NCBI RefSeq assembly: GCF_001467945.1
Contig: NZ_LNYQ01000013.1
Span: 576,626 to 640,625, forward strand
Origin: Legionella parisiensis
GTDB taxonomy: Bacteria; Pseudomonadota; Gammaproteobacteria; Legionellales; Legionellaceae
DNA: 64,000 nt
Direction of reading: 5' to 3'
The translations under genes and the position numbers were made by a program. Of the stretch, positions 1 through 64,000 are shown piece after piece (within the stretch, counting starts at the first letter, position 1; each line of letters opens with the position of its first letter). Under the pieces are notes generated by a model, which was given only the letters and a program-made list of their open reading frames with translations, did no database searches and was not told the DNA's origin.

Positions 1-2
1 AA

Positions 3-401
3 TCAGAATCAAGTGATAATCCAGTCTATTATATTCAGTATGCTCATGCCAGAATATGTTCTGTACTAAGACAATTAAAGGAACGAGGTTTGCTTTGGGA
101 TAAAGCAATCGGGCTAAAGAATATTGATTTGCTAGATCAACCACATGAAACTCATTTGATTTCTTTAATTAGCAGATATCCGGAAATTGTGGATTTAGCG
201 GCAGCTCATTGTGAGCCTCATCAAGTGGCATACTATTTACGTGAAGTAGCCAATGGCTTACATAGTTATTATAATGCCGTTCAGCTTTTGTGTGAGCAAG
301 AGCAATTACGATGTGCACGTCTTTGTTTGCTGGCGGCGGTGCGTCAGGTATTAAAGAATGGTTTGGACTTATTGGGCGTATCAGCTCCTGAGAGTATGTG
401 A
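3..401 (+). CDS. argS: Arginyl-tRNA synthetase, C-terminal part
   Basis: Only the last ~132 residues are inside the window; the frame is open from base 3 without a start, so the gene begins upstream. The fragment opens with [14 protein letters not shown], a hallmark of the ArgRS C-terminal half, and continues as an all-helical DALR anticodon-binding domain ending near [19 protein letters not shown]. The enzyme charges tRNA-Arg with arginine in the cytosol. Its TGA (399-401) overlaps the ATG of the next gene (401), so the two are probably translationally coupled. The internal ATG-like start near base 90 is not the true start. Confidence 0.93.
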
Positions 402-1135
402 TGACAAAAGAATATGGAAATAGGCGTTCTTCGCGGTCGCGAAGTAGTGCACCGCATCAGCTTTTAGTAAGTACGTTTACTTTTTTATTAGGTTATTTAG
501 CTGCTTCTTTTTTCGATATTGAGACCGTCAGCCACTGGATAAATTCCCAGGTTTTAGCTCATCAAGAAATAAAAAAAGAATCGACTAAACCAGAGGCACA
601 ACGTGCGATAATACCGCCTAAACCAAAATTTGAGTTTTATACCCTTCTGGCTAATGAAAAAGTTCCTAGTTCACAAGCCAATGCCAACTCCGCACCATCA
701 GTTCAACCTGCTGCATCTGTACCCACAAATGCGGCTGCTTCAGCTTCCACCTCAACACAAAAGACAACATCTGTTAATGTTGCTAGTGCAACAACTACAG
801 CAGTAGCCTCAGCACGAGCAAATACTTCTAATGCCCAACAGTATTCCGCTGGGATTAATAAAACACTTGCTGCAAAACCTGCTTCTTCAGCAGATAGAGG
901 AAAATTTTTGGTGCAAGTAGCTTCTTTTAAAGCACGCAAAGATGCAGAACAAATGAAAGGTACATTGATACTGAAAGGTTTTAGTGTGTACATCGTTCCT
1001 GTAAGTCATGCTACAAAAGGTAATTGGTTTAGGGTAGTCGTAGGACCTTATCCTAATCGAGCACTTGCCCAACAGGCTCAGATGGTTTTAGCCAGAAACG
1101 AACATCTGAACGGTATGGTTACTAGCGCTGGATAA
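401..1135 (+). CDS. SPOR-domain inner-membrane protein (FtsN-like)
   Basis: A 244-residue protein with FtsN-like architecture: a short basic cytoplasmic tail (residues ~1-20), one membrane helix (~22-40, LLVSTFTFLLGYLAASFF), a long Ala/Ser/Thr/Pro-rich periplasmic linker (~60-165), and a C-terminal SPOR domain (~167-244, starting GKFLVQVASF, with WFRVVVGPYPN). SPOR domains bind denuded glycan strands at the division septum, so a role in cell division or septal wall metabolism is inferred. It directly follows argS, as ftsN-like SPOR genes often do. ATG 401 is preferred; GTG 398 is in frame just upstream. Whether it is the true FtsN or another SPOR protein cannot be decided here. Confidence 0.8.
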   Translation: MTKEYGNRRSSRSRSSAPHQLLVSTFTFLLGYLAASFFDIETVSHWINSQVLAHQEIKKESTKPEAQRAIIPPKPKFEFYTLLANEKVPSSQANANSAPSVQPAASVPTNAAASASTSTQKTTSVNVASATTTAVASARANTSNAQQYSAGINKTLAAKPASSADRGKFLVQVASFKARKDAEQMKGTLILKGFSVYIVPVSHATKGNWFRVVVGPYPNRALAQQAQMVLARNEHLNGMVTSAG

Positions 1136-1433
1136 ACTTGGGGCACCTATTTACATTTCTACTATCTTGGCCACACTGAAGTATCTATCCTCATTTTTTT
1201 ATAAGAAATCGTGATGTGTCGTGCTATCTCAATAGATATTCTACTTGCTTACCACACCCCACGGCTTATCCCCGGGAGCCAGTTTTATTGCAAATTTTCT
1301 AGATCCCGCTAGAAACGCGAGACCTGGAAAAGGATAATGAAAAAACTGACGATCCCTCAGGAATTTTTGACTCAGGCTGGCGAAATGTAAATAAGTTTCA
1401 GTCGGTATGCAACGAAGAGCAACCAGAGTTTGT

Positions 1434-1772
1434 TTAGCGCCGAGCAACTACCTGAATGTTTGCTGTATTTTTGATTGCATGAGGTTTACTAATTCCTACC
1501 GTAATTTGAGAAACTTTAAATTGTTTTTTGATTAAATCGGCAACTTCATTGGCTACTGTTTCAATAAGTTGAAATGATTTTGATTCAACATAAAGAGTCA
1601 CACTGCTACAAAGTGCTTCGTAATCTATGGTTTTAGTCAAATCCTCCTGGCATGCACTGAAATCAGTATCAATACTAATATCAATTAATAATTGTTGATT
1701 AATGCGTTGCTCCCATTCGTAAACGCCGATTTTAGTACTTACATTAAGGGCTTTTATAATTAAAGTATCCAA
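1434..1772 (-). CDS. folB: Dihydroneopterin aldolase
   Basis: FolB converts 7,8-dihydroneopterin to 6-hydroxymethyl-dihydropterin and glycolaldehyde in folate synthesis. The 112-residue frame begins LDTLIIKALNVSTKIGVYEWE, which matches the usual FolB N-terminus, and continues with the conserved DYEALC, ETVANEVADLI and VGISKPHAI segments (the last holds the catalytic Lys region). I chose the TTG at 1772-1770 because homology starts there. The frame also runs up to an ATG at 1829, but those 19 residues have no family counterpart. The length fits the family (~115-120 aa). Confidence 0.85.
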   Translation of the reverse strand: MDTLIIKALNVSTKIGVYEWEQRINQQLLIDISIDTDFSACQEDLTKTIDYEALCSSVTLYVESKSFQLIETVANEVADLIKKQFKVSQITVGISKPHAIKNTANIQVVARR

Positions 1773-1847
1773 TGTTATTTCTACCAGACAAAAAAGAGTT
1801 ACTGATTTTAGCGAAATAATTATTCCCATGTAACCCCAACTCGATTC

Positions 1848-1946
1848 TTACACTGAAACGAGGCTAGGTATAAAGTCATGGAATGGTATCCCCGTTAATT
1901 GGCGCAGAGCATGCTGCGCAATTTGCTTGAGAGTCAATTTTCGCAT
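1848..1946 (-). CDS. Possible 32-residue small protein upstream of folB
   Basis: Below usual ORF cut-offs: ATG at 1946-1944, TAA at 1850-1848. The peptide starts MRKLTLKQIAQHALRQL and ends GIPFHDFIPSLVSV. It has the composition of a real coding segment (amphipathic helix followed by a Pro/Phe-rich end) and lies in the same orientation just upstream of folB. I see no strong Shine-Dalgarno sequence. It could instead be the surviving C-terminus of a decayed gene. Function unknown. Confidence 0.3.
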   Translation of the reverse strand: MRKLTLKQIAQHALRQLTGIPFHDFIPSLVSV

Positions 1947-2014
1947 TATTTTAGGTGGATATTACTGTAAGTATGTTAGCATTAGGGCATTTTTGATGAT
2001 GTTGGGATAACATG

Positions 2015-3073
2015 ATGTATGATCTGGATCAATCTCTGTTCCTCCGTGCTTTAAGACGACAACCTGTCGAACGAACTCCAGTATGGATGATGCGCCAAGC
2101 AGGACGATATTTGCCTGAATATCGAAAGACAAGAGCGCAGGCGGGTGATTTTTTAAGTCTTTGCAAGAATCCTGAACTAGCTTGTGAGGTTACTTTACAG
2201 CCTTTGCGCCGTTACGCATTAGATGCAGCGATTTTATTTTCCGATATTCTGACAATTCCTGATGCGATGGGATTAGGCTTATATTTTTCTGAAGGGGAGG
2301 GGCCTTGTTTTCATAGCCCCATACGCGATACGAAGGCAATTACGCACTTACAACTCCCTGAAATGGAGTCTCTAGCTTATGTAATGAATGCAGTGCGGCT
2401 TATTCGTCAAGAAATGCCAAAAGAGCTTCCTCTAATTGGTTTTGCTGGCAGCCCATGGACTTTAGCGTGTTATATGGTTGAGGGTAAAAGTACTAGAGAA
2501 TTTAAGCGTATCTTGCATTTGATCTATAGCGAAAGTGAAGCAGCACATATGTTGTTGCATAAATTGGCACTATCAGTAACAAATTACCTTATTGAGCAAA
2601 TTAAGGCAGGCGTTAATGCAGTGATGCTTTTTGACACCTGGGGTGGAATATTAACACCGGAAAATTATCAGAAATTTTCCCTTGAGTATATGCAGAAAAT
2701 TGTACAGCAAATTAAAGCACATTATTCCAATGTACCTGTTATTTTATTTACCAAAGGTGGTGGCCAGTGGTTAGAAAAAATGCTGATTACGGGTTGTGAT
2801 GCCTTGGGGATTGATTGGACATGTGATTTGGGTGAAGCGCGACGGAGAGTGGGTAAGCAAGTTGCATTACAAGGAAATCTTGACCCTGCCGTATTGCTGA
2901 CTTCTAAGCAATGTATTCGAGAACAAGTAAAAAATGTATTGGCATCCTTTGGAGCAGGTTCAGGACATGTCTTTAACCTTGGTCATGGTATTACACCTGA
3001 TGTCCCCCCCGAGCATGTTACTGCGATGATTGACGCTGTGCATGAGTTTAGCCCTTATTATCATCAAAAATGA
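2015..3073 (+). CDS. hemE: Uroporphyrinogen decarboxylase
   Basis: HemE decarboxylates the four acetate side chains of uroporphyrinogen III to give coproporphyrinogen III in haem synthesis. The ~352-residue protein has the signature [16 protein letters not shown] near the N-terminus, the [14 protein letters not shown] motif with the catalytic Asp, and [13 protein letters not shown] further on. The C-terminal [19 protein letters not shown] is the conserved closing motif. The length is typical. An ATG at 2012 directly precedes the chosen ATG (2015), which matches the usual M-x-D-L start. GGGA at 2003-2006 can serve as ribosome binding site for either. Confidence 0.97.
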
Positions 3074-3571
3074 TCTCAATTGTGGGTATGATGTGTCTGA
3101 GCTGCCGTCAGTTTTTTGATAAGAACCGCTACAAATTTTTTCGCCTATGTACCACGCTTTATGCGCGGTGCGTAGGGTACGTTGATGCGTTAGAATAGCA
3201 ATTGTAATTCACTCATGGTTGCTTGTTGGTTTAAAGCTAACATGGTTTTGTTCCGAGCAAGTATTATGTTGGGAGAAAATACTAAATTGAGTGAGATTCT
3301 TTACTGATTTCACCGGTATATTTTCTTCCTCCTCGGAGAGATCTTCAATACTCGGAACTTGGAGAATTTTATAACGATCTTTTTCAAGAAGATGTATGCT
3401 GATTTCGCCTCAGTCATCATCATCTTCTTGATTCCGTTAATCAAAATTTTTCTTGCACTGTCGAAGTTAACATAATCATTTCATTGTTGTTAAAAATAAC
3501 CGTAAAGGATAAGATGGACCTATCCGGTGGAATCAAAGGATAGCTTGCATGAAAGGAAGTAGAGCCAGTAG
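3074..3571. other. ~500-bp gene-free region after hemE
   Basis: No intact gene. Bases ~3145-3190 hold an imperfect palindrome-rich stretch (ACCACGC ... GCGCGGTGCGTAGGGTAC), of the type seen in dispersed intergenic repeats. Bases 3210-3430 on the minus strand look like a gene remnant, listed separately. The end of the region carries AAGGAAG (3553-3559), a possible ribosome binding site for the next gene. Confidence 0.5.
3210..3430 (-). pseudogene. Possible remnant of an acidic hypothetical protein
   Basis: Read on the minus strand, the frame QEDDDD, a TGA, then GEISIHLLEKDRYKILQVPS followed by IEDLSEEEENIPVKSV and ending SFKPTSNHE before a TGA at 3212-3210 looks like coding sequence. It has no start codon in the last 60 codons and a stop inside, so it is at best the decayed C-terminus of a lost gene. 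I do not recognise the family. A chance open frame is possible. Confidence 0.25.
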
Positions 3572-3580
3572 TTGGATAAT

Positions 3581-4258
3581 ATGAATCCTCTCTATAAACA
3601 ACTCATCCGATCTTCAATTTTAGGGACGCTTGTTATGCTGGCGCTCCTTTTTCTCTGCGCAGGAACCCTGGATTATTGGCAAGGATGGGTATATATGGCA
3701 GTGTTTATCATTGCCTCTGCGACATACAGCGTGTACTTGGCAAAACATGATCCAGCTCTTCTTAAGCGTCGTACTGAAATAGGCATATCCTATGAAAAGG
3801 AACTTGCGCAGAAAATCATTATCTTTTGTCTCTATGTCACAAGTATTGTGCTTATTGTCTTGGCGCCGCTAGATGTACGCTTTGGCTGGTCGTCAGTACC
3901 ATGGTACGCTTCGATCATTGGTGATGCATTTGTTGTTTTCTCATTCTACATTTTCTATCTTGTCGCGAAAGTAAACACTTATGCTGCTGCCAACATTCGT
4001 GTTGAGCAGGAACAAAAGGTGATTTCGGCTGGTTTGTATGGATTCGTCCGCCATCCGATGTACTTTGGCGCTATGTTCCTGTTCATCGGTACTCCGCTTG
4101 CGCTGGGATCGTGGTGGACACTGCTTTTGACCCCCATCTTCTTGTCAATTCTGGTTGCCCGCATCCTGAATGAGGAGAAAATACTCTCAAGGGATTTACC
4201 AGGATATACGGAATACCAAAAAAAAGTCACGACTCGGCTTATACCTTTCATTTGGTAA
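3581..4258 (+). CDS. Isoprenylcysteine/phospholipid methyltransferase-family membrane protein
   Basis: A ~225-residue integral membrane protein with about five hydrophobic segments and the C-terminal signature of the ICMT/PEMT-like methyltransferases: GLYGFVRHPMYFGAMFLFIG, LALGSWW, then NEEKILSRDLPGYTEYQKK and RLIPFIW. The RHPxY and EE motifs bind S-adenosylmethionine and shape the active site in this family. The substrate (isoprenylcysteine, lipid or other) cannot be told from sequence. ATG 3581 is chosen; an in-frame TTG at 3572 is closer to the AAGGAAG at 3553-3559 and could be used instead. Confidence 0.8.
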   Translation: MNPLYKQLIRSSILGTLVMLALLFLCAGTLDYWQGWVYMAVFIIASATYSVYLAKHDPALLKRRTEIGISYEKELAQKIIIFCLYVTSIVLIVLAPLDVRFGWSSVPWYASIIGDAFVVFSFYIFYLVAKVNTYAAANIRVEQEQKVISAGLYGFVRHPMYFGAMFLFIGTPLALGSWWTLLLTPIFLSILVARILNEEKILSRDLPGYTEYQKKVTTRLIPFIW

Positions 4259-4537
4259 CTGTTACAACGATGACACGACAAAATTCTTTGATTCAGTTTT
4301 TTTATTACTACCCGATGAGACTGAGGAGATGCAGTGCCTAAATTCTGCTTGGGAATTTTTTGGTACCCGCCTCTATGTTAAATGGAATAATGTATGCAAT
4401 AATGATTTTCAAGCAATGGCTTTTAATATTGGAGTCAATGCCTGTGAAGTCAAGTTATTTATAAATAGCTTGTTCAATCATAGATGAAAAGATGGATTCT
4501 TCTCTACGTATAACCAAAGAAAGGGATGTCGTTCATT

Positions 4538-5572
4538 ATGACACACTCTCAAAAAATTACTAATGACATTCTTATTGATTTGGCGCTACAAGGTGGTGGA
4601 GCTCATGGGGCTTTTACATGGGGCGTATTAGATCGTTTATTAGAAGAAAAGAAGCTGCGAATTGATGGTATCTCTGGCACATCTGCTGGCGCTATGAATG
4701 CTGTAGCCCTTGTTGATGGTTATACCAAAGGCGGTTCGGAGGGCGCACGTAATTCACTGGAATTGTTCTGGAAGAACGTCTCTGACGCAGCACGGTTTAG
4801 TCTTTTACAACGTGGACCTCTTGATATTCTTCTGGGCCAATGGTCGCTTGATTATTCTCCTTTTTTCATTGCCATGGATATTTTGTCTCGAGTGTTTTCT
4901 CCATACGATCTTAACCCGTTAGGGATAAATCCGCTCCGCGATATTTTAGCAAAAACCATTGATTTCAAAGGATTGTCACGAAGTTCAATCAAATTATTCA
5001 TTACGGCGACAAATGTTAGCACCGGAAGAGGAAGAGTATTCCGCAATAACGAAATCACTCCTGAGGTACTTCTTGCCTCGGCATGTTTACCTACAATGTT
5101 CAAGGCCGTCGAGATCAATGGTGAACACTACTGGGATGGAGGCTACTCAGGAAATCCCACAATTACACCGCTTGTACGCGAATGTAAATCACAAGATACA
5201 ATTTTAGTACAAATTAATCCTGTGACACGACCAGCTTTTCCCCAATCAGCAAAAGATATCCTTAATCGATTGAACGAAGTTTCGTTCAACGCAGTGTTAC
5301 TCAAAGAACTTCGTATGATTGCTTTATTACGACAATTGGCTTATTCAGATGACTCTGAAGGGGCAAAATGGGCAGGCATGCGCATACACCGAGTAAGTAG
5401 TGACCTTATGCTTGAGCTCGGCTCTTCCTCCAAACTCAATGCTGAATGGGACTTTTTGCTCATGCTTCGAGATAAAGGGCGTCAGTCTGCTGAAGCATTT
5501 CTCACGGAGCACGCGAATGACCTTGGCCGACGTTCATCCCTAGACCTTGATGTCTTACTTGAAGGCGTTTAG
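4538..5572 (+). CDS. patD: Patatin-like phospholipase, PatD-like
   Basis: A 344-residue patatin domain protein with a Ser-Asp dyad: oxyanion-hole LQGGGAHGAF near residue 20, nucleophile GTSAGA (Ser ~49), and the DGG motif in YWDGGYSGN (Asp ~200). It should hydrolyse acyl esters of phospholipids. L. pneumophila has a bdhA-patD operon linked to 3-hydroxybutyrate use and amoeba infection. The neighbouring GntP-permease remnant fits that context, though no bdhA is seen here. ATG 4538 gives usable spacing from AAAGGG (4520-4525); the in-frame ATG 4526 sits directly on that site. No signal peptide is seen. The gene symbol is inferred. Confidence 0.85.
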   Translation: MTHSQKITNDILIDLALQGGGAHGAFTWGVLDRLLEEKKLRIDGISGTSAGAMNAVALVDGYTKGGSEGARNSLELFWKNVSDAARFSLLQRGPLDILLGQWSLDYSPFFIAMDILSRVFSPYDLNPLGINPLRDILAKTIDFKGLSRSSIKLFITATNVSTGRGRVFRNNEITPEVLLASACLPTMFKAVEINGEHYWDGGYSGNPTITPLVRECKSQDTILVQINPVTRPAFPQSAKDILNRLNEVSFNAVLLKELRMIALLRQLAYSDDSEGAKWAGMRIHRVSSDLMLELGSSSKLNAEWDFLLMLRDKGRQSAEAFLTEHANDLGRRSSLDLDVLLEGV

Positions 5573-5575
5573 TTC

Positions 5576-5955
5576 GTGGGAATCCCCTGGATTCTATTTG
5601 GACTATTATTTCTTATCGTTATGGCGTTTCGCAGCTGGAGCATATTGCTTCTTACACCAGCTGCAGCATTAATCGGCTCTCTTGGCAGCACTAATTTGGC
5701 TTTAGCACAGGCATATGGAATTGATCTTGCCTTATTGCATCGTATCGCTATTATTTCCTCGGGCACACTGGAGAGCCTCCTCATAATGGAGCTTTTCTGA
5801 CACTTCTTTCAGTATGCCAAGCAACACATCGCGAAAGTTATTTTGATATTTTGGTTGTGGTAATCATTGGAGCAATTATTGCGCTCGGTGTTGTTATCGT
5901 TAACCTCGTTTTTTGGTTCATTTTGAAGCAATTTGGTTATAACACTACTCTATAA
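5576..5955 (+). pseudogene. GntP-family permease remnant (internal deletion plus frameshift)
   Basis: The GTG at 5576 opens a hydrophobic N-terminus typical of GntP/gluconate-type permeases (ILFGLLFLIVMAFRSW, then ILLLTPAAALIGSL). Near residue 45 the frame jumps to what is normally the C-terminal end, IISSGTLESL. One base is missing at ~5777; restoring it continues PHNGAFLTLLSVCQATHRES and then YFDILVVVIIGAII to a TAA at 5953-5955. Most of the ~450-residue transporter is therefore deleted and the rest is frameshifted. These permeases often import gluconate or 3-hydroxybutyrate. It follows the patatin gene by 3 bases, suggesting a former operon. Confidence 0.8.
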
Positions 5956-6013
5956 AGACAAGATTGGAAGAGCTAGGATCAGTAGACCCTAGTATTTATG
6001 GCAAATAGAGTGT

Positions 6014-7345
6014 TTATTCGTTCCTAAACTGCCTACTTAATTGAATGGCCATTTCTATTGATTGTTCATAGTTGAGGCGCGGATCAACCAGACTATGATA
6101 AGCTTTTTTGAGATCATCAGCGGCTAAACCGCGAGCACCGCCAATGCATTCTGTAACATTATCACCAGTCAGTTCAAAATGAACGCCACCTAGATAACTA
6201 CCCATATTGCGATGAATTTCCAAAGCTTGTTTTAGTTCCAAGAGGATGTTGTCAAAGTGACGTGTTTTAATGCCATCCGCTGTAGTTTCTGTATTACCAT
6301 GCATGGGATCACAAGACCAGGTAACTGGGATTTTTGTTTTTCTCACTGCTTCAATAAGAGGGGGGAGGAGTTTATCTATGTGTCGTGCTCCGAGACGAGT
6401 AAACAACAAAAGCCGTCCTTCTTCACGCAGGGGATTAGCTCGGTTCAATACTTCTTCTAGCCATTCGGGAGTGGCTCCAGGTCCGATTTTGATGCCAATA
6501 GGATTTTCTACTCCACGTAAAAATTCCAAATGCGCACTGTCAATTTGGGCCGTGCGCATACCAATCCAGGGAAGGTGAGTAGAAAGGTTATACCATAAAC
6601 CATCTTCCATTCGGGTCAATGCTTGTTCGTAGTGCAAATGCAGTGCTTCATGAGAAGTATAAAAATCGACTTTGGATAAATTACTGGATTGTATGCCACC
6701 AATAGTATCTAAAAAGTCCAACGCGTCAGCAATCGATTTAACCAGAGTTTGGTATTCTTCTTTTTGCTTTGAATGTTCAACAAAGCTTAAGTCCCACTGT
6801 TGAGGGTGGTTAAGACTTGCAAAACCACTATCGAGCAAACTACGAATAAAATTTAAGGTAATTGCTGAGCAGTTGTAAGCTTGCAACAATAGTTTTGGAT
6901 TGGGTTCACGCGCTTCTTGAGTAAATTCTGGAGAATTGACCAGATCACCTCGATAACTGGGTAAAGTAATACCCTCAATGGTTTCATAATCCGAAGAACG
7001 GGGTTTTGCATATTGCCCGGCGATGCGCCCCACACGTATAATGGGCTTTCGTAAGCCATGTAATAAAATCAAACTCATCTGTAAAATGATTTTTAATTTA
7101 TTACTTATAATTTCTGAACGACAATCATTAAACGACTCAGCACAGTCACCACCTTGAAGAATAAAGGCTTCTCCACGTCCAGCACGTGCAATTTCTTTTT
7201 TTAAATTTTTTACTTCACTACTGGTAACTAGTGGAGGTAAAAGGCTCAGTTGCTCTACAATTTTATTTAACTGTTGGTTATCAGCATAAGCTGCAGCTTG
7301 TAAGTACGAGTACTGGAGCCAAGACGTAGGCGACCATTTTTGCAT
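6014..7345 (-). CDS. Class II 3-deoxy-D-arabino-heptulosonate 7-phosphate synthase
   Basis: This enzyme condenses phosphoenolpyruvate and erythrose 4-phosphate, the first step of the shikimate pathway. The 443-residue protein is of the plant/actinobacterial class II (AroH-II) type. It starts MQKWSPTSW and contains GGDCAESF, VGRIAGQYAKPRS, the metal-site segment WSCDPMHGNT, and the C-terminal GGVHFELTGDNVTECIGG. The reading frame extends 31 codons further up (to 7438), but family homology begins at the ATG 7345-7343. It stands alone, away from other aro genes in this window. Confidence 0.93.
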   Translation of the reverse strand: MQKWSPTSWLQYSYLQAAAYADNQQLNKIVEQLSLLPPLVTSSEVKNLKKEIARAGRGEAFILQGGDCAESFNDCRSEIISNKLKIILQMSLILLHGLRKPIIRVGRIAGQYAKPRSSDYETIEGITLPSYRGDLVNSPEFTQEAREPNPKLLLQAYNCSAITLNFIRSLLDSGFASLNHPQQWDLSFVEHSKQKEEYQTLVKSIADALDFLDTIGGIQSSNLSKVDFYTSHEALHLHYEQALTRMEDGLWYNLSTHLPWIGMRTAQIDSAHLEFLRGVENPIGIKIGPGATPEWLEEVLNRANPLREEGRLLLFTRLGARHIDKLLPPLIEAVRKTKIPVTWSCDPMHGNTETTADGIKTRHFDNILLELKQALEIHRNMGSYLGGVHFELTGDNVTECIGGARGLAADDLKKAYHSLVDPRLNYEQSIEMAIQLSRQFRNE

Positions 7346-7577
7346 AAAAAACCCATGTAACTTTTTTGAGTCTAAGTATGGAATAAATGAACACATACTG
7401 CAAGAGAACTGCACCCTAAATGATAAAGCTTTACCCATCTTTATGTCTATGTATAGAAACTTTAGCGGTCTTTGAGGACAAAGGAAGAAGGATTTATGCC
7501 CTAATAGAGAATATTAAATATAATTATGAGCTATGCGTCTGACAACGTCAGCTGCTGCAGGTGCTTGAGTGTCATTA

Positions 7578-8900
7578 TCAACTATTGTTCGTGGTAAGAC
7601 TATTAAGATCTTCGAATGTTTCTATTGTATCCTTCATTACAGACATAATTGAATCTCGTTTTGCGTACACGATGCCGCCCAGCAAGAAACAGCCTGCAGC
7701 AAAAAGAGAGTATTTTATCAAAGAACTCGTATAGGATTTTTTCTCCACCGGTAAAGTAATTTCCTTATCAGTATCATACCAATCTGGTAAATTATTTCTG
7801 TCATATAGTTCATGAGAATCAGTATTATCCAATACAAAAAAAGAATAGGTATCCGCATTATTAATCGCCCTTGATGTAACTTTGCAACATTCACTTGGAG
7901 TAGTTCTGGGTAAAGCTCGAAAATCCTCAGGATAGGGTCGTTCTTCAGTGCTGTTTTTTATTGCTTTTCGGCCATGATAATATCCTCTATCATTGACAAA
8001 ACCATATCGATGTGAAGATTCATGGAGCAATGTTCCTAATGCCTTAGAGGGATTATCTGTAAGCATGCGATAATCAATATGGATTGCCCCAAAATAGTCT
8101 CTGACGCATACTACTTCTCCGTTATCATTTTTTATTTCATGACCAAAAACATATCCAACTACAGTATTATTAGGATTATTAATTAAAGATCGTCTGATGT
8201 TACTGATGTACACCTTATTAGGTTGAGATTCGACATTTTTAGCATGATAAAGCATTAGCCCTCTAAGTAATAAATGATAATTCAGTTTTGCTCCATTAAC
8301 CGTTGATTGAGTGTTAATTTGCGGAATTACGCCATTAATATTGAGTTCTACCGGGTTATTGTCTTTATTTTCATAATAAAATAGAGACCATTGATCATTT
8401 GCTCTTACCAAGGCATAAGTTTTTTCTGCAAATGCCCCGATTTCATGCCTCAAGGGCTTATGATCCATTATTTCAAGAGAGATGTTTAATTGCCTGTTTA
8501 ATCCTTTATAAGTTTTTAGGAGGTTGTTTTTAATTGATTCTATGTTGTCAAGAATAGTACCTATTGAATTACCCCCGGTAATAGAAATATAAAAATGCCT
8601 TTTTAACATTTTTAAAGCATGTAACACTTCAGCAGGAGCTTCATCATCAATCAACATCTGCTTAATATTTATATTTCTTTGATTTTTAATTCCCTGATCA
8701 TAGCTATTTAAATAATCTTGGAGTTGAGTTAATAAGTATAGAGTTCTTTCCAGTCTTATTACGGATTCATTATAAATTTGATTAAGTGTTTCTTTTTCTT
8801 GTTTCGTTAATGTGCCATCTCTGGACTTTAATGAAACAACCGTCCTATCTTGTGTAATATACTCAGGTTTTTTTTTCGATTTTTTAGGATCTTTTGGCAT
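7578..8900 (-). CDS. Aspzincin-like (M35-type) metalloprotease-domain protein, candidate effector
   Basis: A 440-residue protein without a signal peptide. Residues ~1-170 are Lys-rich and helical. The C-terminal half holds LLHESSHRYG (HExxH at 293-297), an Asp seven residues on (GFVNDRGY, D304), and INNADTYSFF about 40 residues later. This order (HExxH, Asp ligand, NAD-x-Y) matches the aspzincin/lysine-specific metalloendopeptidase domain. A single hydrophobic helix (~395-415, YSLFAAGCFLLGGIVYA) precedes a short Thr/Glu-rich tail. AAGGA spaced ~7 bases supports the ATG. Lack of a secretion signal plus a protease domain in Legionella suggests a Dot/Icm substrate, but this is inference. Confidence 0.65.
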   Translation of the reverse strand: MPKDPKKSKKKPEYITQDRTVVSLKSRDGTLTKQEKETLNQIYNESVIRLERTLYLLTQLQDYLNSYDQGIKNQRNINIKQMLIDDEAPAEVLHALKMLKRHFYISITGGNSIGTILDNIESIKNNLLKTYKGLNRQLNISLEIMDHKPLRHEIGAFAEKTYALVRANDQWSLFYYENKDNNPVELNINGVIPQINTQSTVNGAKLNYHLLLRGLMLYHAKNVESQPNKVYISNIRRSLINNPNNTVVGYVFGHEIKNDNGEVVCVRDYFGAIHIDYRMLTDNPSKALGTLLHESSHRYGFVNDRGYYHGRKAIKNSTEERPYPEDFRALPRTTPSECCKVTSRAINNADTYSFFVLDNTDSHELYDRNNLPDWYDTDKEITLPVEKKSYTSSLIKYSLFAAGCFLLGGIVYAKRDSIMSVMKDTIETFEDLNSLTTNNS

Positions 8901-9010
8901 TTTGGTTTCCTTAATTCATTCGAAATTTAGCTCGAATTCAATTCAATATGTTTTCGTCGAATACCAAAAAATCCTAATCACTCATCCTAAGTTGTAAAAA
9001 GCAAGTATAT

Positions 9011-9220
9011 TCACTGGAGTGAAACCATTTGCTTAAGAGTATTTAAATTCAACTTCCAAGCCCAATATTGTACATCAGTTAATCTTAATGAATTATTAAG
9101 TGCCATACGCTGCATAAAATTTGCGAAAAGCGGTGAGGATGGTAAAAATAATTTTAATGAAAAGCCGGTAAACTTAGAGGGTAGAAATCTATGAAGAAAT
9201 GGCAAGCATTCTAATTTCAA
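9011..9220 (-). CDS. Small hypothetical protein (69 aa)
   Basis: The frame starts with TTG (9220-9218), preceded by AGAAGG at a good distance of about 7 bases. It begins MKLECLPFLHRFLPSKFTGF, is hydrophobic and basic, and ends DVQYWAWKLNLNTLKQMVSLQ. There is no recognised domain. It runs divergently from grpE. The ribosome binding site favours a real gene, while the length and lack of known homology argue for caution. Confidence 0.35.
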   Translation of the reverse strand: MKLECLPFLHRFLPSKFTGFSLKLFLPSSPLFANFMQRMALNNSLRLTDVQYWAWKLNLNTLKQMVSLQ

Positions 9221-9398
9221 AGTATTTTCCTTCTCACAAGGTCAAGCGGTTTCCTCGGTGTTTTTCATTGAATAAAACTGCATCTATGGCACAGCACTCC
9301 ATCCATATAAAATTAGGACGATCTTTTTTTTGAAAAATACTTTTTTAGCTTGTATTACAGTATTTATATTAATTTGCTGTAATAAAAATTTAATAACC

Positions 9399-9426
9399 CT
9401 TGAAATCTTATTAGGTGCCCCCATCT
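9399..9426 (+). promoter_or_regulatory. Sigma-32 (heat-shock) promoter of grpE
   Basis: CTTGAAA (9399-9405), a 13-base spacer, then CCCCATCT (9419-9426). This is a near-perfect match to the RpoH consensus CTTGAAA-N11-15-CCCCATNT. It lies 42 bases before the grpE start, so grpE transcription should rise on heat or protein-folding stress. Confidence 0.88.
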
Positions 9427-9467
9427 CTGATTTTCACATTGCTAAGCTGTCGGATTAGGAGTATTGC

Positions 9468-10076
9468 ATGAGTAAAAAAAACGATAAAAAAAATTGGCAT
9501 CAATTTAAAGAAGAACATGAATCGAAAGGATCCAAAGAAGTTGAGCATCCTGAAGACACTATGGATTTGTCTGAGGAGATAGAACATCTGGAACCTTCTT
9601 TAGATCATCCAAGTTACGTGGAATTAAGTGAAAAACTCACTCTTGCTGAACAGCAAGCTCATGAAAATTGGGAAAAAGCAGTCCGTGCCCAAGCGGAACT
9701 AGATAATGTACGTCGTCGTGCCGAGCGTGAGGTGACCAATGCCCATCGATATGGTGTTGAGAAGTTAATTACTGATTTATTACCGGTAATTGACAGCCTG
9801 GAGCAAGCCTTGCAGCTGGCTGTTAAGGCAGAAGATGCTTCAATGCATGAAGGTCTGGAATTAACGCTGAAGCTCTTTATGGATGTATTGAAGAAATTCG
9901 ATGTTCAGCAAATTGATCCCACTGGTGCGCCCTTTGATCCCCAACTTCATGAAGCGATGTCGATACAAGTTGCACCTGATGCAGAACCCAACACAGTATT
10001 AACGGTATTCCAGAAGGGATACAAACTGAGCGATCGCGTTATTAGACCGGCACGTGTTGTTGTAGCAAAAAAATAA
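9468..10076 (+). CDS. grpE: GrpE nucleotide exchange factor
   Basis: GrpE is the ADP-release factor for DnaK. The 202-residue protein has a charged, disordered N-terminus (~1-50), a long coiled coil (~55-110, with ENWEKAVRAQAELDNVRRR) and the C-terminal beta wing ending GYKLSDRVIRPARVVVAKK, the family's closing motif. The length is normal. An AGGAG site lies 5-6 bases before the ATG. It heads the grpE-dnaK-dnaJ block and has its own sigma-32-type promoter. Confidence 0.97.
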   Translation: MSKKNDKKNWHQFKEEHESKGSKEVEHPEDTMDLSEEIEHLEPSLDHPSYVELSEKLTLAEQQAHENWEKAVRAQAELDNVRRRAEREVTNAHRYGVEKLITDLLPVIDSLEQALQLAVKAEDASMHEGLELTLKLFMDVLKKFDVQQIDPTGAPFDPQLHEAMSIQVAPDAEPNTVLTVFQKGYKLSDRVIRPARVVVAKK

Positions 10077-10093
10077 AAATGTGAGCTTTGTGG

Positions 10094-10121
10094 GTTGAAA
10101 TTGGCAAGTTATACCCCATAT
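10094..10121 (+). promoter_or_regulatory. Sigma-32 (heat-shock) promoter of dnaK
   Basis: GTTGAAA (10094-10100), a 13-base spacer, and CCCCATAT (10114-10121), again matching the RpoH consensus. It lies in the 90-base grpE-dnaK gap, 45 bases before the dnaK ATG. dnaK can therefore be transcribed independently of grpE as well as by read-through. Confidence 0.85.
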
Positions 10122-10166
10122 TAAAAATCATCGCATTAGAAATTACTACTTTGGAGCAAGAAGAGA

Positions 10167-12110
10167 ATGGCTAAAATTATAGGAATCGACTTAGGTACCA
10201 CTAACTCATGTGTCGCTATAATGGAAGGTGATAAACCTAAGGTTATTGAAAACAGTGAAGGCCACCGCACTACACCTTCCATCGTCGCTTTTACAGAGGA
10301 CGGTGAAGTATTAGTTGGACAATCTGCAAAACGTCAAGCAGTAACTAACCCTGATAAGACCTTATTTGCAATTAAACGATTGATTGGTCGTCGTTTTGAT
10401 GATGCGATTGTGCAAAAAGACATCAAGATGGTACCTTACAAGATTGTTAAAGCGGACAATGGTGATGCCTGGGTTCGTGTGAAAGATCAAGACAAAGCGC
10501 CACCACAAATTTCTGCTGAAGTATTGCGCAAAATGAAAAAAACCGCAGAAGATTATCTCGGTGAAGAGGTGAAGGAAGCGGTGATTACTGTTCCAGCTTA
10601 TTTCAACGACTCTCAACGCCAGGCAACCAAAGATGCTGGCCGTATTGCAGGTCTTGAAGTAAAACGTATCATCAACGAGCCTACCGCGGCCGCTCTTGCT
10701 TACGGTATGGACAAAAAACGTGGCGATTCAATCATTGCTGTGTATGACCTTGGTGGTGGTACTTTTGATATCTCAATTATTGAAATTGCAGAAGTAGATG
10801 GAGAACACCAATTCGAAGTACTCGCAACAAATGGTGATACCTTCCTTGGTGGTGAGGACTTTGACTTGGCTTTGATTGAATACCTTGCTTCTGAATTCAA
10901 AAAAGATACTGGTATTGACTTACACAACGATCCATTGGCGTTACAACGACTGAAAGATGCTGCTGAAAAAGCAAAAATCGAACTTTCCTCAGCACAACAA
11001 ACAGATGTTAATTTACCTTACATTACAGCTGATGCTTCTGGACCAAAACACTTAAATATCAAATTGACTCGCGCCAAACTGGAGTCTTTAGTTGAGAAAC
11101 TGGTTGAGCGTACCGTGGAGCCTTGCAAAATCGCATTGAAAGATGCTGGATTGACTGTATCGCAAATTAATGAAGTCATTTTGGTGGGTGGTCAAACCCG
11201 TATGCCTTTAGTCCAAAAAACAGTGGAAGAATTTTTTGGTAAAGAGCCACGTAAAGATGTTAACCCTGATGAAGCAGTTGCTGTAGGTGCTGCCATTCAA
11301 GCTGCAGTTTTATCTGGTGAAGTAAAAGATATTTTGTTACTTGATGTTACTCCTTTGTCTTTAGGTATTGAAACTATGGGGGGGGTGATGACAAAACTCA
11401 TCGAGAAAAATACCACAATCCCAACAAAAGCGACTCAGGTGTTTTCTACTGCGGATGATAATCAAACTGCAGTGACTGTACATGTATTACAAGGGGAACG
11501 AGATCAGGCCTCTGCAAATAAATCTTTAGGTCGATTTGATTTGAATGATATACCCTCTGCTCCACGTGGTGTCCCACAAATTGAGGTAACTTTTGATATT
11601 GATGCGAATGGTATCCTTAATGTTTCTGCTAAAGATAAAGCGACGGGTAAGGCCCAATCAATTGTCATTAAAGCATCCAGTGGTTTGAGTGATGAAGAAG
11701 TGGAAGCAATGGTCAAAGATGCTAAATCTCATGCTGATGAAGATAAGAAATTTAAGGAAATGGCAGAGCTGCGCAATCAGGCAGACAGTTTGATCCATAG
11801 CTGTGAAAAATCCATGAAAGATTTGGCAACTGACCTCAACGAAGATGAGAAAAAAGGAATTGAAAATGCTATTGCTGAATTAAAAGAGGCAATTCAGGGT
11901 AGTGATAAAGCACAAATTGAAGACAAATTAAAAGTGCTAAGCGATGCTTCTGCAAAAATGGCTGAGCGAGTTTATGCTAAAAAAGCATCAGAAGGACAGG
12001 CAGGACAAGAGCAGCCACACCAAGAACAAGCGCAACCCCAAGAGTCAGCTAAAGCTGATGAAGGTGTTGTAGACGCTGAGTTCGAGGAAGTTAAAGACGA
12101 TAAGAAATAA
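10167..12110 (+). CDS. dnaK: Chaperone DnaK (Hsp70)
   Basis: ATP-dependent Hsp70 chaperone of 647 residues. The N-terminal ATPase domain begins with [18 protein letters not shown] and includes the second phosphate loop [15 protein letters not shown] and the adenosine motif [14 protein letters not shown]. The substrate-binding domain (~390-505) starts after the linker [16 protein letters not shown]. The C-terminal lid ends in a Gln/Glu-rich tail with [11 protein letters not shown], the conserved co-chaperone-binding end. It works with GrpE and DnaJ encoded on either side. Confidence 0.98.
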
Positions 12111-12154
12111 TTGAATGTATCGTCTTAGTAACTTAGGTGCTTTGTAGCCTAGGC

Positions 12155-12220
12155 ACAGCGAAGCGGAACCCGGAATTCGAAGCATGAATAAGCTCTTAAT
12201 TCCGGGTTCCGCTTCGCTGT
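12155..12220. repeat. Long perfect inverted repeat between dnaK and dnaJ
   Basis: Arms at 12155-12177 and 12198-12220 are perfectly complementary over 23 bases, with a 20-base loop. The flanks (TAGCCTAGG on the left, CTTAGGCC on the right) extend the pairing imperfectly. There is no T-run, so it is not a simple terminator. The core sequence (CAGCGAAGCGGAACCCGG) recurs in degenerate form at 29682-29761 and 52390-52432, marking a dispersed element. In this position it could stabilise or attenuate the dnaK-dnaJ transcript. Confidence 0.85.
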
Positions 12221-12269
12221 ACTACTTAGGCCGCATTGTCCATTTTAATTTTTAATATTGTGAGTAGTT

Positions 12270-13400
12270 ATGGAACAGCGGGATTATTATGAACTTTTAG
12301 AAGTAAGTCGAACTGCAAGTGACGCTGAAATTAAAAAAGCATATCGCAGATTGGCAATGAAGTATCACCCTGATCGTAATCCTGGTGATTCTGCTGCAGA
12401 AGAAAAATTTAAAGAAGTTCAATATGCTTACAGCATTCTTTCTGATCCACAAAAACGTGCAGCTTATGATCAATTTGGTCACGCAGGCGTTGATCCTTCC
12501 ATGCGCGGTGGGCAAGGAGGTTTTGGAGGTTTTGGCGATGTATTTGAAGATATTTTTGAAAATATCTTTTCGGGCGGGCGAGGGGCAGGACGACAATCTC
12601 GTGGCCAACGCGGCGCTGATTTGCAATTTAATGTGCAATTAACCCTTGAAGAGGCGGCGCAGGGTAAAGAAGTGCAAATCACAGTTCCCAGACATGGTAC
12701 TTGCTCTACCTGTAGTGGTAGTGGTGCCAAAAAAGGAACCCAACCAAAAACTTGTGAAACCTGTAGTGGTATGGGACAAGTCAGAATTCAGCAAGGTTTT
12801 TTCTCCATTCAGCAAACCTGTCCTAGTTGTCATGGCGAAGGAAAAATTATTTCTGATCCATGCTCAGACTGCCATGGTCAGGGCCGGGTACGTGAAAGTA
12901 AAAAACTTACGGTTAAAATTCCTGCAGGTGTTGATAATGGTGATCGAGTTCGCTTAAGCGGAGAAGGGGAGGCAGGTACTCATGGCGGTGGTCCTGGTGA
13001 TCTTTATGTACAAATCAACATAAAAAAACATGCTATATTTGAACGTCATGAAAATGACTTACATTGTGAAGCGCCAATAAGCTTTATTGTTGCGGCTATG
13101 GGTGGTTCTATAGAAGTGCCAACCCTTGAAGGACGCGTCACTTTAAAGATCCCCGAAGAAACGCAAACCGGTAAAGTGTTTCGTTTAAGAGGTAAAGGGA
13201 TGAAGTCTGTACGTGGGCATGGCCAAGGGGATTTATTATGTAAAGTGGTTATAGAAACCCCAGTAAATTTATCTCGAGAGCAAAAAGAATTATTAACTAA
13301 ATTTCAAGAATCATTGGAAAATTCTAAAGGAAAACATTCTCCACGGTCCAATTCTTGGTTTGCAGGCGTGAAAAAATTCTTCGAAGACATGAAATTTTGA
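12270..13400 (+). CDS. dnaJ: Chaperone DnaJ (Hsp40)
   Basis: Co-chaperone that delivers substrates to DnaK and stimulates its ATPase. The 376-residue type I protein has a J domain (~1-70) with the YHPDRNPGD (HPD) motif and a Gly/Phe-rich linker (~75-115). Four CxxCxGxG zinc repeats follow ([32 protein letters not shown]; ~140-205), then the C-terminal peptide-binding domains. No separate sigma-32 match is seen in the dnaK-dnaJ gap, so expression probably comes by read-through across the long hairpin. A terminator follows at 13422-13447. Confidence 0.97.
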
Positions 13401-13421
13401 GATAAGTAAGTTACAATTGCT

Positions 13422-13447
13422 CACATTTATCTAAATGTGCATTTTTT
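13422..13447 (+). terminator. Rho-independent terminator after dnaJ
   Basis: CACATTT (13422-13428) and AAATGTG (13433-13439) form a 7-bp stem with a 4-base loop, followed by CATTTTTT. It lies 22 bases after the dnaJ stop and closes the chaperone block. Confidence 0.7.
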
Positions 13448-13476
13448 GAACTTGAGTGTCGAGGAATATGAATTAC

Positions 13477-13506
13477 TTCCGGGTGAGGAAAAATTCTAAC
13501 CCGGAA
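13477..13506. repeat. Short inverted repeat upstream of carA
   Basis: TTCCGGG (13477-13483) pairs with CCCGGAA (13500-13506) across a 16-base loop. There is no following T-run on the plus strand. It lies ~95 bases before carA and may act in its leader or simply be a repeat fragment. Confidence 0.35.
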
Positions 13507-13602
13507 AATCTTTGTCAGAGAAATCTGGATATGTTTTTGCATCCAAGATGAAGTTCAAATGCCAATAGAGATTCCAGTTGAACCAAATAGAGTAGATCCA
13601 TG

Positions 13603-14712
13603 ATGAACCAACCAGCAATTTTAGTATTAGCCGATGGTACCGTTTATGAGGGCATTTCGGTAGGAGCAACAGGCGATTGTGTCGGCGAGTTGGTTTTTAA
13701 TACCTCTTTAACCGGCTATCAGGAAATGCTCACTGATCCTTCCTATACACGACAAATCATTACATTGACCACAGCACATGTAGGAAATACTGGATGTACG
13801 CATGAAGATATGGAGTCAAATAAAGTTTGGGCTGCGGGTTTGGTGCTTCGTAACTCTTCAATAATCCCTAGTAATTATCGTGCGGAACTATCTCTTCCAG
13901 ATTGGCTCAAAAAAAATGGAGTAGTTGCTATTGCTGGAATTGATACTCGGGATTTAACCTTACGTTTACGAGAACATGGTGCTTTGGGTGCTTGCATTAG
14001 TACTGATGTAGATAACCCTGAACTGGTTTTGGCAAAGGCACGATCTTTCTCTGGCTTGCAGGGTGTTGATTTGGCTTTGGAAGTTTCTAGAAAAACCATA
14101 GAGCGTTGGCATAATGGCCAAGGAGAATGGGGGAGCGGTTCCCAGCCGCAACAATTTCATGTCGTGGCCTATGATTTTGGAGTAAAGCACAATATTCTGC
14201 GTATATTGCATGATAAGGGATGTCATTTAACTTTGGTTCCGGCAAAAACTTCTGCAGCGGAAGTTTTAGCGATGAATCCCAATGGGGTATTTTTATCAAA
14301 TGGTCCAGGAGATCCACAGGCGTGCGATTACGCTATCCGTGCAACACAGGAATTTTTGGCCCATGGTATTCCTCTATTTGGCATTTGTTTGGGTTTTCAA
14401 ATTTTGGCTTTAGCTTGTGGTGGAGTGACTAAAAAAATGAAATTTGGTCACCATGGCGCCAATCATCCTGTAATTGAAACTGAAGGGAAAAAGCGCGTTT
14501 TTATAACCAGTCAAAACCATGGTTTTGCAGTTGATGAAGAGAGCTTGCCCGACTGTCTTGCGATTACTCATCGTTCTTTATTTGATAATACACTACAGGG
14601 TATCAGGCATAAGGAAAAACCAGCATTGGGTTTTCAAGGGCATCCGGAAGCGAGTCCCGGGCCTCATGATATAGAAATAATATTTAATGAATTTATACAA
14701 TTGATGAAATAG
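13603..14712 (+). CDS. carA: Carbamoyl-phosphate synthase small subunit
   Basis: CarA is the glutamine amidotransferase subunit that feeds ammonia to CarB for carbamoyl phosphate (arginine and pyrimidine synthesis). The 369-residue protein has the N-terminal CPSase small-subunit domain ([26 protein letters not shown]). A C-terminal class I glutaminase domain carries LFGICLGFQ (nucleophile Cys ~262) and [11 protein letters not shown] (His/Glu of the triad). The expected carB is not adjacent; metK follows instead. An ATG at 13600 immediately precedes the chosen start. Confidence 0.96.
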
Positions 14713-14753
14713 GAAATATACCCAAGGTATATAATATTTAAGAGGACTAATTA

Positions 14754-15902
14754 ATGAATGAAAGTTACGTTTTTACGTCTGAGTCAGTTTCTGAAGGACA
14801 TCCTGACAAAATAGCCGATCAAATTTCTGATGCAATTCTAGATGCTATTTTAATGCAAGATCCTGCTGCGCGGGTTGCTTGTGAAGTGTTTGTCAAAACA
14901 GGTATGGTATTAGTCGGTGGGGAAATTACTACTAAAGCTTGGGTAGATGTGGAAGCGGTAACGCGACAAGTAGTTAAGGACATAGGTTATAATAGTTCGC
15001 AGATGGGTTTTGATTGGGAATCTTGCGCGGTACTTTCTGCTATAGGCAAGCAATCTCCTGATATTGCTCAAGGAGTAGATAATAAAGAAACAAGAATTCT
15101 TGGCGCCGGAGATCAAGGCTTAATGTTCGGTTATGCAAGCCGTGAGACTGATGTTTATATGCCAGCCCCTATTGCCTATGCTCATCGGTTGATGGAAAAA
15201 CAAGCTCATTTACGTAAATCAGGAGCATTACCCTGGTTGCGGCCTGATGCCAAATGTCAAATAACCTTAAAGTATGAACGAGGTATCCCTGTTGAAGTAG
15301 ACACCGTTGTTTTCTCAACACAACACGCAGCTGAAATTGGCTATAATGATTTAGTCGAGGCGGTGCGTGAAGAAATTATTAAAACAACCTTACCAGGTGA
15401 ATGGTTAACTCACAAAACACGTTACTTTATCAACCCAACAGGTCGGTTTGTTATTGGCGGCCCTTTAGGCGATTGCGGGCTAACTGGTCGTAAAATTATC
15501 GTAGATACTTATGGTGGCATGGCACGGCACGGAGGAGGATGTTTCTCAGGTAAGGATCCTTCCAAAGTAGATCGCTCCGCAGCATATGCAGCGCGACATG
15601 TTGCAAAAAATATAGTCGCTGCGGGATTGGCTGATAAGTGTGAGCTACAAATTTCTTATGCGATTGGTGTTGCTGAGCCTACTTCAATTTTTGTTGAAAC
15701 TTTTGGTACTGGCCGTTTGCAGAATAGCGAAATTATTGAATTAATTAATGCTCATTTTGACTTAACACCACAAGGTATTATTGAATATCATGATTTGCTT
15801 CGTCCAATCTACAGACAAACAGCTACTTACGGTCATTATGGACGTGAGAATTTTCCATGGGAACGTTTAGATAAAGTAACGGACCTACGTAAAGCTTTAT
15901 AA
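14754..15902 (+). CDS. metK: S-adenosylmethionine synthetase
   Basis: MetK makes S-adenosylmethionine from ATP and methionine. The 382-residue protein contains the N-terminal [20 protein letters not shown], the signature [12 protein letters not shown], and the P-loop-like GGAF-equivalent [18 protein letters not shown] near residue 265. The length is standard. It lies 41 bases after carA with AGAGGA upstream of the ATG, and ahcY follows after 61 bases, so synthesis of the methyl donor is paired with removal of its by-product. I see no SAM riboswitch in the short upstream gap. Confidence 0.97.
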
Positions 15903-15911
15903 GAAAACTAT

Positions 15912-15948
15912 GATCTGTTGACCAAGAGAGTAGAATTGTCAACAGATC
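15912..15948 (+). promoter_or_regulatory. Hairpin in the metK-ahcY gap
   Basis: GATCTGTTGAC (15912-15922) and GTCAACAGATC (15938-15948) are perfect 11-base inverted arms with a 15-base loop. The right arm ends 3 bases before the ahcY Shine-Dalgarno AAAGGAG (15951-15957). There is no U-run, so it is more likely a translation- or stability-control structure than a terminator. It does not match any SAM or SAH riboswitch layout I know. Confidence 0.6.
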
Positions 15949-15963
15949 CCAAAGGAGACTCAA

Positions 15964-17289
15964 ATGGAACTTGTCAATAAAGTAGAAACAGGGAGTAAAA
16001 TGACAGAAGATTATAAAGTAGCTGACATGTCTCTCGCTTCTTGGGGGCGTAAGGAAATTGCAATTGCCGAAACCGAAATGCCTGGTTTAATGGCTTTGCG
16101 TGAAGAATTTGCTGCAACAAAGCCGTTAAAAGGTGCTCGAATCGCCGGTTGCTTGCACATGACAATCCAGACAGCAGTGCTGATTGAAACATTGATTGCT
16201 TTGGGTGCTGAAGTTCGCTGGTCTTCTTGTAATATATTTTCCACTCAAGATCATGCTGCCGCAGCTATAGCAGCTCAGGGCATCCCTGTCTTTGCCTGGA
16301 AAGGTGAAACTGAGGAAGAATACTGGTGGTGCGTGGAGCAAACCCTATCCGGGCCGAATGATTGGACTCCTAATTTATTGTTGGATGATGGTGGTGATTT
16401 GACGCAAATCATTCATCAAAAGTACCCGGAATTGTTACCTGGGATCAAAGGGGTTTCTGAAGAAACAACAACGGGTGTAGCTCGATTGTATGAAATGGCA
16501 AAAAAGAGTGAGTTAAAAATTCCTGCGATTAATGTGAATGATTCTGTCACTAAATCTAAATTTGATAACCTGTATGGTTGTCGAGAGTCCTTGTTGGATG
16601 GATTAAAGCGGGCTACTGATGTGATGATTGCAGGAAAGGTTGCTCTAATTTTAGGTTATGGTGATGTAGGTAAAGGATGTGCTCAAGCATTACGTGGTCA
16701 AGGTGCCGTTGTTTTAATTGCAGAAATTGATCCTATTTGTGCACTTCAAGCTGCAATGGAAGGATATCGCGTTGTGACTCTGGATGATGTTGCCGAGCAA
16801 GTAGATATTGTTATTACTGCTACGGGAAACTACCATGTAGTAACTCATGATCATATGAAGCGCATGCGCCATCAGGCTATTTTGTGTAATATTGGCCATT
16901 TTGATTCTGAAATCGACGTGCAGAGTTTAAAGAAATACCAGTGGGAGAATATTAAGCCGCAAGTTGATCATATCATTTTTCCTGATGGGAAACGTTTAAT
17001 TCTTTTAGCTGAAGGGCGTTTGGTTAATTTAGGTTGCGCTACAGGCCATCCAAGCTTTGTCATGTCAGCATCTTTTTCCAATCAAATTCTTGCGCAAATT
17101 GAATTATTTACAAATGCGGCTGAATATGACAGGCAAGTATATGTCCTTCCCAAATTATTGGATGAAAAAGTAGCTCGTTTGCATTTAGGACGCATCGGAG
17201 CGAAATTGACGCAACTCACCAAAGAACAAGCGGATTATCTGGGTGTGGCAATTACTGGTCCTTATAAGTCTGAGCAATATCGTTATTAA
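15964..17289 (+). CDS. ahcY: Adenosylhomocysteinase (SAH hydrolase)
   Basis: AhcY splits S-adenosylhomocysteine into adenosine and homocysteine, relieving inhibition of methyltransferases. The 441-residue protein has [21 protein letters not shown]-type N-terminal substrate residues, [13 protein letters not shown], and the NAD-binding [14 protein letters not shown] in the middle. It ends with the conserved C-terminal [10 protein letters not shown] that closes the active site. ATG 15964 is supported by AAAGGAG six bases upstream; an ATG 12 codons later ([11 protein letters not shown]) is an alternative. It is paired with metK. Confidence 0.97.
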
Positions 17290-17427
17290 TTTGATAAGTG
17301 CTTGTCTGAAATCGTGCTACGGCCATATTTGGCGTATCTTGCGAGAAAATCCAACTGTTTGAGTGAACATGGGAAATCAAAGACTATTATATGGCTTTAA
17401 GAAAATATAGTGCTCTAGGTTTTCCAT

Positions 17428-17895
17428 TTACCATCTATCTGATTTTGCATTTTGAGTAAAGTACTCATCAAGCCTACGTTTTGTTCCTGGACTCACCATG
17501 TCAGGTAAATCAGTGTAATCATACCAGGCCATTTGTTCAATTTCGTGAGAATAGGCTTCCCTAGAGGTAAAATTTTTAATGATGAAGATCACTGGATAGT
17601 CATTTACTCCCATGTAGGTATGAAAATAAATCCCAAATAGTTGCGGCTCTTCGGTTGGGATTATGCCTACTTCCTCCTTTAATTCCCGTATTATTGCTTC
17701 TTTAGCGGACTCACCTTTTTTTACACCTCCGCCTGGAAGATACCAATGGGGTTGATAAGTATGTTTTACCAAAAGGATCTGATGGTTGTGATTTAAAATA
17801 ATGGCACGAGAACCAAGAGTTTTTAAACCTAGTAAAGATTGTAGTTTTCGTATACAGCGAGTGCCATTTTTATAAAAAAAATATCGCAGGTTCAT
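17428..17895 (-). CDS. Nudix hydrolase
   Basis: A 155-residue protein with a complete Nudix box, GGVKKGESAKEAIIRELKEE followed by VGI, fitting GX5EX7REUXEEXGU. The box binds Mg2+ and cleaves nucleoside diphosphates linked to a second moiety. The preceding HWYLPGGG and the WYDYTDLPDMVSPGTKRRLDE tail are typical of small Nudix proteins. The substrate is unknown. A basic N-terminal ~25 residues precede the domain. It faces ahcY convergently. Confidence 0.88.
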   Translation of the reverse strand: MNLRYFFYKNGTRCIRKLQSLLGLKTLGSRAIILNHNHQILLVKHTYQPHWYLPGGGVKKGESAKEAIIRELKEEVGIIPTEEPQLFGIYFHTYMGVNDYPVIFIIKNFTSREAYSHEIEQMAWYDYTDLPDMVSPGTKRRLDEYFTQNAKSDRW

Positions 17896-18085
17896 GATGG
17901 GCTTTTTTTAATACAAACAATGGGATAGATGCAGTATATAGAGCGTGTGGGGAATTTCAACAACCTATTTTTAAGAATAATACATTACGTATAGGAGAGT
18001 ACCATTTTGGGATAAGTTTGATCTTGTTTTGCCATGTTTCTTATTGCATACTGAATTGCGATTTATTTTATAAGGAGATTGTTGC

Positions 18086-19765
18086 ATGTTTAAATCAGGG
18101 ATTTTGGGCTTAGGTCTTTTATCTATCGCACATAGTGTTTTTGCCTCACCCGCTCAAGACAGCGTTCGAGTCATAATCAAATATAAAGAACAAATAGCCA
18201 GTGTTTCTTCTTTAAAGTCACAAATAAACCAGGTAACCCAGTTACCCGTGAAAGAATTGAATCCTATGGCAAATGGTGCCTTCATATTAATTTTAGACAC
18301 AACAAACAGTACTTTGGTTAAAGAAGATGATAAGGACACTACGTCTTGGATTTTGGAACGTTTGCGTAAAAATCCCCAAATTTTATACGCTGTTAAAGAC
18401 CGAATTAGTTATTTTAAACCGGTTCCTGATCCTGAAATTTTGAGTACAGGTGATTTATTATCGCATGAAAGTCAGTGGGATGAGTTTTCCCGACCTGCAG
18501 GTATTATGCTCGAATCCAAGCCTGGAGTTAGAGATGGTGCCTGGGCCTATACTACGGGCTTTTCTAAAAAGCCAATAGTCGTTGCTGTTTTAGATACCGG
18601 AATCGCTTTAAATGATAGTTTGATCAATAACCTGGTAAAAGATAGTGCAGGTAATCTATGGGGTTGGAATTTTGCAGGAAATAATAATAATTTAATTGAT
18701 GAAACTCGATCTTACCATGGTACTCATGTTGCTGGGACCATTGCAGGTTATGGCAATGTTATGAACGGGATGGGCGAAGATTTAAAAATTCTTCCTTTAA
18801 AAATTCCTGCTGCTAATGGTATGTTTTATGAAAGCTCCGTCATTAACGCCATTTATTGGTCTGTAGGCGGTGATGTTCCTGGAGTGCCTAACAACATCCA
18901 CCCTGCTAAAATATTGAATATGAGCTTTGGCGTGGACAAGGGGCCTAAAGAAGAAATTGATTATTGTGATCAAGCCTTACAAGAAGCAGTCTTTTTTGCA
19001 CGTAAGAAGGGAGCGGTACTCGCTGTCGCAGCAGGGAATGATAATGTTTGGGAGCATTTTAATGCACCGGCAATTTGTAATGGAACCATTAAAGTCGCTT
19101 CTACTGGGCCTGAGGGGCTTAGGTCCTATTTTTCTAACTATGGTCCAAGCGTTACTATAGCTGCTCCAGGGGGGGACAAGCGTTATGGCCCTTGGGGAGG
19201 AATTTTATCTACAGTGAATCCCGGAGGTGGTTATAATGGATCCGGTTTTGATTTTTATCAAGGGACCAGTATGGCTACTCCCCATGTTGCGGGTGTTGCT
19301 GGATTGATTATTGCAGCGAGTGAAAAAGTTCTTAGCCCAGAACAAGTGGAACAATTACTTTATACAACGACACATGATTTTGGAGTAAGCAATGATGCGA
19401 ACAAATCGTGTGTTGGTAAAAAGCCCTGCGGACATGGAATTTTGGATGCCGAAAATGCGGTTAAGGCAGCAGCAGCGGGTTATGATCTTGTTTTCTCCGC
19501 TCCCCAAATAGAACGTTTGCCAGTGAAAGACTGCGGGAGGAGTGCACTGACTCCTAACAAGACTCGTGTTATGTCAGCAGGGCGAGTTTGGATACAAAAC
19601 AATACAAGATGTGAGGCTGGAGCTAACGTTCAAAAACCTCATGTAGAACAATCTAAAAATGGAACTATTATTGCCTATTATGGTTCTGTAAGCTATCAGC
19701 TCGATCAAAGCGCTTACAAGTCATGCCATGTAATTGGCTATGATGGGGTTGGTTGTTATTTATAA
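18086..19765 (+). CDS. Secreted subtilisin-like serine protease (S8 family)
   Basis: A 559-residue exported protease. It has a signal peptide of ~21 residues (MFKSGILGLGLLSIAHSVFA) and a pro-region to ~150. The catalytic domain carries the full triad: AVLDTGIA (Asp ~170), YHGTHVAGTIAG (His ~211) and GTSMATPHVAGV (Ser ~395). The oxyanion Asn region AVAAGNDN is present. The C-terminal ~90 residues are Cys-containing (KDCGRS, TRCEAG, SCHVIGYDGVGCYL) and probably disulfide-bonded. AAGGAG precedes the ATG. An extracellular or periplasmic location is expected; type II export is plausible for Legionella but not shown by sequence. Confidence 0.93.
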   Translation: MFKSGILGLGLLSIAHSVFASPAQDSVRVIIKYKEQIASVSSLKSQINQVTQLPVKELNPMANGAFILILDTTNSTLVKEDDKDTTSWILERLRKNPQILYAVKDRISYFKPVPDPEILSTGDLLSHESQWDEFSRPAGIMLESKPGVRDGAWAYTTGFSKKPIVVAVLDTGIALNDSLINNLVKDSAGNLWGWNFAGNNNNLIDETRSYHGTHVAGTIAGYGNVMNGMGEDLKILPLKIPAANGMFYESSVINAIYWSVGGDVPGVPNNIHPAKILNMSFGVDKGPKEEIDYCDQALQEAVFFARKKGAVLAVAAGNDNVWEHFNAPAICNGTIKVASTGPEGLRSYFSNYGPSVTIAAPGGDKRYGPWGGILSTVNPGGGYNGSGFDFYQGTSMATPHVAGVAGLIIAASEKVLSPEQVEQLLYTTTHDFGVSNDANKSCVGKKPCGHGILDAENAVKAAAAGYDLVFSAPQIERLPVKDCGRSALTPNKTRVMSAGRVWIQNNTRCEAGANVQKPHVEQSKNGTIIAYYGSVSYQLDQSAYKSCHVIGYDGVGCYL

Positions 19766-19782
19766 TTACAATTCTACTCTCT

Positions 19783-19866
19783 TGGCCAAAATGCTGCGAT
19801 TTTAGCGCTCCGATACTCATGTACTTCGTGTATGCTCTGTTTCGGTGCTCAAAAGTTGCTGCATTT
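19783..19866. repeat. Imperfect palindromic intergenic element
   Basis: After the protease gene, TGCTGCGATTTTAGCGCTCCGA and the facing GTGCTCAAAAGTTGCTGCA form an imperfect inverted repeat around ACTCATGTAC/GTGTATGC. There is no T-run directly after it. It resembles a degenerate dispersed repeat rather than a simple terminator, but no second full copy is seen in this window. Confidence 0.4.
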
Positions 19867-19933
19867 CGGCTCAATTGTAAATAGGTTCTATTTTACTATA
19901 ATTTAAAAACGTAGAATTATTTTCTGAATTCTT

Positions 19934-20245
19934 ATGAAAAATGATAAGACGTTTACGAGTTTTAATGAGTTTTATCCTTTTTACCTAAGTGAACATAAAA
20001 CAGTGATGTGTCGGCGTTTGCATGTCCTGGGCACTTGTTTCGCTTGCTTGAGTTTTCTTTTTTTCCTTTTCACTTGGAATTACTTATGGCTCATTGTGAT
20101 GCTAGCAGTTGGTTATGGATTCGCCTGGCTTGGGCATTTTATTTATGAAAAAAATAAACCAGCTACATTTCGTTATCCTTTGTATAGTTTCATGGGTGAT
20201 TTTGTCATGCTTTGGCAGATTTTAAGAGGAAAATTAAAAATATAA
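19934..20245 (+). CDS. Mpo1-like / DUF962 membrane protein
   Basis: A 103-residue protein matching the DUF962 (YGL010w/Mpo1) family. It has an N-terminal TSFNEFYPFYLSEHKTVMCR with the conserved H-x5-R-LH pattern, two hydrophobic helices (~36-68), and WLGHFIYEKNKPATFRYPLY with the second His motif. Yeast Mpo1 is an Fe2+-dependent dioxygenase in alpha-oxidation of 2-hydroxy fatty acids, with histidines as metal ligands. The bacterial role is unproven. The length is typical for the bacterial short form. Confidence 0.85.
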   Translation: MKNDKTFTSFNEFYPFYLSEHKTVMCRRLHVLGTCFACLSFLFFLFTWNYLWLIVMLAVGYGFAWLGHFIYEKNKPATFRYPLYSFMGDFVMLWQILRGKLKI

Positions 20246-20330
20246 TTCCGAATATCTAAGGAACGCTCCTGTATTTTTGTTGAAAAATAGTCTAAATTGC
20301 AAATAAATATTCCAGAATAAGGGTTGTGCA

Positions 20331-20774
20331 ATGATACTCGAGAGCCCTCCGTTTGCAAATAATGCGCTTATTCCAAAAGAATATACCTGCACCGGTGCTG
20401 ATCATTCTCCGCCATTGATATGGAAAAATATACCTGAAAATACTCAATCTTTTGTTCTAATCATGGATGATCCTGATGCACCAATGGGATTATGGGTACA
20501 CTGGATTTTATTTAACCTGCCTGCCGATTGTCACGAGCTTAAAACAGGAAATGTTCCATCGAAGGCTATCAGCGCGAGAAATAGCTGGAACAGAACCGGC
20601 TATGGTGGGCCCTGTCCGCCAAGTGGAACGCATCGTTATTTCTTTAAGCTCTATGCCTTAGATATATTGTTAAATCTAGGAGAGCATGCGACGAAAAAGG
20701 AAATAGAGACTGCCATGCAAAATCACATTATTGAGCAGGTTGAATTGATTGGTAGATGCAGCAAATCGTCATAA
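20331..20774 (+). CDS. YbhB/YbcL-family (PEBP-like) protein
   Basis: A 147-residue cytosolic protein of the phosphatidylethanolamine-binding/RKIP-like family. It shows SPPLIWKNIPENTQSFVLIM with DDPDAP (the anion-binding-site motif), WVHWILFNLP, and GYGGPCPPSGTHRYFFKLYA, all in the canonical order of E. coli YbhB. The biochemical role in bacteria is poorly known. It lies 85 bases after the Mpo1-like gene, with AT-rich sequence between. Confidence 0.92.
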   Translation: MILESPPFANNALIPKEYTCTGADHSPPLIWKNIPENTQSFVLIMDDPDAPMGLWVHWILFNLPADCHELKTGNVPSKAISARNSWNRTGYGGPCPPSGTHRYFFKLYALDILLNLGEHATKKEIETAMQNHIIEQVELIGRCSKSS

Positions 20775-20785
20775 AAATCTAATAA

Positions 20786-20850
20786 GCTACTCCTTGTCTA
20801 CGGCCCCACGAACAAACCGTGGGGCTGTATGTAAGAGGACAAGGAGTAGC
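20786..20850. repeat. Nested inverted repeat (two-level hairpin)
   Basis: Outer arms GCTACTCCTTGTC (20786-20798) and GACAAGGAGTAGC (20838-20850) match perfectly. Inside, TACGGCCCCACG (20799-20810) pairs with CGTGGGGCTGTA (20818-20829) with a single G-U. The structure starts 12 bases after the PEBP-like gene. A partly similar block (CTTGTCTACG ... CCCACAAACAAGTCGTGTGGG) lies at ~34555-34645, so it is probably a dispersed element that could also end transcription. Confidence 0.75.
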
Positions 20851-20870
20851 GCAATGTACTATTGAAACAT

Positions 20871-20897
20871 GGATCCCTGCCTGCGCAGGGATGACAG
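20871..20897. repeat. Dispersed repeat, copy 1 (ATCCCTGC-GCAGGGAT)
   Basis: ATCCCTGC (20873-20880) and GCAGGGAT (20885-20892) form an 8-bp stem with loop CTGC, followed by GACAG. The same core with a one-base change lies at 54954-54978. It is a short REP-like intergenic element. Confidence 0.6.
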
Positions 20898-20924
20898 CCT
20901 TAAACATCGCTATAGACTGTGGAA

Positions 20925-21410
20925 TTAAAATCGCGCGATAGTTAATCCACAACACGATTCAGTTACTTCATTTAAATGTTCAACAACAGTACTTAGGAGT
21001 CGAGTAAGCAGATAGATTGGATTAAAAACAATAGCAGCAACTGCGGCACAGGCTGCAATAATGCCCATAGTTGCATCCACAACGGTATGTGCAGCGCACG
21101 TTTTAAATGTAGAACACGTACTAGAACTGATATCTGAATTAGGGGCAAAAATTGCTAATAACAAAGCTGGAACGGTTAACAATAAAGTAGCCATCAGATA
21201 AATAAGACTTTTTAAAAAAAGCAGTAGAGCATTCACTCCCAACCAGATAGGACTATGGATTGGACGAACAATTATGTCAGTAAAATCTCTTAAATCATGA
21301 ATTGGCTTAAAATAGGATGGATTTGGGATAGGAATCAATTCAGCGTATCTGTTTCGCAAATTATAATATTGATCCCAAGTCGATCCTAATTTTGAAAAAA
21401 AACCGGGCAT
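20925..21410 (-). CDS. Hypothetical membrane protein
   Basis: A 161-residue protein of no family I recognise. It starts MPGFFSKLGSTWDQYYNLRN and has a strong hydrophobic hairpin at ~60-90 (NALLLFLKSLIYLMATLLLT VPALLLAIF) and a second at ~110-140 (VVDATMGIIAACAAVAAIV). Several Cys lie between them (SSTCSTFKTCAAH) and near the end (ESCCGLTIARF). ATG 21410-21408 is preferred, with AGAGAG upstream. The frame runs up to 21515, but that would overlap sodC. Short double-hairpin membrane proteins are common among Legionella-specific genes; effector status is only a guess. Confidence 0.65.
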   Translation of the reverse strand: MPGFFSKLGSTWDQYYNLRNRYAELIPIPNPSYFKPIHDLRDFTDIIVRPIHSPIWLGVNALLLFLKSLIYLMATLLLTVPALLLAIFAPNSDISSSTCSTFKTCAAHTVVDATMGIIAACAAVAAIVFNPIYLLTRLLSTVVEHLNEVTESCCGLTIARF

Positions 21411-21493
21411 AACATCTCTCTTTTTATTGTTTAGATTAGAATAATCCGAATACAGATTTTGCTGCATCCAGAGCAAAAAAGTATATTTTTTAA

Positions 21494-21994
21494 TTAAGAA
21501 GAAATTTTTCCACAAGCAATACGATCTCCGCCGCCACCCAAAGTTGGATTATCACTATAATTATCTCCACCTGCGTGAACCATAATGGCGTGCCCCTTAA
21601 TATCTTGAGTCTTTAAACGAGGTGCTAATGTAGGGGTATTTGCTGTGCCATTACTATCAACAACCAATACGGGTAAATCACCTAAATGCCCATTACCATA
21701 TGGACCCAGATGTTTATTGGTTTTGGCGGGGTCTAAATGAGCACCTGCTTTTTTAGCATGATCACCACAATCGGGATGTTGATGGATGTGGAAACCGCGA
21801 ATACCCGGAGGAAGTCCGGTCAATTGGGGTTTAATAAGTAAACCGTATTGGCTGTCCTCAAAAACGATTTTTCCTATTGAGGTTCCATCTGTGGTGGAAA
21901 CATCACTCGCTACGGTTCCTGCATTGGCTAGTGACGCGATAAATAAGGTGATAGTGCCCATAGTGATTTGTTTTTTTTGTTTGATTTTATCCAT
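21494..21994 (-). CDS. sodC: Cu,Zn superoxide dismutase, periplasmic
   Basis: SodC dismutates superoxide to H2O2 and O2 in the periplasm. The 166-residue protein has a signal peptide (KKQITMGTITLFIASLANAG), the copper/zinc ligand block RGFHIHQHPDCGDHAKKAGA with HLDP, and HLGDLPVLVVD. The C-terminal IMVHAGGDNYSDNP and GGGGDRIACG hold a copper His, the catalytic Arg and the disulfide Cys. The length matches bacterial SodC. It would protect against the host oxidative burst. Confidence 0.96.
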   Translation of the reverse strand: MDKIKQKKQITMGTITLFIASLANAGTVASDVSTTDGTSIGKIVFEDSQYGLLIKPQLTGLPPGIRGFHIHQHPDCGDHAKKAGAHLDPAKTNKHLGPYGNGHLGDLPVLVVDSNGTANTPTLAPRLKTQDIKGHAIMVHAGGDNYSDNPTLGGGGDRIACGKISS

Positions 21995-22109
21995 GGTTAA
22001 ATCCTTTTTAGTGACAATTTTTTCATTCTAACATAGCATATCACTTATATATTTTATTTAAATGTTGAATTTAAAAGAACGTGAATAATTTATTGGTTAA
22101 TAGGACCTG

Positions 22110-22143
22110 CTTCCATTTTGGCTCAAGCTGGCAAAATGGAAAC
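22110..22143. repeat. Short palindrome upstream of the GNAT gene
   Basis: TTCCATTTTG and CAAAATGGAA are perfect 10-base inverted arms separated by ~11 bases (GCTCAAGCTGG). No T-run follows on either strand. It lies between divergent sodC and the acetyltransferase gene and could be an operator or a small repeat. Confidence 0.45.
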
Positions 22144-22181
22144 AGATTCTGGAAATTAATTACGTCTTTAAGGCTTTTATT

Positions 22182-22706
22182 ATGATTAAAAATTTAACGT
22201 CCAATATTAGAACAGCGACATTAGACGATGCTGAAGCTATTGCACAAATTCATATCTGTTCCTGGCAAAAGATGTATCGAGATTTCATTCCAGAAGTTAT
22301 ATTACAAAACTTATCCTTAAAAGATCGAACTAAGCAGTGGTACGATTTAATAGAGCTGGGAGTTAAAGTATTAATCATAGAAATCAACAATCAAATTGTT
22401 GGCTTTGCCAGTATTTGTCCTTTTCGTGATTTTAGTGAAGACAGTTCAATGGGCGAGATCAGCGCTATTTATTTGCATCCCGATTATTGGCGTATGGGAT
22501 TAGGGACTCAATTATGTCTGGCTGCGATTTCTGAACTTGCAAATCAGGGGTATAAAAAAATATTGCTATGGGTATTCGAAGACAATATTCAAGCACGTAA
22601 GTTCTATGATGCTTTAGGATTTGAAGCCACAAGTTCAACCAAGTTAGAAGAATTTTATGAGGGTGGGGCTTTATTAAAAGAAATTCTTTATCAGAAAATC
22701 CTTTAA
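22182..22706 (+). CDS. GNAT-family N-acetyltransferase
   Basis: A 174-residue GCN5-related acetyltransferase. It shows the N-terminal IRTATLDDAEAIAQIHICSW, motif A ISAIYLHPDYWRMGLGTQLC (acetyl-CoA pyrophosphate loop as R-x-G-L-G-x), and motif B IQARKFYDALGFE. Proteins of this layout include RimI-like and small-molecule acetyltransferases; the substrate is not predictable. It is divergent from sodC. Confidence 0.88.
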   Translation: MIKNLTSNIRTATLDDAEAIAQIHICSWQKMYRDFIPEVILQNLSLKDRTKQWYDLIELGVKVLIIEINNQIVGFASICPFRDFSEDSSMGEISAIYLHPDYWRMGLGTQLCLAAISELANQGYKKILLWVFEDNIQARKFYDALGFEATSSTKLEEFYEGGALLKEILYQKIL

Positions 22707-22851
22707 TTTATTGAACCGTTTTGCATGGATGCAGAACTCGGTGCTGTCATGCAAATAGATGAGATGGACTAGGTGCGGTAGGCAAGGAGATAGGAAAAGT
22801 GGTTTTATGCTCAAAAGTTAGTTGTTTTTACCCTTTGCATGTTGAGTTCAC

Positions 22852-24330
22852 CTAAGTGCCACAGAACGTTTGGTATACTCGCTCGTGTGGCATAGGCAAG
22901 CACTGTAAGTTTTCAGTATTTCTGAGTTGGTGATAAGGATTTTTCAGTACGGTTAAAAGAGTATCCATTAAGGTACTGTCGTTGTTTTCAATATAGTCCC
23001 TAATTGCATTTTCAATTAAGTGATTTCTGGGGATATAGGCTGGGTTTACCCGATTCATCTTATTTTTTATTTTGGTGATCTCGACATTTTGTTGATTAAT
23101 GCATCCTAACCAGTCAGAAACCCACTGTTCGCTTTTCGGTTGATTTCCTAGATTGCTGATTAAATCCTTCTGTGAGCGCTCACAATCAATGGCTTGATTC
23201 ATAAGCCTGAAGGTATTTGTAAAATCCGGTTTATGTTGTTGTAATAACACGAAAAATTTGTTAATAAGTTCGCTAGAATGAGTGTTTTCCTCAAAAAGCC
23301 CTAACTTTTCTCTTATTTTTTTATTCCAATATTGAGTAAAGCGTTCTGTGAATGAGTTGAGCGCCTCGAGTATTTGTTGCGGTGCTTCTTTATCTTTCAA
23401 TAAAGGGAGTAAGCATAGGCTAAATTGAGCCAAATTCCACTTTGCTATAGCGGCTTGATTGCCAAATGCATAACGACCTGCATGATCAATAGAGCTAAAT
23501 ACAGTATCAAAGTTAAATTCATCCATAAACGCACAAGGGCCATAATCGATAGTTTCGCCAGATATGGTCATATTATCTGTATTCATGACTCCATGGATAA
23601 AGCCTACACCCATCCATTCAGCAATAAGGCTTGCTTGCCGATCTACAACTTTTTTAAACAGTTCGAGATAGGGGTTAGCGCTGGGTAAAAGTTCAGGATA
23701 GTGTCTTTCAAGAGCATAATGAGCAAGAGATTGAAGTAATAAGTGATTATCCTTTTGAGCAGCGGCATATTCAAAAGAACCCACCCGCAGACTACTGGAT
23801 GCAACTCGGGTTAATACACCTAATGGTACAGGGCCATTTTGGCGATAGATCTTTTCTTGGCTTCCAATGGCAGCGAGGCAACGGGTGGTTGGAATATTTA
23901 AACCGTGCATTGCTTCGCTGATCAGATATTCTCTTAATACTGCTGAAAGAGGGGCTCTACCATCACCCATTCGTGAAAACATTGTTTTTCCTGAACCTTT
24001 GAGTTGAATATCCCATCGCCTCCCATCGTGACTGCATGTTTCGCCAAGTAATACGGCGCGCCCATCTCCCAAAAGAGGGACATAGTACCCGAATTGATGG
24101 CCTGCATAAGCTAATGCAATACTTTTAAGATGTGCTGGAACTCGATTTCCCGCATAAAAAAATAGAGTTTCTTGCTCATTGACAGAAGAAGAATTCGGAG
24201 CACAAAGAGACGAAGCAAGTTCATGATTGAATTTAACTAAATAAGGATTTGCAATCGCTGTTGGCTCGATCACCTCGTAAAAATTAGCAGGCAATTTGAG
24301 ATAAGAGCTAGGAGAAATATTAGGAATCAC
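22852..24330 (-). CDS. selO: Protein adenylyltransferase SelO (YdiU/UPF0061)
   Basis: SelO is a pseudokinase that transfers AMP from ATP to Ser/Thr/Tyr of target proteins, linked to redox homeostasis. The 492-residue protein shows the family hallmarks GHQFGYYVPLLGDGRAVLLG, QLKGSGKTMFSRMGDGRAPL, EYLISEAMHGLNIPTTR and the metal-binding GVMNTDNMTISGETIDYGP. The C-terminal redox Cys of some SelO proteins is present near the end as RVYQTFCGT. The start is a GTG (24330-24328). The length is typical. Confidence 0.95.
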   Translation of the reverse strand: MIPNISPSSYLKLPANFYEVIEPTAIANPYLVKFNHELASSLCAPNSSSVNEQETLFFYAGNRVPAHLKSIALAYAGHQFGYYVPLLGDGRAVLLGETCSHDGRRWDIQLKGSGKTMFSRMGDGRAPLSAVLREYLISEAMHGLNIPTTRCLAAIGSQEKIYRQNGPVPLGVLTRVASSSLRVGSFEYAAAQKDNHLLLQSLAHYALERHYPELLPSANPYLELFKKVVDRQASLIAEWMGVGFIHGVMNTDNMTISGETIDYGPCAFMDEFNFDTVFSSIDHAGRYAFGNQAAIAKWNLAQFSLCLLPLLKDKEAPQQILEALNSFTERFTQYWNKKIREKLGLFEENTHSSELINKFFVLLQQHKPDFTNTFRLMNQAIDCERSQKDLISNLGNQPKSEQWVSDWLGCINQQNVEITKIKNKMNRVNPAYIPRNHLIENAIRDYIENNDSTLMDTLLTVLKNPYHQLRNTENLQCLPMPHERVYQTFCGT

Positions 24331-24522
24331 ATCAAACTAATCCATAAAAAAATTGTATGTTAAATGTTTAATAAAAATCCTTCAATTTAAATAGTAGTTA
24401 GATTTTAAAAATTCATACACGCCCAATTAATGCGAGAGCCATTTTTAATTAAAGACTACTTAACTACATTATAGTGTTTGTGAGTAGCAAGAGTAAAATT
24501 GAGGCATGAGAACTAGTTAATT

Positions 24523-25170
24523 TTAATTATGGCTCAAGGAATTTGTATGTTCTGAGCGATATTTATTTAACATGTCCTCACCTTTTCTTCCTCCTTCACT
24601 CTTTTGAAACTCACGCATAAAACCATCCCATCCAGGGAGTTCATCCAGCTCTCCTGATTCAATTACCTCTTTTGTTTTTTTGTTATGAGTCTCACTTACT
24701 TTTTCATACTGTGACATTGGTCCAATAAATAAATTAACCTCTATTCCTTTTCTTTCTGCAGCTTTAATAAAGTCAAAGATTTCTTCTTCAGGAGTCCCAT
24801 CAGGGAAGACGGCTAATAGTTTAGGTTGATAGTCTTTATGTGCATTTTTAGGATGAGCAATTGTTTCTAGGGTCAAATCCCTTACAAAATCGAGTTCTTC
24901 TTTGGTTGCATTTTGTGGTGCCTTGAAAACCCAACTATGGGGAAAAAATTTATTCTCTATAGTAAATTTGGCTCCTGAGTTTTTGGATACAAATTCAACA
25001 TATAGAGGGGAGACCTTATTATTTTCATACATTTCTTCAAAAAACGTTTCATTAGGTCGAATTTCAAATAATAAACTCTGATTTGCTTTATTCATAACCT
25101 CCAATGCGGCCAATAGTTCCTCATATCGTTCTTTCGCGGCTTTTTTTTCTTCCTCTAATTTTGCTTGCAT
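24523..25170 (-). CDS. Hypothetical protein
   Basis: A 215-residue soluble protein, not recognised. It starts with a Lys/Glu-rich helix (MQAKLEEEKKAAKERYEELL). The middle looks like an alpha/beta fold (PKLLAVFPDGTPEEEIFDFI, KAAERKGIEVNLFIGPMSQY), and the C-terminus is charged (EGGRKGEDMLNKYRSEHTNS). No signal peptide or membrane helix. It stands alone between selO and an M20 peptidase, in the same orientation. A Dot/Icm substrate is possible but unsupported by any motif. Confidence 0.6.
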   Translation of the reverse strand: MQAKLEEEKKAAKERYEELLAALEVMNKANQSLLFEIRPNETFFEEMYENNKVSPLYVEFVSKNSGAKFTIENKFFPHSWVFKAPQNATKEELDFVRDLTLETIAHPKNAHKDYQPKLLAVFPDGTPEEEIFDFIKAAERKGIEVNLFIGPMSQYEKVSETHNKKTKEVIESGELDELPGWDGFMREFQKSEGGRKGEDMLNKYRSEHTNSLSHN

Positions 25171-25259
25171 GCAATACCCCAGGTACGAACTATTCGATAG
25201 TTTTTAAAGTATAGCTCAAATTAGATTAAAAAAACGAAATGTTAGACAATAGGAGGGCT

Positions 25260-26555
25260 TCATGAGTTAATTAATCGATAAATTAATAGGGATGCACGTT
25301 GGGTCTGTATTGAAAGGGAAGGGATATTTAAAGTTTCTTTCACAGAATGTGCTCCTGTGCCTACAGGTCCTAAACCTGCTAATGCTCCGCTTACTATGGA
25401 GGAAATGTGTGAGACATCGCCTGCACCTCTACTCCCTGGATCAAGTGGATGTACTACTCCTTGTCCCAAGTCTTCACTGACTTTACTATATTGTCTTAAT
25501 AAAGCTTCATTGGCAGGAGTGGGCGGCATACTGGGGATCCCATCTTGAAATATAATGGAAGCAGTAGTGCCAGGTAAATGATGGGTAACAATATCAGTGA
25601 TTTTTTTCTCTGCCATGCTCTTTTGTTGTTCGCTAATAAAACGTAAATCACCATTTGCCATAGCAACTTTTGCGATGACGTTTCCCTTGCCAAAAACGTC
25701 ACCTTGAATGTTATTTACGCTATTAATTGTGGTTCCCCCTAAAGCAAGGCCTGGACTAAATGATAAAAAGCGCTCCCCGCTAAGCAGGGTACGCATTGTA
25801 TCTAGGATTCGTACTAACTCGTAAATAGCACCATAACCCACTTTGTTTTGGAAAATTTCTGAGGAGTGTGCCTCATTACCATGAGTTTCTAGAGTCCAGT
25901 GTGCTATGCCTCTACGCGCAATAGTTGCTGTGTCCGAGGTAATAGACCACTCAAAATCCAGGGCAACATCACTATTTTTTGCTGCATCGACTAAAGGTTT
26001 TCTTGAAATTGAAGTGGGTTTTCCTGCGTCTTCTTCATCACCAGTTAAAATAACCGTTATGTTTGCATTGTCCAGCGCGTGCATTTCTTGCAAGGCTTTT
26101 AAGGCATAAAGGATAACGACTACACCACCTTTGTCATCTATAACACCAGGACCTGTTGCAACATCTCCTTGACGTTCAAAATGTTGGAATGGGCCATCTG
26201 CCGGGAACACCGTATCAAGATGGCCAATTAAAAGCAGTTTTTTGCCTTTATTTCCAGTACGCTCGGCGACCAATGTCCCTGCTCTATGCATGGCGGGCGG
26301 TTCATGAGCCCAAAACGTTTTAAATCCGAATTGGTCGAGTTGCTTGCGTACCCTATTTCCAACCTTATAAATTCCATTAAGGTTTGCAGTACCACTGTTC
26401 GTATTGACTAATTGTTCCAATAATGAAAGTTGTTCTTGAGATTGAGTTGTAATGTACTGGGTTATCTGTTTTTCTACTGAAGTGAGATTATTTGCATATG
26501 AGATTTGAATATCCAGAATTAAGAATAGAAAAAGAATGCCAGCGAACTTTCTCAT
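25260..26555 (-). CDS. Exported M20-family metallopeptidase (glutamate carboxypeptidase-like)
   Basis: A 431-residue protein with a signal peptide (~1-21, AGILFLFLILDIQISYA) and the M20 di-zinc layout: LLIGHLDTVF (His, Asp), TGPGVIDDKGG (bridging Asp), VILTGDEEDAGKP (catalytic Glu and metal Glu), a dimerisation insert, and a late His motif (GTGAHSVKETLN). Residues 300-330 resemble CPG2-type carboxypeptidases that remove C-terminal Glu. A periplasmic or secreted location is expected. The substrate is not certain. Confidence 0.9.
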   Translation of the reverse strand: MRKFAGILFLFLILDIQISYANNLTSVEKQITQYITTQSQEQLSLLEQLVNTNSGTANLNGIYKVGNRVRKQLDQFGFKTFWAHEPPAMHRAGTLVAERTGNKGKKLLLIGHLDTVFPADGPFQHFERQGDVATGPGVIDDKGGVVVILYALKALQEMHALDNANITVILTGDEEDAGKPTSISRKPLVDAAKNSDVALDFEWSITSDTATIARRGIAHWTLETHGNEAHSSEIFQNKVGYGAIYELVRILDTMRTLLSGERFLSFSPGLALGGTTINSVNNIQGDVFGKGNVIAKVAMANGDLRFISEQQKSMAEKKITDIVTHHLPGTTASIIFQDGIPSMPPTPANEALLRQYSKVSEDLGQGVVHPLDPGSRGAGDVSHISSIVSGALAGLGPVGTGAHSVKETLNIPSLSIQTQRASLLIYRLINS

Positions 26556-26640
26556 TATATTTTATTTTCACTATTTTATTGTTAGAACACAATTATACAC
26601 TGTTTGTCTCTGAAAAAAGAGGAAATATAATTACACAACT

Positions 26641-27168
26641 TTATACTTTCCCTGATCCTAAATTCACTTTTTCTGCTTCAGCCGACGCCACAAAGTCTAG
26701 AGTACGGTTGCAGGGGTAATAACCTTGCTTTGAGGTTTCTTTTAGAATTCGATCACAACGCTGGGCAAGTGCTGCAAAATCCTGAGATGTGTCTCCCTGG
26801 CGCTCAAGAAATAAAGCCGCTTCTCGGAATAAGGTGAGGCTTGATACCAGTTTTTTAGTATCAGTATCTCCACTCATAAGCATTAGGGCAGGGATGTTTC
26901 TTTTTAGCTGTTGTTCTACCAGTTGAGTTATTGTGTCATAATTTTGAAAAAGTTCTTTATTTTGCAAATAGCCATACGCTTCTTTGAAATCAACGATACC
27001 AAAATGTTGGGCTATAGAACTGAACCCGAGCTGTTTTAACTGAGGAAAGATATACCATATCCAGTGGCTTTGTTTGCTCCCAGCTTTAAGTTCACCATAA
27101 GCCTGTTGGAATGAAATATATGCGTCTTCTCCTTGTTGTGCTTTGATAAAGCGTTGAACAGTGTTCAT
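26641..27168 (-). CDS. DUF1810 family protein
   Basis: A 175-residue protein matching DUF1810: MNTVQRFIKAQQ, YGELKAGSKQSHWIWYIFPQ followed by LKQLGFSSIAQHFGI, and the central LVSSLTLFREAALF-type helix. The family is small, soluble and mostly uncharacterised. Known members are ~140-150 residues; the extra C-terminal ~25 residues (CNRTLDFVASAEAEKVNLGS) look like a natural tail. ATG 27168 has AAGGGA upstream; a TTG sits one codon earlier. Confidence 0.85.
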   Translation of the reverse strand: MNTVQRFIKAQQGEDAYISFQQAYGELKAGSKQSHWIWYIFPQLKQLGFSSIAQHFGIVDFKEAYGYLQNKELFQNYDTITQLVEQQLKRNIPALMLMSGDTDTKKLVSSLTLFREAALFLERQGDTSQDFAALAQRCDRILKETSKQGYYPCNRTLDFVASAEAEKVNLGSGKV

Positions 27169-27354
27169 CAATAAATCCCTTAAATGAGTACTCTATGTTT
27201 TAAATATTTCCATACTTGTATATTATGTTAGTTTAGGTATTGTGGTACGACAAGTTTGATTGGAGTTATCCGTAATAGTATCTTGAATCAGGCTCAAAAA
27301 GGAAAAACACCCATATTCCAGGCTGTTTTTATTTCCAAACAGTTTTAATAATTC

Positions 27355-28530
27355 TTACTTCAGATTAGCTCGTCTGAATTCTGCTTCTTGTAAGCGTATA
27401 GCAAAATCTTCGTCCGATTCAATCTGAACACCATGTTCATTTTTAAGAGCTTCTTCCTTATCAAGTTTATCAAGGTTTTCAATTCTTTTTTGAACACTGG
27501 CAAAGAACCTCGGATCGGAGGCAGTGACCATGAGTGTCTTTACGTGCTGTTGATAACGCTCTGCTTTGTCTTCGTTTATTTGAGTGCTTACAGTTGCTGC
27601 AATTACTTGTGTTTCTCTGTCTTTAGAGGATTCACGAGTTTTAGAAGATTCATGATCTTTAGAAGATGTATAAGTTTCTTCTGTTGATTTTGGGCGCTCA
27701 ATACGTTTTTCAATAGGCAGAGCTTTTGGCTGAGGCAATTCCTCTACAGTGGTCGTCCAATGTACTGACCTGCCTTCGTTATTTAAAACAATAGTGGGGC
27801 AACCTTTCATGGGTTTTCCATTGAGCTCATTAGTCACATAGAGATTTACTTCAAGTTGATCTGCAACTTCTTTTAAATCGCTATGTGTAGCCCATCTTCC
27901 TTGTTCCTTAATTTTTTCTATTCCTTTTAGAATGACGGAACGAGGATTTTCTTTTCCACCAGATAGTACGTCTGCCAGTAAAGCCTCTTTCACATGCGCA
28001 TTTTCTATTGGTTCATTTTCTTGGAAGCTCCCTATAAGCTTAGGCGCCAATGACTTGGAGGTTTTTTTTGCCAAGTCAAGAACTTCAGGTGATAAAGCCA
28101 ATTCATTGAACTGTTTTATCTTATCCAGCGCACTCTCTTCTTGTTCTTCTTTTAAGTAATAGTGCACTAATTCCATGAACTTATGATATACAGGTGAGCT
28201 TTCAACCTGGGTGCTTCCATTCCTTTTTGCTTGCGCTATTTTCTCAAAAAGATCATATTTATATGCAGTGGCAGAAATACTTCTTAAAGACATTTGCAAT
28301 TTAAGCAAGGTTTCTTTTTTATAAGTATAGGGTGATTCGTACAGTTGATTTAAATCAATGTCCAGAATTTCTTGCAAGCCTACATTGTTAAGGCCTTTCT
28401 TTTGCCATTTAGCAAAAGTTTTGCTGTTTTTGCTGTCTTCATGTTCTTTTTGAATGGTGGCTATTAAACCTATTGCAAATGCATAAAATCCGCAATCACC
28501 GCCACCAGGATTATCTATTCTAAAAGGCAT
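27355..28530 (-). CDS. OTU-like cysteine protease, candidate deubiquitinase effector
   Basis: A 391-residue soluble protein whose first residues are MPFRIDNPGGGDCGFYAFAI, the OTU catalytic loop (Asp 12, Cys 13, followed by the aromatic GFY). A helical insert follows (~30-200). The second half of the fold shows HSDLKEVADQLEVNLYVT and then NNEGRSVHWTTTV with the catalytic His (~257). The C-terminal ~120 residues are charged and repetitive in Ser/Lys/Glu (SSKDHESSKTRESSKDRE) and helical. This resembles the Lot family of Legionella OTU deubiquitinases delivered by Dot/Icm. It is divergent from the cyclodipeptide synthase gene. Confidence 0.72.
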   Translation of the reverse strand: MPFRIDNPGGGDCGFYAFAIGLIATIQKEHEDSKNSKTFAKWQKKGLNNVGLQEILDIDLNQLYESPYTYKKETLLKLQMSLRSISATAYKYDLFEKIAQAKRNGSTQVESSPVYHKFMELVHYYLKEEQEESALDKIKQFNELALSPEVLDLAKKTSKSLAPKLIGSFQENEPIENAHVKEALLADVLSGGKENPRSVILKGIEKIKEQGRWATHSDLKEVADQLEVNLYVTNELNGKPMKGCPTIVLNNEGRSVHWTTTVEELPQPKALPIEKRIERPKSTEETYTSSKDHESSKTRESSKDRETQVIAATVSTQINEDKAERYQQHVKTLMVTASDPRFFASVQKRIENLDKLDKEEALKNEHGVQIESDEDFAIRLQEAEFRRANLK

Positions 28531-28892
28531 TTTATACTCGCTCTAGGTTAAATTTATATATATATTACACAAATTATACAATAGTAACATTAAGTAATTA
28601 TTATGTAATCGATATATCTGGTGGGTTCCCAACCAATAGCACTACTAGAGTATACCCTAAAAGGGTGTTATCCCTAAGTAGCCAGGGATACATCTCTCTT
28701 TTCATTTTTTGTTTGTTTTTCCATGTGCAATAGGGCCTTACTGCAACCTTGAGCCATAGAATAACCCGACTAAGCTTAGATGAACATGGCATGTGTTTGC
28801 GCTGAATCATTAATGGACAGTATGCTTTTTATAAAATAAAATATGATTTCTTTTTATGCAAAAAGCAATATCACATCAAGGAGGTAGAGAAT
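28531..28892. other. 362-bp divergent intergenic region (OTU-like / CDPS)
   Basis: Contains promoter space for both divergent genes and a small structured patch at ~28655-28695 with ACCCTAAAAGGGT and ATCCCT-AAGTAGCC-AGGGAT hairpins. The right end carries AAGGAGG (28879-28885), a strong ribosome binding site for the following gene. I see no convincing gene; the open frame at 28601-28810 has no coding features. Confidence 0.5.
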
Positions 28893-29663
28893 ATGAATTT
28901 AATGGATAACAGGATTGTGAAAGCTTCCTTTAGAGAAAACCCTGTAGAAGAAAGAAAACGATTTCCTCAATCCGCTTGCCTTATGCCCATTAGTGTTGGA
29001 CAACCAATCCATGAGGGTGAAAAATTTGCAGCGGTGATTAAACTCATTAATGGGGCATTTAAACAGTGTACCATCTTGGTTGATGATAGCGTTCAACGTC
29101 ATACGATGGGCATTATGCATCATGCGACACCAGATGAATTATACCAGCTCGCTGTGAAAGAGGGTGATGATTGGGTGTTGCGAAATGAAATAGCTTACAA
29201 TCAATTAACCATTCCTTTTGAAATTATGCGCTGGGATGATTGGTACAACAGTCCCAATTACATCGACAGTTATGTACGTGTGCAAAAAGAATATGAATCT
29301 AATGAATCCTTTCGTCATGCGATTCATGCCAATATTGATGATTTTTTAACACGATACTTGAATCGATTTTCTATTGTGGATGTTGATTATGAGCGTGCAT
29401 CCAGACTTTGTCTTGATTATTTGCTTGAAGAGTGTTCGGTGATGTGCCTATGGCCACAAAAAGCATATGATTTTGAAGTTTATCCTAGCGGCAGAAACAA
29501 GGCGATGGCAGCCACTTATGAATATTTAATAAAGCCTCATTATCCAAATTATTTAAGACCTGTTGCACTTCGATTTAAAAAATATCCTAGAAAGTCAACA
29601 GAAGATGAATTTCAAATGATTCAGGAAGCTGCTCAGGAAGGATCTGGGGTTGGCGATTTTTAA
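28893..29663 (+). CDS. tRNA-dependent cyclodipeptide synthase, XYP subfamily
   Basis: A 256-residue protein matching cyclodipeptide synthases, which take two aminoacyl-tRNAs and make a cyclic dipeptide. Aligning by eye to AlbC: CLMPISVGQ places Ser 34 at the catalytic Ser37 and Gln 37 at position 40. DYLLEEC gives Tyr 176 and Glu 180 (AlbC Tyr178/Glu182). FEVYPSG gives Tyr 197-Pro 198 at 202-203. Non-Asn at 40 with Tyr-Pro at 202-203 defines the XYP subfamily, described from Rickettsiella and Fluoribacter dumoffii. AAGGAGG precedes the ATG. No P450, oxidase or methyltransferase tailoring gene is adjacent, so the product may be the unmodified diketopiperazine. Its amino acids are unknown. Confidence 0.85.
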   Translation: MNLMDNRIVKASFRENPVEERKRFPQSACLMPISVGQPIHEGEKFAAVIKLINGAFKQCTILVDDSVQRHTMGIMHHATPDELYQLAVKEGDDWVLRNEIAYNQLTIPFEIMRWDDWYNSPNYIDSYVRVQKEYESNESFRHAIHANIDDFLTRYLNRFSIVDVDYERASRLCLDYLLEECSVMCLWPQKAYDFEVYPSGRNKAMAATYEYLIKPHYPNYLRPVALRFKKYPRKSTEDEFQMIQEAAQEGSGVGDF

Positions 29664-29681
29664 GCGATTCGTTTAGATGTG

Positions 29682-29761
29682 TAGCCTGTGTGCAGCGAGA
29701 CGAAACCTGGTTTTACTTTTTAAAAATTTTTCCTAAGTTATGCCCCGCTGCCCTCAGGCTA
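29682..29761. repeat. Dispersed palindromic element, copy 2
   Basis: TAGCCTG-TG-TGCAGCG on the left and CGCTGCC-CT-CAGGCTA on the right are imperfect inverted ends of an ~80-bp element. Its left end plus AGACGAAACCTGG resembles the dnaK-dnaJ hairpin (12146-12237). It lies between the convergent cyclodipeptide synthase and histidine kinase genes. Confidence 0.6.
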
Positions 29762-29779
29762 AAAACAAAAATATCTAAA

Positions 29780-32254
29780 TTAGTGAGATACTTTAGTTTT
29801 TATCCATTTTTGAATTTCAGAAGTTGTTTCATCAATCACTTGAGTCATTTGCTGATATAATTTCTCCAATAAATCACATTGTCCTGATTTCCAATAACGC
29901 TCAAGATATTGGCACGCGATTTTTAAACGGATGGCACCGACGTATACCACGCCCCCCTTAATTTTATGGGCAAGTTGCAGGGTTTTTTCCCAGTCGCCTT
30001 GTGCATGTGCTTTTTTTAGAAGGGTAATATCCTCAACAAGAGAATGATGAAGCATTAGTTGGAGCATCTTACAGAGCATATCTTCTGTACCGGTAGTTTT
30101 AATTCCTTCTTTAATATCAAGTAGAGGAAATTCAGAAAGCTCAAAAAATTGTTCTTCTGTTGCGGGTGAATCTAAAACACCAAGTCCGGGAGCGATTCCT
30201 TTTTCTTTTTGTATGGAGGGAATGAATGAGTTCAAAATATCACAACAGTTTTTTTGAGTCAGTGGTTTACTAAATACTGCATTTATACCTGACTCAATGC
30301 AACGTTGCTTATTTTCTTCACCAACATGAGCTGTTAGCGCAATAATAGGGGTGTGATGGTTTTTAGCAATTTCTTGGACACGAATGTGATGGGTCACTTG
30401 ATAACCATCCATATCAGGTAACCCAATATCCATAAAAATTAAATCGTACTTGTTTTTCTTCCAGAATTGCAATGCTGATTGTCCATCAGTTGCTATATCA
30501 ACGTGACAATTACATTGATTCAACATTTCTTTTGCGATTGTTTGTGCAATGGTGTTGTCTTCAACTAATAGGATACGGTGTTTGAATAATTTTGCGGATG
30601 AATCCCGAGCTTGTTGAGTGATTGCACTATCTCGTGTAAAACTAGGAATATTAGGTTCAACAAAATCATTATCTATGCCTGTTTCATCCGCTAAAAGTGC
30701 TGTTTTTAAGGGAATGATACAGGTGAATAGTGTTCCTTTGGCAACCGTACTCTCAACATATATTTCCCCATCTAATTCATCAATAAACTGTTTGATTACT
30801 GCAAGACCTAGGCCTGCTCCTTTATAAATTCCTTTGTAGGAAGGTGTTAAGCGTTTAAATTGCAGGAAAATTTCCTGTTGTTTGTCCTTGGGAATGCCCA
30901 TGCCACTGTCTTCTACGATGAATTGAATGATGATTTCGCGATTTTCTCGTTTTGCCAGTTTAGCGGTTAATTTTACAAAGCCTGTATCTGTGAAGTTCAA
31001 TGAATTAGCAATTAGCTCGAGTAAAATTCGATGAATGCGCACAGGATCACCAATGAGGTAATTGGGAATATTTGGATCAAAATCGAATGATAAACGCAGG
31101 TGTTTTGCAGAGGCTTTGGCTTTATTAAGATTAATAACATGTTGAACGATTCGTTGTAAGACGAATTTTTTCCTAACTTTGGGCACTTCGCCAGAACTTA
31201 CATGAATTGCTTCAAGAACCTCGTCCATAAAATCAAGCAAAGCATGGCTGGATGCGACTAGATTATCCGCATATTCTTTAATCTGATCACTTTTTGCTTC
31301 AGCTTTGATGAGATCTGCAAATCCAACGATGCCAGTGAGAGGAGTGCGGATGTCATGGCGCATATTTTCAAGAAACTCTGTTTTTGCAAGGCTTGCTGCT
31401 TCGGCTTTTTCTTTTGCAATTTTGAGTTCTGCTTCAATTTTTTTGCGATCAGTGATGTTAATTGAAATACCAAGTACTCCGGTAATTTCACCTTTTTTAT
31501 TACGCATCGGAGATTTATGACTTAAAAAAATGGCATTTTTACCTTCGATTAGGGCTTTTTCTTCAATAATTTCAGTTTCACCCGTTTGCATAATATAAAG
31601 ATCATTTTGACGGAATAACGCTGCTTGATGATCACCCCATGGTAGATCAAAATCAGTTTTTCCTATAAGTTCGTAGCCAAATTGAAATCCTACACTTTGG
31701 GCCTGTCGGTTATTGCATCCCAAATACACCCCATTTTTGTCTTTCCAATAAACATGCCCTGGCATATTGGCAAGAATGTTTTCTAAAGTTGATTGTGTTC
31801 TTTCCTGGCTTGAACGCAAATCTGCTTCTTGCTTTTTACGATGGGTAATATTAAGTGAGATGCCTAGAATACCTACGACATTTCCTTGTTCATCGCGGAG
31901 AGGGGTTTTCCTAGTTAATACAACTGCTTGTTGTCCATTGGCCAATGTTCCAGTTTCTTCCAGCTCTAACGAAGAATTAAGCGCCATTACTTTTAAATCA
32001 TTATTGCGAATTGTTTCTGCAGATGCTGCCCATGGCATATCAAAATCTGTTTTTCCAATTACGGATTTCATGCCGGTCATTTCAAGCATGATGTCATTAC
32101 AACCTAGATACACCCCATTTTTGTCTTTCCAATAAATACTGCCTGGCAATTCTTTAAGAATACTTGCAAGAATAGCAGGATTTGCTTCAACGGAAGGTGG
32201 GGCAGGAGATTCCTTAGAATTACTGATTTTAATTTTAGCTTTCTTTTCTGACAT
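29780..32254 (-). CDS. Hybrid sensor histidine kinase (PAS-PAS-HisKA-HATPase-REC-Hpt)
   Basis: An 824-residue cytosolic phosphorelay protein. Two tandem PAS domains (~28-145 and ~155-275) share GSIYWKDKNGVYLGCN / GHVYWKDKNGVYLGCN and end in GILGISLNIT / GVLGISINIT, so they are duplicates. Next come a HisKA domain with MRHDIRTPL (His ~300), a HATPase with EDSGMGIPKDKQ and GAGLGLAVIKQF, and a receiver domain with IFMDIGLPDMDG (Asp ~609). The C-terminal Hpt domain carries LAHKIKGGVVYVGAIRL (His ~763). The order resembles ArcB-type kinases but without membrane helices. No partner regulator is adjacent. The PAS ligand is unknown. Confidence 0.93.
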   Translation of the reverse strand: MSEKKAKIKISNSKESPAPPSVEANPAILASILKELPGSIYWKDKNGVYLGCNDIMLEMTGMKSVIGKTDFDMPWAASAETIRNNDLKVMALNSSLELEETGTLANGQQAVVLTRKTPLRDEQGNVVGILGISLNITHRKKQEADLRSSQERTQSTLENILANMPGHVYWKDKNGVYLGCNNRQAQSVGFQFGYELIGKTDFDLPWGDHQAALFRQNDLYIMQTGETEIIEEKALIEGKNAIFLSHKSPMRNKKGEITGVLGISINITDRKKIEAELKIAKEKAEAASLAKTEFLENMRHDIRTPLTGIVGFADLIKAEAKSDQIKEYADNLVASSHALLDFMDEVLEAIHVSSGEVPKVRKKFVLQRIVQHVINLNKAKASAKHLRLSFDFDPNIPNYLIGDPVRIHRILLELIANSLNFTDTGFVKLTAKLAKRENREIIIQFIVEDSGMGIPKDKQQEIFLQFKRLTPSYKGIYKGAGLGLAVIKQFIDELDGEIYVESTVAKGTLFTCIIPLKTALLADETGIDNDFVEPNIPSFTRDSAITQQARDSSAKLFKHRILLVEDNTIAQTIAKEMLNQCNCHVDIATDGQSALQFWKKNKYDLIFMDIGLPDMDGYQVTHHIRVQEIAKNHHTPIIALTAHVGEENKQRCIESGINAVFSKPLTQKNCCDILNSFIPSIQKEKGIAPGLGVLDSPATEEQFFELSEFPLLDIKEGIKTTGTEDMLCKMLQLMLHHSLVEDITLLKKAHAQGDWEKTLQLAHKIKGGVVYVGAIRLKIACQYLERYWKSGQCDLLEKLYQQMTQVIDETTSEIQKWIKTKVSH

Positions 32255-32434
32255 AAGTGCTCTCTTTTATTCTTAAAGTTATAGACCCAATATTGACGGC
32301 ATACAAGATAAGAAGGACATATTTAAAAAATGAATTAAGATAACTTAATTGAATTCTAAAAACGTCTTCTTTTTCTTGCTTAATTAGCTCTCGGAGTTTT
32401 TAATAAAGAAAGGTTTATTTATTTGGAGAAAGGA

Positions 32435-32893
32435 ATGCCAGTAAGTAAAGAATGTATTAAATTATTGCAAAATTTGGTAGTTAATTATGGAGAAGAAGGA
32501 GGGAGTGATGTGGATTACGCATCAATTTATCCTTTATTAAAGGAATTTCTTGTTTTAGTCATACATAATCAGAAAAATCATAAAGATGAGCGAATTATTG
32601 GCTTTCTCAGTACTTCTGCTTTGCTTTTGGAAGAAAATCCTTGCTTTGTTGAAGCATGTAGACTGTTCGCCATCTCTTATCAACAAAAAACTCATGCTTT
32701 AGATTCAATGTTGGATGAGGAGTTCAATATTCAATCTGAACTGGATGAGTCTTGGGGTAAGCAACTCGAGTCGGAGGTGAGTCAATCTCTAGAGCCTTCT
32801 CGTTTTTTTGTGCAGTTACAAGAAGCTATTACTAAGAGGGCCCAACGTATTGCAGAGAAAAAAAAGGAAATATTGGAAAATCCTACACCATAA
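32435..32893 (+). CDS. Hypothetical protein
   Basis: A 152-residue soluble, mostly helical protein, starting MPVSKECIKLLQNLVVNYGE and ending with a charged helix (RAQRIAEKKKEILENPTP). No known motif. ATG 32435 is chosen because GGAG lies six bases upstream; an in-frame TTG at 32423 would overlap that site. It is divergent from the histidine kinase gene. Function unknown. Confidence 0.6.
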   Translation: MPVSKECIKLLQNLVVNYGEEGGSDVDYASIYPLLKEFLVLVIHNQKNHKDERIIGFLSTSALLLEENPCFVEACRLFAISYQQKTHALDSMLDEEFNIQSELDESWGKQLESEVSQSLEPSRFFVQLQEAITKRAQRIAEKKKEILENPTP

Positions 32894-33023
32894 ACATTTT
32901 ATCTAAACAAAAGCGGTTGCACTTGTTTTAGAGGATGAAAATAAATTCATCAGGGATTCTCCATCGATTCCATAAGAATATGAATTCTGATATTCATTCT
33001 CTATGAAAATTTAATTTGTTAGT

Positions 33024-34394
33024 TTATCCCAAAAGAGCGCGAATTATCTTCAATTTTAACTGATTGTATGGCCTGTATTTTATAGGTAGTTCAAACCAAA
33101 AAGGCCTTTTCAAAATACTTTTGAAGTGGCTGAACGTTTTAAAACCAGCTTCACCATGGTAACTTCCCATACCACTTTCCCCTACACCACCAAATGGAAG
33201 GTGGGAATTACAAATATGCATTACTACGTCATTAATACAACCACCGCCAAAGGAAACCTCATGCAAAATTTGTGTTTGCACGGTTGAGTTTTTCCCAAAA
33301 ATATAAAGTGATAAAGGGCGTGGATATTGTTTTATTTCCTGTAGAACAGTTTGCAGATCAGTAAAAGGAATAACGGGTAAAATTGGACCAAAAATCTCTT
33401 CTTTCATGATTTCATCGGCAAAACAGATATCCTTGAGAATTGTCGGCTCAATATAATTTTCTGTTTCGATGACTTGTCCCCCTGTAAACAATTTTTGAGG
33501 GTCGATGAGTTTTTTTAAGCGTTCTACATGTTTTTGGTTGATAATCCGTACATAGCTTTCGCTCGTCAGAGGATTAGACCCAATAACTTCGTTGATTTGG
33601 TTTTTGAGTTCTTCCAAAAAGGATAGATAAATTGATTCTTCAACTAAAAGATAATCCGGTGCAATACAGGTTTGGCCTGCGTTTAAAAATTTGCCCCAAA
33701 CAATGCGCTGGGCTGAAATCTTGAGATCGGCATCAGCAAAAACAAGGCAAGGGCTTTTTCCACCTAATTCGAGTGTGACAGGTGTTAGGTGCTCTGCAGC
33801 TGCTTTCGCTACAATTTTTCCTACAGTGGTACTACCAGTAAAAAAGAGCTTGTCAAAGCGAAAGTTAAGAAGCTCCTGAGTCACCGCAGCATCCCCTTCT
33901 GCGACATAAAGGTAAGCCGGATCAAAATTTTGATTTATTATTTTTGCGAGAGCAGATGAGGTATTTTGTGGTAGCTCACTTGGCTTGATAATGCTGGTGT
34001 TTCCTGCAGCCATAGCTGCGACTAAGGGGCTTAACGTCAGCTGATAGGGATAATTCCACGCACCGATAATGAGCGTCGTGCCGTACGGTTCGGGTAAGAT
34101 AAAACTCTTCCCTGGTTGAAGTACTAAGTCCGTTCTTTTGGCTTTTGGCTTAGCCCATTTTCGCACTGATTTTATTGCTTGATCAAGCTCATGATAAATC
34201 ATGGCAAGTTCGGTTAGGTAGGTTTCAAACTGGGATTTTTTTATATCTGCATAAAGCGCTTCAGAGAGGAGCTGCTCATTTTGTTTGATAATCGTTTTCA
34301 ATTTTTGCAGTTGTTGTTTACGAAAATCAATATTTTTAGCTTGTCCCGCAGCAGCAAATTTTCTCTGCTCTTCAACAACAGTGTGGATATTCAT
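33024..34394 (-). CDS. Aldehyde dehydrogenase (class 3 / coniferyl-aldehyde type)
   Basis: A 456-residue NAD(P)-dependent aldehyde dehydrogenase. It shows the cofactor-site IIGAWNYPYQLTLSPLVAAM, the GSTTVGKIVAKAAA loop, TLELGGKSPCLVFADADL (catalytic Glu), and FLNAGQTCIAPDYLLV (nucleophile Cys). NDVVMHICNSHLPFGGVGES follows near the C-terminus. A hydrophobic, basic C-terminal tail (FELPIKYRPYNQLKLKIIRALLG) resembles the membrane anchor of fatty aldehyde dehydrogenases (ALDH3 type). The substrate is likely a medium/long-chain or aromatic aldehyde. Confidence 0.92.
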   Translation of the reverse strand: MNIHTVVEEQRKFAAAGQAKNIDFRKQQLQKLKTIIKQNEQLLSEALYADIKKSQFETYLTELAMIYHELDQAIKSVRKWAKPKAKRTDLVLQPGKSFILPEPYGTTLIIGAWNYPYQLTLSPLVAAMAAGNTSIIKPSELPQNTSSALAKIINQNFDPAYLYVAEGDAAVTQELLNFRFDKLFFTGSTTVGKIVAKAAAEHLTPVTLELGGKSPCLVFADADLKISAQRIVWGKFLNAGQTCIAPDYLLVEESIYLSFLEELKNQINEVIGSNPLTSESYVRIINQKHVERLKKLIDPQKLFTGGQVIETENYIEPTILKDICFADEIMKEEIFGPILPVIPFTDLQTVLQEIKQYPRPLSLYIFGKNSTVQTQILHEVSFGGGCINDVVMHICNSHLPFGGVGESGMGSYHGEAGFKTFSHFKSILKRPFWFELPIKYRPYNQLKLKIIRALLG

Positions 34395-34554
34395 AAATTG
34401 ACACCAGTATAAAAAGTTTCTATTTATCAGCAGCTAAACTGTATTCTAGTCAAATCTCTCAGGCATATCTAGAGTTTCCCCACCTTATTTAACCTCAGGT
34501 TTTCCTTAGCGCAACTAAGTAATGAGCCACTCGTATTAAGTTAAAAACCAACTC

Positions 34555-34645
34555 TCTTGTCTACGCCCTGTCTCCTGTTCGCTGACGCATGATTCCTGGA
34601 TCCTACAAGCAAACCCACAAACAAGTCGTGTGGGCGGGGCCGTGG
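34555..34645. repeat. Possible second copy of the nested-hairpin repeat
   Basis: CTTGTCTACG near 34558 and CCCACA-AACAAGTCG-TGTGGG at ~34615-34637 recall the element at 20786-20850 (CTTGTCTACGG, CCCCACG-AACAAAC-CGTGGGG). The middle part differs. It lies in the 289-bp gap between two minus-strand genes. Confidence 0.4.
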
Positions 34646-34683
34646 TGATATCAGATTCATGTGCTCCATTACTGATTGTTTTT

Positions 34684-35751
34684 CTAATTAGGTGATGGGA
34701 GTTTGCTGCTTTTTGTATGTAAAATTTCGCTTTGTAACTCCATAATTTTCTGGGTGTACAACTTTTCTTTACCGTGCTTATCTTTGCATGCTGCTTTTTC
34801 TTCGGGCGTCATTCTAAGTAAGAGTTGGATGTAGTCATCATTTGCGATTTGTTTTTCCGGTAAATAGGTAGTTGAGAGTGACCCAGTTTTTACAAGCTCA
34901 ATCAGATTTGGCGTAATTGGTTGTTGTTTGATTAGATGATGTTGGGATAAGGCAGATTTGTTTTTATTTTCAGCATCTTCTTTAAGACCCTTTAAAACGG
35001 TACTCATTATTTGCAAAAACCGGGTTAATCCTGTAATTGGATTGAGTGTTCCAAGTGAAACCTCGCGAAGAATAGTCAAGCTTTTTTCTCTTAATGCATT
35101 TTCTAACAGATCATCCAGATCATTTACAAAAGGAGGCAATTCGACTGTGGAATTCAGACTATCCATAAAATGTGTATCAGACAGTAAACTTTTATGTTTT
35201 TCTCTTGTTTGATTATTTTGGTAAATGGTTCTATCCACGAATGAAGGAGTCAGGCTACTATGACAGGCTTCAGAGATACTCGTATTACGGCGTGTCGTGC
35301 GTCCTCTACCATGTTGTAATGTTGTATGTCCATAGATTGGCAAAATCCCTGTTTTGTAATAAGCAATTAATGTGTAAAAAAATAAATCTATACGACGATT
35401 TGCATGTTCAATAATATTTTTTTTAGACATGGCAAGGAGCGCATTTTGATCATGATGCTTTATCGCTAATTGATGGTTTGAATAAGGCAAATTGAGTGCG
35501 GCGCTATAATTGTCTTTGTATTCAGAGCGATGCCGTTTTTTTGATGTAAATTGCTTGTGTTCTTCTGCTTTTAATTTTGTAAAAAGGAGTGGATAGAGAG
35601 CTTTCGCAACTGGGGGAACAGTAGTTGTTGTTTTTTGAGCTGTATAAAATGGTGCTGTTGTTTTTTTTTGCACTGGCATTATTTGAGATTGATGTGTTTT
35701 AAATATAGAGGATTGTCTTATGGTTTTATCAATTTTAAATATTTGTCTCAT
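34684..35751 (-). CDS. Hypothetical protein, candidate effector
   Basis: A ~355-residue hydrophilic protein of no recognised family. It has a basic, low-complexity N-terminal part (Thr/Lys/Gln-rich to ~110), a central helix (RRIDLFFYTLIAYYKTGIL), an acidic helical segment (VNDLDDLLENALREKSLTIL), and a Lys/Ser-rich end. ATG 35751-35749 is chosen since GGAGG lies 8 bases upstream (35764-35760). The frame stays open 54 codons further to a TTG at 35913 with coding-like composition, so a longer form is possible. No signal peptide. Effector status is only a possibility. Confidence 0.6.
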   Translation of the reverse strand: MRQIFKIDKTIRQSSIFKTHQSQIMPVQKKTTAPFYTAQKTTTTVPPVAKALYPLLFTKLKAEEHKQFTSKKRHRSEYKDNYSAALNLPYSNHQLAIKHHDQNALLAMSKKNIIEHANRRIDLFFYTLIAYYKTGILPIYGHTTLQHGRGRTTRRNTSISEACHSSLTPSFVDRTIYQNNQTREKHKSLLSDTHFMDSLNSTVELPPFVNDLDDLLENALREKSLTILREVSLGTLNPITGLTRFLQIMSTVLKGLKEDAENKNKSALSQHHLIKQQPITPNLIELVKTGSLSTTYLPEKQIANDDYIQLLLRMTPEEKAACKDKHGKEKLYTQKIMELQSEILHTKSSKLPSPN

Positions 35752-35951
35752 TTTGCGGTCCTCCGAGATTGTTTCTAAAACACCAGAACTTTCCGAAAGT
35801 CTATTGCAGGCTTTTCTTGTATTTCGCTCTACAGCGAATTTCGAAAGAGGTCTATAACACTTATTTTCAAGATGTCTTAAGTTATCTTTGCATAAAGAGA
35901 CATAATTTGACAAGAGTGTAGTCTATGGGACAGATTGATTGTTTTCTTGAT

Positions 35952-36782
35952 TTATGAGCTTTTTTTCTTATTTGACTTTTCTGCAGATGTTCTCTTTTGC
36001 ATGCTTTCTTTTAAAAGAGAGATGAAATCAACTACATCCGCAGAGTTTTCGTTGACAACCTCAGTATCTTCCTCTTCTTTGATTACTGGTTGTTTGGCTA
36101 TTTGTTGATCAAGCCATTTTTTCAACGCATCACGATATTCGTTATGATATTTTTCAGGCTGCCATTTAGTGGTCATTTCATCGATTAAAGTAACAGCCAT
36201 TTTTATTTCTGATTGGGAAACCTTATAATTTTTAAAGTCTTCTTTAGGAACATCCATTTCCTTTTCTTCACGTATCTCATCTTTAAAATGAATTAAGTAT
36301 AAAAGCAGGGCATGATGATGAGGAAGGATTAAACAAATAGATTCTTTTGTCCGAATAATGACTTTGGCAACACCTGCCTTATTTGTTTTTTTTAACGATT
36401 CCCTTAATAATACATATGCTTTTTTATTTTTACTTTCTGGAATAAGGTAATAAGGTTTGATCAAGTAAAGACTATCAATTTCCTGAAAATCTACAAATTC
36501 TTCAATATTAATCGCTTTAAATAAATCCTGACTCGCCTTTTCGAACTTTTTTTCATCAACAATAATGTAACGGTCTTTTTCAAATTCAAATCCTTTCACC
36601 ACCTGGTCCCAAGGAACTTCTTTGCCGGTTTTTTCACTAATTCGTTGATAATGCACTCTGGATTTCGTTTTTTTATCAAGCAAATGAAATTTAAGTTCAT
36701 CTTGCTCTTCAATGGAATACAACGAAACCGGTATAGAAACAAGACCAAAGGAAATCTCGCCTTTCCAGATTGATTTAGGCAT
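35952..36782 (-). CDS. ku: DNA end-binding protein Ku
   Basis: Bacterial Ku is a homodimeric ring that binds double-strand DNA ends and recruits LigD for non-homologous end joining. The 276-residue protein begins MPKSIWKGEISFGLVSIPV, the family start, and contains the Ku core (FHLLDKKTKSRVHYQRI, IVDEKKFEKA, SLYLIKPYYLIPE) and the C-terminal MTTKWQPEKYHNEYRDAL helix. A Lys-rich tail follows. AAGGAT supports the ATG at 36782-36780. It is divergent from ligD, 178 bases away, forming a complete two-component NHEJ locus. Confidence 0.96.
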   Translation of the reverse strand: MPKSIWKGEISFGLVSIPVSLYSIEEQDELKFHLLDKKTKSRVHYQRISEKTGKEVPWDQVVKGFEFEKDRYIIVDEKKFEKASQDLFKAINIEEFVDFQEIDSLYLIKPYYLIPESKNKKAYVLLRESLKKTNKAGVAKVIIRTKESICLILPHHHALLLYLIHFKDEIREEKEMDVPKEDFKNYKVSQSEIKMAVTLIDEMTTKWQPEKYHNEYRDALKKWLDQQIAKQPVIKEEEDTEVVNENSADVVDFISLLKESMQKRTSAEKSNKKKSS

Positions 36783-36960
36783 TATCTTAATCCTTAATAA
36801 CAATTCTTATTCAAAGAGTAGACTATTTTTAAAAGTCATAGAGGAATAAGCCATTTATGCAGACAGGAAGAGCAGGGTGGTGTTTACCTAAAATGGAGAT
36901 GAGTGGAAATTCTTGGTATTTTTCTTAAAATTAAAGTAATCATTCTGAAAGGAGCGATAC

Positions 36961-37578
36961 ATGGGTATTGAGCCTTATCGTAAAAAAAGGAATTTTAATA
37001 AGACTCCTGAGCCTAAAGGCGATGTTTCTTTTGAAACGAACTATTTATTTGTGATTCAAAAACATGCTGCCAGTCATCTTCACTATGATTTTCGTCTTGA
37101 ATTAAATGGGGTTCTATTGAGTTGGGCGGTTCCCAAAGGTCCCTGTTTTGATCCATCGGTAAAGCGTCTTGCAGTGCATGTCGAAGATCATCCCATTGAA
37201 TACGGTTATTTTGAAGGAATAATACCTGAGGGGCAATATGGTGCAGGTAATGTGATGTTATGGGATAAAGGCATCTGGAAACCTCTCGATGCGGATCCTG
37301 AAAAAGCTTATAAATCAGGTCACTTACGTTTCGAGTTGGAGGCCATCAAGTTAAAAGGGCGCTGGGATTTAGTACGTTTTAAGGATGAGAAGCATTGGTT
37401 TTTAATCAAATTCAAAGACGAATTTACTAGAAAACTGAAAGAATATGACATCATTGAAGCAGAACCAGATAGTGTGCTGACCAATCTCTCGATCGATGAA
37501 ATTGGGGCGTATTATAGTGGAACAAATCAGTCTAATAAAAGTGACATAAAAAAAAACTGCATAATAAGCGCGATCTAG
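36961..37578 (+). CDS. ligD: LigD phosphoesterase domain (first part of frameshifted ligD)
   Basis: A 205-residue frame holding the LigD 3'-phosphoesterase domain, which trims 3' ends during end joining. It has FVIQKHAASHLHYDFRLELN with the catalytic His/His/Asp/Arg set, AVPKGPCFDPSVKRLAVHVE, DHPIEYGYFEGIIPEGQYGAG and the ending WFLIKFKDEF. After residue ~196 the frame leaves the linker at a nine-A run (37548-37556) and stops at TAG 37576-37578. Adding one A restores a single PE-LIG-POL protein of ~834 residues with the following frame, the order and size known for Pseudomonas LigD. GGAG precedes the ATG. Confidence 0.9.
   Translation: MGIEPYRKKRNFNKTPEPKGDVSFETNYLFVIQKHAASHLHYDFRLELNGVLLSWAVPKGPCFDPSVKRLAVHVEDHPIEYGYFEGIIPEGQYGAGNVMLWDKGIWKPLDADPEKAYKSGHLRFELEAIKLKGRWDLVRFKDEKHWFLIKFKDEFTRKLKEYDIIEAEPDSVLTNLSIDEIGAYYSGTNQSNKSDIKKNCIISAI
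37548..37556 (+). other. Nine-A homopolymer at the ligD frameshift
   Basis: The run follows GTGACAT. With ten A the sequence reads S-D-I-K-K-K-L-H-N-K-R and continues straight into ligase-domain sequence (FPGFIPPQLATLADDAPDSS) without a stop. With nine A the phosphoesterase frame ends 22 bases later. This is either a sequencing or assembly error, a recent mutation, or a site of transcriptional slippage. Confidence 0.85.
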
Positions 37579-37673
37579 AACTTTCTGAGCACTTATGCAC
37601 CAGTTCCTTCCCCGGTTTTATTCCACCTCAACTGGCTACACTAGCTGACGATGCTCCTGACAGTTCAGATTGG

Positions 37674-39464
37674 TTGCATGAAATAAAACTTGATGGATAT
37701 CGAATTATTGCGCTAATTCATAATGAACAAATCCGCTTAAAATCACGTAACAATAAAGATTGGACCAATGATTTATTATCTGTTGTAGATGCACTTAAAC
37801 AATTGGCTTTACCGCAAGCCATTTTGGATGGGGAAGTTGTTTTACTTGATAAACATGGGAAATCTGATTTTCAATTATTGCAAAATACAATTAAATTGAA
37901 TCCCAATGCTCCATATGTTTATTATCTTTTCGATATTTTGTATTACGAGCAGTTTGATTTAAGGACTTTACCGTTGTTAAAGCGAAAAGCAATTTTGAAA
38001 AATGTGTTGGAAGGACAGAATAAAATGCTTCGCTTCAGTGATCATATTATCGGTGAGGGAAGCTTCCTTTTTCATCGTGCTTGCGAGCTTGGGCTTGAGG
38101 GAATAATTTCCAAACAAATCGATAGTCCCTATATATCAGGACGCACAAAAAGATGGCTTAAGATCAAGTGCTTGATGCGGCAAGAATTTATCATTGGCGG
38201 TTACTCAGTACCGACCAGCTCCCGCAAGTATTTTCGTGCTCTGTATTTAGGGGTTTATAATGAGCAAGGGGAGTTGGATTATACGGGAAATGTAGGGACC
38301 GGTTTTAGCGAAGCATCGCTTAAGGAAGTATTCGCTCTATTGCAAAAAATTCCGGCAAAACAAAAGCCCTTTGCTAAGGAAATCCCTGGATCCCAAAGTG
38401 TGGTTTGGGTACAACCCAAATTGGTCGCAGAAGTCGAATTTACTCATTGGACTGAACGAGGACATTTGCGACACCCTAGTTTCAAAGGATTGCGCCTGGA
38501 TAAAAAACCTGGAGAGGTTTTTCGTGAACAAAAGACCGCATCGGAAAATAAAGACAAAAAAATGGAACAAGGTGAGGCCAAAAACAACAAAGCTTATTCC
38601 TTGAGAATTAAAATGACTCACCCTGATAAAGTGCTTTATCCTGAGGATGGTATTACCAAAAAAGATTTATTGAATTATTACGAGTATGTTTATGATTACA
38701 TCATGCCATTTATAAAAAATAGGCCCATATCTTTACTTCGTTGTCCTGAAAATTGGCATGATTGTTTTTTTCAACGTCATTATATTGATTCAACACCAAA
38801 AGTTTTAAAGGCTATCACCATAGAAACTAAAAAAAAGAAAGAGCCCTATATTTATTTAGATACAATAGAAGGACTTTTCAGTTTAGTCCAAATGAATGTT
38901 TTGGAAATTCATCCCTGGGGGAGCCAAATTAATCAGATAGAAAAACCAGATTTTGTTGTGTTTGATCTAGATCCTGGTCCCTCGGTAACTTGGGAAGCAA
39001 TTGTTAAAGCAGCTTTTGAAATCAGAGAACACCTCAATCAATTCAGACTAACTTCTTTTGCTAAAACAACCGGTGGCAAAGGATTGCATGTAGTAGTGCC
39101 TATTGAACCTGAATATGATTGGGATGAGGTAAAAAACTTCACCAAGGTTTTTGCGGAGTTTATGGAGCGAATTAATCCTAATCAATATACGAGCACCATG
39201 AATAAATCCAAACGGAAAAATAAAATATTTATTGATTTTTTAAGAAATCAACGGGGTGCTACGGCAATTAGCGCTTATTCTACAAGAGCGCGTATACATG
39301 CTCCTGTCGCTGTACCAATTTATTGGGATGAGTTGGGTAAAGATAAACGAGATACCGAATTTACAATTAAAACATTACCTCAACGCTTAGACACATTAAA
39401 GAATGATCCATGGATGGATTATTGGAAGATAAAACAATCTTTGCGTTTGGATACAATTCTTTAA
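37674..39464 (+). CDS. ligD: LigD ligase and polymerase domains (second part of frameshifted ligD)
   Basis: The frame is open from ~37557 but has no ATG before the ligase motif; the TTG at 37674 lies inside the conserved sequence and is unlikely to be a real start. It contains the ATP-dependent ligase domain with HEIKLDGYRIIA (nucleotidyl Lys), LDGEVVLLD, GLEGIISKQ and RWLKIKC, then the OB-fold (VEFTHWTERGHLRHPSFKGL). The primase-polymerase domain (~310-596) carries VVFDLDPGPS (metal Asp pair) and TTGGKGLHVVVP. Domain order and the joining linker show it belongs with the preceding phosphoesterase frame. Confidence 0.88.
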   Translation: MHEIKLDGYRIIALIHNEQIRLKSRNNKDWTNDLLSVVDALKQLALPQAILDGEVVLLDKHGKSDFQLLQNTIKLNPNAPYVYYLFDILYYEQFDLRTLPLLKRKAILKNVLEGQNKMLRFSDHIIGEGSFLFHRACELGLEGIISKQIDSPYISGRTKRWLKIKCLMRQEFIIGGYSVPTSSRKYFRALYLGVYNEQGELDYTGNVGTGFSEASLKEVFALLQKIPAKQKPFAKEIPGSQSVVWVQPKLVAEVEFTHWTERGHLRHPSFKGLRLDKKPGEVFREQKTASENKDKKMEQGEAKNNKAYSLRIKMTHPDKVLYPEDGITKKDLLNYYEYVYDYIMPFIKNRPISLLRCPENWHDCFFQRHYIDSTPKVLKAITIETKKKKEPYIYLDTIEGLFSLVQMNVLEIHPWGSQINQIEKPDFVVFDLDPGPSVTWEAIVKAAFEIREHLNQFRLTSFAKTTGGKGLHVVVPIEPEYDWDEVKNFTKVFAEFMERINPNQYTSTMNKSKRKNKIFIDFLRNQRGATAISAYSTRARIHAPVAVPIYWDELGKDKRDTEFTIKTLPQRLDTLKNDPWMDYWKIKQSLRLDTIL

Positions 39465-39533
39465 TTTGAAGGACTTCTATTGGTGCAGCCCACAACGAAA
39501 CCTGATAGATATGTTCACCTCTTTTTTGTGCGT

Positions 39534-40268
39534 TCAATCTCTTTTTTGTACTAAGCGTTCTAATGCTTGTGCATCATGAGGGGCAACTACTTTCTCATCG
39601 TTATCTAAGTAGCAAAAAATTTTTTTAACTTGTTTGTGCCAGTCGGCAAATTTATGAGCATAGTATAAAAGCGATTTTTCTTCATAATGACCTGAATAGG
39701 GTTGGAGATGCGGTCCATGTAATCGTAAGTAGATAAAATCACTGGTTATAATTTCTGGACATTGAAATCCCTTATAATCATAAAAGCAAAGTGCAATATT
39801 GTTTTTTGTGAGTAAATCATAAATTTCCTGACGCAACCAACTTTTATTTCTAAACTCAAATGTATAATCAAAAGATTTGGGCAATCCTTTAATAAATTGT
39901 TCCAATCGTTCCAGATTAAAGGGCCAATAAGGTGGGAGTTGAAATAAAACAGGCCCTAATTTCTCTTCTAATCCTTCTAGTATTTGCAATAAGTAATTAA
40001 CACTATCCTGAACATCTTTAAGCATTTTTATATGCGTTAAATAGCGACTGGCTTTACACGAAAAAATAAATTTATCTGGCGTATTCTCTTTCCATTTTGC
40101 AATAGATTTTGAGGTGGGTATGCGATAAAAACTGCTGTTAAGCTCAACAGTATTGAAGATGCTTGCGTAATAGGTTAGTTCATCTTTTTCGGGAAGAGAC
40201 TTGGGGTAGAAAACTTCTTTCCAACCCTTATAGACCCATCCTGAGGTCCCAATATGAACGAATGACAT
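39534..40268 (-). CDS. DUF72 domain protein (YecE-like)
   Basis: A 244-residue TIM-barrel-like protein of the DUF72 family. It starts VHIGTSGWVYKGWKEVFYP and continues with FNTVELNSSFYRIPT, KFIFSCKASRYLTHIKM, LGPVLFQLPPYW, and YTFEFRNKSWL. YLRLHGPHLQPYSGHYEEKS and the ending IFCYLDNDEKVVAPHDAQAL complete the match. The biochemical function is unknown. It starts 18 bases after the DUF3775 gene stop, in the same direction. Confidence 0.93.
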   Translation of the reverse strand: MSFVHIGTSGWVYKGWKEVFYPKSLPEKDELTYYASIFNTVELNSSFYRIPTSKSIAKWKENTPDKFIFSCKASRYLTHIKMLKDVQDSVNYLLQILEGLEEKLGPVLFQLPPYWPFNLERLEQFIKGLPKSFDYTFEFRNKSWLRQEIYDLLTKNNIALCFYDYKGFQCPEIITSDFIYLRLHGPHLQPYSGHYEEKSLLYYAHKFADWHKQVKKIFCYLDNDEKVVAPHDAQALERLVQKRD

Positions 40269-40285
40269 GCTAACCCCTGAAAAAA

Positions 40286-40663
40286 CTATTCCTGATAGGA
40301 AATTCCTAACATATTTAGACCGCGCTCAATGTCATCAGCCACTGTTGGTCTGGATAACAAATATTCCCCGGTATGCTCAGTAAATTCCTCTTGGGCGAAA
40401 TTAAGTGCATCTTCCCATTCATCTTGAGTATAATCTCCGCGGCCTAAATACATTAACGCGACTAAAGTTGCTTGTTGATCAGGACGTAAATTATTAATGA
40501 ATTCTATTGTTTCTTGATAAACCGGATCACCTTGATAATCAGCTAATACGTAGAGTGCATCCATTTCATCAGTGACCTCCGGAAAGCTGACTTCGTCTTT
40601 GACTTGAAATTGTCGTGCTTTATCAAGAAGATCACAAATTGTTTCCGTATCAAGGCTCAACAT
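40286..40663 (-). CDS. DUF3775 family protein
   Basis: A 125-residue acidic, helical protein (MLSLDTETICDLLDKARQF; DALYVLADYQGDPVYQETIE; LVALMYLGRGDYTQDEWEDA) typical of DUF3775, a family of unknown function. ATG 40663-40661 is chosen because AAGGAG lies seven bases upstream. The frame extends 23 codons further up without a better start. It probably forms an operon with the DUF72 gene downstream. Confidence 0.85.
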   Translation of the reverse strand: MLSLDTETICDLLDKARQFQVKDEVSFPEVTDEMDALYVLADYQGDPVYQETIEFINNLRPDQQATLVALMYLGRGDYTQDEWEDALNFAQEEFTEHTGEYLLSRPTVADDIERGLNMLGISYQE

Positions 40664-40883
40664 ACTTATCTCCTTATGTCTTATGTTTTCCAATAATAAT
40701 AGGTTAAATAAAATATAGTTTATTAATTGCAATGCACAAGCCTATTATTCATCTGTGTCAGAAGTGATTTTTAGTATGACCGGATTGACTCTCTGTGATT
40801 AGAGGCTGGTTTATTTTATTGAGTAGTTTAATGATAAAATCATAGAACTCTCACGAGCTCTATGATTGAGATGTTTATCTGAT

Positions 40884-41453
40884 TTATTGGAAAGAAACGT
40901 CTAGATGGTCTAATGCTTCCTGCTCCTCCACTGCTTCTAATTCAGAGTGAAAAGTGAGGAGAATGTAGGCTTTAGGCTCTATTTGAGTGATTGTTGCTAA
41001 TACTCCATTCTCAAATAACCGCATGAGTTGTGTTTTATCTGAGAGATTTGGCAGATTATAAATTTGGGTACGAAGTTGATGTAAACTCTCCCAATCAAAG
41101 CGCGATTTATTAAAATCAAAATAATGGTCAAAAAGTTCTGAAGCTTGTTTTTTTAACGCATCAAGTTGTTCAAGCAATGGTTTATATGCGTTGATTTCAT
41201 TAGTGAAATTTATAAATAAAAAAAGTTTAGGATGAAATGCAGCTATTTGTTTGCACACATTTTGATGAAAACGTTCCATAAGCATGATTTTTTCGTTGTC
41301 CAACGGCAACAATTTGATTGAGTTATAAACATCTGTAAGTGCGGAAAAGCTAAAAGTTTTTTTTTCACCAAAATATTGAGATTTGCCCTTACAATAGAAA
41401 GTTACCGCATCTTCTAATTGCTGTAGGTCTCTGAGAAGAGTTGAGTCTACCAT
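40884..41453 (-). CDS. Hypothetical protein
   Basis: A 189-residue helical protein not assigned to a family. It starts MVDSTLLRDLQQLEDAVTFY, and two halves share the wording ...Q(I/T)YNLPNLSDKTQLMRLFENGV / VYNSIKLLPLDNEKIMLMER, suggesting an internal duplication of a ~90-residue helical unit (~20-90 and ~105-180). No signal peptide or membrane segment. Function unknown. Confidence 0.6.
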   Translation of the reverse strand: MVDSTLLRDLQQLEDAVTFYCKGKSQYFGEKKTFSFSALTDVYNSIKLLPLDNEKIMLMERFHQNVCKQIAAFHPKLFLFINFTNEINAYKPLLEQLDALKKQASELFDHYFDFNKSRFDWESLHQLRTQIYNLPNLSDKTQLMRLFENGVLATITQIEPKAYILLTFHSELEAVEEQEALDHLDVSFQ

Positions 41454-41758
41454 TAATTCTTTACCTATATTTTATTATTCTTGGCCATTTAGTGTACGTC
41501 TTTTTCTATTGAAGTCAATGTGGGGTTTTGATGCTCAATAACGAACTATTTGCAGTAAACGGATACCCGAATTCGAGAGATATATTCCTTTATAAATCAC
41601 ATCTTATTGATAAAAAATAATTTTTCTATATTTTTAAAAATAAATAGTCAATAAAAGTGGAAGGGTTTATTTGATTAATCTCATTCAATGACTATATTTA
41701 AAATATTATTTTCATTAAATTTTCCCATATTGTGGTGTTAACTAAGGAGGGTTCTAAC
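41454..41758. other. 305-bp AT-rich divergent spacer
   Basis: No gene is seen. It separates the minus-strand hypothetical gene from the plus-strand yqjD-like operon and should hold both promoters; long A/T runs around 41600-41720 prevent confident promoter calls. GGAGG at 41746-41750 is the ribosome binding site of the next gene. Confidence 0.5.
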
Positions 41759-42001
41759 ATGAAAAACCGAGCATATACTCCCAAAGATCATCTTGAAGCA
41801 GCTGCAAGCCAATTATTAACAGAAGGAAAAAAGAAGGTAAATCAGTTGTATGAAGATGGGATACACAAGGCAAATGAAGTAGAGGATAACCTCAAAGAAC
41901 AGTCAGATCGTGTATTGAAAAAAATACAGGAAAATCCATTGGCTTCTGTTTTGATCGCAGGAGGAATAGGCTTCTTGTTATCTCGATTACTGAAAAAGTA
42001 A
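41759..42001 (+). CDS. DUF883 family (ElaB/YqjD-like) membrane-anchored protein
   Basis: An 80-residue protein with an N-terminal charged amphipathic helix (~1-55) and a C-terminal glycine-containing membrane helix, ENPLASVLIAGGIGFLLSRL followed by LKK. This is the DUF883 layout. E. coli YqjD of this family anchors ribosomes to the inner membrane in stationary phase. ATG 41759 has GGAGG eight bases upstream. The TAA overlaps the next ATG by one base (TAATG), so translation is coupled. Confidence 0.85.
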   Translation: MKNRAYTPKDHLEAAASQLLTEGKKKVNQLYEDGIHKANEVEDNLKEQSDRVLKKIQENPLASVLIAGGIGFLLSRLLKK

Positions 42002-42411
42002 TGGAAGCCTTAAAACAGTTAGAAGCATTAATTGCTGCAAAATTATCTGTTATTAAAACAGTTAGTTCTTTAATTCGTCTTGAAGCAAGGCTGGCAGGGC
42101 TGAGCATTTTTCCCCTATTGTTGAATATTTGCCTGCTGTTAGTAGTGTTATTAGCAGTATGGTTATCGGTTATGTTTTTAATAGGTTATTTGGCATATTT
42201 GGCTTCAGGGTATTTTGTGCATTTGGTTTCTAATCGTCTTCTGTTATCTATTTTATTTGTTTTACTTCTTAATGTGGGATTTTTACTGGGATTACTTAAG
42301 TATCTATCTTTCAACATAAAGAGTATGAGTTTTCAGAAAACAAGAGAATTTTTTTCGCAAGAGAATGTTGAACATGAAAAACTCGAGAAAGCAGATAATA
42401 GCACAAATTGA
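42001..42411 (+). CDS. Phage-holin-like/YqjE-type membrane protein
   Basis: A 136-residue protein with two hydrophobic segments (~36-66, FPLLLNICLLLVVLLAVWLS; ~80-105, LLLSILFVLLLNVGFLLGLL) and polar ends. By position after a DUF883 gene and by topology it corresponds to E. coli YqjE (holin superfamily III-like). No lysis gene is near, so a structural or stress-related membrane role is more likely than phage lysis. Its end overlaps the start of the next gene. Confidence 0.75.
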   Translation: MEALKQLEALIAAKLSVIKTVSSLIRLEARLAGLSIFPLLLNICLLLVVLLAVWLSVMFLIGYLAYLASGYFVHLVSNRLLLSILFVLLLNVGFLLGLLKYLSFNIKSMSFQKTREFFSQENVEHEKLEKADNSTN

Positions 42412-42652
42412 ACTGATGGGTAGTACGTTACAATCCCAAAAAGATGAGGTGAATGAGCATCAAGAGTATTTTGCACAAAGCAGAATAGTCCGCCATCATT
42501 TAACAACCCCGATACTCCTTGTTTCCGCTTTTTTTATAGGTTGGAAAGCAGCGCGGATCCAATGGAGTGGCAAAGTGACGCATCACGCAGTGGAACTCGG
42601 TGCATTGGCTTTGCTTAACTCGGTTAAAAAAACTGTGATCGCTCTTTTTTAG
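42374..42652 (+). CDS. YqjK-like small membrane protein
   Basis: A ~92-residue protein with a charged N-terminal half (MKNSRKQIIAQIELMGSTLQ) and one membrane helix (~48-65, TTPILLVSAFFIGWKAARI). It is the third gene of a yqjD-yqjE-yqjK-like set and overlaps the preceding gene by 38 bases. An ATG three codons earlier (42365) is possible. Sequence similarity to YqjK is weak; the assignment rests on context. Confidence 0.65.
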   Translation: MKNSRKQIIAQIELMGSTLQSQKDEVNEHQEYFAQSRIVRHHLTTPILLVSAFFIGWKAARIQWSGKVTHHAVELGALALLNSVKKTVIALF

Positions 42653-43066
42653 TAATCAACAAAGGTCTTTACAATTCAACTATGTGCCGTAAGGCTTTGA
42701 TTTCCTCTGTTTCGAAACTTCCTCTTTTATATATCGTTTCATGAGGTATCGTGTAATTTTCTGATAAATCACTAAAAATTTAAAATTATATTAATCATTG
42801 ATCCCTTGCCGAGATCAACTGTATCTTCATTTATCATTTTGGGAAATTTTTTATACTTGACGAACAACATAATTTTTCCTAATATTATTTGACGAAATAA
42901 AATTTGTATATTTTTTGATCAACTAAAAAGCCGTATTTTCTTCGACTTATTTATATAAAAAAATGAATTAGTAACAGTTTATGTAGCTGTATATGTAGAA
43001 GTATATGTAGCTGTATATATAACTGTATATAAAGGATTTTTATTATTTAAATATAAGGAGATTATC
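42653..43066. other. 414-bp AT-rich leader region of the peptide cluster
   Basis: Very AT-rich, no gene. It contains the 12-bp tandem repeats (42980-43027) and ends in AAGGAG (43055-43060) before the first precursor gene. Promoters of the peptide cluster must lie here. Confidence 0.6.
42980..43027 (+). repeat. 12-bp tandem repeats upstream of the precursor gene
   Basis: Four consecutive 12-base units: TATGTAGCTGTA, TATGTAGAAGTA, TATGTAGCTGTA, TATATAACTGTA. They lie 40 bases before the precursor ATG, in the promoter/5'-leader zone. Such arrays can bind a regulator or vary in copy number and so change expression. Confidence 0.85.
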
Positions 43067-43624
43067 GTGAATCATAAAGCTATTAATGAATTAATAGATC
43101 GCGCAAAAAAAGACCCTAAATTTTTCCATTCTCTTGTCTTCGAACCCGAAAAGGTATTAGGTTCATTAGATGGTTTGGATAGACAAAGCAGAGGAAGTAT
43201 CGTCTCTTCGAATGTAGAAGCGCTTTTCGCAAACATACTTGGCCTTGAAGGGTGTGGTAATACCTGTTCTACGAGCTGCGATAATACCTGTGGTCAAAGC
43301 TGCGGATATACAACGAACATTGCTGAAGCAGCAAGGGTAAAAGGCGGAGTTTATTTTTCTCACTTTAAAGACGCGTTAGAAGGTTGCGGGAATACTTGCT
43401 CAAGCAGTTGTGATAACACTTGTGGCCAAAGCTGCGGCTACACTACCAACCTCACTCTTGAAAGGGAGAAAATGACACGGACAGCTGGCGCTGGTATGTG
43501 GGAAGGTGGTACTGCGTTGGAAGGTTGTGGTAATACGTGCAGCAGTAGTTGTGATAATACCTGCGGTCAAAGTTGCGGGTACACCACAAGCCTACAAGGA
43601 AAATTTGGTGGAAACATTCGTTAA
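43067..43624 (+). CDS. Putative RiPP (lanthipeptide-like) precursor with three core repeats
   Basis: A 185-residue peptide. Residues 1-~58 are a leader (INELIDRAKKDPKFFHSLVF then EPEKVL) shared with the next gene. Three near-identical 25-residue cores follow (residues 60-84, 104-128, 151-175), each LEGCGNTCS-[TS]-SCDNTCGQSCGYTT, separated by 19-22 residue spacers. Each core has five Cys at exact four-residue spacing, with a Ser or Thr just before four of them. This suits dehydration of Ser/Thr and thioether formation by the synthetase encoded 0.6 kb downstream. The spacers may carry cleavage sites so that one precursor yields three products. AAGGAG precedes the start. The reading as a RiPP precursor is inference from leader, core and neighbour. 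Confidence 0.8.
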   Translation: MNHKAINELIDRAKKDPKFFHSLVFEPEKVLGSLDGLDRQSRGSIVSSNVEALFANILGLEGCGNTCSTSCDNTCGQSCGYTTNIAEAARVKGGVYFSHFKDALEGCGNTCSSSCDNTCGQSCGYTTNLTLEREKMTRTAGAGMWEGGTALEGCGNTCSSSCDNTCGQSCGYTTSLQGKFGGNIR

Positions 43625-43709
43625 AATGGAACGATAAACTTGTTTGGCGAGCCAAAGTTAGGCTTGCCAAATCTTTCCTAATTGAGCAGTCGTAGCCAAG
43701 GAAGATATC

Positions 43710-44210
43710 ATGAACAAGGAACAAATTAGCAAATTGATTGATCGTGCTAAAAAAGATCCTGAGTTTTTTCATCAATTGGTGTTTGAACCAGAACAAGCAG
43801 TTAAGAAACTAAAGAGAAAATCAGGCGATGAGATTATTCTACATGCGAATCTGCAAACTATTGTGCAAGGGTTAGTTGGTAAGATTCCGCTGACAAGAAA
43901 AGATAGCAATAAAACTCCTTATTTTGATTGTCCGCAAACTTGTGGGCAAACCTGCGCGGAAAATACTTGTGGACCTACATGTGCCTTCTCGACAGATACT
44001 CAGGCAAGAATGAAGGGAAGCGTGATGGACTCAGTCAGATTTAGTGGCGGCTATTTAATATGTGACGAAAATGTGACGTGTTGTTGCACCAGTGGAACTT
44101 GTGGTAGCACTTGTGGTGGCAGTACTTGTGATGTGACTTGTTCTGGTGATAGTTGTGGTTCTACTTGTGGAGATAGTTGTGGTTACACTTCTCATCTCCA
44201 AATGCGGTAA
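43710..44210 (+). CDS. Second putative RiPP precursor, Cys-rich
   Basis: A 166-residue peptide with the same leader type (ISKLIDRAKKDPEFFHQLVF then EPEQ) as the gene 85 bases upstream. Its core is different: a first Cys block (~74-91, CPQTCGQTCAENTCGPTC), a spacer, then a denser block (~118-157, with TCCCTSGTCGSTCGGSTC and ending GDSCGYTSHL). It has 16 Cys, most preceded by Thr or Ser. It shares the closing SCGYT with the first precursor. The synthetase gene starts 31 bases later, so the three are probably one operon. Confidence 0.8.
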   Translation: MNKEQISKLIDRAKKDPEFFHQLVFEPEQAVKKLKRKSGDEIILHANLQTIVQGLVGKIPLTRKDSNKTPYFDCPQTCGQTCAENTCGPTCAFSTDTQARMKGSVMDSVRFSGGYLICDENVTCCCTSGTCGSTCGGSTCDVTCSGDSCGSTCGDSCGYTSHLQMR

Positions 44211-44241
44211 AAAAAATAGACGAATCCGTTAGGGAACAATT

Positions 44242-47010
44242 ATGGCATATATTGAACAAGTTAAAGATCATAATAATTCTTTAGATGACAGTGCAAAAGA
44301 TGTTGATTATGCAGATTATCTACGCTCTTTTGCACTGGAACCCGAATTACGTGGTCCTTGGGCATCTGTTGGCAAAACTGAGCGAATACAGGGTTGGAAA
44401 TTACATATTTCTACCATACCCGGAGAGGCCATTCAATTATTGAACTCCGTTATTCCTTGCCTTTTAAGGCATAAAGTCCCTTCTTTTAAAATTGCAAGGG
44501 ATACCATGACTTTAGGCTATCTCAATGAAGGGGAGTTGGGCAGGACTCAAATAGGTAAATTTATGACGATTTACCCTAGGGATGACAAGCAGGCCGTACA
44601 ATTAGCCGAAGAGCTTGTTCAATTAACTCACGGTATGCTCGGCCCGCGCATCATCTCAGATATGCGTTTAGGTGATATCGTTTATACGAGATATGGCGGC
44701 TTTAATCCGATTATCAAACGAGATCGTTTAGGATTAATACGGCTTATGATCTATGCCCCAGATCAATCACTACGAATTGATGAATATCAAGTTCCATTCC
44801 GATCTCCTGAGGGTGTAGAAAACCCATATAAAGATTGGCGTCTTGAGTTAACACAGAATGATAATTTGTCTGAGTCTGTGCACATTGTTGATGGAAAACC
44901 AACCAAATTATTTGGTCCTGGTTATTTAATTTTGGAGGTACTGCGCGATCAACCTAAGGGCGGGGTTTATAAAGTATTGGATTTACGTTGCCAAGATTCT
45001 GTCGGATTAAAAGTTCTTAAGCAGGGCAAACAATTCTGTATGACTGACCATTACAATAGAGATATGCGCACCCGATTACAACGGCAGGCTGAATTGCACG
45101 CTAATTTGAGCCAACATCTTCCTGTTCCTTCCGCGGATGCTTACTTTGAAGTCGAAGGGGATGGTTATTTACCGCTAGAGTGGGTGGAAGGGAAGAGCAT
45201 TGAAACATTTGCAGTGCAAACTTTAGAGGGGTCTAGCTTTGGCACTCTCCCACTCGATAAGAAAATGTTATTGCTTAATTGGTGCCAAAAGCTTATAGGC
45301 GTTGTAAGCCAACTTCATAAGCAAGGCTATGTACACCGCGACTTAACTGCATCCAATATTTGGCTTGCAGAGAATGGCGAGCTTTATTTGCTTGATTTAG
45401 AACTATGCCATGCTTTAGATGATCTGTCTCCAGCTTTTGGACTTGGCACTGCGGGTTTTATGTCTCCCCAACAAGCAAATAGAGAAGCCCCTGCGATAGC
45501 TGATGATTTATATGCTATTGGATGCCTATTGTTGTTAGTTTTAACCGGTATCGATCCACGTCGCATTGTCCGTAGCAATAATGACAATTTGCTCGCTTGT
45601 TTACAAGAAATAACCCAGGCTGCTCCGTTACCATTACTGGAAATTGTAATAGATTGTGTTAGTAGTGACCCAGCAATACGTCCTTCACTTGAAGCAATTT
45701 CTTCTGTGTTGGCTCAGTCAATCTCAGAGATAAAGCCCAGAGGTGCGGTAACAAAAAATCCGAAGAAAACATTGTTAACTCAAGAAGAAATACAAAATAC
45801 ATTGATAGAGGGGACTCGAGGTTTATTACAATCTGGTGCTATTCAATCTGAAGCGGGTCTTTGGTTATCGATATCCATAGAAAATGGAGCGCAACATCAA
45901 ATAAAACACCGCTACAGTCAGCAATATGAATTTCGACGAAGTGCAAATCGCGGTGTGGCTGGGGTCGTTTATGCCTTGAGCCGCTTAGCTCACTTTGGAT
46001 TTTTGCCTCCAGAAGGCAAGTTGAGAATTCAGCAGGCTATAAATTGGTTGATTTCAGATCAATATACCGTTGATGGGGAACTGCCCGGATTACACTTTGG
46101 TACCGCAGGCGTTGGTGTTGCTTTGACGGAGGCGATATCAACTGGTATTCAAAATTCCGATGAATCGTTAATTAAAATGATTCATACGTGTTTGAATAAA
46201 ACTGTAGATTGGCCTGATGTCACTCATGGTGCTGCTGGCCAGGGAATAGCAGCCATGTATTGTTTCGATCGTTTGGGCATACCGTCCTTTCAAGAAAATG
46301 TAGAACAGTGTGTTGATTATTTAGTTACCAATCAGCTGGCTGATGGTTCCTGGATTATGCCAGAAGGTGTACCTGGAATGTCAGGAGAAATTTTATCTGG
46401 TTTTGCTCATGGAGTTGCAGGTATTGCTTACTTTTTAACTGAATTTTCTGCGCGAGAAAATGATAATGCTGCATGGACAAGTGCTCTACGTGCAATCAAT
46501 TGGCTGCAGCAACAGGCAATTCATCAACAAGTAGGTGAAGATTCTCTACTCCTGTGGACCTACAGTACAAAAAATCCTGCCAGGTGGCGTTGGTGGTGTC
46601 ATGGCGGCCCGGGTATTGCATTGACCTATTTACGACTATACGAGTTGACCGGTGATAAAAAGTACGCAGATTTAGCTCGCCAAGCATTAAAAATTCATCC
46701 TATTAATTTACGCTACCCTAATTTTAGTCAATGTCATGGGCTAAGTGGATTAGGAGATATTTATTTGGAGGCGTTTCGTATATTAGATGATGAGGAATGG
46801 CTCGAGAGAGCGGCATTTGTAGCGAAATTTCTATATGCAATGAGACAAACAACGGAAACAGGGGCGTATTACTGGTTAACTGAAGATCCTCATGTTGCCA
46901 CTGCAGATTTGATGGTTGGAAGTTCTGGAATTCTGCATTTTTTCTTACGGTTACTCCATCAAGGCAAACAAATAGGGGTACCTTTATTGCTGAATCCAGT
47001 AAATAAATAA
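44242..47010 (+). CDS. Lanthipeptide synthetase, lyase-kinase-LanC type (LanKC/LanL-like)
   Basis: A 922-residue three-part enzyme. The N-terminal ~1-220 resembles the phosphoSer/Thr lyase region of class III/IV synthetases (GWKLHISTIPGEAIQLL, IGKFMTIYP, LGDIVYTRYGGF). A protein kinase domain (~225-500) has GGVYKVLD, VGLKVLK, VHRDLTASNIW (Asp ~367) and LLDLELCHAL in place of DFG. The C-terminal cyclase (~515-910) keeps the LanC zinc ligands: WWCHGGPG (Cys ~786) and CHGLSG (Cys ~831, His ~832). Such enzymes phosphorylate core Ser/Thr, eliminate phosphate and add Cys thiols to form lanthionine rings. Full zinc ligands favour the class IV (LanL) side. No transporter or protease gene lies next to it. 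Confidence 0.88.
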   Translation: MAYIEQVKDHNNSLDDSAKDVDYADYLRSFALEPELRGPWASVGKTERIQGWKLHISTIPGEAIQLLNSVIPCLLRHKVPSFKIARDTMTLGYLNEGELGRTQIGKFMTIYPRDDKQAVQLAEELVQLTHGMLGPRIISDMRLGDIVYTRYGGFNPIIKRDRLGLIRLMIYAPDQSLRIDEYQVPFRSPEGVENPYKDWRLELTQNDNLSESVHIVDGKPTKLFGPGYLILEVLRDQPKGGVYKVLDLRCQDSVGLKVLKQGKQFCMTDHYNRDMRTRLQRQAELHANLSQHLPVPSADAYFEVEGDGYLPLEWVEGKSIETFAVQTLEGSSFGTLPLDKKMLLLNWCQKLIGVVSQLHKQGYVHRDLTASNIWLAENGELYLLDLELCHALDDLSPAFGLGTAGFMSPQQANREAPAIADDLYAIGCLLLLVLTGIDPRRIVRSNNDNLLACLQEITQAAPLPLLEIVIDCVSSDPAIRPSLEAISSVLAQSISEIKPRGAVTKNPKKTLLTQEEIQNTLIEGTRGLLQSGAIQSEAGLWLSISIENGAQHQIKHRYSQQYEFRRSANRGVAGVVYALSRLAHFGFLPPEGKLRIQQAINWLISDQYTVDGELPGLHFGTAGVGVALTEAISTGIQNSDESLIKMIHTCLNKTVDWPDVTHGAAGQGIAAMYCFDRLGIPSFQENVEQCVDYLVTNQLADGSWIMPEGVPGMSGEILSGFAHGVAGIAYFLTEFSARENDNAAWTSALRAINWLQQQAIHQQVGEDSLLLWTYSTKNPARWRWWCHGGPGIALTYLRLYELTGDKKYADLARQALKIHPINLRYPNFSQCHGLSGLGDIYLEAFRILDDEEWLERAAFVAKFLYAMRQTTETGAYYWLTEDPHVATADLMVGSSGILHFFLRLLHQGKQIGVPLLLNPVNK

Positions 47011-47021
47011 GGAGATTAATG

Positions 47022-47411
47022 ATGAATAACCCACAGTTTGGTGAATTTTGTTGGAATGAATTGGTTACTCCTAATGTCATCGCTGCGAAAGAGTTTTATA
47101 GACATGTATTAGGTTGGCAATATACTGAAGAAGCCGTAGGCGATATGATCTACACTCTATTTAGAACGAGCACGGGTGATCAATCAATAGGCGGGATCTT
47201 GGAAATACCCAAAGATAAACAAGATAAAATCCCACCTCATTGGATGGGGTATATTTTGGTAGAAAATCTGGAGGATACATTAGCCAAAGCAATCAAGCAT
47301 GGTGCAACAGTAAAAGTTTCAGTGACTAAAGCGGGCGATTTTGGTTTATTTGCAGTTGTTGTCGATCCGACTGGTGCTCACATCGCACTTTGGCAATCAT
47401 TAAAAAGTTAA
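47022..47411 (+). CDS. VOC-family (glyoxalase/bleomycin-resistance-like) protein
   Basis: A 129-residue vicinal-oxygen-chelate fold protein: FCWNELVTPNVIAAKEFYRH, VLGWQY, PPHWMGYILVENLEDTLAKA, and FGLFAVVVDPTGAHIALWQS. It has the betaalphabetabetabeta module order of small VOC proteins. It follows the synthetase by 11 bases with GGAG (47011-47014), so it is co-transcribed. A role in modifying or protecting against the peptide product is possible, but VOC proteins are diverse and it may be unrelated. An ATG at 47019 is one codon earlier. Confidence 0.85.
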   Translation: MNNPQFGEFCWNELVTPNVIAAKEFYRHVLGWQYTEEAVGDMIYTLFRTSTGDQSIGGILEIPKDKQDKIPPHWMGYILVENLEDTLAKAIKHGATVKVSVTKAGDFGLFAVVVDPTGAHIALWQSLKS

Positions 47412-47478
47412 AATGCTTTGCAGCCGTTAAAGTGGCTTTAGGAACAGAAAAGATTTTGAATATCTTTAATTTTACGCA

Positions 47479-47731
47479 CTAGAATTTAACTTCGTGGTCA
47501 CCAAATGATCCGATCGATCCTCCATCAACTGGGATAATTGTACCTGTTATGGAGTCCGAGCCAGTTGAGGAGAGAAAACTTACATCCATGGTGAGTGACA
47601 TGAGATCATGTTTTTGGGCTTTTCCTGATTTCGACCGCAAACAATTACTTGTGCTTTAGCATTTCGTAAGGCGAGTGCCATGGCAAGACCCCACCATTTC
47701 TGCCTGTGATGAAAGCAACACAATGATTCAT
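47479..47731 (-). pseudogene. Short-chain dehydrogenase/reductase remnant
   Basis: The minus strand starts MNHCVAFITGRNGG (SDR N-terminus), shifts frame to GLAMALALRNAKAQVIVCGR (the Rossmann helix and NADP-side strand), and then jumps to FLSSTGSDSITGTIIPVDGG followed by SIGSFGDHEVKF and a TAG at 47481-47479, the usual SDR C-terminus. The catalytic middle (~150 residues with YxxxK) is deleted and at least two frameshifts are present, so it is dead. Confidence 0.85.
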
Positions 47732-47732
47732 A

Positions 47733-48030
47733 TTATCTTTTGATTTCATAAGGATCATGCTCCTTTTTGATGGCAGTTAAGAATGCATCCAGATCTTCTT
47801 TTTCCAATGTCAGTGAAAGTGCAATATCAATATAGGATTGAATGTTTCTAAAACTGTCAGGATAAAGATAGGGATTTCGTGTTTTGCACCATTCTTAAAT
47901 AAATAGGCCCAGTCCCTAAATCTGCGAACATTGATTAGTGAGGTCTCCAAGAGCCTTGGTATCTATTCCCTCTGCAGTAAGTGCTTCAGCAAACCAGCAA
48001 CAGTCATCAATTGTGCCATCTCAAATATAT
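47733..48030 (-). pseudogene. Remnant of an unidentified gene next to the SDR fossil
   Basis: On the minus strand, CCWFAEALTAEGIDTKALGD and then LTNQCSQI read like coding sequence, followed by a stop and a frame change. After that NPYLYPDSFRNIQSYIDIAL continues as SLTLEKEDLDAFLTAIKKEH and DPYEIKR to a TAA at 47735-47733. The gene is frameshifted and lacks its N-terminus. I do not recognise the family. It would have been upstream of the SDR gene in the same operon. Confidence 0.6.
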
Positions 48031-48114
48031 CCATAAGAACAATTTTAATTTTATAGTGGGTGTTACTGTACTCATCGATGGGACTAACCAAAAAATTGAT
48101 TAATTTAAACGATA

Positions 48115-49116
48115 TTAATTCATTTTCTCGAATAAAAAAGTATTAGAAGGGATCAGCAAATAATCCATTAAAAAATTAGGGATTCGTTGCTCCAGCCAGA
48201 AGTGTTTTTTATCTGCAATAAATCCTACATGGCCTCCATGTGGACTTAATTCCAAAAGAATATCTGAAGATAATTCAGTGCTAGTCGGTAGAATCTCGGG
48301 CGTCATAAAAGGATCATCTAAAGCATGAATAATTAAAGTAGGTGTAGCAATTCGAGAGAGATACTGTCGTGAACTCGATTTTTGATAATAGTCATTTGCA
48401 TTGGCAAATCCATGTAATGGAGCAGTTATTTTTTCATCAAATTCGTATAGGGTTTTTATGGAAAACAGCTTCTCTTTAGAAAGTGGTAATTGGAAATTTA
48501 TAACATCCAATTTTTGTAAAAAAGCTGCGCGTAATTTTTCTAACAAATGTGCCTGATATACACGAGAAAATCCTTTATTTATCTTTTGAACTACATTTTG
48601 CAATTGGAATGGCACAGAAACTGCAACGGCTGCATCAATTAGAGATTGAGAGCTTGTTTCTCCCAACCATTTGAGAAGTATATTGCCGCCTAATGAAATG
48701 CCAACTACAGCTTTTTTGGTTCTGGGTTCTCTTAATTTCAGTACATTAAGAAAATGAGCCAAATCAGTGGTATCCCCACCATGATAAGAACGAGGTAGAC
48801 GATTTGGTTCACCGCTTGCGCCACGAAGATTCATCAAAACCGCTCGATATCCGGATTTATTGAATGCATGGAACAAAGTGCTAACATATGCTGAATTGAT
48901 ATTACCTCCTAATCCATGAACCAGAATGATTAAAGGGGCATCATTTCTTAATCCATTAACTTTCCAGACAAGATCAATAAAATCACCATCAGGAAGCTCA
49001 AGTCGTTCATAAGAGTCCACAGAAACAGTCACGCGATGCGTCAATGTTCGATACAGAGTTTGCCCATGTGTATTGGTAAGCCACCAAGCAGGTTTAAATT
49101 CACTATGAATAATCAT
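48115..49116 (-). CDS. YheT-family alpha/beta hydrolase
   Basis: A 333-residue hydrolase of the YheT/EMB8 group. It shows FKPAWWLTNTHGQTLYRTL at the N-terminus, the oxyanion LVHGLGGNINSAYVS, MNLRGASGEPNRLPRSYHGG, and the nucleophile elbow VVGISLGGNILLKWLGE. The late His motif lies in LSPHGGHVGFI. The triad Ser-Asp (ALDDPFM)-His is complete. The substrate is probably a lipid or ester; function not established. No signal peptide is seen. Confidence 0.93.
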   Translation of the reverse strand: MIIHSEFKPAWWLTNTHGQTLYRTLTHRVTVSVDSYERLELPDGDFIDLVWKVNGLRNDAPLIILVHGLGGNINSAYVSTLFHAFNKSGYRAVLMNLRGASGEPNRLPRSYHGGDTTDLAHFLNVLKLREPRTKKAVVGISLGGNILLKWLGETSSQSLIDAAVAVSVPFQLQNVVQKINKGFSRVYQAHLLEKLRAAFLQKLDVINFQLPLSKEKLFSIKTLYEFDEKITAPLHGFANANDYYQKSSSRQYLSRIATPTLIIHALDDPFMTPEILPTSTELSSDILLELSPHGGHVGFIADKKHFWLEQRIPNFLMDYLLIPSNTFLFEKMN

Positions 49117-49341
49117 ACTCTGTCCTATGTAGCTGAGATTTATTTAATCTTTTTAGTATTAGTTTAATCTATGAGTATAAAATAACACTAAAAGAAAATA
49201 AATGTGATTGAAGAGTTGTAGTTTAAGTCCGTTTATCGTTGCTAAAGCGTCCATCTACATTTAAATTATCTAACTTAAGGTAACTTATTTAAATGAAGTG
49301 GTTAGTTACTTGGGGTGGTGTTTCTATATGTAGGGGGTGGG

Positions 49342-50451
49342 ATGCAAGTAAAGGCTGCAGTAGCATACGAGGTTGGGAAACCGTTGGTAATCGAAATGGT
49401 TGAATTGGAGGGGCCCAAAAAGGGAGAGGTACTTATTGAAATTAAGGCTACAGGGGTTTGTCATACTGATGCATTTACATTGTCTGGTGATGATCCTGAA
49501 GGTCTTTTTCCAGTTATTTTAGGGCATGAAGGCGCTGGTGTTATTGTAGATATAGGTCCAGAAGTCACTTCTCTAAAGCCTGGTGATCATGTAATTCCTT
49601 TATATACCCCTGAATGCCGTCAATGTGAATATTGTCTTTCACAGAAAACCAACCTTTGTCAGGCAATTCGGGCAACACAAGGCCAGGGGGTAATGCCTGA
49701 TGGAACAAGCCGCTTCAGTCTTAATGGAAAAAAAATATTCCATTATATGGGAACATCAACTTTTGCTAATTATATTGTGTTACCTGAAATTGCTGTTGCG
49801 AAAATTCGCGAGGATGCTTCCTTTGAAAAAGTATGTTACATCGGCTGTGGTGTAACTACAGGAGTAGGTGCCGTAATTAATACCGCAAAAGTTACTCCAG
49901 GCTCTCGGGTTATTGTTTTTGGTTTGGGCGGCGTTGGACTTAATGTGGTGCAAGCAGCTCATATGGTTGGGGCAGAACAGATCATAGGTATTGATATCAA
50001 ATCTGAACGCCGCGTATTAGCTGAAAAAATGGGAATGACTGATTTTGTTAATCCTATGGAAATTAATAATGATTTGGTGGCTTACCTGGTTGAGCTGACT
50101 AAAGGGGGAGCTGATTATAGTTTTGAATGTGTGGGTGATGTAAAACTGATGCGTCAAGCGCTGGAGTGTTGTCATAAAGGTTGGGGTGTTTGTACGGTAA
50201 TTGGGGTTGCAGGAGCGGGGCAGGAGATTGCTACCAGGCCGTTCCAATTGGTTACTGGCAGAGTGTGGAAAGGATCGGCATTTGGTGGCATGCGTGGGCG
50301 CACTGATGTTCCTAAAATTGTTGATTGGTATATGGATGGGAAAATCAATATTGATGATTTAATTACTCATGTTCTTCCTTTTGAGCAAATTAATCAGGCC
50401 TTTGATTTAATGCATCAGGGACAGTCAATTCGTACGGTGCTCACTTTTTAA
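49342..50451 (+). CDS. adhC: S-(hydroxymethyl)glutathione dehydrogenase / class III alcohol dehydrogenase
   Basis: A 369-residue zinc enzyme that oxidises S-hydroxymethylglutathione (formaldehyde plus glutathione) to S-formylglutathione, and also reduces S-nitrosoglutathione. It shows GVCHTDAFTLSGDDPEG (catalytic Zn Cys), GHEGAGVIV, the structural zinc cluster CRQCEYCLSQKTNLC, and FGLGGVGLNVVQAA for NAD. AFGGMRGRTDVPKIVDWYM lies near the end. ATG 49342 is chosen as the family start (MQVKAAVAYEVGKPL), with a G-rich site upstream. fghA follows after 19 bases, making a two-step formaldehyde detoxification operon. Confidence 0.96.
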   Translation: MQVKAAVAYEVGKPLVIEMVELEGPKKGEVLIEIKATGVCHTDAFTLSGDDPEGLFPVILGHEGAGVIVDIGPEVTSLKPGDHVIPLYTPECRQCEYCLSQKTNLCQAIRATQGQGVMPDGTSRFSLNGKKIFHYMGTSTFANYIVLPEIAVAKIREDASFEKVCYIGCGVTTGVGAVINTAKVTPGSRVIVFGLGGVGLNVVQAAHMVGAEQIIGIDIKSERRVLAEKMGMTDFVNPMEINNDLVAYLVELTKGGADYSFECVGDVKLMRQALECCHKGWGVCTVIGVAGAGQEIATRPFQLVTGRVWKGSAFGGMRGRTDVPKIVDWYMDGKINIDDLITHVLPFEQINQAFDLMHQGQSIRTVLTF

Positions 50452-50470
50452 GCGCTAAGGAAAATAAATA

Positions 50471-51322
50471 ATGGCTATTAAACTGATTGAAGAGCACTTC
50501 TGTTTTGAGGGTACTCAGCGCATATATTCTCATCAATCTGAGGTAACAGATTGTACTATGCGTTTCGGTCTTTTTTTGCCGCCACAAGCGCAAAAACAGA
50601 GTGTTCCCGTATTGTACTGGCTTTCAGGGTTAACGTGTACAGAACAAAATTTTATTACTAAAGCAGGGGCACAACGTATCGCCGCTCATCTAGGTTTAGC
50701 TCTTGTTGTACCTGATACAAGTCCTCGAGAGGTTAATTTACCTGGGGATAAAGAGAGTTATGATTTTGGTGTTGGTGCCGGATTTTATGTGGATGCTACA
50801 CAATCACCTTGGTCAAAATATTACAATATGTCAACTTATGTGCATGAAGAATTACCGAATATACTTCAGCAAAATTTTCCACTCAATCATCACGCATGTG
50901 GTATCTTTGGCCATTCTATGGGCGGACATGGCGCACTTATTTTGGCTTTGAAATATCCGACGCAATATCGTTCTGTTTCTGCTTTTGCTCCCATTTGTGC
51001 ACCATCCCAATGTCAATGGGGACAAAAGGCATTTACAGGTTATCTGGGAACGGATAAAAAACAGTGGAAGAAGTATGATGCGTGTGAACTCATCGTAGAA
51101 AGAGGATGGCCGCATCAGCATATTTTGATTGATCAAGGGGTTGAGGATCCTTATTTAAAAGAACAACTTAAGCCCGAATTATTTCAGGCTGCGTGCGTGA
51201 AAGCCCAAGTTGCGCTTAATTTGCGTATGCAAAAGGGCTATGATCATAGTTATTATTTCATCGCAAGTTTTATCGAAGATCATTTAAATTTTCATGCATC
51301 CATACTCTGTGGTAATCATTAA
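50471..51322 (+). CDS. fghA: S-formylglutathione hydrolase
   Basis: A 283-residue esterase-D-type hydrolase that splits S-formylglutathione to formate and glutathione. It shows VLYWLSGLTCTEQNFITKAG, VVPDTSPR, VHEELPNILQQNF, and the nucleophile elbow GIFGHSMGGHGAL. The triad ends with DHSYYFIASFIEDH (His). It is coupled to the preceding glutathione-dependent dehydrogenase gene. Confidence 0.97.
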   Translation: MAIKLIEEHFCFEGTQRIYSHQSEVTDCTMRFGLFLPPQAQKQSVPVLYWLSGLTCTEQNFITKAGAQRIAAHLGLALVVPDTSPREVNLPGDKESYDFGVGAGFYVDATQSPWSKYYNMSTYVHEELPNILQQNFPLNHHACGIFGHSMGGHGALILALKYPTQYRSVSAFAPICAPSQCQWGQKAFTGYLGTDKKQWKKYDACELIVERGWPHQHILIDQGVEDPYLKEQLKPELFQAACVKAQVALNLRMQKGYDHSYYFIASFIEDHLNFHASILCGNH

Positions 51323-51517
51323 TGAAAAGTAGCCTGTCAATTTTCAGCAGCTAAGAAACAAAATGTCCAGGTTATGACATTCAAGACATTAACAGGATGT
51401 AATTCAGGGTAGGGCTCATTTTTATTTGAAAAAAATTAAACAATATGTATCCTATAACCATTTTAAATGAAGTACTCTTTTGGGTAATTTTGCGTTAATT
51501 TTTGGATTTTTATTGTC

Positions 51518-52378
51518 ATGAAAAAAGTATTATGTTTAAGCACACTGATCCTGGTATTGAATCATTCAAGTTTTGCCTACCCAATGCCAAATTCTTTTCC
51601 TCCTTTTCAGATTGCTGGAAATTTGTATTATGTGGGTACTGATGATCTCGCAAGTTATCTGATTGTTACGCCTAAAGGGAATATTTTGATCAATAGTGAC
51701 CTTGAGGCAAATGTTCCAATGATTAAAAACAGCATAGAGAAACTAGGTTTTAAATTCAGAGATACTAAAATTTTGCTGATTAGTCATGCTCATTTTGATC
51801 ATGCTGCGGGGAGTGAATTGATTAAGCAGCAAACAAACGCAAAATACATGGTTATGGATGAGGATGTACCTTTGGTTTTATCTGGAGGTAAATCTGATTT
51901 TCATTATGCAAATGACACCAGCACTTATTTCACTCAAAGTACTGTGGATAAGGTGCTTCATGACGGGGATAAGGTGGAATTAGGAGGAACTGTATTAACT
52001 GCTCATTTGACTCCCGGACATACTAAGGGTTGCACTACTTGGACAATGAAAATAAAAGATCACAGTAAGCAATATCAGGCTGTGATTGTAGGAAGCATTG
52101 GCGTAAATCCTGGCTATAAATTGGTTGGTAATATAACCTACCCTAATATTGCTCAAGATTATAAGCATTCTATAAAAGTACTAGAATCATTGCGCTGTGA
52201 TTTTTTTCTTGGTGCACATGCTGGAATGTTTGATTTAAAAAACAAATATTTATCATTGCAAAAGGGCAGAAAGAATCCCTTTATCGATCCAGAAGGTTGC
52301 AAAAAATATCTTGACCAAAAGGCACAGGATTTTTATACAGAGCTTAAAAAGCAGGAAGATGCTAACCAATCTGTATGA
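51518..52378 (+). CDS. Subclass B3 metallo-beta-lactamase, FEZ-1-like
   Basis: A 286-residue exported zinc hydrolase that opens beta-lactams. A signal peptide (MKKVLCLSTLILVLNHSSFA) is followed by a mature protein beginning YPMPNSFPPFQIAGNLYYVG. The zinc site is SHAHFDH (His 90, His 92, Asp 94, His 95), HLTPGHTKGCTTW (His) and FLGAHAGMFDL (His). From memory the protein is very close to FEZ-1 of Legionella (Fluoribacter) gormanii over its length, so a chromosomal, intrinsic enzyme is likely. No resistance island or mobile element flanks it. Confidence 0.95.
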   Translation: MKKVLCLSTLILVLNHSSFAYPMPNSFPPFQIAGNLYYVGTDDLASYLIVTPKGNILINSDLEANVPMIKNSIEKLGFKFRDTKILLISHAHFDHAAGSELIKQQTNAKYMVMDEDVPLVLSGGKSDFHYANDTSTYFTQSTVDKVLHDGDKVELGGTVLTAHLTPGHTKGCTTWTMKIKDHSKQYQAVIVGSIGVNPGYKLVGNITYPNIAQDYKHSIKVLESLRCDFFLGAHAGMFDLKNKYLSLQKGRKNPFIDPEGCKKYLDQKAQDFYTELKKQEDANQSV

Positions 52379-52389
52379 CGCCCTGAACT

Positions 52390-52432
52390 TTGAGGAACCG
52401 GGGTTCTGCCTCGCTGCACCCCGGGTTACAAT
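52390..52432. repeat. Dispersed palindromic element, partial copy 3
   Basis: GAACCGGGGTTCTGCCTCGC followed by TGCACCCCGGGTTAC resembles one arm of the dnaK-dnaJ hairpin (CCGGGTTCCGCTTCGCTGTAC). It lies just after the beta-lactamase gene and ends before the convergent tag gene. GGGG/CCCC segments allow local pairing. Confidence 0.5.
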
Positions 52433-52453
52433 TTCAAGTACTCATTTTATAGA

Positions 52454-53020
52454 CTAGCCAATCTGTCGATTTTTACAAAAGCAATCGACTAAATGATCAT
52501 CAACCATTCCGACGGCTTGCATGTAAGCATACATGATTGTTGACCCGACAAAACTCATTCCTCTTTTTTTTAAATCTTTGGCTAAAGCATCGGATTCGGG
52601 GGTGCTAGCCGGTACTTCTTGAAGCTTTTTAGGATAGTTTATTTTAGGACTGCCATTCACAAATCGCCAAACGTAGTTATCGAAGGAACCGAATTCTTCT
52701 GCAATCTTCAAGAACGCAAGCGCATTTTTGCGTGCTGAAAAAATTTTAAGGCGGTTACGAATAATGCTCGAATCAGTAAGTAGAGAATGTAATTCCTCGT
52801 CCGTCATTTTTACTACGGCATTGGGATCAAATTGTTTGAATGCTTTACGGTATGCTTCACGGCGCTTAAGAATTGTTTCCCAGCTCAAGCCTGCTTGCGC
52901 ACCTTCAAGCAAAAGCATTTCAAAATGTTTCTGATCATTATGTACAGGAATGCCCCACTCCGTATCATGGTACTGTTCATAATAAGGCTTGCCGGTTCCA
53001 ACCCATGTGCAACGTTTCAT
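52454..53020 (-). CDS. tag: DNA-3-methyladenine glycosylase I
   Basis: A 188-residue base-excision repair enzyme removing 3-methyladenine from alkylated DNA. It begins with CTWVGTGKPYYEQYHDTEWG (zinc Cys near the N-terminus), has LLLEGAQAGLSWETILKRRE, and MSFVGSTIMYAYMQAVGMVD, and ends with DDHLVDCFC, whose His/Cys residues complete the zinc snap. The length is typical. It is divergent from prfC. Confidence 0.96.
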   Translation of the reverse strand: MKRCTWVGTGKPYYEQYHDTEWGIPVHNDQKHFEMLLLEGAQAGLSWETILKRREAYRKAFKQFDPNAVVKMTDEELHSLLTDSSIIRNRLKIFSARKNALAFLKIAEEFGSFDNYVWRFVNGSPKINYPKKLQEVPASTPESDALAKDLKKRGMSFVGSTIMYAYMQAVGMVDDHLVDCFCKNRQIG

Positions 53021-53258
53021 GATGAGTTCATTATCTCCTATAAATATTTGTATTTAGCGTGAATTTTATTAAGATGAATGGTCAATATATCTTAATTTAT
53101 GAATTAAGTTTTGATCATAACGCCTTTAAGGGTTAAAGACTATTTTACAGCCCTATCTATTCACTATTTTCCTAAGAATAATTGCTTCGTCTTGTATTTG
53201 TTCAGAAGAATGTCTTAAAATTCACTACATACGATTATATATTGTTTAGAGAATTTTT

Positions 53259-54839
53259 ATGTCCGATTTTTATCAGGATTTTAATACACGACGAACCTTC
53301 GCAATTATTTCTCACCCTGATGCGGGTAAGACCACAGTAACCGAAAAATTACTTTTGTTTGGAGGCGCGATTCAATTAGCTGGAACGGTTAAAGGACGTA
53401 AGGCCGATCGGCATGCGACTTCAGACTGGATGGAAATGGAAAAAGAGCGTGGTATTTCTATTACTACTTCTGTGATGCAGTTTGTACATAATCAGCATGT
53501 TATGAATTTGTTGGATACTCCAGGGCATGAGGACTTTTCTGAGGATACTTACCGTACGTTGACTGCAGTAGATTCAGCCCTGATGGTTATTGACGTAGCT
53601 AAGGGGGTCGAGGAACGAACTGTTAAATTGATGGAAGTATGTCGTTTGCGTGATACACCAATCATGACTTTTATTAATAAACTGGATCGTGAAGGTCGTG
53701 ATCCTATTGATCTACTGGATGAGGTTGAATCAGTTTTAGGAATTCAATGTGCGCCAATTACTTGGCCTGTAGGCATGGGAAAACGTTTTAAAGGCATTTA
53801 CCACCGTTATGAAGACATAGTTTATTTATATCAACCTGGAAAAAATGCGCAAAAACAGGATGCGATGCAAATTAAAGGATTAGATAATCCACAATTGGAT
53901 GAAATATTGGGTGATGGTGCCGAGGAATTACGTGAAGAGATTGAGCTGGTCAAAGGCGCTTCTCATGAATTCAATTTAGAGGACTATTTAGCAGGTAAAA
54001 TGACACCAGTTTATTTTGGGTCTGCAATTAATAATTTTGGGATCAAAGAGTTACTGGATGATTACGTTCGTTATGCTCCAGCGCCGCAACCTCGTGCAAC
54101 TCAAGAGCGGGCTGTATCACCGAATGAAGATAGTTTTAGCGGATTTGTGTTTAAAATTCAGGCTAATATGGATCCGAAACATAGAGACAGAATTGCTTTT
54201 TTACGTATTTGTTCTGGATCTTATAGAAAAGGTATGAAAATCAATCAATTACGCATTGGCAAAGAAGTGCAAATTTCTAATGCCTTAACTTTTATGGCGG
54301 GAGACCGTTCACACACAGAAATTGCTTTACCTGGTGATATTATTGGTTTGCATAATCATGGAACAATTCGAATCGGTGATACCTTTACTCAAGGTGAGCA
54401 ATTAAAATTTACTGGTATTCCCAATTTTGCTCCTGAGCTCTTTCGGTTGGTGCGTTTAAAAGATCCATTAAAGAGTAAGGCTTTATTAAAAGGTTTAATT
54501 GAATTATCTGAAGAAGGTGCAACCCAGGTATTTAGGCCGTTAAATAGTAATCAATTGATCTTGGGAGCGGTTGGGGTGCTGCAGTTTGATGTGGTCGCTC
54601 ATCGTTTGAAACATGAATATAAGGTAGATTGTATTTATGAAACAGTCAATGTATCTTGTGCTCGTTGGGTTTACTCTGACGATGATAAAGCAATGAGTGA
54701 ATTCCGAATAAAAGCGCATGATTATCTGGCACTGGATGGAAGTGATGCTTTAATGTACCTTGCTCCGACTCGTGTTAATTTAACAATGGCTGAAGAACGA
54801 TATCCTAAAATTCAATTCCATGCGACTCGGGAACACTAG
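53259..54839 (+). CDS. prfC: Peptide chain release factor 3
   Basis: RF3 is a GTPase that removes RF1/RF2 from the ribosome after peptide release. The 526-residue protein has the P-loop [18 protein letters not shown], the switch region [31 protein letters not shown], and [12 protein letters not shown] (G4). The RF3-specific C-terminal domains include LRHFGRLI-like [17 protein letters not shown]. The length is family-typical. A weak stem CCTAGGA/TCCTAGG follows immediately after the stop. Confidence 0.97.
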
Positions 54840-55130
54840 GATAAAATTTTCCTAGGGTCCGCTTGGTAAGTGACAGCTTACGGAAGTCCAATTCATATAG
54901 GACAGAAAGCAGGTGTCCATCCATGATTGGGCACCTTGCCAATATAAAAAGGGCTCCCTGCATACGCAGGGATGACAGGTTTACTTGCGAATTTAAGTAA
55001 AACGAAACACTAAATACCTTTAGCTTGACAGCTACGGGGTTTTCAGTTCAGGCTAAGTTTGGATAGCAGAATATTTCCTTAAGCTGAGCCTAGGATATAG
55101 TATGTTTTTAAAAAAGAGTTTCTCTGTGCA
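54840..55130. other. ~290-bp repeat-rich region after prfC
   Basis: Contains several inverted repeats: GGTAAGTGACAGCTTAC, an imperfect stem GCAGGTGTCCA...TGGGCACCTTGC (~54909-54940), and the ATCCCTGC-type repeat at 54954-54978. No gene is seen. The convergent arrangement of prfC and the next gene makes it a likely terminator and repeat zone. Confidence 0.5.
54954..54978. repeat. Dispersed repeat, copy 2 (TCCCTGC-GCAGGGA)
   Basis: CTCCCTGCATACGCAGGGAT then GACAG repeats the core of the element at 20871-20897 (ATCCCTGCCTGCGCAGGGAT then GACAG), differing in the loop. The stem is TCCCTGC/GCAGGGA. Confidence 0.6.
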
Positions 55131-55517
55131 TTAAGAAGCAGTGCACGTAGCTTTTACTGTATGTAGCCCCAAATTAGTGATTTCAACTTTTGCACCTGAG
55201 TCTGCATTAATCTTTAAATTTTCACCAGGATGGACGGTGATTCGTAAAGATTCTCCTGCGGACAAGCCGATATCATTAACTTTTCCTTTTTTAGCTAATG
55301 CTACAACTAAAAAATCATCACCTTCATCTTGGGAATCGATTTTACAATTAGCTTCTACAGGCCAGAACAGGTAATTAAGAAATATTTGAGGGTCATTACT
55401 AGGTAATTCATATTCAATTGTGACTCCTCGTTGGAGCAAATGACTTTCCATAGAATATGTGCTTGTACTTAAAGATGTGGTAAAACATAACAAGCAAAGT
55501 CCAAATTTACGTAACAT
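55131..55517 (-). CDS. Small exported hypothetical protein
   Basis: A 128-residue protein with a signal peptide (LRKFGLCLLCFTTSLSTSTY) and a beta-rich mature part (GVTIEYELPSNDPQIFLNYL, FWPVEANC, GESLRITVHPGENLKINADS). The two Cys in the mature part (one early, one near the end, KATCTAS) could form a disulfide. ATG 55517-55515 is chosen because GGAG lies eight bases upstream and it begins the signal peptide; the frame itself extends to 55691, overlapping pntB. Function unknown. Confidence 0.7.
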   Translation of the reverse strand: MLRKFGLCLLCFTTSLSTSTYSMESHLLQRGVTIEYELPSNDPQIFLNYLFWPVEANCKIDSQDEGDDFLVVALAKKGKVNDIGLSAGESLRITVHPGENLKINADSGAKVEITNLGLHTVKATCTAS

Positions 55518-55665
55518 TAAATAACTCCATAATGATAATAACCGAACTAAGATACATTTATTTTGTATGTATGGCAAATTAATATTCATGTGGTGAATGC
55601 TCGAATCGTGATCTAAATTTAATTTAGAAAAACCCGGGAAACCCCAGGTTGTTGTTGATGTAGGT

Positions 55666-57063
55666 TTATAGTGTTTCCAAAGCCTTGGCAATCGATTCAG
55701 TCATTACTTTTGCATCACCAAAAAGCATATAGGTATTGTCATGGTAAAACAGTGCATTTTCCACACCTGCATAGCCAGGTGCCATACTTCGTTTGACAAA
55801 CAATACATTTCTTGCTTTTTCTACTTCCAAAACGGGCATACCATAAATTGGAGAACTAGGATCGGTTTTTGCTGCAGGATTTGTGATATCGTTCGCTCCA
55901 ATGATGTATGCTACATCACAGCTTGAAAAATCACGATTAATCTCACTTTGCTCAAAAACTCTATCATATGGAATATTAGCCTCTGCAAGTAATACATTCA
56001 TATGCCCCGGCATTCGACCAGCAACAGGATGAATTGCAAAGCGAACTTTGATGTTGCGATGTTCTAAGGCATCCACTAATTCTTTGACTGCATGTTGGGC
56101 ATGCGCTACCGCCATGCCGTATCCTGGGACAATGATTACATCTTTAGCATTACTTAAAAGGAACGCCGCGTCTTCACCGTTACCTTGTCGTACAGTCCTT
56201 GATTCATCTGCTGCACCTGCATGTAAATTAGCCTCTGATGACTGGATGCCGCCAAAGATTACATTAAATATTGAACGGTTCATTCCCACGCACATGATGT
56301 AACTGAGAATGGCTCCACTAGCCCCTACTAAAGCCCCTGTAATAACAAGCAAATGGTTGCTGAGTGTAAATCCAATACCTGCTGCTGCCCACCCTGAGTA
56401 TGAGTTAAGCATTGATATAACCACTGGCATATCCGCACCGCCAATAGGGATAATGAGCAATACGCCAATTAAAAATGACAAGCCAGCCATTACGCTAAAC
56501 AGCGTCAGTGTTTGGTTAATAAAAAACAAGGCTAATAAAATGAGGATGGCTACTGCGGTAATCAGATTAATTAGGTTATGACCTATGAGCTTGATTGGTT
56601 TACCTGACATAATTCCTTGCAATTTGAGAAAGGCAATGACTGAGCCTGAAAATGTGATGGCGCCTATAATTAAACCCAGGCTCATTTCGATAAGGCTCGC
56701 TTTAGCAATTGCGCCAGGGACACCAATATGAAACGAGGCTGGGGACAAGTAAGCACAGAAAGCAACTAACACTGCAGCCATCCCTACTAAGGAGTGAAAT
56801 GCGGCGACGAGTTGTGGGATAGCCGTCATATTAATTTTGAAGGCAATATAAGTTCCAATTATGCCTCCCGCAATGATTAAGCTAAGTAGTAATGGTTGAT
56901 GATAGGTTGTTGGCATCATCAAAGTCGATCCTACCGCAAGGGTCATGCCGGCAATACCCAAAAGATTTCCTCTCCGTGCAGATGCTGGACTGGCTAAGCC
57001 TTTGAGTGCCAATATAAAACACACAGCAGATAATAGATAAAATAAAGGAACTAGAGCTGTCAT
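55666..57063 (-). CDS. pntB: NAD(P) transhydrogenase subunit beta
   Basis: The 465-residue membrane subunit of proton-pumping transhydrogenase, which makes NADPH from NADH using the proton gradient. The first ~270 residues hold about nine membrane helices. The C-terminal soluble domain III binds NADP ([20 protein letters not shown], then [40 protein letters not shown] and [11 protein letters not shown]). It is the last gene of pntA1-pntA2-pntB, 25 bases after pntA2. Confidence 0.97.
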
Positions 57064-57088
57064 AAGAAATTATCCTTAATTTTTGTAA

Positions 57089-57367
57089 CTATTTTTTATA
57101 CATACGCAGCATACGTTGAGTTACAACAAACCCACCGAAAATATTAATCGATGTAATAAATATTGCTAAACCTCCGATCCAGGTGATTTTTCCTGTTAAC
57201 TGGCTTCCTGCGGCAATAAGTGCCCCTAAAACAATAATACTGGATATTGCGTTGGTGACTGACATTAATGGAGTATGCAGGGCAGGGGTAACCTTCCATA
57301 CGACATAATATCCTACAAAACAGGCTAAAACGAAAATAGTGAGTATGGTAATGTAGGGCTCATGCAC
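57089..57367 (-). CDS. pntA2: NAD(P) transhydrogenase subunit alpha, part 2
   Basis: A 92-residue membrane subunit with three helices ([56 protein letters not shown]), equal to the C-terminal membrane part of the E. coli alpha subunit. GTG 57367 is chosen: it follows AAGGAG by 8 bases and starts VHEPYITIL, as in relatives. It overlaps the end of pntA1 by 8 bases. The split alpha subunit is the common three-gene arrangement of many bacteria. Confidence 0.93.
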
Positions 57368-58490
57368 TTTGTGTCTCCTTGATTGCCTGAAACGGTAGAT
57401 ATTGATTTTGATGACAAAGTACTGCTTGTTGAATGATTTCATCACTGGGATTCAATGTGATTTCTGGCGGTTTGGGGGCTAACAAACTAATTAGATGTAC
57501 CAGATTATTGGCATACAGTTCACTCGCAGTAGCTGGAACCAGCCCCGCCAGGTTACTTAAACCGATAACAGTCACTTCCCCGTGCTTTATGGTTTGATTC
57601 AAAATGCTGACTTCACAGTTTCCTCCTCGGGAAGTTGCAAGATCAACAACAACTGATCCAGGTTTCATTTGCTCTACGGTTTTTTTATAAAGTAACACAG
57701 GTGCTTTTCTACCTGGAATTAATGCGGTGGAAATGACAATATCTGCTAATATAGCATATTGATCAATAAGCTCTGCTTGAAGTTTTTTATATTCTTCACT
57801 CATTTCCGAAGCATAGCCACCTTGAGTTTCACTGTCTTGTTCCTGATTCACTTCAATAAATTCTGCGCCTAAACTTTCAACTTGCTCTTTTGCCGCCCGT
57901 CGTACGTCGAATGCATAAACTACAGCACCTAAACGTTTGGCTGTCGCTATAGCCTGCAAACCAGCTACTCCGGCACCAAGAACAAGCACTTTCGCTGGTT
58001 GAATCATTCCTGCTGCCGTCATCATCATCGGAATGGCTCGGTGGAATTGAGTGCATGCTTCCAGAACTGCCCTATAACCTGCAAGATTTGCCTGCGAGGA
58101 TAGGCTGTCCATACTTTGGGCGCGACTTATGCGGGGTATAAGGTTCATTGAGAACAGTGTAATTTGTTTTTCCTTGCACCAGGCGATTAGCTTATTTTCT
58201 GGATCATTATCTATGTGGCCTATGATCAAGGCACCCTGGGGCAAGCCTTCTATGGTTTTGGGATCAGGTTCATTAATACATAAAAGAAGGTTAGCTTTTC
58301 TCAGGATGCTTTTTTTATCATGAATAGAAGCACCAACCTCTTCGTAATTTTGATCTTTGAAACCTGCAGCAAGACCAGCATCTTTTTCTATGGCGACTTC
58401 AAAACCCAATTTTATAAAGTGCTTTGCTGAGTTTGGAGTAATGGCTACTCGCGTTTCATTGTCTGGTGCCAGTAAAGTTGCAATCATCAT
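57360..58490 (-). CDS. pntA1: NAD(P) transhydrogenase subunit alpha, part 1
   Basis: The 376-residue soluble NAD-binding subunit. It has the alanine-dehydrogenase-like fold: [20 protein letters not shown] at the N-terminus, [40 protein letters not shown] for NAD, and [15 protein letters not shown]. It lacks the membrane helices, which are encoded by pntA2. AAGGAT precedes the ATG by seven bases. First gene of the pnt operon. Confidence 0.96.
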
Positions 58491-58646
58491 GGGTAAATCC
58501 TTTTTACCTAATATTTCATTATCCTATTGTAATTTAGATTGTTTTTCCAGACTAAGGATGACATTTAAATAAGATAGTCGTAGAAATTGCAGCGGGTTCA
58601 GCGAAGGAAGCTCTGAACTATCCCTCAAATTTTTCATGAATGAGGA

Positions 58647-60605
58647 TTATTTAATTTTATTAGATTCTTCCTGCAGACTATCCACCTCTAAAGCCAATGC
58701 GATTTGATTGGCACAAGACTCCAAAAGCTGTATTTTTTCAGGTGTTGTGAAATCCTTATTTTTAGACGATTGAACTCTTAAAACCCCCACGGTTCCGCGC
58801 GCACCAAGTAATGGAATAAACAGTGCATTAGAAAATGAGAGGGTATCAGTCCCCAATCCTGCTTTTTGCCCTAATTCAAATACCCATTGAGCAATACTGT
58901 ATTCTTTTTCATCCAATTCTTCATGTGATTTTGCTCGTGCACGGACAACAAGACGTTTGTTTTTGGGTAGTAATGCGATAACTTCGCAGTGAAAAATTTC
59001 CGAAATAAAATTGATTCCCGTTCGCAGCAATCTGACTATTCCTCGTGTTCTGGATAATCTTCGACTTAATGTGTACAAAGCTGATGTTTGATATTCGGCA
59101 AGACGCGCAATTTCTGACTGGCGGCGAGTAACTAAAGTTAACTGGCAAATAATGAGTGCTAAAATTAACATCATAACTAATGTGAAGAAATAATCTGATT
59201 TTTCCATGAAAAAATTGTAGTAAGGCGGAACAAATAAATAATCATACGCCAAAATGCTCAGAATAATTCCCGAAATTGCTGGACCTGGGCGACCTAAGAC
59301 GGCAGTGGAAATTATTCCTATTAAATAAACAAGGATTAAACTACTTTCATTGACTAAAGGATAAATTAAATAATTAATAAGGGTTGTGATTGCTACAATG
59401 CTGGTTGATAAAAAATAATAAAGCCAGGGAGTCATGGGCTTGGCAAGGGATTTTTTTCTTGTTTTCTTTGTAACTTCGGTCATGGTATATACATCAATTT
59501 CGCCACTATAGCGCAAAACCTCATCTGCGAGACTCCGTAAGAAAAAATTTCTCCAGCGATGGCGAATGCGTTTGCAGATCATAATGAGGGTGACATTCTG
59601 CTCACGAGAAAAATTGATAATTTCTTTGACAAGGTCATAACCCATTAAAATGTGAGTTTCAGCCCCTAATTGTTCTGCAAAAAATAAATTTTTTATGGCT
59701 TGATTGCGCTGCGTAGTAGATAATTGGGTCCGCGTAGAATCCACATATACAGCAATCCAATCCGCTTGCAAACTGGTAGCCATTCTTTTAGCTGCTCGAA
59801 TCAACTTATGTGATTCAGGACCTGGGCCAACGCAAACCAGTATTTTTTCCATTATAGGCCAAATGTGTCTGATACCTTGACCTTGCCTGTATAAAAGTAC
59901 TTGTGTATTAACCTGTTTTGCCAGAGTTCTTAATGCCAGTTCGCGTAATGCCATTAAATTGCCTTTGCGAAAATAATACTCAGCAGCAAGCCGGGCTTGT
60001 TTGGGAACGTAGACTTTACCTTCGGCAAGACGCTTTAACAGGTCTTCTGGAGCCAGGTCCACTAACTCGATAGTATTAGCTCTCTCTATCATGAAATCGG
60101 GGACAGTTTCCTGAACAGGAGCATGAATGATTTGTGAGACATCGTCATTGAGGCTTTCTATATGTTGCACATTGAGTGTGGTAGATACATCAATTCCACG
60201 ATCCAGTAATTCTTGAATATCTTGCCAGCGTTTTTTATGCCGTACGCCACTCACATTTGTATGCGCCATTTCATCAATGAGGATCAATCCCGGGTTTCTT
60301 TTTAAGGACGAATCCAGATCAAATTCTTGTAGTTTTTTACCGTGATAATCAATCGTTATTTTAGGTAAAACTACAAAATTTTTAAGTATTTCTTCGATTT
60401 CTGCACGTCCATGAGACTCAACAATACCTACTACTATATCCAATCCCTTAGCCTGTTCTCCCATTGCTTCATGAAGCATGGAGTAAGTTTTCCCTACCCC
60501 TGGAGCAGCGCCGAGGTAAATTTTGAGTTTACCGCGCTGTTGTTGTCGCTCTTCTTCCATGACTTGTTGTAATAATGCATTAGGATCGGGGCGTTTATCA
60601 GTCAT
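58647..60605 (-). CDS. kdpD: KdpD-like sensor lacking the histidine kinase module
   Basis: A 652-residue protein with the first two-thirds of KdpD. It has the KdpD domain with LKIYLGAAPGVGKTYSML (Walker A) and LILIDEMAHTNVSGVRHKKR (Walker B), a USP-like domain (~250-365, KILVCVGPGPESHKLIRAAK), four membrane helices (DUF4118, ~395-490), and a GAF-like domain (~520-640). It ends there at LALEVDSLQEESNKIK, whereas full KdpD has ~250 more residues with HisKA and HATPase. No kdpE or kinase remnant is seen downstream. It may act as a regulator without kinase activity or be a truncated relic. Its start overlaps kdpC by ATGA. Confidence 0.88.
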   Translation of the reverse strand: MTDKRPDPNALLQQVMEEERQQQRGKLKIYLGAAPGVGKTYSMLHEAMGEQAKGLDIVVGIVESHGRAEIEEILKNFVVLPKITIDYHGKKLQEFDLDSSLKRNPGLILIDEMAHTNVSGVRHKKRWQDIQELLDRGIDVSTTLNVQHIESLNDDVSQIIHAPVQETVPDFMIERANTIELVDLAPEDLLKRLAEGKVYVPKQARLAAEYYFRKGNLMALRELALRTLAKQVNTQVLLYRQGQGIRHIWPIMEKILVCVGPGPESHKLIRAAKRMATSLQADWIAVYVDSTRTQLSTTQRNQAIKNLFFAEQLGAETHILMGYDLVKEIINFSREQNVTLIMICKRIRHRWRNFFLRSLADEVLRYSGEIDVYTMTEVTKKTRKKSLAKPMTPWLYYFLSTSIVAITTLINYLIYPLVNESSLILVYLIGIISTAVLGRPGPAISGIILSILAYDYLFVPPYYNFFMEKSDYFFTLVMMLILALIICQLTLVTRRQSEIARLAEYQTSALYTLSRRLSRTRGIVRLLRTGINFISEIFHCEVIALLPKNKRLVVRARAKSHEELDEKEYSIAQWVFELGQKAGLGTDTLSFSNALFIPLLGARGTVGVLRVQSSKNKDFTTPEKIQLLESCANQIALALEVDSLQEESNKIK

Positions 60606-61210
60606 TGAGTAGTCCTTAGATGATCCAGAGCTAAATTAAGCTCCAATACATTAATCCTTGGTTCACCCAAAAGGTGTAAGGTACGTTTTTTTATTAGCTG
60701 ATTTACTAACTCCTGAATTTCTTGTTCCGAGACATGGCGTGTTTTAGCAATACGTGGTATCTGATAATAAGCTGCTAGCGGACTTATCTCTGGATCCAAG
60801 CCACTGGCAGATGCAGTAACTAAGTCAACGGGGATTAATTGTTGCCTTATTTGATTTGGATTATCCAAATCGTACTGATGCAAGTTGTCAACTCGTTTTT
60901 TTACAGTTGCCAAAAATTCTGGGTTAGAAGGGCCCATATTTGATCCTGAAGAACTTGCCGCATTATAAGGAAATGGAGTGGTGGCAGAAGGGCGTCCCCA
61001 AAAGTAGTTTGGTGCATCAAAGTGTTGTCCAATTAATGCAGAACCGATGGGTTTTCCGTCAAGTTGCAACAAACTGCCATTTGCTTGATAAGAGAAAAAT
61101 ACTTGGGCTAATGCAGTAACGACAGCAGGATAAATTAAACCCGTAAGTAGAGAAAAAATGAGTAGAAACATTAAAGCAGTTTTTAGTTGTTGTAGAGTGT
61201 TTCTAATCAT
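60602..61210 (-). CDS. kdpC: Potassium-transporting ATPase subunit C
   Basis: The 202-residue KdpC stabilises the KdpFABC potassium pump. It has one N-terminal membrane helix (ALMFLLIFSLLTGLIYPAVV) followed by a periplasmic domain with GQHFDAPNYFWGRPSATTPF, YNAASSSGSNMGPSN, and DLVTASASGLDPEISPLAAY, all family signatures. It lies 3 bases after kdpB and overlaps kdpD by 4 bases. Confidence 0.97.
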   Translation of the reverse strand: MIRNTLQQLKTALMFLLIFSLLTGLIYPAVVTALAQVFFSYQANGSLLQLDGKPIGSALIGQHFDAPNYFWGRPSATTPFPYNAASSSGSNMGPSNPEFLATVKKRVDNLHQYDLDNPNQIRQQLIPVDLVTASASGLDPEISPLAAYYQIPRIAKTRHVSEQEIQELVNQLIKKRTLHLLGEPRINVLELNLALDHLRTTQ

Positions 61211-61213
61211 TTT

Positions 61214-63283
61214 TTATCCTGTTAAGCCCAATGCAGTTAAAAGCATATCAATCATTTTGATGCCAATAAAAGGTACGACTAATCCACCTATCCCATAGAT
61301 GATTACATTATTTCGCAAAAGTTGTGCAGCAGGAAGGCGTCGGTATTTAATACCGTGTAAAGCTAAAGGAATGAGAAGAACGATAATAATCGCATTAAAA
61401 ATTACTGTGGATAGCACTGCAGTTTGTGGTGTTGAAAGGTGCATTATATTGAGTATATTCAGGACGGGATAAGTAGTCCCAAATGCTGCGGGTAAAATGG
61501 CAAAATATTTAGCTATATCATTGGCAAGACTAAAAGTCATCAGGGCTCCACGTGTCATAAGTAATTGCTTGCCTATTTCCACGACCTCAATCAATTTAGT
61601 TGGGTTTGAGTCTAGATCTACCAAATTTCCTGCTTCTTTTGCTGCTTGTGTGCCCGAGTTCATTGCAACAGCGACATCCGCTTGAGCCAGTGCAGGTGCA
61701 TCATTGGTTCCATCGCCAGTCATCGCGACTAAATGGCCTTGAGCTTGCAGATTGCGAATCAGATTGAGTTTATCTTCGGGTTTTGCATTGGCAAGAAAAT
61801 CATCCACTCCTGCTTCACCAGCAATTGAAGCAGCAGTTAGAGGATTATCGCCCGTTACCATGATGGTTTTAATACCCATTTGCCGTAACTGTGCAAAACG
61901 TTCACGAATCCCTCCTTTAATAATGTCTTTAAGACGAATGATACCCAACACTTTGGGACCTTCAGCAACTACCAGGGCTGTTCCACCTTGACGTGAAATG
62001 ATCTCAACATTGGTTTTCACATTTTCAGGTATGCTGCCCCCTAACTGACGGATGTATTCTTCAATAGCTAGAGCCGATCCTTTACGAATTTGCCGGGTGC
62101 CAAGATTTGCTCCACTCATACGTGTTTGTGCTGTAAAAGGAATAAATGTTGCTTTCAATGGGGCAAGCGCTCTACCACGTAATTTATATTTTCTTTTGGC
62201 AAGGATAACTATACTTCGGCCTTCAGGGGTTTCATCCGCTAGAGAAGCTAATTGAGCTGCATCGGCTAACTCTGTAATATCTACTCCTTCTGCGGGAATA
62301 AATTCAGTTGCCTGACGGTTACCCAAAGTGATTGTTCCTGTTTTATCAAGCAATAACACATCGATATCACCCGCAGCTTCAACCGCACGGCCAGATAAAG
62401 CAATGACATTGGCTTGAATCATTCGGTCCATGCCTGAAATACCAATTGCAGAAAGCAGTCCACCAATAGTTGTTGGAGCTAGACAAACAAAGAGGGCAAC
62501 AAGCACCGTGATTGAAATTACCGACCCCGTCTTTGATACTGATATACTGTAAATCGAAAAAGAAAGTAAAGTACTACAAACCACTAAAAACACAATGGTT
62601 AAAGCCGCAAGTAAAATGGTCAATGCTAGCTCGTTAGGTGTTTTTTGGCGTTTTGCCCCTTCGACTAAGGCAATCATCCGGTCTAAAAATGTTTCACCTG
62701 GATTGGAGGTAATGCGAATGATAAGCCAATCAGAAATCACTTGCGTGCCTCCAGTTACTGCACTACGGTCTCCACCACTTTCACGAATTACTGGCGCACT
62801 TTCCCCTGTTATAGCACTTTCATTAACTGAAGCAATCCCTTCGATAACCTCTCCATCACTGGGAATGAAGTCATCGGCTTCAACCAGGACCATATCCCCA
62901 GAGCGCAACTGTACTGAGGGAACAATAGTGAATTTTGCACTTTTCGACTTTTTTGTTAATTTTTTAGCCTGAATTTCCTGACGTGCTCGCCGTAATTCTT
63001 GAGCTTGGGCTTTGCCTCGACCTTCCGCCATAGCTTCTGCAAAATTGGCAAACAAAAGTGTAAACCAAAGCCATAAGCTAATAGCAAGAATAAAAAATGG
63101 TGGAGTTCCTCCATCTCCTAAGAGTGCTGTTATAAAAAGAACTGTTGTGATAATGGAGCTTACATATACGGTAAACATTACGGGATTTTTTATTTGAATA
63201 TGAGGTGTCAATTTGAAAAGTGCATCGAGTAATGCAGTTTTGATAATGCCAAAATCCCAAATAGAGTGTGATTTAGTATCCAT
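61214..63283 (-). CDS. kdpB: Potassium-transporting ATPase subunit B
   Basis: The 689-residue P-type ATPase that powers high-affinity K+ uptake. It shows the actuator motif [14 protein letters not shown], the phosphorylation site [25 protein letters not shown] in the nucleotide-binding domain, [20 protein letters not shown], and the hinge [20 protein letters not shown]. About seven membrane helices are visible. Its start overlaps the kdpA stop by 11 bases. Confidence 0.97.
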
Positions 63284-64000
63284 ATTCCCCCCAAAGCATC
63301 AAATGCTCCGCAATGGGGCCAAGAGCAAGAGCCGGTAAAAAGGACAAGGCACCGAGAACGATGACAATACAGACTAATAAAGTAATAAAAAGAGGTGTAT
63401 GAGTTGCTAATGTACCTGGACTGTTGGGAATCCTTTTTTTCTTAACGAGTGAGCCGGCAATTGCCAGAGCCGGAATAGCGAGCCAATAGCGGGTAATTAA
63501 CATCAACATGCCTCCGGCAATATTATAAAAGGGGGTATTGGCATTTAAACCGGCAAAAGCACTGCCATTATTACTTCCCATCGAAGTAAACGCATAAAGG
63601 ATTTCTGTAAAGCCATGCGCTCCAGGATTGGCTATGGAGCTTATTCCCATTGTTGTTACTGAAGCATAGGCTGTAGTGATGAGCACACTTAAAGGCATAA
63701 TCAAAACAGAAATGGACGCCATTTTCATTTCATAAGGCTCAATTTTTTTACCCAAATATTCAGGAGTTCTGCCGACCATAAGTCCTGCAACAAATACAGT
63801 AAGAATCACGAACATTAACATGCCGTACAAGCCGGAACCTACGCCACCAAAGCTCACTTCATTTAAATGCATCATCCATAAAGGAATTAAACCGCCGAAA
63901 GGCGTAAATGAATCAAGCATGCAATTGACTGAGCCATTGGAAGATGCGGTTGTAGCAGTTGCCCAAATTGCCGAATTGACAATGCCAAAACGAGTCTCTT
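63273..64000 (-). CDS. kdpA: Potassium-transporting ATPase subunit A, C-terminal part
   Basis: Only the last ~242 codons are inside the window; the frame stays open to base 64000 with no start. The visible part includes the selectivity-filter repeat [60 protein letters not shown] and the fourth pore repeat STNGAF-like [20 protein letters not shown]. KdpA is the channel-like K+-binding subunit. It heads the visible kdpA-B-C-D operon on the minus strand. Any kdpF would lie outside. Confidence 0.95.

What the first reader, a model, noticed from the sequence alone, without database searches (positions are those of the whole stretch)
43067..47411. Candidate undescribed lanthipeptide-type RiPP cluster: two Cys-rich precursors plus a lyase-kinase-LanC synthetase
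Seen: two adjacent genes share one leader (LIDRAKKDPxFFHxLVFEPE) but have different Cys/Ser/Thr-rich C-termini. They are followed after 31 bases by a 922-aa protein with lyase-like, kinase and LanC domains with all three zinc ligands. Known: class III/IV lanthipeptide synthetases have this domain order, and they are best known from actinobacteria. Inferred: a Legionella lanthipeptide-like product with a new core type. No dedicated transporter or protease is adjacent, so export and maturation use distant genes or the peptide acts inside the cell or host.
Basis: partly seen in the sequence, partly recalled or inferred. Interest (0 to 1): 0.93.

Follow-up and report, generated by a model that had tools for sequence, protein, structure and literature searches.

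The report
Multi-core lanthipeptide cassette in Legionella
A compact set of four genes in some Legionella species, with relatives in two very different bacteria, encodes an enzyme of the kind that ties small peptides into rings and two unusual precursors built from repeated cysteine units, so it probably makes a new type of ring-shaped peptide whose job is unknown.

Summary
In detail: precursors A (43067-43624) and B (43710-44210) and a 922-aa lyase-kinase-LanC synthetase (44242-47010). A fourth gene, glyoxalase-fold (47019-47411), belongs to the unit: in three Legionella species with unrelated flanks the shared block ends with it. The synthetase is class IV-like (zinc ligands, lyase and kinase residues kept) but below NCBI's LanL cut-off, and forms its own clade with relatives in a Chloroflexota MAG and Haematobacter, both with the same precursor type just upstream. 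Gene A holds three cores under strong purifying selection (dN/dS 0.013; spacers 0.24). The arrays follow one grammar, C-x2-4-[S/T]: 53 of 53 closed units end in Ser/Thr. Arrays open with a Cys that lacks a preceding Ser/Thr and end with Ser/Thr after the last Cys, which favours rings closed from each Cys to a Ser/Thr three or four residues downstream, against the common direction. That direction is inferred. A 2026 paper says multi-core precursors were not yet reported for lanthipeptides (PMC13343206, passage). No chemistry, product, export or function is shown here. Verdict: real, probably undescribed variant of class IV-like lanthipeptide biosynthesis.

The parts
43067..43624 (+). precursor A, 185 aa, GTG start; leader about aa 1-62
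   Evidence: start codon GTG in 4 and ATG in 3 of 7 Legionella sequences
43253..43318 (+). A core 1 (aa 63-84): CGNT-CSTS-CDNT-CGQS-CGYT-TN
43385..43450 (+). A core 2 (aa 107-128)
43526..43591 (+). A core 3 (aa 154-175)
43710..44210 (+). precursor B, 166 aa, same leader type (about aa 1-73)
43929..43994 (+). B array 1 (aa 74-95), five Cys
44061..44192 (+). B array 2 (aa 118-161), eleven Cys
44242..47010 (+). lyase-kinase-LanC synthetase, 922 aa, class IV-like
44368..44826 (+). lyase domain (RamC_N, aa 43-195)
44959..45699 (+). kinase domain (aa 240-486)
45949..46968 (+). LanC-like cyclase domain (aa 570-909), zinc ligands C786, C831, H832
47019..47411 (+). glyoxalase-fold (VOC) protein, 130 aa, fourth gene of the unit in Legionella
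   Evidence: Pfam PF00903 over cut-off; follows the synthetase in 6 of 6 other Legionella loci; inside the shared block
43028..47413 (+). block shared with L032 and L033 (with L031: 43008-47405), whose flanks do not match window 30001-60000

Best explanation
A dedicated lanthipeptide-type RiPP cassette. (1) The synthetase binds the leader that A and B share (inferred). (2) Its kinase phosphorylates Ser/Thr in the Cys arrays and its lyase removes the phosphate, giving Dha/Dhb (inferred from domains and conserved residues). (3) Its zinc LanC domain adds Cys thiols to them, making (methyl)lanthionines (inferred). (4) Each Cys closes onto the Dha/Dhb three or four residues downstream, giving a ladder of small rings that do not overlap, five per A core and three cores per precursor (inferred from the array phase; about 0.5 by itself). 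(5) A protease not in the unit cuts the variable spacers; in the Chloroflexota host the product probably leaves by the neighbouring ABC-2 exporter, in Legionella by an unlinked route or not at all (guess). The confidence is for steps 1 to 3.
For: Three domains over cut-off; lyase K53, H55, K83, Y111 and kinase and zinc residues invariant in 9 of 9. Precursors and synthetase in the same 7 of 143 Legionellaceae genomes and next to each other in two other lineages. Leader kept across two phyla. dN/dS 0.013 in A cores and 0.02 in B array 2 against 0.24 in A spacers and 0.54 in the B linker. Grammar: 53 of 53 closed units end in Ser/Thr, permutation best 37 in 20,000; 11 of 11 arrays start with a Cys not preceded by Ser/Thr and 11 of 11 have Ser/Thr at +3 or +4 of the last Cys. 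Downstream pairing uses 68 of 69 Cys, upstream 51 of 69.
Against: No product, dehydration or ring is shown. Both family models stay below their curated cut-offs. The usual rule pairs Cys with an upstream Ser/Thr and fits 92 of 100 known lanthipeptides (PMC11251773, passage), and my four class III/IV control precursors pair 7 of 7 Cys upstream and 5 of 7 downstream. Ser/Thr is also at -5 of 38 of 69 Cys, so overlapping forward rings are possible for many. The solo precursors break the grammar: a lone Cys without a partner in L027 and L028, and one unit CLKGD in L028. The Ser codon-class test gave no support: 0 of 19 invariant Ser columns.
Confidence: 0.85

Rival explanations
1. Same cassette but the common ring direction: each Cys adds to a Dha/Dhb at least three residues upstream, giving overlapping rings and leaving some cysteines free or in disulfides.
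For: The upstream rule fits 92 of 100 known lanthipeptides (PMC11251773, passage); Ser/Thr at -5 of 38 of 69 Cys; control precursors pair 7 of 7 upstream.
Against: In the window's A precursor only 10 of 15 Cys find an upstream partner at distance 3-6 against 15 of 15 downstream, and 51 against 68 of 69 over six representatives; it leaves unexplained why arrays open with Cys and close with Ser/Thr.
Confidence: 0.35
2. The enzyme dehydrates the peptides but few or no rings form; the products are thiol-rich, for example metal-binding or disulfide-bonded, peptides.
For: Cys-rich repeats of fixed spacing; no ring has been shown.
Against: A LanC domain with all zinc ligands is kept in 9 of 9 members and Ser/Thr are kept as strictly as Cys.
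Confidence: 0.08
3. Cys-Xaa3 repeat peptides of the radical SAM type, with the synthetase neighbour incidental.
For: TIGR04117 (Cys-Xaa-Xaa-Xaa repeat radical SAM target) matches 7 of 8 A precursors, best E 1.4e-4.
Against: Below its cut-off (21 against 50 bits for L029); the match rests on Cys spacing; none of the four genes of the unit is a radical SAM gene; precursors and synthetase co-occur.
Confidence: 0.03

Closest known systems
Class IV lanthipeptide synthetases (LanL; NCBIfam NF038150; VenL)
   Same: Order lyase-kinase-LanC, near full-length match (residues 40-910), zinc ligands, DLE motif
   Different: Below the LanL cut-off (511.9 against 650 bits); own clade; precursors of 143-185 aa in gene pairs or multi-core, whereas the annotated class IV precursors in L050 have 39 aa
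Class III synthetases (LanKC; NF038151; ThurKC)
   Same: Same domain order; RamC_N domain
   Different: LanKC lack the zinc ligands (3 of 3 references; PMC10604976, passages); score 307.7 against a cut-off of 575
NHLP/Os1348-clan leader peptides (NF038399, TIGR03793)
   Same: Weak leader similarity, best E 4.3e-5 in the Chloroflexota B precursor
   Different: All matches below cut-off; the window's A gave none
Cys-Xaa3 repeat radical SAM targets (TIGR04117, TIGR04114, TIGR04118)
   Same: Cys every fourth residue
   Different: Below cut-offs; no radical SAM gene in the unit
Lanthipeptides with single Cys-first rings (prochlorosins 1.1 and 2.8)
   Same: Rings Cys3/Thr7 and Cys3/Ser9 show that Cys-to-downstream closure occurs (PMC10306099, passages)
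   Different: Class II enzyme, one such ring per peptide with a second ring of the common direction; no multi-core array

Membership tests
Class IV lanthionine synthetase (LanL) | N-terminal lyase, central kinase, C-terminal LanC domain | tested here: met
   RamC_N, Pkinase, LANC_like over cut-off
Class IV lanthionine synthetase (LanL) | zinc ligands Cys, Cys, His in the cyclase | tested here: met
   C786, C831, H832 in 9 of 9
Class IV lanthionine synthetase (LanL) | lyase catalytic residues as in VenL/SpvC | tested here: met
   K53, H55, K83 and Y111 invariant in 9 of 9; matched to the residues named in PMC2843593 by motif and position, without aligning VenL itself; VenL has Arg where this has K83
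Class IV lanthionine synthetase (LanL) | NCBIfam equivalog score of at least 650 bits | tested here: not met
   511.9 bits
Class IV lanthionine synthetase (LanL) | groups with LanL references in a tree | tested here: not met
   own group 100/100, beside Chloroflexota synthetases, apart from 2 LanL references; midpoint root, 22 rows, 12 with deviant composition
Lanthipeptide | (methyl)lanthionine in the product | not testable with these tools
   needs mass spectrometry
Lanthipeptide | leader plus Ser/Thr/Cys-rich core next to its synthetase | tested here: met
Class III lanthionine synthetase (LanKC) | cyclase without zinc ligands; score of at least 575 bits | tested here: not met
   ligands present; 307.7 bits
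NHLP leader family | NF038399 or TIGR03793 score over cut-off | tested here: not met
   best 23.5 against 40 bits, and 12.6 against 50.9
Cys-Xaa3 radical SAM target | TIGR04117 score over cut-off and a radical SAM gene in the unit | tested here: not met
   21 against 50 bits; none of the four genes

The most novel reading that the evidence does not exclude
A lanthipeptide family whose precursors carry several cores, each a ladder of small thioether rings all closed from Cys to a downstream Dha/Dhb, against the common direction, made by a zinc-dependent class IV-like enzyme and present in Gammaproteobacteria, Alphaproteobacteria and Chloroflexota. By the passage seen (PMC13343206) it would be the first multi-core lanthipeptide precursor, and I saw no report of cores built wholly of such rings.
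Probability: 0.42. Interest if true: 0.85.

Novelty: new variant of a known kind. Interest (0 to 1): 0.74.

Why it matters
LanKC and LanL are reported mostly from Actinobacteria and Firmicutes (PMC7268733, passage); this family is in three other groups. That survey discarded ORFs over 120 aa, so precursors of this length would be missed. Several cores per precursor is stated in 2026 as not yet reported for lanthipeptides (PMC13343206, passage). The strict Cys-first grammar turns ring direction, which is usually hard to predict, into a clean test. The role of the peptide in its hosts is open.

Tried and rejected
Radical SAM reading: rejected, see rivals. Class III reading: rejected on zinc ligands, DLE and score.

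Free-standing precursors: not found in non-carriers. The weak G056 match (E 8e-4) is an ORF without Cys and is not counted as a precursor.

Exporter elsewhere in Legionella: PF06182, the permease family of the Chloroflexota locus, was found in 0 of 45 genus genomes; no other exporter or protease family was searched.

More distant synthetases: in 400 Chloroflexota genomes 7 matched at 1e-80, the L035 genome and 6 others with 7 matches; none of their loci, nor 9 further loci (L039, L041, L050-L055, L091), holds an array of this grammar in six frames. Most of these loci are only 4-7 kb, so a more distant precursor could be missed. My earlier by-eye reading of them saw the plus strand only.

Plasmids: the precursor is only in Haematobacter; the Salipiger match is a shorter kinase gene. 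Viral contigs: one partial distant synthetase (26%, L091) and no precursor. Genes behind the solo precursor of L. anisa: no Pfam or NCBIfam match for the two tested.

Ser codon-class test: no support (0 of 19 columns). Base composition: 40-43% GC in the unit against 32-41% in the 1-kb steps around it, too little to argue from.

Full report
What is there. Precursor A (43067-43624, 185 aa, GTG start), precursor B (43710-44210, 166 aa), a 922-aa synthetase (44242-47010) and a 130-aa glyoxalase-fold protein (47019-47411) lie in one run on the plus strand. The window is part of genome G000 of 4.17 Mb; its synthetase is 94% identical to that of L. bozemanae. I did not name the species.

Extent of the unit. 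Against window 30001-60000, L. longbeachae (L031), L. gratiana (L032) and Fluoribacter gormanii (L033) match only inside 43008-47413: the shared block is 43008-47405 with L031 and 43028-47413 with L032 and L033. It runs from just before gene A to the end of the glyoxalase-fold gene. L. bozemanae, L. anisa and PC1000 share the window's flanks wholly or in part. The glyoxalase-fold gene follows the synthetase in 6 of 6 of these loci. So four genes have stayed together in at least two unrelated surroundings. In the Chloroflexota MAG (L035) the order is A, B, synthetase, then an ABC ATPase (PF00005), an ABC-2 permease (PF06182) and a further ORF with a membrane-like second half that was not family-searched. 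In Haematobacter massiliensis (L036, and a plasmid of strain OT1, L040) an A-like precursor with two cores stands before the synthetase.

Distribution. Synthetase: 7 of 143 Legionellaceae genomes. Cys-array precursors: the same 7; an eighth genome (G056) matched by an ORF without Cys. L. anisa and PC1000 have a third, solo precursor elsewhere. The window's genome has a related gene with five in-frame stops at G000:C13:1779995-1780363. Wider: 8 loci in the 84,980-species scan, six named Legionella, L035 (49%) and L036 (39%); 1 of 369 genomes of the class, its own (synthetase profile at 1e-80); 1 of 349 of the phylum, its own (A profile at 1e-5); 1 of 380 of the Chloroflexota genomes, that of L035. 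It is rare and scattered.

The synthetase. LanL 511.9 bits over residues 40-910 (cut-off 650), LanKC 307.7 (575). Best solved structure 8car, 137 bits, listed as a Ser/Thr protein kinase; that it is a class IV enzyme is my recollection. K53, H55, K83 and Y111 are invariant in 9 of 9 and correspond by motif and position to VenL Lys51, His53, Arg83, Tyr108 (PMC2843593, passages; VenL itself was not aligned). The kinase has HRD, N372, D385 and DLE; the 2 LanL references also have DLE, the 3 LanKC references DFE. The cyclase has C786, C831, H832 and H723. In a tree of 22 synthetases the 9 members form one group, support 100/100, next to Chloroflexota synthetases and apart from the LanL and LanKC references. 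Midpoint root; 12 of 22 rows deviate in composition.

The precursors. Each Cys in an array is followed by two to four residues ending in Ser/Thr just before the next Cys. On six representatives chosen to avoid near-copies (W_A, W_B, Chl_A, Chl_B, Hae_A, ani_C, of 19 precursors) 53 of 53 closed units of three or more residues end in Ser/Thr; 79 of the 171 non-Cys residues are Ser/Thr, and the best of 20,000 permutations reached 37. Over all 19 it is 202 of 203, the exception being CLKGD in the solo precursor of PC1000. Units under three residues (three in the representatives, in CCC and CSC of the B genes) were left out. Arrays were defined as two or more Cys at most six apart; lone Cys were left out: one in Chl_B, which sits in CGET, and one each in the two solo precursors, which have no partner. 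11 of 11 arrays open with a Cys not preceded by Ser/Thr (9 of 11 have none in the four residues before) and 11 of 11 have Ser/Thr at +3 or +4 of the last Cys. In six frames the 64-kb window holds five such arrays, all in A and B.

Ring direction. Nearest-partner pairing at distance 3-6 pairs 68 of 69 Cys downstream and 51 of 69 upstream; Ser/Thr is at +3 of 59 of 69 and at -3 of 12 of 69, but also at -5 of 38 of 69. Four annotated class III/IV precursors with 7 Cys pair 7 upstream and 5 downstream. So the family differs from those few controls. Known peptides mostly pair upstream (PMC11251773, passage), but single Cys-first rings exist in prochlorosins 1.1 and 2.8 (PMC10306099, passages), and a published mersacidin study varied ring direction (PMC9486960, passages). 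The phase is the reason for my reading; it proves nothing about chemistry.

Selection. For 7 Legionella sequences (all pairs pooled, not independent) dN/dS is 0.013 in A cores, 0.09 in the A leader, 0.24 in A spacers and tail; in B 0.20 leader, 0.12 array 1, 0.54 linker, 0.02 array 2; 0.13 in the synthetase. The three cores inside the window's gene are saturated at synonymous sites (pS 0.91 to 1.12) with pN 0.03 to 0.08: old copies kept alike at the peptide level.

Leader. A motif near D-P-x-F-F-H-x-L-V-F-x-P-E is kept with few changes in A and B across phyla. It weakly resembles the Os1348 NHLP clan (best E 4.3e-5, 23.5 bits against 40). I take it as the recognition part (inferred).

The glyoxalase-fold protein. 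PF00903 over cut-off; nearest NCBIfam model the AfsK-binding protein KbpA, far below cut-off (45 against 250 bits); nearest solved structure Rv0577, 105.8 bits. Related proteins are in 61 of 134 Legionellaceae genomes, so it is not specific to the cassette. A role in binding product or kinase is a guess.

Literature. Passages or sections seen: PMC7268733 (ORFs over 120 aa discarded; LanKC and LanL mostly Actinobacteria and Firmicutes); PMC9576775 (section 9 read: class IV products from Chondromyces and Streptomyces, a Legionella pneumophila graspetide); PMC13343206 (multi-core not yet reported for lanthipeptides); PMC11251773 (a type III-associated peptide with a repeated 15-mer, a possible partial precedent); PMC10604976 (class III lacks zinc ligands); PMC10676384 (a Cys-rich NHLP precursor with a LanM/YcaO system); PMC5126622 (antiSMASH survey of Legionella with L. 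parisiensis, lantipeptide clusters extracted). The last one's supplement was not open to me and may list this locus. Listings of searches on Legionella with lanthipeptide, RiPP, lanthionine synthetase or antiSMASH terms, class IV, NHLP, ring direction and multi-core showed no paper that describes this family; several lists were cut, and only open-licence papers are held.

Limits. No structure model returned. L035 is a 16.5-kb MAG contig. Nothing here shows a product, its export or its role.

Noticed in passing
G000:C13:1779995-1780363 (L003, L088): A third, broken relative of the precursors in the window's own genome, with five in-frame stops over the match; L. anisa and PC1000 have open solo precursors elsewhere in their genomes.
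   Followed up: partly
L092:5281-7338 and L093:5030-6940: In L. anisa and PC1000 the solo precursor is followed by an ORF of about 441-459 aa; the L. anisa one has no Pfam or NCBIfam match at 0.01.
   Followed up: partly
42972-43030: Imperfect 12-bp tandem repeats (about 4 copies of TATGTAGCTGTA) just before gene A; similar but differing repeats before A in L029, L034 and L030, little or none in L032 and L033. Possibly regulatory.
   Followed up: partly
47485-48021: Compared with L. bozemanae (L029), the window lacks parts of the stretch behind the cassette that holds an ORF of 251 aa, one of 429 aa and one of 203 aa there; only pieces match.
   Followed up: no
L044:569-817, L048:12-1219: Distant Chloroflexota synthetases have neighbouring short ORFs that look by eye like Nif11-type leaders with small Cys/Ser/Thr ends (four in a row in L048), a different precursor type; not family-searched.
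   Followed up: no
47019-47411: In the 5 cassette-bearing genomes's listing (G000, G053, G058, G059, G060) the glyoxalase-fold protein occurs twice, once in the cassette and once elsewhere at about 53-56% identity.
   Followed up: partly
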